Of a stretch of 44,504 bases of DNA, positions 1 through 44,504 are shown in pieces; position 1 is the stretch's first letter; each line of letters starts with the position of its first letter. The position numbers and the translations under genes were made by a program. The stretch covers positions 1 through 44,504 of the forward strand of contig JAITJS010000034.1 of assembly GCA_031278815.1 (NCBI GenBank). The letters are read 5' to 3'. The notes beneath the pieces were generated by a model. It was not told the DNA's origin, did not search any database, and saw nothing but the letters and a program-made list of their open reading frames with translations. This stretch comes from Treponema sp. (GTDB lineage Bacteria; Spirochaetota; Spirochaetia; Treponematales; Breznakiellaceae).

Positions 1-315
1 CAATTAAAAGGTGAGTAGAAACAACAAGAGAAGCCTATTAAAAAGGAGACCCGCTTATGAACAACTATACTAGAAACAAACTGAGGAGTACAAGTCTTTC
101 GGGGTAACTCCAGGGCGAATCGGGGAGGTGATCTACAAAGTATGATGCAATAAAAACCGGCTCATGACCAATGACGTAATTCATTATATTACCGTGAATG
201 AGCGCTTCTTGGATTAATACCAGAATATTTCCATCTTACTTTGTGGATCACTACCTGTAAGGTTACTGCATTGAAGGGTTTCCCTCCGAAATGCCTCATT
301 TAGAAAAATGTAACT
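1..315. other. Non-coding left edge
   Basis: I see no convincing gene here. A good AAGGAG ribosome site at about 44-49 precedes an ATG at 57, but that frame closes after 16 codons (stop at 105-107), so it may be the 5' stump of a gene lost when the neighbouring insertion sequence arrived or decayed. The right boundary is the stop codon of the transposase relict on the minus strand. Confidence 0.4.
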
Positions 316-1605
316 TTAAGCCGCCGGTTCACTGCCCGAAGGAAGCTGGGCGGCGACGGCGTCCCGCAACGCGAGGACAGCCTTGTTGATATGGTGCTGA
401 AGCCCGACCGGATTGTAAAGCCCGTAAAGCCGGAGAGTTCCGCTTTTACCCCGCAAGAGAGCGCGTCCGATTCCATGAACCGCTGTTAGGGGCCGCGCGG
501 CGCATCGTACTTTTTGCTCGCTTTGCAACCGGTTTTTATTTTACTTTCAAGCTTCGCGGTCGGCATGAAAAAAGTGAACAGCGGGACAAGGTCGCGGTAT
601 ACGGCGGCAAGGCGCTCCTGCGGGACATTCCCTTCGAGGCGGTCGTACCCGATATACTCACGAACAACGGATCCGTTTTTCTGCTCCACACAACAAGTAT
701 CGGTTTTTGGGTGGTCTCTTGAACGGATGAACGAGACAGGGCAGGATGGATTACGCTGCCAGTCGGAGACCAGATGGTTGATAAATGCACTGCCGCTATC
801 GCGGTGAAACTACCTAAGGGGAAACGGCAGGCGGCTGTGAATATCCTTGAGAGCTTTAAAAGTCCAGGTGTGGGCCTTGGTAAGGAGAGAGAATACAGGC
901 AAATCCAGCCTGAAGCGACGTCCGTGGCGGTGAGAGTGAGGATATATTGACCGTAAGTAGTTTGACCGCAGTGGTGGCGGACTTTAGTCCGACGGTGTCG
1001 ATTTGGATAAAAGCAGGGAGGTTTCGCTCCTGTGAGGTGTAAAACGTCCATATCGGTATACAGTGTTTGAGTATATCGCCGGGTTGGGTGAGGCTTTTTC
1101 CCTTGAGAGCTAATGCCGCCGTGTCTTTTTTGAGCGCCCGGTCAATGATGGCGGGGCTTATCTGCAACAGCTTTTCCCTGATGTCCGCCGTGATGCCAAA
1201 GGCCGGTCATAAGGCGCTGAAGGGAAGCTGTTGCCTCATAGGGGGGGCAGCAGCCGCGGACCTTCGGTCCGACCGCACGTATACCAGAAAAATGCCCAGA
1301 TAAGGCGCAGGGAAGCTATCACGTCATCAGTATAGCTTTTCTTGCCTGTGCGGTTGGCCGGTCTTTTTTTGGCCGGCTTGAGTTTGACCGTCCCGTCTTT
1401 AAGTTTGTAGTATGACCGCTTTTGGTTCCCGCCGGTTAAGGATACGCAGGGCGTATTTCCGGTTGTATCCGGTTGTCTAATTCGTTCAGGATAGCCGCTT
1501 TCTCTTTCCGTCCGGCTTTCTGATAGCATGGACGAATCTGCCCGGCAAGTTATTTTTTATTTCATGGTTAAGCCCATATTGACTTCCGATAGCTGTCGCT
1601 GCCGG
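316..1605 (-). pseudogene. Decayed integrase-core (rve/DDE) transposase
   Basis: Minus-strand relict of an IS transposase of the roughly 420-residue integrase catalytic region type. Reading from right to left across changing frames gives the family order. First come an N-terminal helix-turn-helix-like part (KAGRKEKAAILNEL, then TGYNRKYALRILNRRE near 1440-1500) and a KKSYTDDVIASLRLIW segment near 1300. Next are ALALKGKSLTQPGD near 1090 and the catalytic core FIQIDTV then HHCGQTTYGQYILTLTATD near 920-1000. Last are VREYIGYDRLEG near 640 and a C-terminal YNPVGLQHHINKAVLALRD near 360-430. At least five frame changes and internal stops separate these blocks, so the gene is dead. No terminal inverted repeats could be assigned. 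I infer an old insertion, since decay is spread over the whole length. Confidence 0.8.
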
Positions 1606-1689
1606 ATAGTCTGCCTTGATTTGGGTTACTTTTTCAAAATGAGGCATGGCTGCTTCCCGGTTATATTTTTGATGAGGCAAAGCGCGGCC

Positions 1690-1718
1690 TTGACTTTTTT
1701 TATGGGCTATACTAGACT
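1690..1718 (+). promoter_or_regulatory. Sigma-70-like promoter of the chemotaxis/kinase operon
   Basis: TTGACT at 1690-1695 and TAGACT at 1713-1718 are separated by 17 bases. The predicted transcript starts near 1725, about 120 bases before the receptor start codon, and its leader carries a perfect 7-bp hairpin (ACCCTGC/GCAGGGT, 1746-1763, loop TGTA). Confidence 0.6.
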
Positions 1719-1843
1719 CAATGCGAATCTTAAAGGGTTGTTTCTACCCTGCTGTAGCAGGGTGGCGAGGCCAGGTATGGTAAAAAAACGATTTATCAAG
1801 TATTTTATGGAAATACGTACACTTAAACAAATGGAGGTTTCCA

Positions 1844-3715
1844 ATGAATGAAGCACAACGGTCATATATTACCCTTGCAGTCGGTAGTGCCCTGGCCCAG
1901 GTAGCGGTGGTTTTGGGGTCTGTTCTTATAGTAAGAAATGCAGAATCTGCTCAGAGCTGGTCTTTGGCTGTTTTGGTCGGGCTTGGTCTTGTTTTTCTTC
2001 TCCTGATTGCCATGCTTTTCCTTAAGCTAGGAAGTGCCATGGGGGAAGAGTTGCAGAAATCCCAATGGAAAGACTTAGGTAAGTATAGTGCCGACTTACA
2101 CAGCATTGGCGGGATTGGGTTTAAGGGTTTTGGTATCTATGTTCTTGGGGGGGGCCTTTATGCAGCGGTTCTTGTTCCTTTTGCCTCAGCCCTGGGGATA
2201 GGGGATACCCAGAAAGGTGCGGTTTTTCTGTGCCAACTGGCCTTTGCCCTGGTATGGGGGATATTTGTTTTGATTACCGGTGATAAGCAGATAGGCCAAT
2301 TCCTGGTTTCCCAAGTAATTGTCCGGTATCCTGCGGACTTGCAGAAACAGGGACAATACCATAAGTTGATTATCGTTCCCGCAGGGCTGATCCTAGGAAG
2401 CGTACTGTTGGGTATCGGATGCGTTCTATTGGTGTATGGAGCCGCCAGACTAGGGGATAGGTCGTTGCTGTCCAAAACGTTGATGATAAGCATTGTGGGG
2501 GGTCTTGTCTTCCTGGTGGTGGGCTTGGTGTGTGCCCTGGAACAGAGTAAAGGCACGGCGAGTATCTATACTTTGATCATCAAGGAGCTTGAACGGATTA
2601 CCTTGGAAGAGAAGGACTTGAAACAGCGGATTACCATTGCTTCGGTGGATGAATTGGGGTCTATTATAGGACTCATCAACTATCTTTGTCATGGTCTTTC
2701 CGAGAATATCAACGCAATCAAAGGGTTTCAGCGGGATTTTCTGGAATTAGGCAAAGAACTGCAGCAGAATGCCCGGGCTTCTTCCGGGGCCTTATCCCGG
2801 ATTGCTTCCAGTGTGGATACGGTCAAGGATAAAGCCTACGTCCAGGTAAACACCGTGGGAGACTCCACAGAGGCCGTAGAAAAAGTTGCCGCTAATATCA
2901 AGTCAATGGAGAAGATGATCGATGAGCAAGCGAACAGTATATCCACGGCTTCTTCTTCAATAGAAGAAATGGTGGGTAATATCGCGTCGGTCAGTAAGTC
3001 CATCAATGTCATGGCGGATCAGTTTATCGAACTCATCTCCCTGGCGGAAAAAGGCAAAGGGGCGCAGATCGAGTCCATGAAGAAAATCGAGCTTATCGCT
3101 GAGCGGTCTGCGGCCTTGCTTGAAGCAAACAAGGTTATATCCACCATTGCCAGTCAGACCAACCTCTTGGCCATGAATGCCGCTATTGAGGCGGCCCACG
3201 CAGGAGATACGGGTAAGGGTTTTGCGGTAGTAGCCGATGAAATACGCAAGCTCGCAGAAACCTCGGCAGGCCAATCAAAAAACATCCGGGAAGAAATCAA
3301 CCTGGTCCAGCAGGCCATTGCAGAAGTGGTTACCACCTCCAAGGATTCGGAAAGCGCCTTTACCAGGGTTTCAGAGCGCATTGGCAAGACCGATGCCATT
3401 GTACGGGAAGTACGGCAGGCCATGAACGAACAGAAAGAAGGATCCTCTCAGATACTTAAGACCTTACAGGTGGTAAACGAAGTTACTTCTAATGTACGTA
3501 AAGGCTCCAAGGAAATGAGTACCGGTAATAACACCATGATTACCACCATAAGTCTGCTCAGGGATTCTTCCCGGCAGATTCAGCAGAACATTGAACAAAT
3601 AGCCTCTGGTTTTAGCGAGATAGAAAGCAGCTCAAAAAGTGTCTCCGAGGTAGCGGAAAAGACCGTTAAGAACATTCAAGGCATGGAGAGCGTGGTGAAA
3701 CATTTCAAGACCTAA
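1844..3715 (+). CDS. Methyl-accepting chemotaxis protein with six-helix membrane domain
   Basis: Chemoreceptor that would signal to CheA/CheW. The first ~230 of 623 residues contain about six hydrophobic helices (near 10-30, 38-60, 90-115, 125-145, 172-197, 207-227) with only short loops, so there is no periplasmic ligand domain and sensing is probably within or near the membrane. A HAMP-like stretch ([16 protein letters not shown]) follows at about 255-285. The cytoplasmic coiled coil has the hallmark hairpin tip [20 protein letters not shown] at 438-457 followed by [19 protein letters not shown] lies 7 bases before the ATG. The hybrid kinase gene begins 17 bases after the stop, suggesting one transcript. 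The stimulus is unknown. Confidence 0.93.
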
Positions 3716-3732
3716 GTACTCAATAGCTCAGG

Positions 3733-6700
3733 ATGAAATTACAGGATATTATTAAACTCAACTATCAGCAGTTGTTGTTTGTTATCATGGCCTTTGTCGT
3801 CATGGTAGGGGTGAGTTACCTGTATACCAGTAGTATAGTCCGGGCGCAGTTGTTTAGTAACGGGGAAGAAGCCATAAAATCCGCCCAAATCCGGATCCAG
3901 GCGGAATTAAACCAGGCTGGAGTGTTCTTGAAAAACACCGGCTTCTTTGTGGAAAGGATGATCCTGGAGGAGAAAAGTAGCGAGGCCCTGGAAAGTGCCT
4001 TAAAACAGCTCACCCAGTGGAACGCCGGAAAGGGCGCTACGCTTATCAAGGGTTTTGGGGGGATTTATGGCTTAATTCAAGGCGTTTTTGTGAGCGGTCA
4101 TGGCTGGATCCCCCCTGGGACCTATGATCCTAGAACCCGGCCTTGGTATATCGGTGCAGATGCTGCACAAGGAAAGCTTTTCTATAGCGACCCCTATATT
4201 GACAGCATGAGCGGGGATACCATTGTTTCAGTATCCCAGAAAATTATGGATACCTCGGAAACGCTAGGTATCCTGGCTATTAATATCAATATTTCCGAGA
4301 TGCTGGGATTTATCACGGAATTGAATCTGGGAGATGATGGCTACGGTATTATCCTTGATAATACCTATAAAATCGTGCTCCACGGCCTGTCTCTGCAATG
4401 GCGGGATCGTTCCTTTCCCTCTATAAGCCCTGAATATGCACGGCTTACCAGGGCGCTTGCTGAAAACGATACGATCTCAGGGATGGAATTCACCAATCAC
4501 TATGGGGTAAAGAGCATCATATTTTTCAGGAAACTCTTTAATGACTGGCATATTGGCCTTGTAACCTCCACCAGCAGTTATTACCGGGATGTATACCGTA
4601 TGGCGATTTTGCTTTCCCTCTTGGGTACGGTGTTGGTGTCTATTTTATGTTATTTTCTTCTGCGCTTATACACCGATAAGATCAGGTCCGATGAAAAAAA
4701 CAAGAGCAAGTCGAATTTCCTCGCCAAGATGAGCCATGAAATACGGACCCCTATGAATGCGATTGTGGGTATGGCAGAACTTATCCTGCGGGAGCCGATT
4801 AGCCGAGAGGTATACGAACATGCCATGAGCATCAAGCACGCCAGTGCGAATCTGCTTTCCATCATAAACGACATCCTTGACTTTTCTAAGATAGAATCCG
4901 GTAAGATGGAGATAAGTAATAGCTCGTATCTCCTTTCCTCGGTGATTAATGATATTGTAACGATCATCCGTATGCGGCTCACTGAAAAGCCGGTGATCCT
5001 GCTGGTCTCGATTGATGCCAAGCTGCCCAACAAGCTCAGAGGGGACGAAGTGCGGATCCGGCAGATCATCTTGAATGTCTTGAATAATGCGGTGAAATAT
5101 ACGGAAAAGGGGTCGATTACCTTATCGATTACTGGAGTAGTTCAGGATACTAAGCAGGTGCTCTTGACCATCAGTGTTGAGGATACGGGTACAGGCATCA
5201 AGAAAGAGAATTTCGCTAAGATCTTCGGTGATTTTACGCAATTTGACAAAGAGCGAAACCGAGGAATCGAAGGAACCGGCTTAGGTTTGGCCATCACAAA
5301 AAACCTGTGTAAAGCGCTGGGAGGAGAGATTTCTTTTACCAGTGAATACGGCAAAGGGAGTACCTTTACCATCCTTATGCCCCAGAGCATAGAAGGGCCT
5401 GAACCGCTCGCGGTGGTAGAAAAACCTGAAGCAAAGCAGGTCCTCCTCTATGCCCTCACCCATCCTTACGTCGATTCCATCATTGGTAGCCTTGAGAACC
5501 TGGGGCTCAAGAGCACCTTGGTACAGGTACAATCCGATTTCCACGATACCCTCAAAGAGCATAGCTATGGCTTTATCTTTGTCTCTCAAGTCTTGTATGA
5601 GGGGGCTAAGCATCTCCTTGAGCGCATGGGCATACCAACTAAGTTGGTGATGATGGTAGAATACGGCGCGGAACTTAACGGTATTGATGTATGCACCCTG
5701 ACCATACCGGCTCACGCCATTTCAATCGCCGAGGTGCTCAACCACAAGAGCGGTAATCGGAGCACCTATAGGGACCCTCGGGAAACCGGGGTACGATTTA
5801 TCGCCCCTACTGCGCGTATTCTCCTGGTGGATGATATCATCACCAACCTAAAAGTTGCCGAAGGACTCATGGCGCCCTATAAGATGCAGGTGGATAGCTG
5901 TAAAAGCGGTCCTGAAGCGATTAGACTGGTACAAACGAAAAGCTATGATATCATCTTTATGGATCACATGATGCCTGAAATGGACGGCATTGAGGCCGCT
6001 GGTATCATACGGAACCTGGAAGGTAAGGGCAATTACTATCAAGAACTGCCCATTATCGCCTTGACCGCCAATGCGGTATCCGGGGTTAAGGAGATGTTTT
6101 TACAGAACAGTATGAATGATTTTCTCTCCAAACCTATTGAGATATCCCGTTTAAATAGCATATTACAAAAATGGATCCCTGAGGCAAAACGAGAAAAATA
6201 CCAAGAACATAAGAAAGAAGGGTTCTCTATGGATAAAGTGGATGCTGCTCCTTGTCAGGATACCCCAGATCAGGGTGTATCGGGGAAGGAGCCTGAGTTA
6301 CCGCTCATCGCTGGCGTAGCAGTGAGCCGGGGTATTGGAATGACCGGAGGATCCCTGGATATGTATATGGATATCTTGGGAATTTTTTGGGCTGAGAGCA
6401 AAGAAAAGCTCGAACAGTTAAACGCCTGCTTAGCCGCCGGGGATATGAGCTTGTATACCACCTATGTCCATGCGGTTAAGAGTACTGCGGCTACCATTGG
6501 AGCACAGGCCCTAGCCGAGCGGGCGAAGGCCCTGGAAGTCGCGGGAAGAAGCGGGGATCGTGCCTATATTGAACAATACCACGGCCCTTTCTTTGAAGAC
6601 TTTAGCAAAGTGCTGGAAGGCATTGGTCATGCCTTACAAGCTTATGAGTCTCAGCAAAAGGCTCTACGGGGCAGTGGAGGGAATACGGGGGAAGCTGGCG

Positions 6701-6921
6701 CGGATAGGGAAGTATTACAGCAGGATCTCAGGGAATTGAAAGCAGCCCTGGATATGATGGATGTGGGAAAGGCAGATGAAAGCATCGGCAGACTGCAAAA
6801 GGGAGACTGGGGCGAGCCGGTCAACCGGGGCATTGCTGAGATAGCCCGACATATTCTGTTATCCGATTATGATGAAGCGATTGCCGCCATTGAAACCCTT
6901 TTAGCTGATGAACCGCGCTGA
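3733..6921 (+). CDS. Cache-domain hybrid sensor histidine kinase with HPt domain
   Basis: Membrane sensor kinase of 1062 residues built for a multistep phosphorelay. An N-terminal membrane helix (about 15-35) is followed by an extracytoplasmic Cache domain containing the typical DPRTRPWY near 132-139 and SDPYIDSMSGDTIVSVSQ downstream, then a second helix (about 285-310). The HisKA box SHEIRTPMNA carries the phosphate-accepting H335. The ATPase part has N-box LNVLNNAVKYTE, VEDTGTGI and GTGLGLAI. A degenerate receiver-like segment lacking the acceptor Asp covers roughly 560-680. A genuine receiver follows with D744 in FMDHMMPEMDG, and the C-terminal HPt has H913 in YVHAVKSTAATIG. The ribosome site is weak, so translation may be coupled to the receptor gene upstream. 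The HD-GYP regulator just downstream is the likely output. Confidence 0.93.
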   Translation: MKLQDIIKLNYQQLLFVIMAFVVMVGVSYLYTSSIVRAQLFSNGEEAIKSAQIRIQAELNQAGVFLKNTGFFVERMILEEKSSEALESALKQLTQWNAGKGATLIKGFGGIYGLIQGVFVSGHGWIPPGTYDPRTRPWYIGADAAQGKLFYSDPYIDSMSGDTIVSVSQKIMDTSETLGILAININISEMLGFITELNLGDDGYGIILDNTYKIVLHGLSLQWRDRSFPSISPEYARLTRALAENDTISGMEFTNHYGVKSIIFFRKLFNDWHIGLVTSTSSYYRDVYRMAILLSLLGTVLVSILCYFLLRLYTDKIRSDEKNKSKSNFLAKMSHEIRTPMNAIVGMAELILREPISREVYEHAMSIKHASANLLSIINDILDFSKIESGKMEISNSSYLLSSVINDIVTIIRMRLTEKPVILLVSIDAKLPNKLRGDEVRIRQIILNVLNNAVKYTEKGSITLSITGVVQDTKQVLLTISVEDTGTGIKKENFAKIFGDFTQFDKERNRGIEGTGLGLAITKNLCKALGGEISFTSEYGKGSTFTILMPQSIEGPEPLAVVEKPEAKQVLLYALTHPYVDSIIGSLENLGLKSTLVQVQSDFHDTLKEHSYGFIFVSQVLYEGAKHLLERMGIPTKLVMMVEYGAELNGIDVCTLTIPAHAISIAEVLNHKSGNRSTYRDPRETGVRFIAPTARILLVDDIITNLKVAEGLMAPYKMQVDSCKSGPEAIRLVQTKSYDIIFMDHMMPEMDGIEAAGIIRNLEGKGNYYQELPIIALTANAVSGVKEMFLQNSMNDFLSKPIEISRLNSILQKWIPEAKREKYQEHKKEGFSMDKVDAAPCQDTPDQGVSGKEPELPLIAGVAVSRGIGMTGGSLDMYMDILGIFWAESKEKLEQLNACLAAGDMSLYTTYVHAVKSTAATIGAQALAERAKALEVAGRSGDRAYIEQYHGPFFEDFSKVLEGIGHALQAYESQQKALRGSGGNTGEAGADREVLQQDLRELKAALDMMDVGKADESIGRLQKGDWGEPVNRGIAEIARHILLSDYDEAIAAIETLLADEPR

Positions 6922-7008
6922 TCTCAGGTTCTTTAAGAAGGGTCAATTCTGAAAATGGCGCTCGGTTTGTACTTTTTCTCGCATAATCTCCAGGTAAGGA
7001 GTATGGGT

Positions 7009-8079
7009 ATGGGAACTGAACGTAAAAAAATCATGCTGGTAGATGATAACATCACCAATTTGACGGTGGGGAAAAGCGCCTTAATCGACAGATACGATGT
7101 GTTTACCCTTCCTTCAGGAGAAAAGCTCTTTAAGCTGCTTGAAAAAGTGATCCCCGATATGATCCTTCTGGATGTGGAGATGCCGGAGATGAACGGCTAT
7201 GAGGTGATCAAAATCCTCAAGAAACAGGAAAAATTCGCCCAGATTCCGGTTATTTTTTTGACCGCCAAAAGTGACGATGGCAGTGAGCTGCAAGGTTTGT
7301 CCCTGGGGGCCATTGATTACATCACCAAGCCCTTTTCTCCCGCTCTTTTGGTAAAACGCATCGAGGTGCATCTGTTGGTGGAGTCTCAAAGAAAGGAACT
7401 GAAAGCATACAATACCAACCTTCAGCAGATGGTAAAGGACAAGACTCAGGAAGTGGTGGGGCTGCAAAACGCCATTCTCAAGACCGTGGCAGAGTTGGTT
7501 GAATCCCGGGATTCGATTACCGGTGGCCATATTGAACGGACCCGTGCCTATCTCCAGATATTGATCTGGGCAATGAAACGCCAAGGGGTGTATCAGGACG
7601 AGATCAGTTCCTGGGATGAGGATATTTTTTTACAGTCTTCTCAGCTCCATGATGTGGGTAAAATTGCCATTAAAGACAGTATCCTCTTTAAACAGGGAAA
7701 ACTCACCGATGAGGAGTTTACAGAGATGAAGAAGCATACCACCTTTGGGGTACAGGTCATTGAAAAGATAGGGGAAAGCACCTCGGAAAAAGCGTTTCTG
7801 GAACATGCCAAGATCATGGCTGGAACCCACCACGAAAAATGGAATGGTTCAGGCTATCCCCTGGGGCTTAGGGAGATGGCGATTCCCTTGCAGGGACGGC
7901 TCATGGCGATTGTGGATGTATACGATGCCCTGCTTTCGGTACGGCCCTATAAAAAGGCCTTAAGTCAGGAAGAGGCAGTGCAGATCATTGAGCATAAGAG
8001 TGAAGGGCATTTTGATCCTGCCATTACCGCGGTCTTTCTTACTACGGTACATGAGTTTGCAAGTGTTGTACGCCCCTAG
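7009..8079 (+). CDS. Response regulator with HD-GYP c-di-GMP phosphodiesterase domain
   Basis: Receiver plus HD-GYP protein (356 residues) expected to hydrolyse cyclic di-GMP when phosphorylated. The receiver has D55 in MILLDVEMPEMNG and the TAK and KP signature residues after it. The output domain has HD at 214-215 (LHDVGKI) and a full HHExxxGxGYP motif at 274-284 (HHEKWNGSGYP), so it should be catalytically competent. I chose the ATG at 7009 because AAGGAG (6996-7001) is 7 bases before it; in-frame upstream ATGs at 6955 and 7003 lack a properly spaced site. It is the third gene of the receptor/kinase operon and is the natural partner of the hybrid kinase's HPt domain. Confidence 0.93.
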   Translation: MGTERKKIMLVDDNITNLTVGKSALIDRYDVFTLPSGEKLFKLLEKVIPDMILLDVEMPEMNGYEVIKILKKQEKFAQIPVIFLTAKSDDGSELQGLSLGAIDYITKPFSPALLVKRIEVHLLVESQRKELKAYNTNLQQMVKDKTQEVVGLQNAILKTVAELVESRDSITGGHIERTRAYLQILIWAMKRQGVYQDEISSWDEDIFLQSSQLHDVGKIAIKDSILFKQGKLTDEEFTEMKKHTTFGVQVIEKIGESTSEKAFLEHAKIMAGTHHEKWNGSGYPLGLREMAIPLQGRLMAIVDVYDALLSVRPYKKALSQEEAVQIIEHKSEGHFDPAITAVFLTTVHEFASVVRP

Positions 8080-8164
8080 TACGGAAGGAGGCTTCCCAAA
8101 CCCTCGGTATGGCGAACCAAGTCCACGGTTTGGCTCACCGCAGATGCGAGGGGTAGGTATTACC

Positions 8165-8193
8165 TTGTCTCAAAGGTTACCAGGTGTTATACT
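8165..8193 (+). promoter_or_regulatory. aroA promoter giving a leaderless transcript
   Basis: TTGTCT at 8165-8170, 17-base spacer, TATACT at 8188-8193. Only six bases separate the -10 box from the ATG at 8200, so transcription would begin at the A of the start codon. No Shine-Dalgarno sequence is visible before the ATG. Confidence 0.6.
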
Positions 8194-8199
8194 ATCCCT

Positions 8200-9549
8200 A
8201 TGTACGGTATCATTACACCCCATAAAATTACGGGGACGATTCGGATTCCGGCTTCTAAGTCCCACACTATCCGACGACTCCTTATGGCGGCTTTAGGGGA
8301 GGGGGTTTCTGAAATTGCCTATCCTTTGGATTCCCTGGATGCCCGTTCTTGTTTGGAGGTGTGCCGTGCTCTCGGTGCGGTCATCGAAGTATCCCCTGCA
8401 CTTCAGGCCGACCCTCAAGGCGCAGGGGTGGTTCGTTGGCTGGTCCGGGGAATTGGGGTTGGAGCAGCCGGCGGTACCTTCAAGGCTCCTGATAAACCCC
8501 TGGATGTGGGTAATTCCGGAACAACCCTTTTTTTAGCCTTGGCTGCCGCTGCTTTGGGCAAGGAACCCATAACCTTTACTGGGGATGCCCAGATCCGCCA
8601 CCGTAGCGCGGCTCCTCTTTTGCAGGCCCTCTCAGGGATCGGTATTCGGGTTTCATCTACCCCTCAGGGTTGTGCCCCTATCACCGTACAAGGTCCCTGG
8701 AAAGGAGGCCGGGTGTCTCTTCCCTGTCCCACGAGTCAGTACCTTTCTGCCGTACTCTTGGCTGCTCCTCTGGCTCCTGAAGGAACCTGTACTGAAATTG
8801 CGGTGCCCCTGCTCAACGAAAAGCCCTATATTGCAATGACCCTTGCCTATCTGGATGCTCAACAGGTAGCCTACGAGGCGGCGGCTGATTATTCGTGGTT
8901 CCGTGTAAGCGGTGGCGCTTCCTACCGGCCCTTGAACGGCCCGGTACCGGGGGATTTTTCCTCTGCTGCCTTTCCTGCCTGCGCCGGGGTGATTACCGGT
9001 GGACCGGTGAAGCTCTTGGGGCTTGATCCTGAGGACACCCAAGGGGATAAGGCCTTCTTCGCCATGCTCCATGAGCTCGGTGCTGAAGTGCACTGGGAAA
9101 AACGACTCGATACCTGGCTTGTCCAGGTTGCGCGCACCGGTTCTCTTAAAGCAGGCACTTTTGACCTCAATGCTACCCCGGATATCTTACCCATCATGGC
9201 GGTCATCGCTGCCTATGCTGAAGGGGAAAGCGCCTTGGTCAATGTAGCCCACGCCCGGATCAAGGAAACCGACCGGCTTTCGGTGATGGCCTTGGAACTG
9301 AGGAAGCTCGGGGTATGGACTGAAGAACGTCCCGACGGCCTCCTTATCCGGGGAGGCGCTGCTTCATCAGGGGGCTTTCCCGTACTGCGGGGCGGCACGG
9401 TAGACGGTCATGGGGATCATCGGGTGGTGATGGCCCTGGCAGTGGCAGCGTTGGGTGCGGAAGGTCCCGTGGAAATCAGTGGTGTCGAAGCTGCGGATGT
9501 AACCTATCCAGGCTTCCTATCCCTCTTAGCATATACTCCTCTCGCATAG
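8200..9549 (+). CDS. aroA: 3-phosphoshikimate 1-carboxyvinyltransferase (EPSP synthase)
   Basis: Shikimate pathway enzyme joining shikimate-3-phosphate and phosphoenolpyruvate; 449 residues, normal length. Family motifs in order: PASKSHTIR with K20/S21, GNSGTT at 104-109, TSQYLSAVLLAAP, NEKPYIAMTLAYL, DFSSAAFP, ARIKETDRL and DGHGDHRVVMALAV. An oddity is GNSGTTLF: most relatives have Arg where Phe111 stands (GTTxR), so substrate contacts in this part of the site may differ. It has its own promoter and no ribosome site. No other aromatic pathway gene is nearby. Identification is firm; activity of the variant site is inferred. Confidence 0.92.
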   Translation: MYGIITPHKITGTIRIPASKSHTIRRLLMAALGEGVSEIAYPLDSLDARSCLEVCRALGAVIEVSPALQADPQGAGVVRWLVRGIGVGAAGGTFKAPDKPLDVGNSGTTLFLALAAAALGKEPITFTGDAQIRHRSAAPLLQALSGIGIRVSSTPQGCAPITVQGPWKGGRVSLPCPTSQYLSAVLLAAPLAPEGTCTEIAVPLLNEKPYIAMTLAYLDAQQVAYEAAADYSWFRVSGGASYRPLNGPVPGDFSSAAFPACAGVITGGPVKLLGLDPEDTQGDKAFFAMLHELGAEVHWEKRLDTWLVQVARTGSLKAGTFDLNATPDILPIMAVIAAYAEGESALVNVAHARIKETDRLSVMALELRKLGVWTEERPDGLLIRGGAASSGGFPVLRGGTVDGHGDHRVVMALAVAALGAEGPVEISGVEAADVTYPGFLSLLAYTPLA

Positions 9550-9570
9550 CATCACCAATAGCATAGGCTT

Positions 9571-11037
9571 ATGCGTATTATCATAGTCGGTGCAGGTCTC
9601 GTGGGAACCCAATTAAGTTGCAGCCTCATTGAGGAAAAACATGACGTTTCCCTTATTGAGTCTCATGAAGAGCGTGCCCGCCATGTCTCAAACCGCCTGG
9701 ATTGCCTGGTAGTCCACGATGAAGGGAACAGCCTCAGCGCCTTGGCAGATGCGGGCATTGCCAAAGCCGATGCCTTGGTCTGCGTTACCGGTTCGGATGA
9801 GGTAAACATGCTCATCTGTGGCCTCGCTGCCTCCCGGTATCCGAATCTGCTCAAGATAGCTCGGGTGAGAAACGATGAGTATATACGGCTGAACCGTTCA
9901 GGTGAACGGATCTTGGGTATCGACCGCTTCGTACACCCTGATGTAGAAGCTGCACGTTCTGCCTTAAACGCCATTGAACACGGCGCCATAGGGGATATAC
10001 TCGCCTTTGCCAACACCGCATACCAACTCGGCTCCATTGATATTGCCCCGGGGAGCGCCTTTGACGGACTATCCCTCACGCATTTTCGTTCCCTCATACC
10101 GGGTGAAAGCCTGGTTACCCTCCTGGAACGGCACGGGGAGAGCATACTTCCCAGCGGAGTAACGGTCCTGGGCAAAGGAGACCGCATCCATGTGCTTGCC
10201 AAAGAAAGAGAGCTGCATGAAGCCTTTACCTGCGCCGGTCGCTCTGAAGAGAGCCTCAGAAAAATAGGAATCGTCGGTGGTGGACGGGTGGGGACCCTCA
10301 TCGCCGAAGGCTTGCTCTACCCACAGCAGGATCGCAGTCGGAAAGCGGGCCTTGCCCCTGAAAGCAGTGCTCTTGACCCAGGAAAATCTAAAAAAGGACG
10401 TTCCTTCTTCTCTTTTCTTAAGCGGCTGCTCCCCGCGCGTATGCGGCGTGTGATCATCATTGAGCAGGATTATGGGCTATGCAAGGAACTGGCCGCCCGT
10501 TTCCCTGAGGCCCTCATCCTCAATGAAGACATTTCCGATGAAAGTTTCGTTGCAGAAGAGCGGATCTCTGACCTTGACCTCATCGTAACAGCCACCGGGC
10601 ATCAGGAACTCAACATAATCACCGCGCTCTACCTCAAGTCCCGGGGGGTGCGCCGGGCGGTGGCCCTGGTTAGCGGCGCCGGGTATGGGACCATAGCCCG
10701 GCAGCTTGGGGTTGATGTGGTGATCCCCATGAAATCCGTAGTGGTGGATTCCATCTTCTCCCATCTTATGGGGCCTGGGGTAAAGGGGATTCATCGCATT
10801 GGCGATGGCAACATCGGCATCATTGAGCTTGAAATTGAAAGAGGCGCACCTCTGGCGGATAAGCCTATCACCCTGTTTCGCCTGTCTGCCGGGGGGCTTT
10901 TGCTCTTGGTGAACCGGGGCGGGAACTCCTTCATTCCCAAAGGGGATTACCACTTTCAAGTTGGGGATCACATCATCTTGATCGCTAAAAACGGGAGCGA
11001 AAAGGAAATCGAAAAGCTCTTTGGTACGCCTGTATGA
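9571..11037 (+). CDS. trkA: Trk potassium uptake regulator TrkA (tandem RCK)
   Basis: Cytoplasmic nucleotide-binding gate subunit of a Trk/Ktr potassium transporter, 488 residues. The first Rossmann (RCK-N) domain begins with IIIVGAGLVGTQL at residue 3 and is followed by a TrkA-C domain. A second Rossmann starts with IGIVGGGRVGTLI near 233, then a second TrkA-C domain closes the protein. About 40 extra, basic and Ser-rich residues (near 250-290) separate the glycine motif of the second Rossmann from its next strand (VIIIEQD), an unusual insertion. No ribosome site is visible; the start lies 21 bases after aroA and may rely on that transcript. The membrane partner TrkH is not in the window. 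Confidence 0.9.
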   Translation: MRIIIVGAGLVGTQLSCSLIEEKHDVSLIESHEERARHVSNRLDCLVVHDEGNSLSALADAGIAKADALVCVTGSDEVNMLICGLAASRYPNLLKIARVRNDEYIRLNRSGERILGIDRFVHPDVEAARSALNAIEHGAIGDILAFANTAYQLGSIDIAPGSAFDGLSLTHFRSLIPGESLVTLLERHGESILPSGVTVLGKGDRIHVLAKERELHEAFTCAGRSEESLRKIGIVGGGRVGTLIAEGLLYPQQDRSRKAGLAPESSALDPGKSKKGRSFFSFLKRLLPARMRRVIIIEQDYGLCKELAARFPEALILNEDISDESFVAEERISDLDLIVTATGHQELNIITALYLKSRGVRRAVALVSGAGYGTIARQLGVDVVIPMKSVVVDSIFSHLMGPGVKGIHRIGDGNIGIIELEIERGAPLADKPITLFRLSAGGLLLLVNRGGNSFIPKGDYHFQVGDHIILIAKNGSEKEIEKLFGTPV

Positions 11038-11123
11038 AGGGGGAAACCTGCTTAAGCCCTTGGGGAACCATACTGTCTTATAGCAAATGGCTCCTTTCCT
11101 GAGCGCATGAGCTTGAGCTTACC

Positions 11124-11152
11124 TTGACTAAAAAGACCCCTAATCCTATAGT
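11124..11152 (+). promoter_or_regulatory. luxS promoter
   Basis: TTGACT at 11124-11129, a 17-base spacer and TATAGT at 11147-11152. The start is expected near 11159, giving a leader of about 70 bases. This position also argues against the longer in-frame ORF that would begin at 11124. Confidence 0.7.
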
Positions 11153-11228
11153 TGCAAGCGTTAGATACTGGTTGCCGTCGGAACTGGGCGTAAGTTCACA
11201 ATTTGTATATGGAATAGGAGAGCTTAGT

Positions 11229-11705
11229 ATGGAAAAGATTGCCAGTTTTCAAGTGGATCATCTTCGCTTAAAACCGGGGGTGTTTGTTTCTCGCAAAGAT
11301 CGGTTCGGGGTTTTAGTTCTCACCACCTTTGATCTCCGCTTTAAGGAGCCGAATAAGGAGCCAGTGATAGATATGCCAGCCTTACATACTATTGAACACC
11401 TGGGCGCCACCTTTCTTCGTTCTCATAAAGCCTGGGGGAACCGGGTGGTATACTTTGGCCCTATGGGATGCCGAACCGGTTTTTATCTCATTCTGGAAGG
11501 GGATTGGGGTTCTGCAGAGATACTTCCCTTGCTGCAAGAAATGGTGCATTGGATCCTCAGGTTTGAGGGAGCCATTCCTGGAGCTGCTCCGGCAGAATGT
11601 GGAAACTGGCAGGAACAAAACCTGGATATGGCCAAATGGGAAGTTCGGCGCTACGCGGTCATTGTGGAGCATCCGGCTCCGGAAAATCTCAAGTATCCAG
11701 AATAA
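11229..11705 (+). CDS. luxS: S-ribosylhomocysteine lyase LuxS (AI-2 synthesis)
   Basis: Cleaves S-ribosylhomocysteine to homocysteine and DPD, the precursor of autoinducer-2. The protein has 158 residues, the normal length. The metal site motif HTIEH is at 53-57 (H53, H57 with catalytic E56), GPMGCRTGFY holds C81, and the third metal ligand is C124 in PAECGNW, matching the family pattern. An AGGAG ribosome site precedes the ATG at 11229 by about 8 bases. Its own promoter lies at 11124-11152. The enzyme upstream in the same pathway, MtnN, is encoded separately at 21365-22075. Confidence 0.97.
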   Translation: MEKIASFQVDHLRLKPGVFVSRKDRFGVLVLTTFDLRFKEPNKEPVIDMPALHTIEHLGATFLRSHKAWGNRVVYFGPMGCRTGFYLILEGDWGSAEILPLLQEMVHWILRFEGAIPGAAPAECGNWQEQNLDMAKWEVRRYAVIVEHPAPENLKYPE

Positions 11706-12016
11706 GAGTCTGACCATGAGGGCCTTTCAAATGCAGCAGTTGTTGTAGGCGGCTAATTTATTACAAAAATAGTAATATTTAAGCCTAAACCCTTGACCCT
11801 CAGGGGAAATTTGGGTACCTTAAAAGTACTGGTGATACGGTATTATATGCCTTTTCATCACCGACATACAAAGTGTTTTGCTGTTAGCATCTCAGTTGAA
11901 TAATAACCGTATTATCAGTTTGCCTCCCGGGTTTCCTCACCTCCTTTTCCCGGGGGGTTTTATTTTTTACGAATGGGTATGGCGCCGGCGTATGCCGGGC
12001 AAGGGGCAGTATTACT
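11706..12016. other. luxS-acylphosphatase intergenic region
   Basis: No gene is visible. It contains an imperfect AT-rich inverted repeat just after luxS (arms at about 11751-11764 and 11772-11785, 11 of 14 positions match) and an intrinsic terminator near its right end. The rest shows nothing I can name. Confidence 0.4.
11923..11968 (+). terminator. Intrinsic terminator downstream of luxS
   Basis: Nine-base-pair stem CCTCCCGGG (11923-11931) with CCCGGGGGG (11949-11957), one G-T pair, 17-base loop, then TTTTATTTTTT. It lies 218 bases beyond the luxS stop and 48 before the acylphosphatase start. Confidence 0.7.
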
Positions 12017-12322
12017 ATGAAGTCGGCGGATGAAACCAAAGTAATGGGGGCAGTTGCTTTCTCGGCCCTTATTCGAGGCCGGGTCCAGGGGGTCGGATTT
12101 CGGTATTCCACCATCCATGAGGCCCGGCGTCTAGGTCTTTCAGGATGGGTACGGAATAGAAGCGATGGGGCGGTGGAGGTCTGGTCTGAAGGGCCTTTGG
12201 AAAAACAGACCTCTTTTCTTACCTGGCTTCACCGGGGACCGCCCGGTGCTCGGGTGGATTCGTTCTGTTATAAACCCCGCACACCCACCGGTAACTACCA
12301 AACCTTCTCAATCCAATGGTAA
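12017..12322 (+). CDS. acyP: Acylphosphatase
   Basis: Small cytoplasmic hydrolase of acyl phosphates such as carbamoyl phosphate. The 101-residue protein has the signature RGRVQGVGFRYS near 19-30, with the catalytic Arg (VGFR), and GWVRNRSDGAVEV near 47-59 with the catalytic Asn. The ATG at 12017 is used here; a second ATG at 12044 would remove nine residues but has a weaker upstream site. It stands alone between a terminator and a convergent glycosidase gene. Confidence 0.92.
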   Translation: MKSADETKVMGAVAFSALIRGRVQGVGFRYSTIHEARRLGLSGWVRNRSDGAVEVWSEGPLEKQTSFLTWLHRGPPGARVDSFCYKPRTPTGNYQTFSIQW

Positions 12323-12330
12323 GCAGCAGC

Positions 12331-12440
12331 CTATTCCTTGGTCAAACTCCCCAAGGACAAACGGTTTTTGATAATAGCAAACAGGGGGTTATCCTGCTGG
12401 GGAAGGGGCGGGGTTTCACCTCGTTCCACAGCCTGCCAGG
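12331..12440 (-). pseudogene. Out-of-frame C-terminal tail of the GH5 gene
   Basis: Reading minus strand in the shifted frame yields WQAVERGETPPLPQQDNPLF, a natural continuation of the GH5 enzyme after PWAY. Removing one of the two C bases in TTACCTGG (plus-strand GG at 12439-12440) joins them. The frame ends at 12331. It could be a real one-base insertion or a sequencing error. Confidence 0.65.
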
Positions 12441-13558
12441 TAAGCCCAGGGGAGGCCCCTGGTACCCAGCTCATAGTCGTACCCATCCCATCCATCTTCC
12501 CTAAAGGCATAAAAGGCCCAATGGTAAGCCCTTGCTTCAAACAATGAAACTAGGTCCTCCAGATAGGCTGCTACTCCAGGATTTCTCCGCATACAGCCGA
12601 ATTCAGCTACCACGATCCGGTTTGGAGGAATACCCTGAACCGCTATCCAGTCTTCAAAAGGTGCAAAATACCGGATGAGGGTAGGTTTATCCCAGTGGAT
12701 AGGGGTACCTCCAAAGGGTATGGGTCCCGGATAGGAATAGATACCCCCGTGCCGGAAATTACTGTTGGCAGTAAAGCCATAAGGTTCGTACATGTGCACC
12801 GCATAGAGTATCTTGGAATCTTCAAGCCTGCCGGGCCAACCCGCATAACTGGGAGGCTGGGCATAGAATCCCGATTCCACCATGATGGGGGTCTTCTTAT
12901 CGACCTTTCTTATCCCTGCTATGATTCGATTATAAAAATCATAGAGGTCCCGGGGGGTATGCTTATACTGACCATACCACCGGGAAAATCGTTGGGCATC
13001 CCCTACCGCGGTCTGTTCTTGAATAGCCGTTCCCAGCTCAGGACAGGGCTCGTTGAGAATATTATAGGCCACAATACAGGCATACCCTTGTAATGCCTGG
13101 GCTAAATCCACCCAAAACCGGATGGCCATTTCCTGATACCGGTACGCTTCCCAAAGCCGCGAATCGTAGCGCTGATTATTGTGTTGGCGCCAACGGCATC
13201 CCGGCAAGGAGAGCGGAGTCAGGACCACCCTGATTCCCTGGGCATCAGCCCAGCAGAGGACTTCTTGTAATCGCTGTAGATCCTTGGGAACCAGGCCCTG
13301 GTAATTACCGGTGTCCCCCACCAGGAAATCCTGGGCTTCGGTATCCCACTTGTCGTAGGCCAAACGGACCCATTGAATGGATAGGGCTGCGGCGGCTTGA
13401 AACCATTCCTGGGTAGGCACTTCGTTCATGTTGTTGGCCCCTCGCCGAACCTGGGAGTCCCAAAAGGCTATTTTCTCCTCCCCATAGACCGAAACCAGGC
13501 ATAAAAGTCCGCAAATACCCATGAAGCGCCTTTTCATCCTCATCTTTTCCTCATTCAT
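12416..13558 (-). CDS. Secreted glycoside hydrolase family 5 (cellulase-like), 3' frameshifted
   Basis: Retaining beta-glycanase, probably exported. The start is either the ATG at 13558 or, better, the one at 13543, which follows a GAGG-containing site and gives a signal peptide of the form MRMKRR-FMGICGLLCLVSVYG. GH5 hallmarks are the acid/base in YNILNEPCPE and the nucleophile Glu in IVVAEFGC, with VHMYEPYGF between. The protein is 380 residues in this frame, ending GLPWAYLAGCGTR. The expected family-like tail lies one base out of frame downstream (12331-12440), so the last roughly 35 residues are lost or altered. Both catalytic Glu residues are upstream of the shift. A substrate cannot be assigned. 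Confidence 0.85.
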   Translation of the reverse strand: MNEEKMRMKRRFMGICGLLCLVSVYGEEKIAFWDSQVRRGANNMNEVPTQEWFQAAAALSIQWVRLAYDKWDTEAQDFLVGDTGNYQGLVPKDLQRLQEVLCWADAQGIRVVLTPLSLPGCRWRQHNNQRYDSRLWEAYRYQEMAIRFWVDLAQALQGYACIVAYNILNEPCPELGTAIQEQTAVGDAQRFSRWYGQYKHTPRDLYDFYNRIIAGIRKVDKKTPIMVESGFYAQPPSYAGWPGRLEDSKILYAVHMYEPYGFTANSNFRHGGIYSYPGPIPFGGTPIHWDKPTLIRYFAPFEDWIAVQGIPPNRIVVAEFGCMRRNPGVAAYLEDLVSLFEARAYHWAFYAFREDGWDGYDYELGTRGLPWAYLAGCGTR

Positions 13559-13603
13559 CCATAGGATTCTACGCTTAAAGGGTATGCAGCGTATACCCAG
13601 GGG

Positions 13604-13631
13604 AGTATACTTTTTATTGGAATCTTTTCAA
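13604..13631 (-). promoter_or_regulatory. Promoter of the GH5 gene
   Basis: On the minus strand TTGAAA (13626-13631), a 16-base spacer and TATACT (13604-13609), about 50-60 bases before the likely start codons. Confidence 0.6.
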
Positions 13632-13755
13632 GAAAGCCTATAGCCTTCAGTGGTCCCCGCCTATATAGAACCGAGACTACCATCGTAAGTTCCGCTCCCC
13701 TCTACAGATGCTCCTTCATTGTGCCGATAGAGAAAAGGAGCATGGTTAAGAAAAA

Positions 13756-14253
13756 ATGGGTTTTGTAAAGTCATTGAGTATGATTTTATGCTTGCATGGT
13801 TGTTTTCTTGTTCCCCTTTCCGGTGCAACCATAACCTTTCTGGTTATAGAGACCGGACTGCCTGTGAACAGGCCGGTGCAGGAATTTTCAAGGCTCTGGG
13901 AAAGCACGTTAATGGATGTATTTTTTGATGCAGGTCATATCGTAAGTAATGCTCCTATTATGCAGCTCAAGGCTATATCCAAAGGAGTATTCCCCGATGA
14001 AGCCCAAGGGGAGCTCAAGGTGGCCATCGCAGGGGGATCTGACTTTTTTATCCTGGCCTTGCTGGAGTATCAGGATATGACCGAGGGCGCTCCCCAAAGA
14101 CCTCAATTGATTTCCCTTAAGCTTTTTAGTACCAAGCCTTATCGCTGTGTGGTGGAACAGCAATACCAAAAAGCCATAAGCATATCTGGAGCTGAAGAAC
14201 TACGTGAGGTTAAAAAAGCAGCCCGGACCTTCCTGGTTCACCTAGGAAGATGA
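13756..14253 (+). CDS. Unidentified secreted protein
   Basis: 165 residues with an N-terminal hydrophobic segment typical of a signal peptide (SMILCLHGCFLVPLSGA, cleavage likely after GA). I do not recognise a family; the mature part is a mixed alpha/beta sequence with FFILALLEYQDM in the centre. The start is uncertain: AAGGAG at 13735-13740 sits only one base before an ATG at 13742 in another frame and 15 bases before the ATG used here. One extra A in the A6 run at 13751-13756 would fuse MVKKK to this frame. It precedes the SPOR protein gene on the same strand by about 95 bases and may belong with it in envelope function. Confidence 0.7.
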   Translation: MGFVKSLSMILCLHGCFLVPLSGATITFLVIETGLPVNRPVQEFSRLWESTLMDVFFDAGHIVSNAPIMQLKAISKGVFPDEAQGELKVAIAGGSDFFILALLEYQDMTEGAPQRPQLISLKLFSTKPYRCVVEQQYQKAISISGAEELREVKKAARTFLVHLGR

Positions 14254-14348
14254 TGAGAGCGTAGCTTGGGTGTATTGTTTGAAATCCCAGGTATGACTCT
14301 ATGCCAGAATATTATAGTTTAAAGATACCTTGAAGGATGGGTATACCT

Positions 14349-15968
14349 ATGCAATATATGAAAAGAAAGCGGTTTCTGGGGTGTATTATAACCGCCTGTA
14401 TCCTAGTACTTAACGGATCTGAATGGGAAGGAAGCATCTGGGAAGGCAATGCGGTGGTAGCTCCTAATGGGGACCTGCCTGCAGAAGGACTCTACGTGGC
14501 TACCAATGTATTCCCCCGGAATACGGTGGTGTATATTACCAATCTTGAAACAGAAAAAACCATTCCCGTTACGGTTGCTGCCAGTTTAAACAACCCAGGG
14601 CTCTTGATTGCCCTTACCAGGGAAGCTGCAGAGGCTATAGGCATGCCCATAGGTGCCCTGGGAAGAATCAAGATGATACAGCCTACAGACCCGGAAGCGT
14701 TCTCTAAATATCTTGCGCAGATTGCTCAAAATAAAGCGCGTGTAGCTTCTGATGAAGCCCTTCAAAGTAGCGGTCAGGGAGAAGGTACTGGTGATAGCAC
14801 CCTGCCTGAAAAGCCTTCCCCCGTTTCTGAAGATCCAAGTTCCATCGGATCTTCACCTCCTTATACAGGACCCAAAGAAGATGCCTCTCCCAAGGATGCG
14901 ATCGGGATCCCCGATGCCTATAAACCCGGTGCCCCTTCAGAATTCAGGATGGATGAAAGAACCAATCCGGATCCGGAGATACTGGTGCTGCATACGGCAG
15001 AACCAGTATCTCCGGGAATGAATCACCCTGATGTAACCGCCTTTCCTGAAACTGCTGAAGAGCCCAGGGTACACATCAATGATAAACCAGAAGAACGACT
15101 GGAACAGATGGAAACCTATTTGCCTGACTCCGTAAATACCAAGGGGTCTGAATCCGGGGGTATAGCGGAAGCATCGGGCAGCGCCCGAGGGGAAGAAATA
15201 TCCTTAAGCCTTCCCCCTCAAGAAAGGGGAGATCTGGCCGAAGAAACCGAAGCCGCCGATAATGGGGCCCTCACCATAGGGGAAAAACCCGCCTTGGAAG
15301 AAAGCTTCGTAACTCCCCAAACCAATGTGCCTCTCCAAATCTCCTCTGTTGCCACAGAGGATACGTCCCTTAATATGCTTGAAAAGCCGAATACTGAAGA
15401 AGTAGCAAATTTGAAGGAGACTGAGGTTCTTGAAGGGCCTCGGTATAATACGGAGGAATACCCATACAGCCTGAGGCTGACTCCCGCAGAAGAACGGCCT
15501 CCTATAGACAGGGAAACTATCAAGCTTCCGGCAGAAGCGGAAATAGCTTCCATTGATAATGCCTCCCCGCAAGACCGAAGTATCGATCCCAACTCCATAG
15601 TCAATGCCATTGCCCTTCCCGAGGCGGATTCCTCCGAAAGTCGGGAATTAGCACCCATCATACCCTCCATCCCACCCTCAGCCCGTAGCGCTGGGTCCCC
15701 GCTTACGTTTTCGGTTCCCATGATCCGCCGCTTGGAAAAGGGTAAGTATTATCTCCAATTAAGAGCCTACCATAGAGCCGAACTCGTAGAACCGGAGTTA
15801 TCTAGGATAGGAACTTCCTATCCCTTAACCATCGAAAATTCCGGGAGTCCGGACCAGCCCCTGTATCGGATTTTATTGGGTCCTATGAATCAGGGAGAGA
15901 GCGGCGCCCTTTTGCAACGTTTCCGGGGTATTGGATACCACGATGCCTTTTTACGATTCGGGACCTAG
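14349..15968 (+). CDS. SPOR-domain envelope protein with RlpA-like N-terminal domain
   Basis: About 539 residues. The order is a signal peptide (KRKRFLGCIITACILVLNGS) and a double-psi-barrel/RlpA-like stretch (GLYVATNVFPRNTVVYITNL to GLLIALTREAAEAIG) at roughly 40-110. A long acidic, Pro/Glu/Ser-rich low-complexity region spans about 140-440, and a C-terminal SPOR-like repeat (KGKYYLQLRAYHRAELVE to YRILLGPMNQGE) covers about 460-540. SPOR domains bind denuded peptidoglycan at division sites, so a septal or cell-wall role is likely. I chose the ATG at 14349 because AAGGA lies 11 bases upstream; the in-frame ATG at 14337 overlaps that site. Catalytic residues of RlpA lytic transglycosylases were not recognised. 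Confidence 0.8.
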   Translation: MQYMKRKRFLGCIITACILVLNGSEWEGSIWEGNAVVAPNGDLPAEGLYVATNVFPRNTVVYITNLETEKTIPVTVAASLNNPGLLIALTREAAEAIGMPIGALGRIKMIQPTDPEAFSKYLAQIAQNKARVASDEALQSSGQGEGTGDSTLPEKPSPVSEDPSSIGSSPPYTGPKEDASPKDAIGIPDAYKPGAPSEFRMDERTNPDPEILVLHTAEPVSPGMNHPDVTAFPETAEEPRVHINDKPEERLEQMETYLPDSVNTKGSESGGIAEASGSARGEEISLSLPPQERGDLAEETEAADNGALTIGEKPALEESFVTPQTNVPLQISSVATEDTSLNMLEKPNTEEVANLKETEVLEGPRYNTEEYPYSLRLTPAEERPPIDRETIKLPAEAEIASIDNASPQDRSIDPNSIVNAIALPEADSSESRELAPIIPSIPPSARSAGSPLTFSVPMIRRLEKGKYYLQLRAYHRAELVEPELSRIGTSYPLTIENSGSPDQPLYRILLGPMNQGESGALLQRFRGIGYHDAFLRFGT

Positions 15969-16430
15969 GAAGGGCTGATTGATAACCGAACATACCCCAG
16001 GGTTTCCTTAAACCTACCGGGCCAGCCTCCGTCTATTGCGTGGATGTATCCCCGAACTTTCGGGGATTGACAGCACCGTTGTTGGCGCATCACCACTGCC
16101 ATACAGGGGCTTTACCCCTCTGGAACAGGAACTGGCGGCCTTCAACGCAAGCTTCAGGGGTGGCAGCAGAAACACCCAGTTTTTCCGCTGCCTGAGTTGC
16201 GCTCCGCCTCCCCTGATCCAGGTCTACTCGGAATGTCCGTATTGCATACTGCCAGGTCAGCGTGGGGGAAGACGGCATCAGGGAGAATAAACGCACCGCC
16301 CATGTTCTGGTCCAGCATTGCACGGTCCGGGACGGCCACGGCAGTATCGTCATAGGCAGTGAAACCGCTATACCGCTCCCTGCACCCGTGTGCCCACTGC
16401 AGGTGTGCTGACACAAAAACCTGAATTCGC
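15969..16430 (-). pseudogene. Unidentified minus-strand gene remnant
   Basis: No intact gene fits this gap. On the minus strand two overlapping frames look protein-like in succession: 16414-16154 (contains DRAMLDQNMGGAFILPDAVF) and then 16300-16090 (contains TPEACVEGRQFLFQRGKAPV), suggesting a gene broken by a frameshift. I could not assign a family. The plus strand has a perfect 8-bp hairpin ATCCCCGA/TCGGGGAT at 16048-16067 with no T-run. The 3' end of the remnant shares a 22-base motif with the 3' side of glyQS. Confidence 0.35.
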
Positions 16431-16436
16431 TATAAT
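16408..16436 (+). promoter_or_regulatory. Promoter of the PHP-SDR-kinase cluster
   Basis: CTGACA (16408-16413), a 17-base spacer and TATAAT (16431-16436). The ATG at 16446 is only nine bases beyond the -10 box, so the transcript would start at about 16443, within or after the AGGAG at 16438-16442. Confidence 0.65.
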
Positions 16437-16445
16437 TAGGAGTAC

Positions 16446-17807
16446 ATGCATTACCAGGTAATCAACAACCCCACGATTCCAGGGGCAGCGAGGCTTTCCG
16501 CACTCCAAGCAGGACGAGCGGAAGCGTGGGACCCTGGGAACACCACCGGGGAAATTAATAACCATATCCATACTATTTATAGTTTTAGCCCCTATACCCC
16601 CAGTATGGCCGCCTTAAAGGCTAGGGAGGCGGGACTCGAAGCCGCAGGATCGGTGGATCATGATTCCCTTGCCGCAGCAGAAGAGATGCTTCGCGCCTGT
16701 GCCATCCTGGGTATCGGGGGCTGTGTGGGGTTTGAGGTCCGGGTCAGCCTCACCCAAGGCCCTACAGGGCCCAGTCCTTTTGCCCAGCGCAAGATCAACA
16801 ACCCTGATTCAGTGGGGATCCTGTACATGACCGTCCAGGGGATACCTACGCCCCAGTTTGCCGCGGTGGAGGAATTCCTCAAGCCCATCCGGGCGGCCCG
16901 GATCCTCCGGACCCAGACCATGACCGAAGCCGCCAATACCCTGCTTACAGAACAAGGCTTTGAGGAACTTGATTTTACCCAGGATATTCTGGAGCAATCC
17001 CAATATGCTGCGGGAGGAACCATCACGGAACGGCATCTTTTGGCGGCAGTGGCCGGTAAGATCCTGCAACGCTACGGGAAAGGCCCCGGCTTAGTGCAGG
17101 GCATTAAGACCACCTTAGGGGTGGTACCGGGGCCAAAAATCCAGGGGTTCCTGGCAGATCCTGCAAATCCCCATTACCGCTATGATCTCTTGGGGGTGCT
17201 CAAATCCACCTTGCTTCCCCGGATCTTTATACAGCCCCAGGAACAAGAATGTATCCCTGCTCAAATCGTGGTGGACTTTGCCCGTTCCATTGGGGCGATT
17301 CCCGCGTATGCCTATCTGGGGGATGTGGGCGACTCCCCTACAGGAGACAAACAAGCAGAAGCCTTCGAGGATTCCTATCTGGAAGCCCTCTTTGAGGTAT
17401 TAGCCTGTATGGGGTATCAGGGGATTAGCTATATGCCTCCCCGGAATACCCCGGAGCAACTTCGGCGGGTTCGGGATTTATGTACTGCCTGGGGTTTCAT
17501 GGAAATTTCCGGGGTGGATATCAACGGTTCCCGTCAATCCTTTACCTGCCCCGAAGTGGTCAGCCCTCCATTCCATCACTTGGTGGATACCACTTGGGCC
17601 CTCATTGCCCATGAACGGCTTGGCTCAGTGGATCCCCGGTGGGGCCTCTTTTCCCCGGAAAATCCCCTGGCTGGAGAGTCCTTGGCATCACGACTTAAGA
17701 CCTACGCGGCTGCTGGAAGAGCCCTGGATCTCCATCACCCTGAAGCATCCGCATTACACATAGCAGAGAACCTAGTACATGGGAGGATTGTATATGGAAA
17801 AGACTGA
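16446..17807 (+). CDS. PHP-domain metal-dependent phosphoesterase-like protein
   Basis: 453-residue protein with a PHP domain at its N-terminal side: the metal motif HIH (H40, H42) in NNHIHTIYSFSPYTPSM and VDHDS near 71-75, with FEV near 100. PHP proteins are metal-dependent hydrolases acting on phosphoesters. The second half has no motif I can name. It begins a cluster whose next genes are an SDR dehydrogenase (14-base overlap) and an FGGY sugar kinase, so a role in sugar-phosphate metabolism is inferred rather than shown. AGGAG precedes the ATG by three bases. Confidence 0.75.
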   Translation: MHYQVINNPTIPGAARLSALQAGRAEAWDPGNTTGEINNHIHTIYSFSPYTPSMAALKAREAGLEAAGSVDHDSLAAAEEMLRACAILGIGGCVGFEVRVSLTQGPTGPSPFAQRKINNPDSVGILYMTVQGIPTPQFAAVEEFLKPIRAARILRTQTMTEAANTLLTEQGFEELDFTQDILEQSQYAAGGTITERHLLAAVAGKILQRYGKGPGLVQGIKTTLGVVPGPKIQGFLADPANPHYRYDLLGVLKSTLLPRIFIQPQEQECIPAQIVVDFARSIGAIPAYAYLGDVGDSPTGDKQAEAFEDSYLEALFEVLACMGYQGISYMPPRNTPEQLRRVRDLCTAWGFMEISGVDINGSRQSFTCPEVVSPPFHHLVDTTWALIAHERLGSVDPRWGLFSPENPLAGESLASRLKTYAAAGRALDLHHPEASALHIAENLVHGRIVYGKD

Positions 17808-19074
17808 ACGAAGACCGGCGGATCCTACCGCTATGGCCCCGCTTATCCGCGGGCTTTATCTCCATACCGGAAGATACCCCTGGGTGCTTATGCAAAGCCC
17901 TCCAGGAGAAACCCAGATACCCTCGGAGGCGCTGATCTTGGATATTGCCCCTGCACGGTATGATTCCCACTCGGTGGATACGGAGTATGCGGCCAAGATC
18001 TTACAGGATGCCTATACTGCCTGGGAATTCGACCGGGCCCCTGCAGGCGTGGAAGCCGCGAGCCGGACCGAAAGGAGCAAAAAGGTCCCGTCCTGTGTGG
18101 TGGTAAAAGAAGCGGATGCGGTTTTGGGCATGTATTGGATAGACCGGGACTTTGATACGGTTAAAGCACGGATGGAGTCAAAAAACGATGCCCTTTTAAC
18201 GGAGACTCCCCCCCCTCCCCGGCTTGGTTTCAACGCGGCTCATCGGGCCGAAGTGGTGAAAAACAAGATTGTCCTGGTAACTGGCGGGGCGCAAGGTATT
18301 GGAGAAATCATCGTGCGCAGTCTCGCTGCTTCAGGAGCCCTGGTGTTTATCGCGGATCGCAACCTGGAGGGTGCACAGACCCTGGCGGTGGATATCAATG
18401 CCAAGGAAAAACGGACTGCGGGAATCCCCTTGGCAGTGAATGTAGCGGATGAAGCCTCGGTGGAGGCCCTGTTTAAGACCCTGGTAACAACCGCAGGAGG
18501 CCTGGATATTTGCATCAGCAATGCAGGGGTGCTCAAGGCCGGAAGTGTTCTGTACCAGAGCTTGCAAGACTTTACCTTTGTTACGGATATTAACTATACC
18601 GGCTTCTTTCTCATAGCGAAACACGCGGGTTTATTGTTCCGGGAGCAGCACCGGACCGCCCCTCACTGGAAGACCGACCTCATCCAGATCAATTCCAAGT
18701 CCGGTCTTAAAGGGTCAAATAAAAACGGCGCCTATGCAGGGGGAAAATTCGGTGGCATCGGCTTGATTCAGAGCTTTGCCCTGGAACTGGTGGACTATAA
18801 CATCAAGGTCAATGCCATCTGTCCGGGTAATTTCTTTGATGGCCCCCTCTGGTCTGACCCGGAAAAGGGCCTTTTCGTACAGTATTTGCGATCCGGCAAG
18901 GTACCTGGGGCCAGGCATATTGCGGATGTCAAGGCCTATTATGAAGCCAAGGTCCCCATGAAACGGGGCTGTACCGGCCCGGATGTGATGCGGGCCATCT
19001 ACTATATTATAGAGCAGGAGTATGAAACCGGTCAGGCGGTCCCGGTTACCGGCGGTCAGGTGATGTTACACTAG
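17794..19074 (+). CDS. SDR-family NAD(P) dehydrogenase with extra N-terminal domain
   Basis: Probable sugar or polyol dehydrogenase (sorbitol-6-phosphate dehydrogenase-like), 426 residues. The start at 17794 is set by GGGAGG seven bases upstream and overlaps the PHP gene by 14 bases. The first ~150 residues are an unassigned domain. The Rossmann fold then begins with TGGAQGIG at 163-170, followed by SNAGV and the catalytic Tyr-x3-Lys in AYAGGKF (Y314, K318), with a Ser in INSKSG about 14 residues before. The C-terminus GQAVPVTGGQVM is typical of classical SDRs. The N-terminal extension resembles the architecture of larger bifunctional sugar SDRs but lacks visible aldolase metal ligands. Confidence 0.85.
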   Translation: MEKTERRPADPTAMAPLIRGLYLHTGRYPWVLMQSPPGETQIPSEALILDIAPARYDSHSVDTEYAAKILQDAYTAWEFDRAPAGVEAASRTERSKKVPSCVVVKEADAVLGMYWIDRDFDTVKARMESKNDALLTETPPPPRLGFNAAHRAEVVKNKIVLVTGGAQGIGEIIVRSLAASGALVFIADRNLEGAQTLAVDINAKEKRTAGIPLAVNVADEASVEALFKTLVTTAGGLDICISNAGVLKAGSVLYQSLQDFTFVTDINYTGFFLIAKHAGLLFREQHRTAPHWKTDLIQINSKSGLKGSNKNGAYAGGKFGGIGLIQSFALELVDYNIKVNAICPGNFFDGPLWSDPEKGLFVQYLRSGKVPGARHIADVKAYYEAKVPMKRGCTGPDVMRAIYYIIEQEYETGQAVPVTGGQVMLH

Positions 19075-19092
19075 AGCGTAAGGAGGGGTGCA

Positions 19093-20598
19093 GTGGAATA
19101 TGCTATCGCCGTGATCGATATCGGGATGACCAATAAAAAAGTGGCGGTCTATGATGATGCCCTCAGGCCGATGGATGCCCAGTACCGGAATTTTCCGCCG
19201 CTCCTTAGGGATGGATTGGAAACCCATGATCTTACGGCTATGGAAGCGTGGTTCACCGAACAAATCGCCCGATATGCCCGGCGCTATCCGATTAAGGGAA
19301 TGGTCGTGAGTACCCATGGGGCTACCTTCGTGGGAGTGAGAGAAGACGGTACCCCTTCAATGCCCTGCGTGTACTACACCCATGAACCAGGGGATGCCTT
19401 TCATGAACGTTTCTATGCCCGGTTTGGGTCCCCAGAGGCGCTCCAGGAAGAGACCGGTACTCCTGGGTTCAAAGCCCTTATCAATACCGGCAAGGGGATC
19501 TTGTTTGCCCAGGAACAGTATCCAGCAGGTTTCAAACAGACGGTCCAGGTCCTGTTCTATCCCCAATACTGGGGGTACCGGTTTTCAGGTAAAACCGGGG
19601 CAGAGGGAACCTATATGGGGTGTCATAGCTACCTCTGGGATCACCTGCATGGGTGCCTTTCTTCAGTGGCCCAGGGCCTGGGGGTAGCGCCCCTCATGGC
19701 GAATCAACTGAGGGCCCCCTGGGATGTGCTGGGAACCCTGAGCCCGATATTTGCCCGGAAAACCGGGCTCCCGCAGGAGGTAATCCTTACCCTGGGTATC
19801 CACGACTCCAATGCTTCCCTGCTCCCCCATTTTGCCAAGCACGGGGAAGGGAGGTTTGTCCTCAATTCCACCGGGACCTGGTGTGTTATTATGAATCCCG
19901 TACCGGTCTATGGATTCGCCCCAGAAGAGCTTGGGAAGGTGGTGTTCTTCAATATTTCTGCCTTTGGAACCCCGGTCAAAACCGCGATCTTCCTGGGAGG
20001 CCAGGAATTTGAAACCTGGTCCCGCCTCCTTAAGGATATACATGGACGGCAGGATCTGCCTCCCTTTGAGGTAGCCCAGTACCGTTCCCTTCTCGCCGAA
20101 AAAAGGGCCTTCCTCATGCCGGAGCTTACCCCTGGTTCAGGCCAGTTCCCTCGGTCCATACCCCGGGTCATTGAGGATGGGCAGACCTATCCCTTTACCG
20201 CTATTGCCCAGGGAAGGCAGATCCCTGGAGTGTTTAAACGCTATGACCAGGGAATCGCCCTCTTGGGTATATCCCTGGTCATGCAGACCCTCACCGCCTT
20301 GGAACGGACCGGCCTGGTCCCCGGAACCAGCATTGTTACCGAAGGGGGGTTTAGGAAAGATACAGCCTACCACGCCCTCCTTGCGGCGGCCCTCCCGAAC
20401 AACCGGGTTTTCCTCACGGATATTGCGGAAGCTACTGCCTTAGGGGCAGCCATGACCGTTAAGATGGCTTTGACCGGTAAAAAACTACCGGACCTCTCTG
20501 CGGATTTTGACATAGCCTATCAGGAAGTCTTGAAAATCGACATACCCGAACTAGAGGCTTACCGGGAGACATGGGTAGGGTATGCAGAAAGCCTCTGA
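19093..20598 (+). CDS. FGGY-family carbohydrate kinase (rhamnulokinase/fuculokinase-like)
   Basis: ATP-dependent sugar kinase of 501 residues with the ASKHA-fold N-terminal phosphate motif VIDIGMTNKKVAVYD at 7-21. The sugar-side segment GIHDSNASLLPH lies in the middle, and the adenosine-side motifs NSTGTWCVI and VTEGGFRKDTAYHALLAAAL lie towards the end. GTG is the start: AGGAGGGG lies directly before it, and no better ATG exists. It is 18 bases downstream of the SDR gene, so co-transcription is likely. The combination suggests phosphorylation and oxidation of a deoxysugar or polyol; the specific substrate is unknown and no transporter or aldolase is adjacent. Confidence 0.85.
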   Translation: MEYAIAVIDIGMTNKKVAVYDDALRPMDAQYRNFPPLLRDGLETHDLTAMEAWFTEQIARYARRYPIKGMVVSTHGATFVGVREDGTPSMPCVYYTHEPGDAFHERFYARFGSPEALQEETGTPGFKALINTGKGILFAQEQYPAGFKQTVQVLFYPQYWGYRFSGKTGAEGTYMGCHSYLWDHLHGCLSSVAQGLGVAPLMANQLRAPWDVLGTLSPIFARKTGLPQEVILTLGIHDSNASLLPHFAKHGEGRFVLNSTGTWCVIMNPVPVYGFAPEELGKVVFFNISAFGTPVKTAIFLGGQEFETWSRLLKDIHGRQDLPPFEVAQYRSLLAEKRAFLMPELTPGSGQFPRSIPRVIEDGQTYPFTAIAQGRQIPGVFKRYDQGIALLGISLVMQTLTALERTGLVPGTSIVTEGGFRKDTAYHALLAAALPNNRVFLTDIAEATALGAAMTVKMALTGKKLPDLSADFDIAYQEVLKIDIPELEAYRETWVGYAESL

Positions 20599-20816
20599 AG
20601 GGGCTTATGCGCGCGCTCCGCTTCGTCTTACCGGTGTATACCCATGCACATTTTACCCAGGTGGGAAAATTTTACCCATTATAAGTCTGGGGATCAGGCA
20701 GGAAGGGGAATAGGTCAATAGGATCCCCTGTTTTTTCCTGATATAGTGCGCTCTATTTTCTGGTATTCCTTGAATATAGCGAGAAAACCCTCATCTCCTC
20801 CAGCATGACCTTATTT
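20599..20816. other. Intergenic region with repeated ATTTTACCCA
   Basis: No gene visible. ATTTTACCCA occurs twice, 19 bases apart (20650-20659 and 20669-20678), and the first copy can also fold with TGGGAAAAT between them. This could be an operator or a weak terminator for the kinase transcript; nothing else stands out. Confidence 0.4.
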
Positions 20817-20832
20817 TGGCACGGATTTTGCA
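20817..20832 (+). promoter_or_regulatory. Sigma-54 (RpoN) promoter
   Basis: TGGCACGGATTTTGCA matches the -24/-12 consensus TGGCAC-N5-TTGCA at every position; GG (20818-20819) and GC (20830-20831) are separated by 10 bases. The predicted start near 20843 leaves a minimal leader that begins with the AAGGAG ribosome site (20844-20849) of the gene at 20855. Confidence 0.8.
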
Positions 20833-20854
20833 TATATCTTTGTAAGGAGTTTAT

Positions 20855-21295
20855 ATGAAAAGAAGCATTTTTTGTATCCTGCTGCTCGGAGCAGTCGCAG
20901 GGCTACTTTTTACCCAGCATCGGAATCCTTGGGGAGGCCCTGATCCCTGGCGGCAGGCTGCCCTGCCAGAAACCATCAAGGTTACCGGAAAACTCGCGGT
21001 CCTTGATGGCATGATCGCCCTGCAAGATACGGATATACGGTACTATGTCCGGGGAATTGATCGATTTATCGGCTTCATTGAGGGCCTCACGGAAGGGGCC
21101 ACGGTAACCCTTGAGGGCTATTCCCAGGCGTCCCATAGCGGGGAATTTCGGTTTTTGAGGGCTACGAAACTCACCATCAATACTAAAGTATACGATTTAG
21201 TTCCGTCGGAACAGTGGTTTTCTCAGGTAAGACCCACTTTTTCTTATCCGCCTCCTCGTAAGGGATCCCCCCGGCATTATTATCGGGGATACTAA
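20855..21295 (+). CDS. Small secreted protein under a sigma-54 promoter
   Basis: 146 residues with a clear signal peptide (KRSIFCILLLGAVAGLLF). The mature part (about residues 35-115) alternates beta-strand-like segments such as IKVTGKLAVLDGMIALQ and ATVTLEGYSQASHSGEF, suggestive of a small OB-fold-like beta barrel, then ends in a Pro- and Arg-rich tail (YPPPRKGSPRHYYRGY). I do not recognise the family. AAGGAG is six bases from the ATG. The perfect RpoN promoter implies control by an enhancer-binding activator, perhaps tied to envelope or nutrient stress; that is inference. Confidence 0.75.
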   Translation: MKRSIFCILLLGAVAGLLFTQHRNPWGGPDPWRQAALPETIKVTGKLAVLDGMIALQDTDIRYYVRGIDRFIGFIEGLTEGATVTLEGYSQASHSGEFRFLRATKLTINTKVYDLVPSEQWFSQVRPTFSYPPPRKGSPRHYYRGY

Positions 21296-21311
21296 ACACT
21301 GCTGACCAGGG

Positions 21312-21340
21312 ATGGAGGGGCTTTTTGTATACCCCTCCAT
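21312..21340. terminator. Hairpin between convergent genes
   Basis: Perfect nine-pair stem ATGGAGGGG (21312-21320) with CCCCTCCAT (21332-21340), loop of 11 bases, between the secreted protein gene and mtnN, which converge here. No strong T-run follows on either strand, so termination is likely but not certain. Confidence 0.5.
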
Positions 21341-21364
21341 AGTACCGTGATAGGCCATACCCTT

Positions 21365-22075
21365 TCAGGTATTGCGGATGATACGCAGGACGATTTCTGC
21401 GGAATGTTTAGATGCAACCGGGAGAAATTCCGTGAAGGTAAGGGGCGATTCAGTCCCTGCAATATCCGACAGGGCACGGATGATCAGGGCAGGGACCTTG
21501 AACAAGAAACAACTATGAGCCACTGCGGCTCCTTCCATTTCCACTGCCTTCATATCGGGGAATAGGGTCTGTACCGCCGCAATACGATCCGGTTCGTGCA
21601 TAAAGACGTCTCCTGACCCAATAAGGCCCCGGACATGGTTAAACCCCAAGGGAAGTTTACGCTCCTGTTTCAACGCTTTCACAGCCTGTTCTGCCCGATT
21701 GATCAGGTCCTCAGGAACTGGAAATACCGCAGGCATACCGGGAAGCTGGCCAGGAGCGTAATTAAAGGCAGTAACATCCACGTCATGGTACACCAAGCCA
21801 TCGGAAATAATGGCGTCTCCGAACTTGAGCAGAGGATCGATACCTCCGGCAGAGCCGGTGTTGATGACTATATCCGGTTGATAGGTGGTAATGAGCAAGG
21901 CACACCCTATCGCGGTGTTGACCTTACCCACTCCGGATCGCAATAAGACCACCGGTTTCCCTTCGAGTTTCCCTGCAAAAAAGGTAAACCCTCCCATAGT
22001 TTTGACTTGCTGATGGGTTAGAGCCGAGCGAAGCAGCATAATTTCATCTTCCATAGCTCCAATGATTCCAATCAT
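21365..22075 (-). CDS. mtnN: 5'-methylthioadenosine/S-adenosylhomocysteine nucleosidase
   Basis: Removes adenine from S-adenosylhomocysteine and methylthioadenosine; its product S-ribosylhomocysteine is the substrate of LuxS. The protein has 236 residues, the usual length. MIGIIGAMEDEI carries the catalytic acid E11, INTGSAGGIDP the ribose/phosphate-side loop, AVEMEGAAVAHSC the sugar-binding Glu, and ALSDIAG the catalytic Asp. The start at 22075 follows AGGAAG; a longer in-frame reading to 22258 runs into the cyclase gene and lacks family similarity. It is the last gene of the long minus-strand ribosomal operon, 34 bases after the diguanylate cyclase. Confidence 0.95.
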   Translation of the reverse strand: MIGIIGAMEDEIMLLRSALTHQQVKTMGGFTFFAGKLEGKPVVLLRSGVGKVNTAIGCALLITTYQPDIVINTGSAGGIDPLLKFGDAIISDGLVYHDVDVTAFNYAPGQLPGMPAVFPVPEDLINRAEQAVKALKQERKLPLGFNHVRGLIGSGDVFMHEPDRIAAVQTLFPDMKAVEMEGAAVAHSCFLFKVPALIIRALSDIAGTESPLTFTEFLPVASKHSAEIVLRIIRNT

Positions 22076-22109
22076 AGGCACTTCCTGTATCATGTTTTCC
22101 TGGAATGCC

Positions 22110-23366
22110 CTATCGGTACATTCCAAATTCAAGCCCTGGTTCCCATATCGTGGTACAGTTTCTACCGCGGCTTTTTGACGCATAGAGGGCTTTATCCGCA
22201 CGGTTAAGAATTTCACTAGCCATAATATCCGTCTGGCTATCAAAGGTGAAAATACCAAGACTCATGGTAATGCGCGGGAGGGGTATTTCCCAGGGAACCT
22301 TTAATTGAGCAATAGCAAGACGCAACCGTTCCGCCACATGCCATGCTGATTCTCCATTGGTATCCGGTAACAACACGGTGAATTCCTCTCCCCCAAAACG
22401 GGCAGGCACATCCTCAAGGCGTACTCCCCCTTTAATGAGAAAGGCGATATGTTCCAGCACCCGGTCTCCTGCTATATGACCATAGGTATCATTAAAGGAC
22501 TTAAAAAAATCCACGTCAATCACCATAACCGAAGAGGCATAATTATTACGCCTGACCCGGGATATTTCTTCTTCAAGCCGGGTCATAAAAAAACCGTAAT
22601 TATAGAGGCCGGTTTTTACATCCTGGAGGGAATGATCATAATGCAGGTGATTCTGGAGCGCCAGGGAAACAAAGAACATGAGGTCCCGAATAAAGGCCAT
22701 CTCCTCCGACTGAAACGGCTCCCCCTGGAGTTTACGGCCCACCAGGATCAGCCCATAAAAACCGTAGGGTCCCCGAATGGGGATTATCAGTTCCGGTTCT
22801 ATCTCTCGTAAGGCACGGGTCGCGGTATTATAGCCCATCTGTTTCAGAAGATCCCTATAGGTCAGGGGTTCAGGATGCTGTTGAAAAAAGACCTCAAAAA
22901 GGACCAAGTTTTCAATAGCGAGCCCTATATTCGTCGGTTTATGGCCCTCATACCCTCTGATGCGTATCTCATTTTTATTTTGGAAAGGCTTCCACAGAAA
23001 CACCACAAAAGAGAGCAAGATACGGGTAGCGAGATGAGAGACCGCGGTGTCCAACATAGCATCTATAGAGGTATGTTGAAAAATAGTTACGGCACCGGCA
23101 AAGAGGTTTTTATAGGTATCCAGTTCTCGTTTCAGCTGGTCCAGGTACCGGCAGACCCCCAAGGCTTGCAGGAGCCCATAGTGTTCCTGAATGTACGGGT
23201 ATGATAGGAACTCTTCCGGTGTTGTGAGCGAAGCTTCTATGCTGGGTACAAAAGCAGGAACCTCCATGGTGGGCACCACCACGGGACTTGTACCGGAGGA
23301 TGGTCCTATCGGAAGGGTAGTGGAGGTATCTTGATCTTCGAGATTGGACTTACCTGTATCGCTCAT
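22110..23366 (-). CDS. Diguanylate cyclase (GGDEF) with N-terminal GAF-like region
   Basis: Soluble enzyme making cyclic di-GMP, 418 residues from the ATG at 23366. That start is preferred because it overlaps the stop of the preceding gene as TAATG, a coupling signal; an ATG at 23405 would add 13 residues. The N-terminal ~240 residues are predicted cytoplasmic and include a GAF-like part (ELIIPIRGPYGFYGLILVG). The GGDEF domain has DVKTGLYNYGFF, DVDFFKSFNDTYGHIAGD and the active GGEEF at 325-329. An inhibitory I-site RLED stands exactly five residues before it, so product feedback inhibition is expected. Its place at the end of the rpsP-rplS operon links c-di-GMP output to ribosome gene expression. 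Confidence 0.93.
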   Translation of the reverse strand: MSDTGKSNLEDQDTSTTLPIGPSSGTSPVVVPTMEVPAFVPSIEASLTTPEEFLSYPYIQEHYGLLQALGVCRYLDQLKRELDTYKNLFAGAVTIFQHTSIDAMLDTAVSHLATRILLSFVVFLWKPFQNKNEIRIRGYEGHKPTNIGLAIENLVLFEVFFQQHPEPLTYRDLLKQMGYNTATRALREIEPELIIPIRGPYGFYGLILVGRKLQGEPFQSEEMAFIRDLMFFVSLALQNHLHYDHSLQDVKTGLYNYGFFMTRLEEEISRVRRNNYASSVMVIDVDFFKSFNDTYGHIAGDRVLEHIAFLIKGGVRLEDVPARFGGEEFTVLLPDTNGESAWHVAERLRLAIAQLKVPWEIPLPRITMSLGIFTFDSQTDIMASEILNRADKALYASKSRGRNCTTIWEPGLEFGMYR

Positions 23367-23818
23367 TATGTCGTAGAATACCGTTCGCTCATCGTTTTCC
23401 GCCATTCTGCTCGATGTTCCCTATCCTCCCATTCTACTACTTTTTTAATGGTAAACCGCAGGTTATTCTGAGACCCGGTAAATGTAAGAATGCCAAAACA
23501 ACCGCCGCCAATATAGGCAATGGCCTCCTCCTTTTTCAAGGTTTCGCTCTCGGCAATAGTGGCGATGATACAATCAAAATGAACCGGTGTATCTGTATGT
23601 CTATCGGCTATAGCAGTAGCCAGATCCTTAATAGGTTTACCGCAATAGGGACAATTCAGTACAGGAAGGGGATCAATAGCCACTACCGGAGGAGTCCATC
23701 GGAGCCGCTCGTACCGGGGATTTTCTGCTGTCTTTTTACTTGATTTGGTATAATCCGGCCTCGTATCACTCCGCTCCCGACGATGATACCCTCTGCGCCT
23801 TGCTCCCCTCCCACTCAT
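23366..23818 (-). CDS. Conserved-looking zinc-ribbon protein
   Basis: 150 residues of unknown function. The N-terminal 40 are Arg-rich (RGARRRGYHRRER), then a likely zinc site C56-P-Y-C59 ... H80-F-D-C83 is followed by an alpha/beta C-terminus (EAIAYIGGGCFGILTFTG). AAGGAGG lies eight bases before the ATG. The stop overlaps the cyclase start (TAATG), so both are probably translated together. The basic N-terminus plus zinc ribbon suggests a nucleic-acid or ribosome-associated role, which is inference. Confidence 0.8.
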   Translation of the reverse strand: MSGRGARRRGYHRRERSDTRPDYTKSSKKTAENPRYERLRWTPPVVAIDPLPVLNCPYCGKPIKDLATAIADRHTDTPVHFDCIIATIAESETLKKEEAIAYIGGGCFGILTFTGSQNNLRFTIKKVVEWEDREHRAEWRKTMSERYSTT

Positions 23819-23987
23819 GGCTTATTCCTCCTTGGAATATATCAAGAATCTCATTACTCAATAGCATAGCCAAACAATTAATTGCCTCATACAGATACCT
23901 TTGATCGTTAATCTTGAGCTTCAATGATTCTAATTCAGTAAGCTCTCGATGATGATCCCCTTGAACCTCTCTCTGAACTATGATCAT
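23766..23987 (-). CDS. Small coupled ORF between yraN and the zinc-ribbon gene
   Basis: 73 residues from an ATG whose last bases overlap the yraN stop (ATGA), a classic coupling arrangement. The helical sequence ELESLKLKINDQRYLYEAI looks like a real small alpha-helical protein. The last ~17 codons overlap the start of the zinc-ribbon gene, including its AAGGAGG site. I do not recognise the family. Confidence 0.55.
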   Translation of the reverse strand: MIIVQREVQGDHHRELTELESLKLKINDQRYLYEAINCLAMLLSNEILDIFQGGISHEWEGSKAQRVSSSGAE

Positions 23988-24337
23988 GTACACTCCATAA
24001 AGGCCGATACAAGATGGGTAATACGTTCCGGTCCAATAAATATAACATCAAAACGAACCGCCATACCACTATATTTTCGATGGGAAAAAAGGAAATACTT
24101 AGCAGTTTCAATGATACGGCGTTGTTTTTTCTCATCAATTCCGTAGTACAACTCCTCAAAAGGATACACAGACCAGGTCTTAACTTCAATGAATACAATG
24201 GTCTCCCCATCCAGGGCAATCAGATCGATCTCACCGACACGGGAACGCACATTCCGGGCGATGATGCGCATTCCTGCATCTTCCAAAAACGCAGCAGCCC
24301 TGGCTTCACCTTTCCGGCCTCTGTGGAACTTATTCAC
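23984..24337 (-). CDS. yraN: UPF0102 family endonuclease-like protein YraN
   Basis: 117 residues with the family motifs GRKGEARAAAFLEDAG, RVGEIDLIALDGETIVFIEV (GEIDL and the E-x-K VEVK-type metal site, here IEVKTW). The fold is that of Holliday-junction resolvase-like nucleases; the biological role is not settled. The start is GTG at 24337 after a GGAAGGCGG ribosome site. Its place between rplS and small unknown genes is shared by many bacteria with the rpsP-trmD-rplS operon. Confidence 0.92.
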   Translation of the reverse strand: MNKFHRGRKGEARAAAFLEDAGMRIIARNVRSRVGEIDLIALDGETIVFIEVKTWSVYPFEELYYGIDEKKQRRIIETAKYFLFSHRKYSGMAVRFDVIFIGPERITHLVSAFMECT

Positions 24338-24405
24338 TGTCCGCCTTCCCCGATAAGTTACCAGGAAGATGCCTATAGGAGGACCATCTCCCCCAGCTAA
24401 ACGGC

Positions 24406-24807
24406 TCAGCCTTGAGGGGCTTCTGCAAGCACCTTGGGCTGCTTCTTTTTCTTGATAATAAGCTCCTTGATTTTGGCGGCCTTACCGATTTTACTCCTGA
24501 TATAATAGAGCTTTGCCCGGCGGACCTTGCCAGGGCGGATAAGTTCAACCCGGGCGATCCGGGGGGAATGCAGGGGAAACACCCGTTCAACCCCAACCCC
24601 ATAGGAGTTCTTCCGTACCGTAAAGGTTTTACTCAGTTGGGCATTCTTGATGGCGATTACCAGGCCCTCATATACCTGAATCCGCTCGTTTTTGCCTTCA
24701 ACGATCTTAAAATGGACTTTTACCGTATCTCCTACCTTGAATTGGTCCAGTTCGTTTTTCATTTGGGAGGCTACAATTTCTTTGATACCTGCCTTTATTT
24801 CACTCAT
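24406..24807 (-). CDS. rplS: 50S ribosomal protein L19
   Basis: 133 residues with the family core [27 protein letters not shown] and [16 protein letters not shown]19 sits at the 30S-50S interface. It has a short Lys-rich C-terminal extension. It follows trmD closely in the classical order. Confidence 0.98.
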
Positions 24808-24831
24808 TTCTCCCCCTTGGAATAGCAGCCT

Positions 24832-25617
24832 TTATCCTGCACCGCTATTCCGTAGTTCTGCTATAATGGTACGGGTTTCCCTGTCAAACAGGCCCGCTTC
24901 CTCACCCTGCTGGATAAGATCCGGTCGGAGGGCGAGGGTTTTTTCAATTCGTTTCCGAAGGCGCCAGCGCCGTATATTTTCATGGTGCCCTGAAAGTAAT
25001 ACCTCCGGCACCTTAAGCATACCATAGCGCTCTGGCCTCGTATACTGGGGATACTCCAATAAACCGCCGGAAAAGCTCTCTTCTTCCAGGGATGCCGGAG
25101 TGATCACCGCTTCGAGCAAACGGTAGGTAGCATCAATGAGCACCAGGGCCGCCACTTCTCCCGAGGAAAGCACGTAATCCCCAAGGGAAATCTCCTCGTC
25201 CACATACGCGTCAATGATACGCTGATCCAATCCCTCATACCGTCCGCATAGGAGGATAAGTTCCCTTTCCTCGGCCAGGCTTTTTGCTTTCTCTTGGGTA
25301 AAAGGCCGTCCTGCAGGGGAAAGGTAAATCACCCGCGGTTTGGGCTGATAGGTCTTCGCCGCGGCTACCGGCGGATCCAGACGGTTAGGTACCCCTAAAG
25401 ATGCCAATGCCCGTCCCACGGGCTCGGCCATCATAAGCATCCCCGCACCCCCTCCATAAGGGGCGTCATCACAGGTTTTGTGCTTATCCAACGCAAAGTC
25501 CCGGATATTCACGGAACGGTACCTCAGGAGCCCCTGGTTTACCGCCTTTCCTAGAATAGATAGGGTAAAAAAAGCATCGATCAGTTCTGGAAACAGGGAA
25601 AGTACCGTATAGGTCAT
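24832..25617 (-). CDS. trmD: tRNA (guanine37-N1)-methyltransferase
   Basis: SpoU-TrmD (SPOUT) knotted methyltransferase that makes m1G37 and prevents frameshifting. 261 residues from the ATG at 25617, which overlaps the rimM stop as ATGA; the longer reading to 25629 is unlikely. Motifs include VLSLFPELIDAF, CDDAPYGGGAGMLM, LCGRYEGLDQRI and DYVLSSGEVAAL. Confidence 0.97.
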   Translation of the reverse strand: MTYTVLSLFPELIDAFFTLSILGKAVNQGLLRYRSVNIRDFALDKHKTCDDAPYGGGAGMLMMAEPVGRALASLGVPNRLDPPVAAAKTYQPKPRVIYLSPAGRPFTQEKAKSLAEERELILLCGRYEGLDQRIIDAYVDEEISLGDYVLSSGEVAALVLIDATYRLLEAVITPASLEEESFSGGLLEYPQYTRPERYGMLKVPEVLLSGHHENIRRWRLRKRIEKTLALRPDLIQQGEEAGLFDRETRTIIAELRNSGAG

Positions 25618-26117
25618 GCGAGGATCCACGGCTCCAATAGGATCGCCGTGCCCCTTTCAAGGCATATATCCCCGAAGAATTCCTTTCTAAAGGGGACCAG
25701 CTTTAATTCCCCAGAAGTAAGGCAGAGTTCAATGAGATAGCCCCCTCCGCCTTCAAGAACATCCCTGATATGACCCAAGACAAGCCCATTTCCCCACACT
25801 TCCAGGCCTCGAAGGTCTTCTATATAAAATTCATCTTTTTTAAGAGGCGCTGCATGGGACCGGTCAGTGATGAGTTCCCCCCCGGTGAGGTTCTGGGCCT
25901 GTTCCGGGGTATCAATCCCCTTGAATTTCATTCCCAAACCCCGGGTAACTGGTACGGTTTCTTCCAATTCCAAGATCCCTTCACGATCCCTACACCGAAA
26001 GAGCAGGGTATCAAGATGCTTGAGGTGCTCATACTCACCGGAGCAGGACTGCACCTTGACATGGCCTTTGAGCCCAAAGGGAGCGCCGATGATGCCCACT
26101 ACAAACTGTTCAGTCAT
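25614..26117 (-). CDS. rimM: Ribosome maturation factor RimM
   Basis: Assists 30S maturation by binding S19. The likely start is the ATG at 26117 (MTEQFVVGIIGAPFGLKG), preceded by GAGGGG at about nine bases, giving 167 residues; ATGs at 26126 and 26141 are in frame but less well placed. The N-terminal barrel motif GAPFGLKGHVKV and the PRC-barrel part FYIEDLRGLEV are present. It is coupled to trmD by an ATGA overlap. Confidence 0.96.
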   Translation of the reverse strand: MTEQFVVGIIGAPFGLKGHVKVQSCSGEYEHLKHLDTLLFRCRDREGILELEETVPVTRGLGMKFKGIDTPEQAQNLTGGELITDRSHAAPLKKDEFYIEDLRGLEVWGNGLVLGHIRDVLEGGGGYLIELCLTSGELKLVPFRKEFFGDICLERGTAILLEPWILA

Positions 26118-26161
26118 CTTGTTCATCCCCTCAATGACCATTGGACCTAAGACACTTCCCC

Positions 26162-26395
26162 TCAGTCCAATATTTCAAGAACCGTGTGCTTCCCTCCTTT
26201 TGCCGTTGCTGCTTGCAAGACGGTCCTAATAGACTTGGCAATACGGCCATGTTTACCAATAACCTTGCCAATATCATCAGGGGCAACTTTAAGTTCCAAT
26301 ATGGTAGATTTTTCTCCCTCCACAACACTGACCGATACCGACGAAGGATCATCCACCAGAGACTTTACGATATATTCAACCAGATCTTTTTCCAC
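26162..26395 (-). CDS. khpA: KH-domain RNA-binding protein KhpA
   Basis: 77-residue single KH domain with the GxxG loop in GKVIGKHGRIAKSIR. KhpA proteins bind RNA and act with KhpB in cell-length and ribosome-associated regulation. It lies between rpsP and rimM in the usual position. Confidence 0.96.
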   Translation of the reverse strand: MEKDLVEYIVKSLVDDPSSVSVSVVEGEKSTILELKVAPDDIGKVIGKHGRIAKSIRTVLQAATAKGGKHTVLEILD

Positions 26396-26468
26396 CTTTC
26401 CACCTTCCCTTTCGTGTATCAGGGCTTACGCTTTCCTATAAATCTTACCTGAGTCTGACCCATCACCA

Positions 26469-26717
26469 TTATAAGCAGACGCGCTTTTTGTTTAGGATTT
26501 TATGAACCGTGTCGCTTATGGTGGCTCCCTGCTGAAGCCATAGTTTTACCCGTTCATCGTTGACCCGGATCTGCTGGTCTTCCTTTTCAATGGGATGGTA
26601 ATACCCCAGTTCTTCAATAGCTTTCCCGTCCCGGGGAGCATGTTTATCCATAACCACTATGCGGTAATAGGGCCGTTTCTTGGTTCCGAATTTTTTGAGC
26701 CTAATGCTGGCACTCAT
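26469..26717 (-). CDS. rpsP: 30S ribosomal protein S16
   Basis: 82 residues from MSASIRLKKFGTKKRPYYRI; AGGAGG lies six bases before this ATG at 26717. The longer in-frame reading to 26774 is not part of the family. It is the first gene of the operon that runs to mtnN. Its promoter must lie in 26718-26992, shared with divergent pyrI; that stretch has a palindrome CAAACCctGGTTTG at about 26787-26800. Confidence 0.97.
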   Translation of the reverse strand: MSASIRLKKFGTKKRPYYRIVVMDKHAPRDGKAIEELGYYHPIEKEDQQIRVNDERVKLWLQQGATISDTVHKILNKKRVCL

Positions 26718-26992
26718 GGAGGTCCTCCTCATGGGTTCCCCTCTATACAAGGGAATCCGATTAGCTGTATACATACTAGAGTCTTGGCAAACCCTGGTTT
26801 GGCAAGAACTGCTTTAAAAACATGGCAACGGTTCAGGCTGACCAGTTTACCGATCCGCAGCACAAACCTGTGAATTTTATGTATACAAAAGATCAGACTT
26901 TTAGTCAATGGGTATCGAAGGGCAGAAACCTTAGAGCGCCTTTTGAGGGTAACGGGACCTGCCAAGCAGTGTAGTCTTAGGAGGAATACGTC

Positions 26993-27421
26993 ATGTTAGC
27001 GCAGATAAAGAACGGGATCGTCATCGATCATATTAAGGCGGGGCAGGGTATCAGGATTTTCAATTGGCTTGGCCTCGATAAAACTCCCCATACCGTGGCA
27101 TTTGTGGTGAATGCCAACTCCTTTCGAATGGGCCGAAAGGACATCATTAAAATTAATACGCCCATTGCCATTAACTTTGACGTGCTGGGCCTCATTGACC
27201 CCCACATCACGGTGAATATCATCAAAAATGAACGGGTCAACGAGAAAATCAAACTGTTCCTCCCGGAGCGAGTGGAAAATGTGCTGCTCTGTAAAAATCC
27301 CCGGTGTATTACCTCCACGGAAACCTACATCCCCCATATCTTTTACTTGGAAAACCCTGACTTACGAACCTATCGCTGTGAATACTGTGATGAAATCCGA
27401 TCTGCCGTGGACTTCCGGTGA
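26993..27421 (+). CDS. pyrI: Aspartate carbamoyltransferase regulatory subunit-like protein
   Basis: 142 residues, matching PyrI: an N-terminal allosteric nucleotide-binding half (LAQIKNGIVIDHIKAGQGI, GRKDIIKI) and a zinc domain with C-x4-C (CKNPRC) and C-x2-C (CEYC). PyrI binds ATP/CTP and controls PyrB, yet no pyrB is beside it. AGGAGG precedes the ATG by eight bases. Its stop overlaps the pyrC GTG start (GTGA), so the two are coupled. Confidence 0.93.
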   Translation: MLAQIKNGIVIDHIKAGQGIRIFNWLGLDKTPHTVAFVVNANSFRMGRKDIIKINTPIAINFDVLGLIDPHITVNIIKNERVNEKIKLFLPERVENVLLCKNPRCITSTETYIPHIFYLENPDLRTYRCEYCDEIRSAVDFR

Positions 27422-28746
27422 GCCCGGGCCCAAGGGTTTTATTGAGGGACTTCCGTCTGGTGGATGAAACCCTGGATATGCCCGGTTCGGTCTTGATCGA
27501 AACGGGGAGCATCCTTGACGTATTCCCTCAGGGCGCCCTGTTGCCTGAAACCCGGTTCCCTAGGGACACGACCATTCAGGGCGGGGGAAGCTTGGTCCTC
27601 ATGCCTGCCTTGGTAGACCTCCATGCCCATTTCCGGGATCCGGGATACCCTGAAAAAGAGACCTTAGAGTCTGCATCTCTGGCGGCAGTGGCCGGAGGCT
27701 ATGGGACCGTAGTTTGCATGGCCAATACCAATCCGGTCATTGATACCCTTGCCAAAGCCCAGGCCCTCAAAGAACGCTCCGATGCGCTGGGCCTTATGGA
27801 TCTGTACCCGGTCCTGGCCCTAACCCAGGGCATGGAGGGCAGGGTTCTTTCGGATATACGCTTCCTTGAAGGGCCCTTGCACGAGACCGCACCGTGGATT
27901 CGTATGCTTTCTGAAGACGGTAAGGATGTAGTTTCAGATGAACTCCTGTACCGAGCCTTACAAGCGGCCCGTCGCCTAGGAATCCCCGTATCCTGCCACT
28001 GTGATGCAGGGGGTCCTGAAGCGGATGCGGCAAAGGCCGCAGGAAAACCCCGGGAATGCTGGAGTCGTATTGAAGAGAACCATGCTACCCGGCGGGTCAT
28101 AGCACTAGGCAGGCAGACCCACGGGCATGTGCATATTGCCCATGTATCCACCAAGGAATCGGTGGACCTCATAAGGAAGGTCAAGGCTCAACAAGAACCA
28201 GCCCTGACCCTTACCGCGGAGGCAAGCCCTCATCACCTGTGCCTCACCCAAGAGGCCGCCCATACCTTGGGGGATGCCACTTGGGGCCGGGTGAATCCCC
28301 CCTTGAGAACCGAAGCGGATCGGCAAGCCCTGATCCAGGGGATCTTGGACGGAACTATTGACGCCATTGCTACGGATCATGCCCCGCATACCGAAGCGGA
28401 CAAGGTCCAAGGCGCGCCGGGCTTTACCGGTCTGGAGACCAGTTTTGCCCTCTGCCATACGGAACTAGTCTCCAAGGGTAGGCTTAGCCTCTCCGGGCTT
28501 TCTTCCCTTATGAGCGCCTCCCCAGCCCGCATCCTGGGGCTTACTGACCGGGGCCGCATTGCGCCTGAGTTCCGGGGGGATCTCATGGTGGTGGATACGG
28601 AGGCGGTCTGGCGGGTAACCATGAGCCGGTTCAGATCCCGGGGGAAGAACTCACCGGTTACCGGTTTGGTTTGTACGGGGAAAGTGCTTATGACCATACA
28701 GCAGGGCCGGGTGGTTTTTGAGGCTCCGGTAAGCCCTGATGCGTAG
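27418..28746 (+). CDS. pyrC: Dihydroorotase
   Basis: Converts carbamoyl-aspartate to dihydroorotate in pyrimidine synthesis. 442 residues, amidohydrolase fold with metal ligands HAH (H69, H71) in DLHAHFRDPGYPEKETLESA and further motifs VCMANTNPV, TAEASPHHLCL and AIATDHAPHTEADK. The GTG start at 27418 overlaps the pyrI stop. The family type is the class I dihydroorotase (AllB/PyrC-like). Confidence 0.95.
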   Translation: MSPGPRVLLRDFRLVDETLDMPGSVLIETGSILDVFPQGALLPETRFPRDTTIQGGGSLVLMPALVDLHAHFRDPGYPEKETLESASLAAVAGGYGTVVCMANTNPVIDTLAKAQALKERSDALGLMDLYPVLALTQGMEGRVLSDIRFLEGPLHETAPWIRMLSEDGKDVVSDELLYRALQAARRLGIPVSCHCDAGGPEADAAKAAGKPRECWSRIEENHATRRVIALGRQTHGHVHIAHVSTKESVDLIRKVKAQQEPALTLTAEASPHHLCLTQEAAHTLGDATWGRVNPPLRTEADRQALIQGILDGTIDAIATDHAPHTEADKVQGAPGFTGLETSFALCHTELVSKGRLSLSGLSSLMSASPARILGLTDRGRIAPEFRGDLMVVDTEAVWRVTMSRFRSRGKNSPVTGLVCTGKVLMTIQQGRVVFEAPVSPDA

Positions 28747-28947
28747 AAGTAGTCTCCTGCCGCGTATCGGGCCTTGTTGGGGAATCGGGGCTTCTTGATG
28801 CCTTCATCAATAGCCTTACGCTCTTCGTCTTGGGGGTGGGCTCCTTTATCCTAGCCTCCCTAGCCCTTGAGGGGTAAGATGAGTGCGGTTCGGTAACCCA
28901 CGGGATGCCCCTCCAGAGGCCCTTTCCGCGCTCACCCCGGCCTTCTC

Positions 28948-30753
28948 TTAGGGTTCTTTGGTTTTCAGGACCGCGAGGAACGCACTCTGGGGCAATTCCA
29001 CATCCCCCACCAGTTTCATCCGCTTCTTTCCCTCTTTCTGCTTTTCTAGGAGCTTCCGTTTACGGGTGATGTCCCCGCCGTAACACTTGGCCAACACATC
29101 CTTACGCAGGGCGTTGACCGTCTCCCGAGCGATGATCTGGCTCCCAATGGCCCCTTGAATGGGGATCTTGAACTGCTGCCGTGGTATCTCATCCCGCAAT
29201 CGCTCGCACACCAGCCGGGCCCGCTCGTAAGCCCGGTCCCGAAACACCAGTTGGGAGAGGGCGTCCACTGCCTTACCATTGAGGAGAATATCCAGTTTAA
29301 CCAAGGCCGTAGGCTTGTAATCAGTGATGTCGTAATCAAAGGACGCGTAGCCCCGGCTGATGCTTTTCAGGCGGTCGTAAAAATCGAAGAGGACCTCCGC
29401 AAGGGGCATGTCGTAGATGAGTTCTACCCGCTTTTCGTCCAGATAGGTCATGGTGGTCTGGACCCCCCGCTTCTCCATACACAAGGTCATGATGTTCCCC
29501 AGGAACGTCCCCGGGGTGATGATGGAGGCCCGGATATAGGGCTCCTCCGCAGCTTCGATGAGGCCCTCCGCAGGGTACTCCATGGGGTTATCCACCAAGA
29601 CCTCTTCCCCGGTGCGAAGGTGTACCCGGTACTGCACCGATGGCGCGGTAAAAATCACCGACTGGTTGAATTCCCGCTCCAGCCGTTCCTGGATCACTTC
29701 CAAGTGCAGGAGTCCTAAAAAACCGCAGCGGAAACCAAAACCCAAGGCAGCGGAAGCGTCCTTTTCATACACCAGGGATGCATCGTTGAGCTTGAGCTTT
29801 TCCAAGCTGGATTTCAATTCCTCGTAGTCATTGGAGTCCAAGGGATATATAGAGGAGAACACCACGGGCTTCACTTCCCGGAAACCCGGTAGCGGAACCG
29901 TACAGGGATTTTCCACGGCGGTCAAGGTATCGCCCACCCGCACATCCCCGACGGTTTTGATCCCCGCGATGATATAGCCCACACTCCCGGCGCTCAGTTC
30001 CGTTCTCTCCACCAGAGCCAGTTTGAAGACCCCCAGGGTCTCGATCTCATATTCTGCGCCTTTGGACATAAACCGGATCTTCATGCCCCGCCGTATCCTG
30101 CCGTCAAAGATGCGGATATGCACCACCACCCCCCGATAGGGGTCGTAGTGGCAGTCAAAAATGAGGGCCCGTAGGGGGGCTTCGGCGCTGCCTTGCGGCG
30201 GAGGAATCCGCTGGATAATAGCCTCAAACAGGGCATCCACTCCGGTTCCTTGCCGGGCGGAAACCAGGAGGGCCGAAGCAGCGTCCAGCCCCAGGTCTTT
30301 CTCGATCTGCTGTTTAACTGCGGGAATATCCGCAGCAGCCATATCGATCTTGTTGATCACCGGGACAATCTCCAGGTTATGCTCCAGGGCAAGGTACAGG
30401 TTGGACAAGGTTTGGGCCTGCACTCCCTGGGTCGCATCCACCAAAAGCAAGGCCCCCTCACAGGAATTGATGGCCCGGGAAACCTCGTAGGTAAAATCCA
30501 CATGCCCCGGGGTATCCACCAGGTTAAGCTCGTATTCCCGGCCATCCTTTGCGGTGTAGGGAATGGTAACGGCCTGGCTCTTGATGGTTATCCCCCGCTC
30601 CCGTTCAATATCCATTGTATCGAGAATCTGGTCCTGAAAATTCCGGTCTTCCACCAGGTGGCCCTTCTGAATGAGCCTGTCCGCCAGGGTTGATTTGCCA
30701 TGATCAATGTGGGCGATGATACAAAAGTTACGGATTAAGGAAGGTGCAGCCAT
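28948..30753 (-). CDS. lepA: Elongation factor 4 (LepA)
   Basis: Ribosome-associated GTPase, 601 residues, full length. G motifs: AHIDHGKST (14-22), DTPGH, NKID; the LepA C-terminal motif [17 protein letters not shown] is present. The ATG at 30753 has no Shine-Dalgarno site. A good promoter ends eight bases before it, so the mRNA may be leaderless or nearly so. Confidence 0.98.
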
Positions 30754-30761
30754 AGGCTTTT

Positions 30762-30790
30762 ACTATAGTACAAAACAGCATATACCTCAA
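30762..30790 (-). promoter_or_regulatory. lepA promoter, nearly leaderless
   Basis: Minus strand TTGAGG (30785-30790), 17-base spacer, TATAGT (30762-30767), with eight bases between the -10 box and the lepA ATG. The predicted start lies zero to three bases before the codon. Confidence 0.6.
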
Positions 30791-30925
30791 CACCTGCGGC
30801 GTACGTCCTTTCGTTTCTATTTCATGGGAAGCGTTCTTACCGCTATTGTGGGCTTAATTCCAAAGCGGCAAGGGCTTGAGGCAAGGGGCGTTTCGATTGC
30901 TTATCACCCCTGCCATACAGGGGCA

Positions 30926-32329
30926 TTAAGCCCGCTGGCGGGTATAGCCCTTGATTTCGCTGCGGAGCCGTTCCGCTAAGGCGCTACGGTTTAGCCTGAC
31001 CTGTTCCATAGAATCCCGGAAACGGAGGGTAACCGTACCATTATCCTTAGACTCATAATCTACGGTAATACAGAAGGGGGTTCCTGCCTCGTCCTGCCGC
31101 CGATACCGCCGGCCTATGGCCCCCCCCTGATCGTAGTCCGTGGCAAAGTCCTCTTTGAGTTCATTCCGTATATCCTGGGCCAGTTCTGCAAGACCGTCCT
31201 TCTTCATCAGCGGCAAGACCGCCACGGTAACCGGCGCCAGAGCGGGGTGGAACCGGAGCACGGTCCGCAGGTCATCACCGGTTCCATCAGTACCCCCATT
31301 ACCCGTATCAGTTACCTTTTCCTCGTCATAGGCGTCGCAGAGCACCATGAGGAGGGTCCGGGTAAGCCCCGCAGAGGTCTCGATGATGAAAGGGGTAAAC
31401 CGGGGGGTTCCTTCGCCGGGATTGTCCTGATCGATGTACTGTAAATCCTTACCTGAATATTCGGTATGCCGGGTAAGATCGTAGTCGGACCGGTTATGGA
31501 TCCCCTCCAGTTCCTTCCAACCCATAGGGAAGAGGTACTCGATGTCATAGGCGTCTTTGGCATAATGGGCCAGTTCACCCGGGCCGTGCCGGTGCCAGCG
31601 GAGGTGATCCATCTGGATGCCGATCTTCTCGTAATAGGCCCAGCGCCGTTTTCTCCATTCGTTAAACCATTCCTCGTCCGTACCGGGTCTGACAAAGTAC
31701 TGCATCTCCATCTGCTCGAATTCGCAGGTGCGGAAGATGAAATTCTTGGTAACGATCTCGTTCCTGAAGGCTTTGCCGATCTGGGCGATGCCGAAGGGGA
31801 TCTTCATGCGGTTGGATTGGATGATGTTCTTGTAGTTGACGTAGATTCCCTGGGCAGTTTCAGGGCGCAGGTAGATGGTATTGGCCCCATCTTCCACGGG
31901 ACCGATGTGGGTTTTGAACATGAGGTTGAACTTACGGGTATCCGTAAGCTCCCCCCCGCATTCGGGGCATGTTTTCCCGGCTAGATTCGCTTCGGGGATC
32001 TGGTCCGCCCGAAACCGCGTCTTGCACTGTTTACAGTCCACCAAGGGATCGGTGAAATTCTCCACATGCCCTGAAGCCTCCCAGACCCGAGGGTGCATCA
32101 AGATGGCCGCGTCCAACCCCACAATGGAGTCGTGGAGTTGGGTCATCTCCTTCCACCAATACTGGGCAATGCGATTTTTGAGCTCGATTCCCAGGGGCCC
32201 GTAATCCCAAGCGCCGCTCTGGCCTCCGTAAATTTCTGATGATTGAAACACGAAGCCTCGCCGCTTGGCGAGGGACGTGATTTTCTCCATAGTTGCTTTT
32301 CCTTGATACTCGGCTAATGGTTCCGACAT
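30926..32329 (-). CDS. glyQS: Glycyl-tRNA synthetase (single-chain, homodimeric type)
   Basis: Class II synthetase of the eukaryote/archaeal-like single-polypeptide kind, 467 residues. Motifs: FVFQSSEIYGGQSGAWDYGP, a zinc-binding insert with CKQCKTRF and CPECGGEL, GIAQIGKAFRNEI (motif 2 region) and the C-terminal anticodon-binding domain. AAGGAG lies eight bases before the ATG at 32329. Downstream the transcript can fold a six-pair hairpin CCCCTG/CAGGGG. Confidence 0.97.
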   Translation of the reverse strand: MSEPLAEYQGKATMEKITSLAKRRGFVFQSSEIYGGQSGAWDYGPLGIELKNRIAQYWWKEMTQLHDSIVGLDAAILMHPRVWEASGHVENFTDPLVDCKQCKTRFRADQIPEANLAGKTCPECGGELTDTRKFNLMFKTHIGPVEDGANTIYLRPETAQGIYVNYKNIIQSNRMKIPFGIAQIGKAFRNEIVTKNFIFRTCEFEQMEMQYFVRPGTDEEWFNEWRKRRWAYYEKIGIQMDHLRWHRHGPGELAHYAKDAYDIEYLFPMGWKELEGIHNRSDYDLTRHTEYSGKDLQYIDQDNPGEGTPRFTPFIIETSAGLTRTLLMVLCDAYDEEKVTDTGNGGTDGTGDDLRTVLRFHPALAPVTVAVLPLMKKDGLAELAQDIRNELKEDFATDYDQGGAIGRRYRRQDEAGTPFCITVDYESKDNGTVTLRFRDSMEQVRLNRSALAERLRSEIKGYTRQRA

Positions 32330-32655
32330 ACTGACTTCTCCTTAGATAGGTACAAGTAGTATACATAAAAGCATGATAAAAGGCGAGAGGGAGGCCCTCA
32401 AGGGAAGTTCCGAGACCAGATCCTAGGGTACTCGAAGATCCCCCGTATAATTCGTGAACATGGGCGTTCCGTAGGTGCATACGGGGTTTCCGTGCTTGTA
32501 TACGGAGTAAGCGTATTCAAATAGGGGCTCCCGGTATGGCGGTACGGAAGCCCTGTACTATTGTCCCGATCACCTTGTATAGAAAAAGGGCGGCCCGGCC
32601 TGTAGGCCGGGCCGCCCTTGCCCGTGTACGGCTGATTGCCGCGGCGCTTACGCTG
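32330..32655. other. glyQS upstream region
   Basis: No gene visible. It has a possible minus-strand -10 box (TATACT) near 32355-32360 for glyQS, repeated GTATACGG-like words near 32470-32505, and at its right end the strong terminator of the lipoprotein gene. Confidence 0.4.
32582..32617 (-). terminator. Strong intrinsic terminator of the lipoprotein gene
   Basis: Perfect 13-pair GC stem (32588-32600 with 32605-32617), four-base loop, and on the minus strand five T after the stem. It lies 38 bases beyond the stop of the lipoprotein gene. Confidence 0.9.
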
Positions 32656-34707
32656 CTATCCCGTAACCTTGATGTAGTACACTACCGAGTTAAGATTAAC
32701 GTAAAGCGGCGTATTACCGGTATCTTCCCTTACAAAGTTGGCTGTAACAATCGTGAGCTTGTAGACTGTGTTGTTGGCTGTTAAAGCGGAGGGATCGATG
32801 AAGTACTCCTTGCTGGTCTCATCCTGCTTTATCACCCCTGTTATGGCCGTTGCGCCATCCGTGTTTTCCATTATCGAACTGACAGTGCGGCCCGACGTTA
32901 CAACAGCTTTTGCGAAATCCTCATTCTGAATGGTGATATTGCCGCCAGCTTTGGTCACTTCGATAGGGGCCGTAGCAGTGTCTGCGTCAGCCGCTGTACC
33001 AGTATCGCCCTGCTTCAGTTTGGGGCGCTCGATGATGCGGTTCACCGCAAAGGTAACTGACGTGTCCGGCGGTATCGTTGAGGGTATTTTAAGCGTATAG
33101 GAACCCTGGAAAGCTCCGGTAAAGAAGCCGTCCTTGATCGTAATGGCTATTTCGCCCTCTCCCTCCAGCGCAAGCTCATAAGTTGTTGCGCTGTCGATAT
33201 CCGCGACTCCTTTTTGAATAACGCCACCCTTCGAGGCAAAATCCTCCAACGCCGCCGTGCTCAAATTGCCGACGTGCAAAACGTTGCCCTCCTCAAGCTC
33301 AGCGCCCGTGGAGTTCAGTAACTTCTTGTCTGCGTCCGACACATAGAAGGCAGAGCCTTGTTCGATAGACGGGAGGCTGGCGCCGTCCGCAACCACGCCA
33401 ACACTTTCGATAATAATGTCCTTATAGCCCTTGGCAAAGATCACCAGCCGCATATTGCCCTCGGAGGACAAGCTGTCAAAGCGGGAAAAGCCGGAGCGCT
33501 TGATCGCGGCTTCAAGGTTGGTGTGCCCCCGGTGGGAGAACAGGTTCTGCAGCCAGACCAGGGGTTCCTTATGCCCCGTTTGCAGATCTTCGACATAACC
33601 GGCGTACAACTGTTCAAAGTAGGTGTTCCAAATGCCGGCGCTGTCCAGGCCCGACGGCAGGGGCGCAAAGTCCACGGCAATGACCTTGTCCGCCCAGTTG
33701 CCGCCGTAGGTTACGTTTACCGTTGCGCCGCCCGTGCCGCCAATGGCTTTTGGCCAGGAGGCGGCAACATCATTGAGGGCGTGGTCGTCCCGCCTGCCCC
33801 AGGAAGCGTCGGGTTGCAGGTATTTTACCTTGTAAACTGCGGTGGCCGCTTTCCATTGTGCAATGGCGTCCACCTGCGCCAGAACCTCCGTTGATGTCAC
33901 CACGGCCTTGCTGGCCTGCCTCAGGAGATCCGCATTGGCGTACAGATCAAAGTCCACCCCCACTTCCACGGCTTTGATGCCCGTAGCTTTGCCGTCCGCG
34001 TTAGTTTTATCTGTCGGCGTACCTTCGAAGGTAATGTTTCCTGTGGGGAAAAAATGCGCGGTGTCGCCGTAGGTGGCGCTGCTTATGGCGTCAACTTTGG
34101 CCTGTGAGTCCGCATCTGTCCAACTAGGGGCAGGGGTCCCGGAGCGTGTGCCGTCGGTGATAAACAGTTCTGGGGCTGCAACGGCGGCTGTTTTAGCAAA
34201 AGCTGTGGTTGAAGGGCGGATGGCGGTGATATTTGCCGTAACATCGTGAAAGAATTCACTGAACTTCATGGGTTTTTCGCCGTATAACACCTCCGGAGCC
34301 GCTATTCCGGCCTCGGTAAAGGTTACGGTCTCTTCTTCCAGAACGGATGTTTCCCCTTCTTTAACGGTTAAGCATAAGGCGGTACCCCCCCCCCCCCCCC
34401 CTGTGGGAGCCGCAATTTTTATCAGGCTTACCCTGCCGCCTTCGGACAGAACCGGCGTGGGGATTACGGCGGTTTGGCTAAGGGTGTAGGTTCCCTTCGT
34501 ATAATCCCCCGCCTCTACCGCCAAAACGACGTAATTGGTGTGTGATCCGCTCGTATGCGGATGCGCCACGCCATAGGATCCGACAAAGGTCAACGCCAAA
34601 TCCTCGTCCGTGACGGTATAATGCTCCTCGGTGATGTTTTCGCACCCCATCAACGCCACAAGGGTGCAGAAAACCCCGATGGCCCATTTCGGATGTTTTA
34701 AATCCAT
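32656..34707 (-). CDS. Large surface lipoprotein with an in-frame poly-G tract
   Basis: 683 residues from the ATG at 34707 (AAGGAG six bases upstream). The signal peptide ends in a lipobox LMGC (KWAIGVFCTLVALMGCENI), so it is a lipoprotein. Codons near 103-108 are a run of 17 G (six Gly), a classic slipped-strand site; the present length keeps the gene open. A segment in the second half (FDSLSSEGNMRLVIFAKGYK) weakly resembles bacterial surface beta-sandwich (DUF1533-type) repeats; no firm family is recognised. The gene is more GC-rich than the flanking AT-rich DNA, has its own promoter (34749-34776) and a very strong terminator, and looks like a self-contained accessory gene. Confidence 0.85.
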   Translation of the reverse strand: MDLKHPKWAIGVFCTLVALMGCENITEEHYTVTDEDLALTFVGSYGVAHPHTSGSHTNYVVLAVEAGDYTKGTYTLSQTAVIPTPVLSEGGRVSLIKIAAPTGGGGGGTALCLTVKEGETSVLEEETVTFTEAGIAAPEVLYGEKPMKFSEFFHDVTANITAIRPSTTAFAKTAAVAAPELFITDGTRSGTPAPSWTDADSQAKVDAISSATYGDTAHFFPTGNITFEGTPTDKTNADGKATGIKAVEVGVDFDLYANADLLRQASKAVVTSTEVLAQVDAIAQWKAATAVYKVKYLQPDASWGRRDDHALNDVAASWPKAIGGTGGATVNVTYGGNWADKVIAVDFAPLPSGLDSAGIWNTYFEQLYAGYVEDLQTGHKEPLVWLQNLFSHRGHTNLEAAIKRSGFSRFDSLSSEGNMRLVIFAKGYKDIIIESVGVVADGASLPSIEQGSAFYVSDADKKLLNSTGAELEEGNVLHVGNLSTAALEDFASKGGVIQKGVADIDSATTYELALEGEGEIAITIKDGFFTGAFQGSYTLKIPSTIPPDTSVTFAVNRIIERPKLKQGDTGTAADADTATAPIEVTKAGGNITIQNEDFAKAVVTSGRTVSSIMENTDGATAITGVIKQDETSKEYFIDPSALTANNTVYKLTIVTANFVREDTGNTPLYVNLNSVVYYIKVTG
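34385..34401. repeat. Homopolymer C17 (G17 on coding strand)
   Basis: Seventeen consecutive C on the plus strand inside the lipoprotein gene, read as five GGG codons plus GGT. A one-base change would shift the frame and truncate the protein soon after residue 108. Confidence 0.95.
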
Positions 34708-34748
34708 ACATGCCTCCTTACAGAACACCTAACGATATAAGAGTTATC

Positions 34749-34776
34749 ATACTATAACTATGTATGGAACATACAA
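34749..34776 (-). promoter_or_regulatory. Promoter of the lipoprotein gene
   Basis: Minus strand TTGTAT (34771-34776), 16-base spacer, TAGTAT (34749-34754), about 40 bases before the start codon. The -35 word TTGTAT recurs at two other envelope genes in this window. Confidence 0.5.
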
Positions 34777-35004
34777 CATATTTATACTATAGTCAATTAA
34801 ATTCGAGGATTTCTCCATGATAAACGCATAGAAATTCTTATTTTCTTATTGGATAAGGAATGAGGTAAAAAGGGGCTTTGTTGTGGAGTGTCATGATTGA
34901 CCAAAAGCCGACAAATCCTATGCCCAAAAAATGCCCCAAACTGCGAGAAAACCAAGAATTTCGGCCATATCCTTTAAGACCCCCTTCCGTTCCCTCGAAG
35001 CCTC
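34777..35004. other. AT-rich spacer
   Basis: I see no gene, strong hairpin or promoter here beyond the general AT-rich composition. Confidence 0.3.
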
Positions 35005-35284
35005 CTATTTGAGCATTTCCTCTACGAGTAACTCTTGAAGGGCGATTTTTTTTTCAGGAAAAATATTAAAAAAAGAAACGGAAACAAGTGTTTCTTGTGC
35101 CATATCACCAAACGTAATGCGCTTTCCTGTTCCTGCTATTTTTTCGCAAAGATTTTTCACGGCTTTATGCATTTTATCATAATTAAGCATCAATTCTTGA
35201 TATAGCCGGCCCTTCGACCGGAAAATCAAAAGGGATTTTTGCCAAAACCTCCTTCAATGACCAGAGCGTGAAACTCACTTCCAT
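35005..35284 (-). pseudogene. Small gene probably split by a frameshift
   Basis: On the minus strand an ORF from the ATG at 35284 encodes 33 residues (begins MEVSFTLWSLKEVLAKIPF) and stops at 35183. The next frame continues as LNYDKMHKAVKNLCEKIAGT and ends at 35005. Loss of one base near 35186-35190 would join them into a protein of about 92 residues. If translated separately, the second part would need a TTG at 35229 or ATG at 35190 without a ribosome site. It starts six bases after the gene at 35290-35499, so the two look like a pair. Family unknown. Confidence 0.5.
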
Positions 35285-35289
35285 AACCG

Positions 35290-35499
35290 TTATACCTCGA
35301 CCTCTCCGGCATTCAGGTCAAAACGCTCTTTATTTTTCTCAATGATATCCAAAGTACGCTCGTAACATTCGAGGCTATCAGCGGATTCCGCACCACTGAA
35401 ATTAATATCCAAAACCCCCAGCGCTTTGGCCCTGCTACGAACCTTAGCAAACCGTGCCTTGTCTTCTTCAAAAATATCTTTTATCTCTGAAGTTCTCAT
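35290..35499 (-). CDS. Small helical protein of unknown function
   Basis: 69 residues from the ATG at 35499, chosen because AGGAGG lies five bases upstream (the longer reading to 35538 lacks a site). It is charged and helical (TSEIKDIFEEDKARFAKVRS). The tight downstream partner gene and size resemble toxin-antitoxin loci, but neither product shows a recognisable toxin or antitoxin motif, so this is only a possibility. Confidence 0.6.
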   Translation of the reverse strand: MRTSEIKDIFEEDKARFAKVRSRAKALGVLDINFSGAESADSLECYERTLDIIEKNKERFDLNAGEVEV

Positions 35500-35767
35500 A
35501 ATATCCTCCTGTGTTTCTTTCTTTTGCAATCCATGCACCCACTGATGCGACCATCTAACTTTAAATAACGCTCATATTTCATGGTTTATGTATCACTATA
35601 TAGCACTATGTAAAGATGATATGGCCGCCCGTTGATGGTCTTTACCCTTGGGTTATATGAAACACCGGTGGTATTCGAAGGAATGCCCTTTCCTTGGGGG
35701 AGCGTACCAGGAAGCAGCAGGGACTTAGGGAAGAAGCTTCATTAGGGAAAACCGAGGTGGAAGGCCC

Positions 35768-36064
35768 TCAATCATGGGAAGGATTGACCCGTATTTTCTC
35801 GATAGCTACGGAGACTGCCTCCCGTACACTGGTTGCATAGGCTTCATCAGCCATAGCTTGAGCCGCATAGAGGGTCCCTAAGAGGGAAAAGCGGTACAGA
35901 GGTTTTACCATATTCAAAGCCATAGTGGCCATATCTACCACGCAGTCATTACAACGGCACAACTCCCCTTCAAAGGCTGCAAGCTGCCGTTCAAGTTCAT
36001 CAAAAACCAAGTGTTCCGCTTGGTTTTCCAAAAACTCAAAATTATACTGATCCGTTAATGCCAT
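35768..36064 (-). CDS. ComFB-family protein
   Basis: 98 residues with the ComFB pattern: an N-terminal helix (LVFDELERQLAAF), CRCNDCVVDMATMALN (C-x-C-x2-C-x2-D) and KPLYRFSLLG after it. ComFB domains occur in late competence loci and some members bind cyclic dinucleotides. It is the last gene after dnaB in the rpsF operon, 75 bases downstream. Together with the GGDEF and HD-GYP proteins in this window it could act as a c-di-nucleotide receptor; that is inference. Confidence 0.85.
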   Translation of the reverse strand: MALTDQYNFEFLENQAEHLVFDELERQLAAFEGELCRCNDCVVDMATMALNMVKPLYRFSLLGTLYAAQAMADEAYATSVREAVSVAIEKIRVNPSHD

Positions 36065-36139
36065 TTCTTCTTTATCCCTTACTGTTCTTTTCTAAATTAC
36101 TATACTTGAAGCATCGGCACAGACTTCTGATGATAAATA

Positions 36140-37495
36140 TCATATCTCCTGATTATAATTGTTCTGAATCGGGGATACAAATTTCGTGTATTTTGCCATA
36201 AAGAGCAGTTCAATGGTACCCACCGGGCCATTCCGCTGTTTTGCCAGGATAAGATTCGTCTTCTTACCCGCCTCCATATTCGTATCATCTGCTTTCTGGT
36301 CCGCATCCCGTTCCCGATGCAGAAACATAACCACATCCGCGTCCTGCTCAATGGAACCAGATTCCCTGATACTCGATAGGTTGGGCTTGTCCTTTTCCGC
36401 TTCCCGGGTGAGCTGAGAGAGGGCCACGATGGGGATCTTCAGTTCCCGGGCAAGGCTCTTCAGGGAACGGGAAATTTCCGCTATCTGTTCATGCCGCTGG
36501 AGCCGTGCATTCTCAGAGCTTATCAGGGTGAGATAGTCGATGAAGATGATTTCCACCTGCTGCTGCACTCGCAATCGTCTTGCCTGGGCTCGGAGATCCA
36601 GGAGCTTCATATTCGGCATGTCCACGATGTACAGGGGAGCGTCATAGATATTACTCGCCGCTTCCAGGAGATTGGTAAAATCACCGGCAGTGAGAAAACC
36701 GGTTCTGATGGCATTGGCGTGGATCATGGCTTCACTGGAAATGAGCCGCAGCATCAGAGCCAGGTCCGACATCTCCAAGGTAAAAAAGGCCGTGGGAATT
36801 TTATTTTTAATGGCGATATGGGAGGCCATGGTTAAGGCCAGGGCAGTTTTCCCCATAGAAGGCCGCGCGCCGATGATGATGAGTTCTGAAGCCTGAAACC
36901 CTGCGGTTAATTTATCCAGCTCGTCAAACCCTGAAGGAACCCCGGTGATGTTCTTTTTTAACTTATAGAGCCGGTCAATGACGTCAATGGTCTGTTTAAG
37001 AATTTCTCGGGTAGTTCTAAAGCTAAAGGTATGGCCCTTGTCGGTAAGCTCAAAAATTTGCTGCTGGGTCTCTTCCAGAATACTCCGGGATTCCTGAGCG
37101 GTATCAAAGGTTTTGGCGATTACTTCGTTGGAAACCCGGAGCAAGGCCCGTCGCAGAGAATAACTCTGGACGGTTTGGGCATAATATTCAATGTTGGCGC
37201 TGGAAGGCACGACATTGGTTAAAGATGCTACATAGGCAGGGCCACCCACTTCCTCAAGCTTACCATTTTGACGAAGCTCTTCAGAAACCGTAAGGATATC
37301 CGCAGTGAGTCCCTTATTAAAAAGATTCAGGATAGCATCATAGACCTTACTATTAGCATGGACATAAAAATCATCCGGCCGCAGATACTGTATGGCCGTG
37401 GCTATGGCTTCCCCATCCAACAATAAGGCCCCCAGGGTTGCCTGTTCTGCCATACTGTCATGAGGGGGAATTTTATCTTTCAGTCCTGGAGCCAT
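36140..37495 (-). CDS. dnaB: Replicative DNA helicase DnaB
   Basis: 451 residues. N-terminal primase-binding domain (PPHDSMAEQATLGALLLD) and RecA-like motor with Walker A ARPSMGKTALAL (GKT at 215-217), IFIDYLTLI (Walker B) and a C-terminal RNGPVGTIELLF. No intein is present. It follows rplI in the conserved order. Confidence 0.97.
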   Translation of the reverse strand: MAPGLKDKIPPHDSMAEQATLGALLLDGEAIATAIQYLRPDDFYVHANSKVYDAILNLFNKGLTADILTVSEELRQNGKLEEVGGPAYVASLTNVVPSSANIEYYAQTVQSYSLRRALLRVSNEVIAKTFDTAQESRSILEETQQQIFELTDKGHTFSFRTTREILKQTIDVIDRLYKLKKNITGVPSGFDELDKLTAGFQASELIIIGARPSMGKTALALTMASHIAIKNKIPTAFFTLEMSDLALMLRLISSEAMIHANAIRTGFLTAGDFTNLLEAASNIYDAPLYIVDMPNMKLLDLRAQARRLRVQQQVEIIFIDYLTLISSENARLQRHEQIAEISRSLKSLARELKIPIVALSQLTREAEKDKPNLSSIRESGSIEQDADVVMFLHRERDADQKADDTNMEAGKKTNLILAKQRNGPVGTIELLFMAKYTKFVSPIQNNYNQEI

Positions 37496-37525
37496 GAGCT
37501 AATCGCGATAATCGGTCCTCTACCG

Positions 37526-38095
37526 CTATGCTTGCGGAGGATTGGCTTGTGAAGGTTCATCCACCGCCGGGTTCGGAGCAGGCTCCTCATTCTTGCGACG
37601 GCGGGCAGCGCCCTTCCTGGAAGCAGTCGCTTTGGTTTCAGTTTTAAGCATCTGCCCCTGCACCGTAAGGCTTACTTCTGCAGCGGCGCTTTCATAGAGT
37701 TTAACCGTAACCTTATAGTTTCCCACACTTTTAAAGGTATTTCCCGCAAGTTCGATCCGTTTTCGTTCAACCTGGAAACCCAGCTTGGTGAGTTCGTCTG
37801 CTACGGTCTGGTTGGTAACCGCGCCGTAGAGTTTACCGTTAGCCCCTGCAGGCATGGTTATCACCAGTTCCAGGGCTTCCAATCTTTCCTTGATGCTTGC
37901 GGCATCTTTCCGTTTATCTGCCTTGCGAGTCTCAATTTCTCCTCGCCGGGCTTCCAACTGTGCAATGGTACGTTCCGTATAGGGAAGCGCAATGGAACGG
38001 GGGAAGAGGAAATTCCGCGCATAGCCCTTAGCTACTTCTTTTATGTCCCCTTCTTCTCCCAGGATAGGGAGATCTTTGTTCAAAATGACTTTCAT
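37526..38095 (-). CDS. rplI: 50S ribosomal protein L9
   Basis: 189 residues, longer than the usual ~150. The N-terminal part MKVILNKDLPILGEEGDIKEV with GYARNFLFPRSIA is canonical; about 40 extra C-terminal residues are Lys/Arg-rich then Pro/Ala-rich (RKGAARRRKNEEPAPNPAVD). Confidence 0.96.
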   Translation of the reverse strand: MKVILNKDLPILGEEGDIKEVAKGYARNFLFPRSIALPYTERTIAQLEARRGEIETRKADKRKDAASIKERLEALELVITMPAGANGKLYGAVTNQTVADELTKLGFQVERKRIELAGNTFKSVGNYKVTVKLYESAAAEVSLTVQGQMLKTETKATASRKGAARRRKNEEPAPNPAVDEPSQANPPQA

Positions 38096-38148
38096 ACTAC
38101 AAGCTCCTTGTTATAGTAACACGGACTCAGGTCATGAACACGCCATGA

Positions 38149-39237
38149 TCACATCCCCGGAGTAGAGGATGATCCGTCAGATTTCGGCGCCCGAAAGGGC
38201 ACCCAATGTTCTGCAATGCCCAGGATTCCCAGGCCTCCCAAGGCAAGCAGGTTAATTTTGGGACTGCATACCAGGATGATAAGCAGTATATTAAGCCCCA
38301 CCCGCATCAAGGGCGGTAAGGTCATCCGGGATAAACCATACAGCATAATACCCCCTCCTTGAGCTAGGTACAAGATGGCGCATATAGTAACCATATTCCA
38401 AGCTCCTATCTCCAGGGGACTTATACCGATACTCGTCCCTACTAAAATTCCCAAAAGGGATAGGGACAAGACCCAAATAAGCCAAGGAGCCGTATGAAAA
38501 TGGATCATACTGCTCCTTACCCGCCTCCGTCGGATAAGTTCGACACATACCAGGCTTATCTGCCGATTGATGAAAAAGACCACCCCGCATCCAGCCAAAA
38601 CACCGCCTCGTAGGGCCACCGTACCGAGCTGGGCAATGATGGCTTCAGGATCAGCGTGTTGTTCCAAAAGGGAACGTTGCACTACATCGGATCCCGCAGA
38701 AGTGATGGACAGGGAGCGAAATAATTCCGCCTGGGATCGAAGGAGGGCCTTAAAACCCTGGGTATCCCAGGTTGCATCAATAATATACCAGCAGGTCAAG
38801 GCCCCGATCACCGCACCGATTATGAGCCGGTATGCGGTTGACCGGAATAGAACACCGCCCCCTTTAGAAAAACGAGAACCCGTAAAGGGGGGAGCCACTA
38901 TCCATGTAAAGACCACCAGCATCACGGTAAAATAGAGTATATGCAACCAGGGATATGCAGCAGTACCCGCAAAGACCAGCAACAATATACCGTTCCCCCC
39001 TGCTGCAACCAGGGCGCTCGCCCATGCTGAACGGCAATTGTACCCATAGGCCATAAACCCCAGAGGAACGAGAAAGAAAAAGATGGGAAATCCACTATGG
39101 ATGGCCCCCAGGGAAATGCCTGCGCTCACCAAAACAGGAACCACTGCAACTCCAAGAAAAACCAGGCTCACCCGGTTTTTCTTGGTTTGAAGAATACCTG
39201 CAGGTACCGGGGTTTCAGGGGTACGCTGAAAAGCCAT
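38149..39237 (-). CDS. Polytopic membrane protein (DUF2232/YybS-like)
   Basis: 362 residues with about eight to nine hydrophobic helices (for example VSLVFLGVAVVPVLVSAGIS near 23-42 and LIWVLSLSLLGILVGTSIGI near 255-275). Its place between rpsR and rplI is where YybS-type membrane proteins occur in other bacteria. Function unknown. Confidence 0.8.
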   Translation of the reverse strand: MAFQRTPETPVPAGILQTKKNRVSLVFLGVAVVPVLVSAGISLGAIHSGFPIFFFLVPLGFMAYGYNCRSAWASALVAAGGNGILLLVFAGTAAYPWLHILYFTVMLVVFTWIVAPPFTGSRFSKGGGVLFRSTAYRLIIGAVIGALTCWYIIDATWDTQGFKALLRSQAELFRSLSITSAGSDVVQRSLLEQHADPEAIIAQLGTVALRGGVLAGCGVVFFINRQISLVCVELIRRRRVRSSMIHFHTAPWLIWVLSLSLLGILVGTSIGISPLEIGAWNMVTICAILYLAQGGGIMLYGLSRMTLPPLMRVGLNILLIILVCSPKINLLALGGLGILGIAEHWVPFRAPKSDGSSSTPGM

Positions 39238-39253
39238 GAGTCCAGGAAGCGGC

Positions 39254-39586
39254 CTAGTCGGCTACAAAGGGAAGCAATGCAATAACCCGGGCCCGTTTAA
39301 TCGCTACTGCCAAGGCCCGCTGGTGTTTTGCACAGGTACCGGTAATACGCCGCGGCAGGATCTTTCCCCGCTCGGTAATAAACCGGCGAAGCACATCGGC
39401 ATCCTTATATTCTATCTTTAACTTCTGGAGGCAGAACTTACAGACCTTTTTCTTAAAAAAGACCTTGCCCTTACCGCCTCGGAGGATGCGATCTTCCCCT
39501 TCCCGGCCTTCCATAGGGACTTCCCCCCGATCCGGCCGATCCTGCCGGGGAGGACGCTCGGTTTCATTGTATTTTTCATCAGACAT
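39254..39586 (-). CDS. rpsR: 30S ribosomal protein S18
   Basis: 110 residues with an unusually long, charged N-terminal extension (about 45 residues, [20 protein letters not shown]) before the S18 core ([20 protein letters not shown] ... [20 protein letters not shown]). CxxC in the core is retained, as in zinc-type S18. Confidence 0.96.
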
Positions 39587-39616
39587 GATTATCTCCTTAG
39601 GGTTACGTGTAATGGG

Positions 39617-40108
39617 TCAAAAGGGAATATCATCGGTAAACCCATCATGGGATGCCCCACCTTGAGGATCCCGTACCGGAGGTCTCCGTTCAGGAAAAAC
39701 CTCTCCCCTATGTTCCTGGTAAGTACCTGGTCCATAAGAACCACTACCGCTTAGACCAGCCCCCCCCGGGACGCTCCCAGGACCGCCGCCGCCGAGGAGC
39801 TGTAAATTATTGGCAACAATTTCCACTTTTGACCGGTTTTGCCCATCCTGTTCCCACCGATCCTGACGGAGCTCTCCGTCCACCCCTACCAGTTTACCTT
39901 TAACCAGATACTGGTTAAGGGATTCCCCTTGCCTGCCCCAGAGAAGGATATCAAAAAAATTCGCTTCATCCACCCATTGGTCGCCGTTTTTGCGACGACG
40001 ATTCACGGCAATGGAAAATTTGCATACCGCCTGACCATTGGCAGTATACTTGAGTTCTGCGTCTCTGGTCAGTCTCCCGATTAAAACCACATGGTTTAGA
40101 TCCGCCAT
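39617..40108 (-). CDS. ssb: Single-stranded DNA-binding protein
   Basis: 163 residues. OB-fold start MADLNHVVLIGRLTRDAELK, then a Gly/Pro-rich linker and the acidic partner-binding tail DGFTDDIPF. It lies between rpsF and rpsR in the standard order. Confidence 0.97.
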   Translation of the reverse strand: MADLNHVVLIGRLTRDAELKYTANGQAVCKFSIAVNRRRKNGDQWVDEANFFDILLWGRQGESLNQYLVKGKLVGVDGELRQDRWEQDGQNRSKVEIVANNLQLLGGGGPGSVPGGAGLSGSGSYGPGTYQEHRGEVFPERRPPVRDPQGGASHDGFTDDIPF

Positions 40109-40119
40109 TGATTCCTCCT

Positions 40120-40401
40120 TTATGCATCGATCTTTACAAAGAGGTACTTAAGGATATGGGCATTAAGTTTAAATATTCGGTCAAGAACCGCAACTTTTAC
40201 CGGATCAAGCATGACGGTGAAGAGGACATACCTCCCCCGCCTTCTTTTTTTAATTTCATAGGCGAGATCCTTATCGCCGACTTCATCGGTTTTTTCGATC
40301 TCCCCTCCCTGAGCAGCCAAGTCAGCCAATACTTGTTCTCTGCCGGCCTTATGTTGGTCTTCTTCTAAAGGAAAAATGACGGTAAGCTCATACCGACGCA
40401 T
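40120..40401 (-). CDS. rpsF: 30S ribosomal protein S6
   Basis: 93 residues, MRRYELTVIFPLEEDQ to FVKIDA, the S18 partner. First gene of the rpsF-ssb-rpsR-rplI-dnaB operon. Its leader contains a seven-pair hairpin and a small hairpin around the ribosome site. Confidence 0.96.
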   Translation of the reverse strand: MRRYELTVIFPLEEDQHKAGREQVLADLAAQGGEIEKTDEVGDKDLAYEIKKRRRGRYVLFTVMLDPVKVAVLDRIFKLNAHILKYLFVKIDA

Positions 40402-40417
40402 GGGTCCTCCTTACGGA

Positions 40418-40446
40418 CTAAAAAATGATCCATCTCCAAAGATGGA
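40418..40446 (-). terminator. Hairpin with T-run in the rpsF leader
   Basis: On the minus strand TCCATCT/AGATGGA (40440-40446 with 40429-40435) closes a four-base loop and is followed by ATCATTTTTT. It lies downstream of the fibronectin pseudogene and also inside the rpsF leader, so it may end readthrough or act as an attenuator for the ribosomal operon. Confidence 0.5.
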
Positions 40447-40460
40447 CAAAGAGGTATTTC

Positions 40461-40489
40461 ATACTAGAAAAAAGAGAGAGCTTCGTCAA
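40461..40489 (-). promoter_or_regulatory. rpsF operon promoter
   Basis: Minus strand TTGACG (40484-40489), 17-base spacer, TAGTAT (40461-40466), about 60 bases before rpsF. Confidence 0.7.
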
Positions 40490-40497
40490 GGGGGAAA

Positions 40498-41309
40498 CTA
40501 CCGCTTACGGTCAATGTACCACATTTCCAGGGTCTTAGATTCTATGGTTACTGCTGGTCCGGGAAGAATCTGCACACTAATGCCGTTTCCTACACGGGTG
40601 CTTGCGGAAGCATAGTCTGATTGCTCCCCTTCCCCACCCGCATTAACCGCACTTGCCTTATAGTAGTAGGTAGTTCCTGGATTCAACCAGGAATCCGTAT
40701 AGGAGTTACCATAATAAGAACCTATATAGGAATAAGGCTTTTCCGGAGTCTCAGCTCGATAGATATAGTGTAATAAGGAAAGTTTGCGTCCGACACCGGG
40801 TTCCAGGATACCGTTACACTGGTTGATGACCCAGCAGCTGCGCTTACCCCGGTGGGAACCGATGGATAGGTCATAGCGGAAACACCGGAGGATTGCTCAC
40901 TTTCCCCTGCATCATTATAGGCGCTTACTCAGTAGTAATAATAGGTTGAGGGTCTCAAGCCGGAACTATCCGTATAGGCGGTATTGATACTGGTCCCTAT
41001 ATTCGTATAGCCTCCATCATAGGTAGAACGGTAGATATAATAGCCGCCGGCATCCCATGCCGTATTCCACGTAAGATGTATCCCCTCTGTACCTGCCTCA
41101 ATGGTTAACCCTTCAGGAACAGCTTGAGGACTGGTGGAAGCAGGATAGGTGGTCCCCTGAGCCGGTGAAGCGAGCGAACCCTCTCCATTGGGAATTGATG
41201 GCACTCACTCTTCTTCATGATTAACCAAATCCATTATCTGATCACAACTGATGAACATACCCATCAATAGGAACAAAGCTACCGGTCCTGCTTTCCCGAT
41301 CTTTTTCAT
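40498..41309 (-). pseudogene. Fibronectin type III lipoprotein gene, broken
   Basis: Starts at the ATG at 41309 with a lipoprotein signal (GPVALFLLMGMFISCD; lipobox-like ISC). The same frame meets TGA at 41205-41207, then continues as VPSIPNGEGS into a fibronectin type III domain (EGIHLTWNTAWDAGGYYIYR). It meets a second TGA at 40929-40931 (likely CGA before decay) and continues into a second domain (VSAYNDAGESEQSSGVSAMT). A two-base duplication (ACAC near 40772-40776) then shifts to the frame YIYRAETPEKPYSYIG and LNPGTTYYYKASAVNAGG, ending at 40498. Three lesions make it a pseudogene. It lies 52 bases after the CsgG-like gene, probably once in one operon. Confidence 0.85.
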
Positions 41310-41361
41310 ACCCTACCCATCCTTTCTAAGCCGCTTACGGTACGCCCATTGCCGGGGCCTG

Positions 41362-42651
41362 CTAACGCTTCTTTCTCGTAATTAAGCCGAATTCGAATCC
41401 TACAGAATAGGAAGCAAAAAATCGCTTATACGTCCTTACATCCCGATCGTCGCCATTGATTTTCGTATACCCTAAAGCATCTCCCACCCGGGCATCCACA
41501 TAGAACACCCCAAAACCAAGCTTAACCCCAAGACTCCCCCCGGCTGTCCAGCCGATGGATGGGGATATGGTAAAGGTATCGCTATGAGTGCCTTCCTTAT
41601 AGCTGAGCTTCTCTAAAGGGAGGGAATAATAGGCCCCGCCATAGCCTTGTATCAGGAAATACCCCGGCCACAGGGTGAGCTTGAGGAGCACCGGTATCAT
41701 AAGAGAACTAGATGTATAGTCTTTCCGGTATTCAGGGCTGCTGTATGTGACCGAAACCGTATCGGTAACATAGCTGAACTCTACTTGCAGTGCCAGAGCC
41801 TGCACGAATTGGAACGATAGATACCCCGTATAATCTAGCTTATTCCACCCAAAATCTCCCAGGCCGTGTCCTCCAACTGTGGGACTACCCCCATCATCAA
41901 ACAGGGTATAGGAATGATCCGAATACGCCACCCGGCCCCCTATATAGAGCGCCTTACGCTTCCACGCGTCCTTGTCCTTTGGGGGAGGTGTTGGCTTGGG
42001 AGCAGCTTGTTCTGCCCGGGTCCGTATAGCCGAGGCAACGGCGTCCGGTTCAGCTTCCACCGGATCAAGCGGACGGGATTCTGCGGGTTTCTCTGGTTCT
42101 GGCTGGGCTTGGGTAATCACCGACGCCCCGGGCCTAGTCGATGGCCTGGGGGTATAGGGCGTACCGGTTAAGGCGGCGAGGATGAGGTCCATGACAATCG
42201 TGGTATTTTGACTTCCCGCGATTCGTGCAGTCTGTACCTCTATTGCCCGAATACGCAGCCGGTAATCATCTCCTAAAGGTACAATGGACCCAGAAATAAT
42301 CGTCTGGGCCCCTAACTTTTTACCGATTGCCTGGGCGGTTTCGTCGTCTACTTCTCCAGACATCTGGAAAACCATCTCTTGCTGCAGGAGCTCCAGGTTC
42401 TGCCTATCCACCACCACCAATGAACTGTTCTTATCATTCACCATATTCGTGGTTAATTCTTCAATGATATAATCCGACAACTTTGGATGTTCCGATTGAA
42501 AGTTGAGAATAACCACCTTAGAATCAGCGGGAAGCCTTCCAATCAGATATAAAGCCCCATTCTGAATTGCCTTATCAAGGGTAATCGCCTCCTGAGCAAA
42601 AGAAAAAAACCTACATGCAATCAAAAACAAAACAAAGGGTAATTTTTTCAT
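41362..42651 (-). CDS. Outer-envelope protein: CsgG/LpoB-like N-domain plus beta-barrel
   Basis: 429 residues from the ATG at 42651 (AAGGAG ten bases before; the ATG at 42660 is only one base from it). A signal peptide (KKLPFVLFLIACRFFSFAQ) precedes a CsgG/LpoB-like domain at about 20-170 (SKVVILNFQSEHPKLSDYII, VVVDRQNLELLQQE, GKKLGAQTIISGSIV). A Pro/Glu/Ala linker follows, then a C-terminal ~190 residues with alternating aromatic strands resembling an eight-strand outer-membrane barrel (YTGYLSFQFVQALALQVEFS ... FASYSVGFEFGLITRKKR). The architecture suggests an outer-membrane assembly or peptidoglycan-synthesis helper; the exact role is unknown. Confidence 0.8.
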   Translation of the reverse strand: MKKLPFVLFLIACRFFSFAQEAITLDKAIQNGALYLIGRLPADSKVVILNFQSEHPKLSDYIIEELTTNMVNDKNSSLVVVDRQNLELLQQEMVFQMSGEVDDETAQAIGKKLGAQTIISGSIVPLGDDYRLRIRAIEVQTARIAGSQNTTIVMDLILAALTGTPYTPRPSTRPGASVITQAQPEPEKPAESRPLDPVEAEPDAVASAIRTRAEQAAPKPTPPPKDKDAWKRKALYIGGRVAYSDHSYTLFDDGGSPTVGGHGLGDFGWNKLDYTGYLSFQFVQALALQVEFSYVTDTVSVTYSSPEYRKDYTSSSLMIPVLLKLTLWPGYFLIQGYGGAYYSLPLEKLSYKEGTHSDTFTISPSIGWTAGGSLGVKLGFGVFYVDARVGDALGYTKINGDDRDVRTYKRFFASYSVGFEFGLITRKKR

Positions 42652-42803
42652 AGCGGTCATACTCCTTATAACCAAATCAAAGACACCATTTATCCCTTTT
42701 CCAGCTTTACGTTGAGAGCGGATCTACCCCAAACGTCTACACTCGGATTATCTCTTGCTCTGTTATCATATCAGTGCTGAACCTGCTTTTTTTCTATAGT
42801 AAT

Positions 42804-42831
42804 ATTATACCACAAACATAACATAATACAA
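42804..42831 (-). promoter_or_regulatory. Promoter of the CsgG-like gene
   Basis: Minus strand TTGTAT (42826-42831), 16-base spacer, perfect TATAAT (42804-42809). The leader would be about 145 bases. Confidence 0.65.
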
Positions 42832-42886
42832 GTCTGTACCCTACAGATTTAACAAATTTTTCCGGCAAAAGGTAAGGCTTACCTTT

Positions 42887-42932
42887 AACAAAAAACGGGC
42901 TATTCTGAAGACAAGGGCTTCAGAATAGCCCG
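42887..42932 (-). terminator. Intrinsic terminator
   Basis: Perfect 15-pair stem CGGGCTATTCTGAAG (42896-42910) with CTTCAGAATAGCCCG (42918-42932), seven-base loop, then a T-run on the minus strand. It ends the transcript of the MITE-interrupted gene. Confidence 0.9.
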
Positions 42933-42983
42933 CCCTTCACAGAAACCTTCCCCGAATCAGGGCAGGTCCGCTTTTACCGTGCT

Positions 42984-43615
42984 TTACTGCCATCGGTCAA
43001 CTCTAAGCCCATAGTCGCCGGTGTTACCAGGAGAATAAGCTCTGACGGTTACCACTACCTCGGCATAGACGCTCAAATAGATCCCAAATAAACTAAAAGC
43101 GTAGGAAGAAGAGTTGCCAAGCGCAAACCGATAATAATCAAATTCCCTTGGGTTAATGAATCCGAAGGAAGTACTGTTTACGGAGAGATTGCCACTAAGC
43201 AGAGGAAAACTTACCGATGTCGAATCACTTGCCAAATTGATCACATTGTAGGGAACCTCTGAAAACTCATATTTTTGTTAAGAAATCATAAGAAGTTAAA
43301 AATCGATATTTCCTAATTCTTTGTCGTATAATGAATTAGGAAATATCAAAATCTTATGTGGATCTAAATTTAGTACCACATTTAGAGTTTCCAGAGGTTC
43401 CCTGTAAGTGTAGTTTACTGCGACTACCTCGTATGCATACGTTTCACCCGGTGTTTTATAGGAGGTATCAGATATAGAAAGTATTATCCCTCAATCTCCT
43501 CCCCATTACGGTAAACCCTATAATGATCCGCATTGGCAAGCCAATTCCAGATAAAGTCTACTTGGAAAGATGCAGATTGATTAAGTATTGACGGGTACTT
43601 TTTTACATCTGAACT
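42984..43615 (-). pseudogene. Fibronectin-like envelope gene interrupted by a MITE
   Basis: Minus-strand remnant. It opens with SSDVKKYPSILNQSASFQVD near 43613-43550 and a fibronectin-type core (WLANADHYRVYRNGEEIEG). A one-base deletion in a G-run (CCC at 43488-43490) shifts it to SISDTSYKTPGETYAYEVVA. After the MITE the frame resumes as NVINLASDSTSVSFPLLSGN to a stop at 42984. No start codon or signal peptide remains in frame. Apart from the MITE the gene therefore carries at least one frameshift and a lost 5' end. Confidence 0.8.
43251..43402. mobile_element. 152-bp MITE
   Basis: Terminal inverted repeats GGGAACCTCTGAAAACTC at the left (43251-43268) and its reverse complement with one mismatch at the right (43385-43402); target duplication TGTA on both sides (43247-43250 and 43403-43406). 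A perfect 15-pair internal stem (43305-43319 with 43333-43347) fills the centre. No ORF. Removing the element and one TGTA restores the reading frame of the host gene exactly. Confidence 0.9.
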
Positions 43616-43644
43616 TTATAAAAAAACTTTTGTTCTATGACAAT

Positions 43645-43673
43645 AGTATACTATAAACCGTAATAAAATACAA
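43645..43673 (-). promoter_or_regulatory. Promoter upstream of the interrupted gene
   Basis: Minus strand TTGTAT (43668-43673), 17-base spacer, TATACT (43645-43650). It survives although the gene behind it is broken. Confidence 0.5.
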
Positions 43674-43745
43674 GTTAGTTTCGTACAGGGCGAGCGCATT
43701 AAAAAAGGAGTAAAGCAGCGGCAAAAAAAGCCGATAAAAGCGGGA

Positions 43746-44504
43746 TTGGAGGCAATTATAATCCCCGAAACCGTACCGCCCATTATCGACTTTTTTAGCG
43801 ATATCAAAGACCCGCGAATCGACCGCAAGAAATACTACCCCCTTATCGAAGTTATTGTCATCACCCTTCTGGCCGTCATGGCCTTCGCCAAAGACTGGGA
43901 AGACATCGAATTATACGGAAAAACCAAAAAAGCCTGGCTGAAACGCGTTCTCCCCCTGAAACACGGTATCCCCAAACACGATGTATACCGCCGGGTGTTT
44001 AACCGGCTCGACCCTCGGGACATTGAACGGTGTTTTATGGCCTGGGTGAGGGCGATAAAACAGGAGAAGGAACGGGAAGTGATAGCCATAGACGTGAAAA
44101 CCGTGCGGGGGAGCTTTAATCTTCGGGGGTTTAATTCCCCGCCCCTTGGAGCGGTTAAAACTGGGGGTGCGGGGGATTTGTTCCCCCGCATATGCAATGC
44201 TTCCAAGGTGAAATCTTCAATACCCCGCGGCTCTGCCGCGGGGATTTTTTATTACCCGGCGGGGGAGCAAGGCTATCCACCTGGTCAGCGCCTGGGCAAC
44301 CGAGAACCGGCTGGTGTTTGCCCAGGTAAAGACCGAAGAAAAAAGTAATGAAATCCCGGCGATACCGGCATTATTAGAGATGATAGCCCTGAAGGGGTGT
44401 ATTGTGACTATAGACGCGATGGGATGCCAGTACAAAATAGCCAATCAGATAGTCAACGCGGGAGCTGATTATGTGTTTTCACTGAAGGGAAACCAGGAAA
44501 CCCT
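43746..44504 (+). pseudogene. ISAs1-family transposase, interrupted, truncated by window edge
   Basis: The 5' part from a TTG at 43746 reads IIDFFSDIKDPRIDRKKYYP and KHGIPKHDVYRRVFNRLDPR, up to the first catalytic Asp block VIAIDVKTVRGSFN (usually IDGKT). A 139-base insertion (44121-44259) then intervenes and shifts the frame. The gene resumes as [18 protein letters not shown] and [19 protein letters not shown] (second Asp) and runs off the window. The uninterrupted join is [16 protein letters not shown], as in family members. Confidence 0.85.
44121..44259. mobile_element. 139-bp palindrome-rich insertion in the transposase gene
   Basis: Several GC hairpins in tandem: CGGGG/CCCCG near 44124-44141, TGCGGGGG/CCCCCGCA near 44168-44190, and CCCCGCGG/CCGCGGGG (44223-44230 with 44236-44243) followed by ATTTTTT. 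The ends are imperfect inverted repeats (GGGTTTAATTCCCCGC on the left; GGGTAATAAAAAATCCCCGC as the reverse complement of the right). No ORF of its own. It resembles REP/MITE-like sequence; the family is not identified. Confidence 0.7.

Follow-up and report, generated by a model that had tools for sequence, protein, structure and literature searches.

An in-frame 17-guanine tract in a lipoprotein gene of a Breznakiellaceae spirochaete, a candidate phase-variation switch in a genome rich in poly-G runs

When a large reading frame contains 17 identical bases in a row, the question arises whether the gene is turned ON and OFF by changes in the length of the run, or whether the run has some other origin or role. 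The window, which is the whole stretch of 44,504 nucleotides analysed here (contig JAITJS010000034.1 of a Treponema sp.), carries a C17 at positions 34385-34401 of the plus strand, corresponding to a sense-strand G17 in a lipoprotein gene encoded on the minus strand. The initial annotation had placed an in-frame run of 17 G about 100 codons into this gene, and the homopolymer was found at codons 103-108 (Gly), within the N-terminal β-domain of the product. With 17 guanines the frame is open and encodes 683 residues, while in silico lengths of 15, 16, 18 and 19 yield products of 114, 112, 115 and 113 residues, respectively; the values for 16 and 18 agree with the earlier statement that one base more or less truncates the protein. 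The frame is thus kept at 17 or at multiples of three away from it (14, 20), and at off-frame lengths a stop codon is reached no more than about 10 codons further on. The tract is not a chance occurrence. Under a first-order Markov model, G/C runs of at least 17 are expected ~0.0004 times per window and ~0.02 times per 2.72-Mb genome. Runs of at least 11 gave 7 overlapping matches in the window against a mean of 0.32 and a maximum of 3 in dinucleotide shuffles, and the second-longest G/C run of the window has a length of 8.

The gene extends from 34707 to 32656 on the minus strand and has homologues in the spirochaete family and in clostridial metagenome-assembled genomes (MAGs). The mechanically called open reading frame (34728..32656, minus strand) opens at a GTG at 34728 and comprises 690 residues, but translation likely starts at the ATG at 34707, which lies 5 nt behind an AGGAGG ribosome binding site (34713-34718) that is conserved in relatives. 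The resulting N-terminus, MDLKHPKWAIGVFCTLVALMGC, displays a signal peptide with a lipobox-like LMGC, read by eye from the translation as VALMGC with its cysteine at Cys22 (34642-34707), in accordance with the earlier description of the product as a lipoprotein. Downstream of the gene, at 32586-32619 on the same strand, a strong intrinsic terminator consists of a 15-bp stem with 13 GC pairs followed by a T-rich stretch; its region folds at -42.5 kcal/mol (z -6), and the very strong terminator described before is therefore well founded. The promoter attributed to the gene fared less evenly. The promoter-like TTGACT-17-TATGTT at 34768-34796 (minus strand) belongs to a class of site whose count is not above chance (2 found, 1.8 expected), although TTGACT is kept upstream of the gene in the relatives G011 and G035.

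The lipoprotein sequence found no match in Pfam, NCBIfam or PDB sequence searches. The AlphaFold model has low overall confidence (pLDDT of 54.9), with usable N- and C-terminal β-domains only, and places the tract between two predicted strands at a pLDDT below 50; this loop position is predicted to tolerate change. Structural comparison with the PDB, in which the middle region of the model is of low confidence, returned generic tandem Ig-like proteins only. A likeness to the penicillin-binding lipoprotein Tp47 (TpN47) of T. pallidum was not supported, there being no Pfam or PDB sequence match and no fold match other than to tandem Ig-like proteins. The Ig-like fold, together with homologues anchored by S-layer homology (SLH) domains, suggests that the lipoprotein is located at the cell surface.

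The distribution of the gene is patchy, as it is present in six of 200 genomes of the family, the window's own included, and a profile search of 393 genomes drawn from the phylum revealed no homologue besides the window's own. Alignment of the lipoprotein with its homologues extends to either side of the run, and the protein is continuous across it. In G011, which belongs to another genus and encodes a 71% identical protein, a pure G19 occupies the same codon site (L090). There 19 is the in-frame length, since the flanking bases compensate, and 17, 18, 20 or 21 would truncate the product; the G011 gene has an additional frameshift near codon 511, so this copy may be broken or misassembled. G035 presents a G23 at the tract site, after which the contig degenerates, and in G041 one contig ends in the run (at least 12 G) while another begins in G-rich noise just beyond it. 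Contig breaks of this kind would be expected if the tract is hard or mixed. The congener G044 has no run at the site and reads VPPTETAF instead, and the homologue of G032 is without the tract-bearing part. A G17 was also observed in the leader of the G044 homologue (L095:753-769); as the adjoining sequence looks corrupted, this run, an artefact or a moved tract, was left uncounted. The tract thus appears to have been gained and lost, yet is pure in those closer homologues that have it. A single invariant length, named earlier as evidence against switching, is contradicted across species (G17, G19, at least 12, and 23). Replacement of the tract by mixed Gly codons, named likewise, is seen only in distant clostridial homologues, while one congener has no tract.

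The tract has many counterparts elsewhere in the genome, which contains 56 runs of at least 9 G. Internal runs of 15-21 G, defined as separated from the nearest contig end by over 300 bases and tallied by run position, number 15, whereas ~0.6 runs of at least 14 would be expected; A/T runs of at least 14 are absent from the genome. Most of the long G runs are intergenic, and many lie upstream of envelope or sensor genes. The genes preceded by runs, when shorter runs and those close to contig ends are taken in, include those for lipoproteins (L032, L038, L043, L079), an outer-membrane efflux protein (L064), Cache sensors (L045, L054), an acyltransferase (L037) and a lysyltransferase-like protein (L067). 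Three long runs are coding, each in the N-terminal part of a predicted lipoprotein: the G17 at 34385-34401, a G17 in a BspA-LRR protein (L060) and a C15 in the protein of L072. The L060 gene (L060:1400-2674) encodes a BspA-type leucine-rich repeat lipoprotein in which the in-frame G17 directly follows the lipobox. Its homologue in G042 is 74% identical and has no G run of at least 8 in the stretch examined, which indicates that tracts turn over. Two pairs of intergenic loci with similar flanks in this genome were observed to differ in run length (19 and 16 in L037/L083; 21 and 18 in L057/L058). Runs of at least 14 number from 0 to 5 in genomes sampled from other families of the order and reach 117 in this family, counts that include contig-end noise. 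Closed single-contig relatives also hold internal runs of 15-61 G; two of them, G141 and G143, carry a G45 and a G61 inside their genomes (L221, L222). In the preferred reading, the candidate switch locus forms part of a poly-G phasome.

Could the run simply encode a flexible linker, selected for its glycines, the pure G run having no switching role? The tract does encode Gly in a loop, and more distant relatives keep a comparable loop. Three clostridial MAG contigs (L061-L063) encode proteins with 35-37% identity over residues 55-689, all of which possess SLH domains where the spirochaete protein has a lipobox, and at the tract site they display a Gly/Ser loop, GSSGG, specified by mixed Gly/Ser codons. 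From this comparison the Gly-rich loop appears to be old, and the pure run to be particular to the spirochaete lineage, within which it arose or was lost. The patchy spread of the gene, with clostridial relatives that carry S-layer anchors, suggests gene transfer within one habitat. Codon choice, in contrast, speaks against a plain linker. GGG accounts for 9 of the 58 Gly codons of the gene outside the tract, and matched Gly codons are identical in only 26 of 38 cases in G011 and 14 of 33 in G041; the purity of the tract is therefore not explained by codon habit, and the closer homologues keep pure GGG where other Gly codons diverge. Moreover, the other long runs are mostly intergenic, where no linker is encoded, and the congener G044 manages without Gly at the site. 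A plain poly-glycine linker is thus unlikely.

A slightly less probable explanation is that the run acts through DNA or RNA structure, with a sense-strand G-quadruplex that stalls polymerases or starts recombination, and not through the reading frame. G17 is in principle able to fold as a quadruplex, and pilE of Neisseria gonorrhoeae uses a quadruplex for recombination. The occurrence of long runs in both coding and intergenic places would also suit a structural role. However, the gene matches nothing but itself in the genome that carries it, which leaves no donor copy, and the frame is compensated between the G17 and G19 species, as suits a coding role.

The long runs share one property that switching leaves unexplained. 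In a comparison made post hoc, after the pattern was noticed, TA was found directly after 13 of 19 runs of at least 11, compared with 212 of 2070 runs of 4-8 (Fisher, 3e-9), and directly before 10 of 19, compared with 122 of 2070 (Fisher, 4e-8). These flanks, far beyond chance, occur at coding and intergenic long runs alike, and the TA on the right is over-represented in relatives (L098-L229) as well as at the loci of the genome itself (L031-L088). It is conceivable, though doubtful, that the G17 tract is part of a genome-wide poly-G phasome of termite-gut spirochaetes in which a single process, marking long runs as TA-G(n)-TA, gives rise to them or keeps them; the runs would then stem from a dedicated generator or maintainer of contingency tracts and not from scattered chance.

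The same TA context, unlike random noise in its specificity, bears on whether the run is real. An artefact of sequencing or assembly (two-colour poly-G or k-mer collapse), with a real gene that differs at this point, might be suspected from the G69-93 runs at contig ends in the same assembly, from the many runs located at contig ends, from the noise adjoining some of them, and from a length of exactly 19 in 7 of 19 clean tracts of this genome. All tract lengths were read from consensus contigs, and the over-representation of 19 points to an influence of the assembler; the site may therefore have a true length other than 17. Nevertheless, an artefact at the G17 site is very unlikely. The sequences flanking the run encode one continuous homologous protein, a separate genome (G011) carries a run at the same codon, and long internal runs are also present in genomes of the family that are closed as a single contig. 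Long runs might all be spacers between -35 and -10 boxes: their right flanks resemble TATAAT, but the ORFs downstream are mostly on the C strand.

A translational ON/OFF phase-variation (contingency) switch is thus the preferred reading of the G17 tract, and we assign it a probability of roughly three in four. It draws on the tract and its frame logic, on the pure run of different length and compensated frame in another genus, and on the genome-wide excess of long runs. Strand slippage at the G17 during replication would alter the tract length. At 17 (or 14 or 20) the ribosome would translate the tract as a flexible poly-glycine loop, and the complete lipoprotein would be made and exported, while at other lengths an early stop would leave a stub of ~113 residues. 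We infer slippage, its rate and the change in expression from the sequence, and likewise any selection for switching. The tract, frame, lipoprotein, terminator and treponemal precedent on which the phase-variable switch was originally proposed are supported, and the differing lengths across species now add to them; the switching itself stays a prediction.

Phase variation by simple repeats is known mainly from pathogens facing an immune system. The host spirochaete is probably of termite-gut origin, and a poly-G phasome in such probably abundant symbionts would show that surface switching pays in symbiosis, with phage, protists or niche change as the likely drivers. The type of switch is already known from T. 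pallidum and Neisseria. For this group no report was found: a literature search on phase variation in termite spirochaetes returned none, and a Breznakiellaceae paper made no mention of it.

The precedent in treponemes claimed by the initial annotation is borne out by T. pallidum, the nearest known case, where length variation was seen in 76% of 17 poly-G tracts (PMC7864442). There, as here, poly-G is found at genes for outer-membrane proteins or antigens (tprE/G/J, tprL, tp0126 and others), and most tracts vary in vivo (PMC7864442). The best-studied tracts of T. pallidum, however, sit in promoters and comprise ~7-11 G, whereas the present one lies in a reading frame and comprises 17; the gene here encodes a lipoprotein, and the host belongs to a different family of the order. 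A parallel in position is offered by HmbR and HpuAB of Neisseria, surface proteins whose expression is switched by poly-G within the coding sequence (PMC3786947), although proteins and organism are unrelated and switching proved in Neisseria is predicted here from sequence. The presence of many homopolymer runs per genome, at putative phase-variable genes, is shared with the phasomes of Campylobacter and Helicobacter (PMC6321876, PMC2823697). In contrast with those phasomes, the runs described here are mostly intergenic and flanked by TA, and their switching is again predicted.
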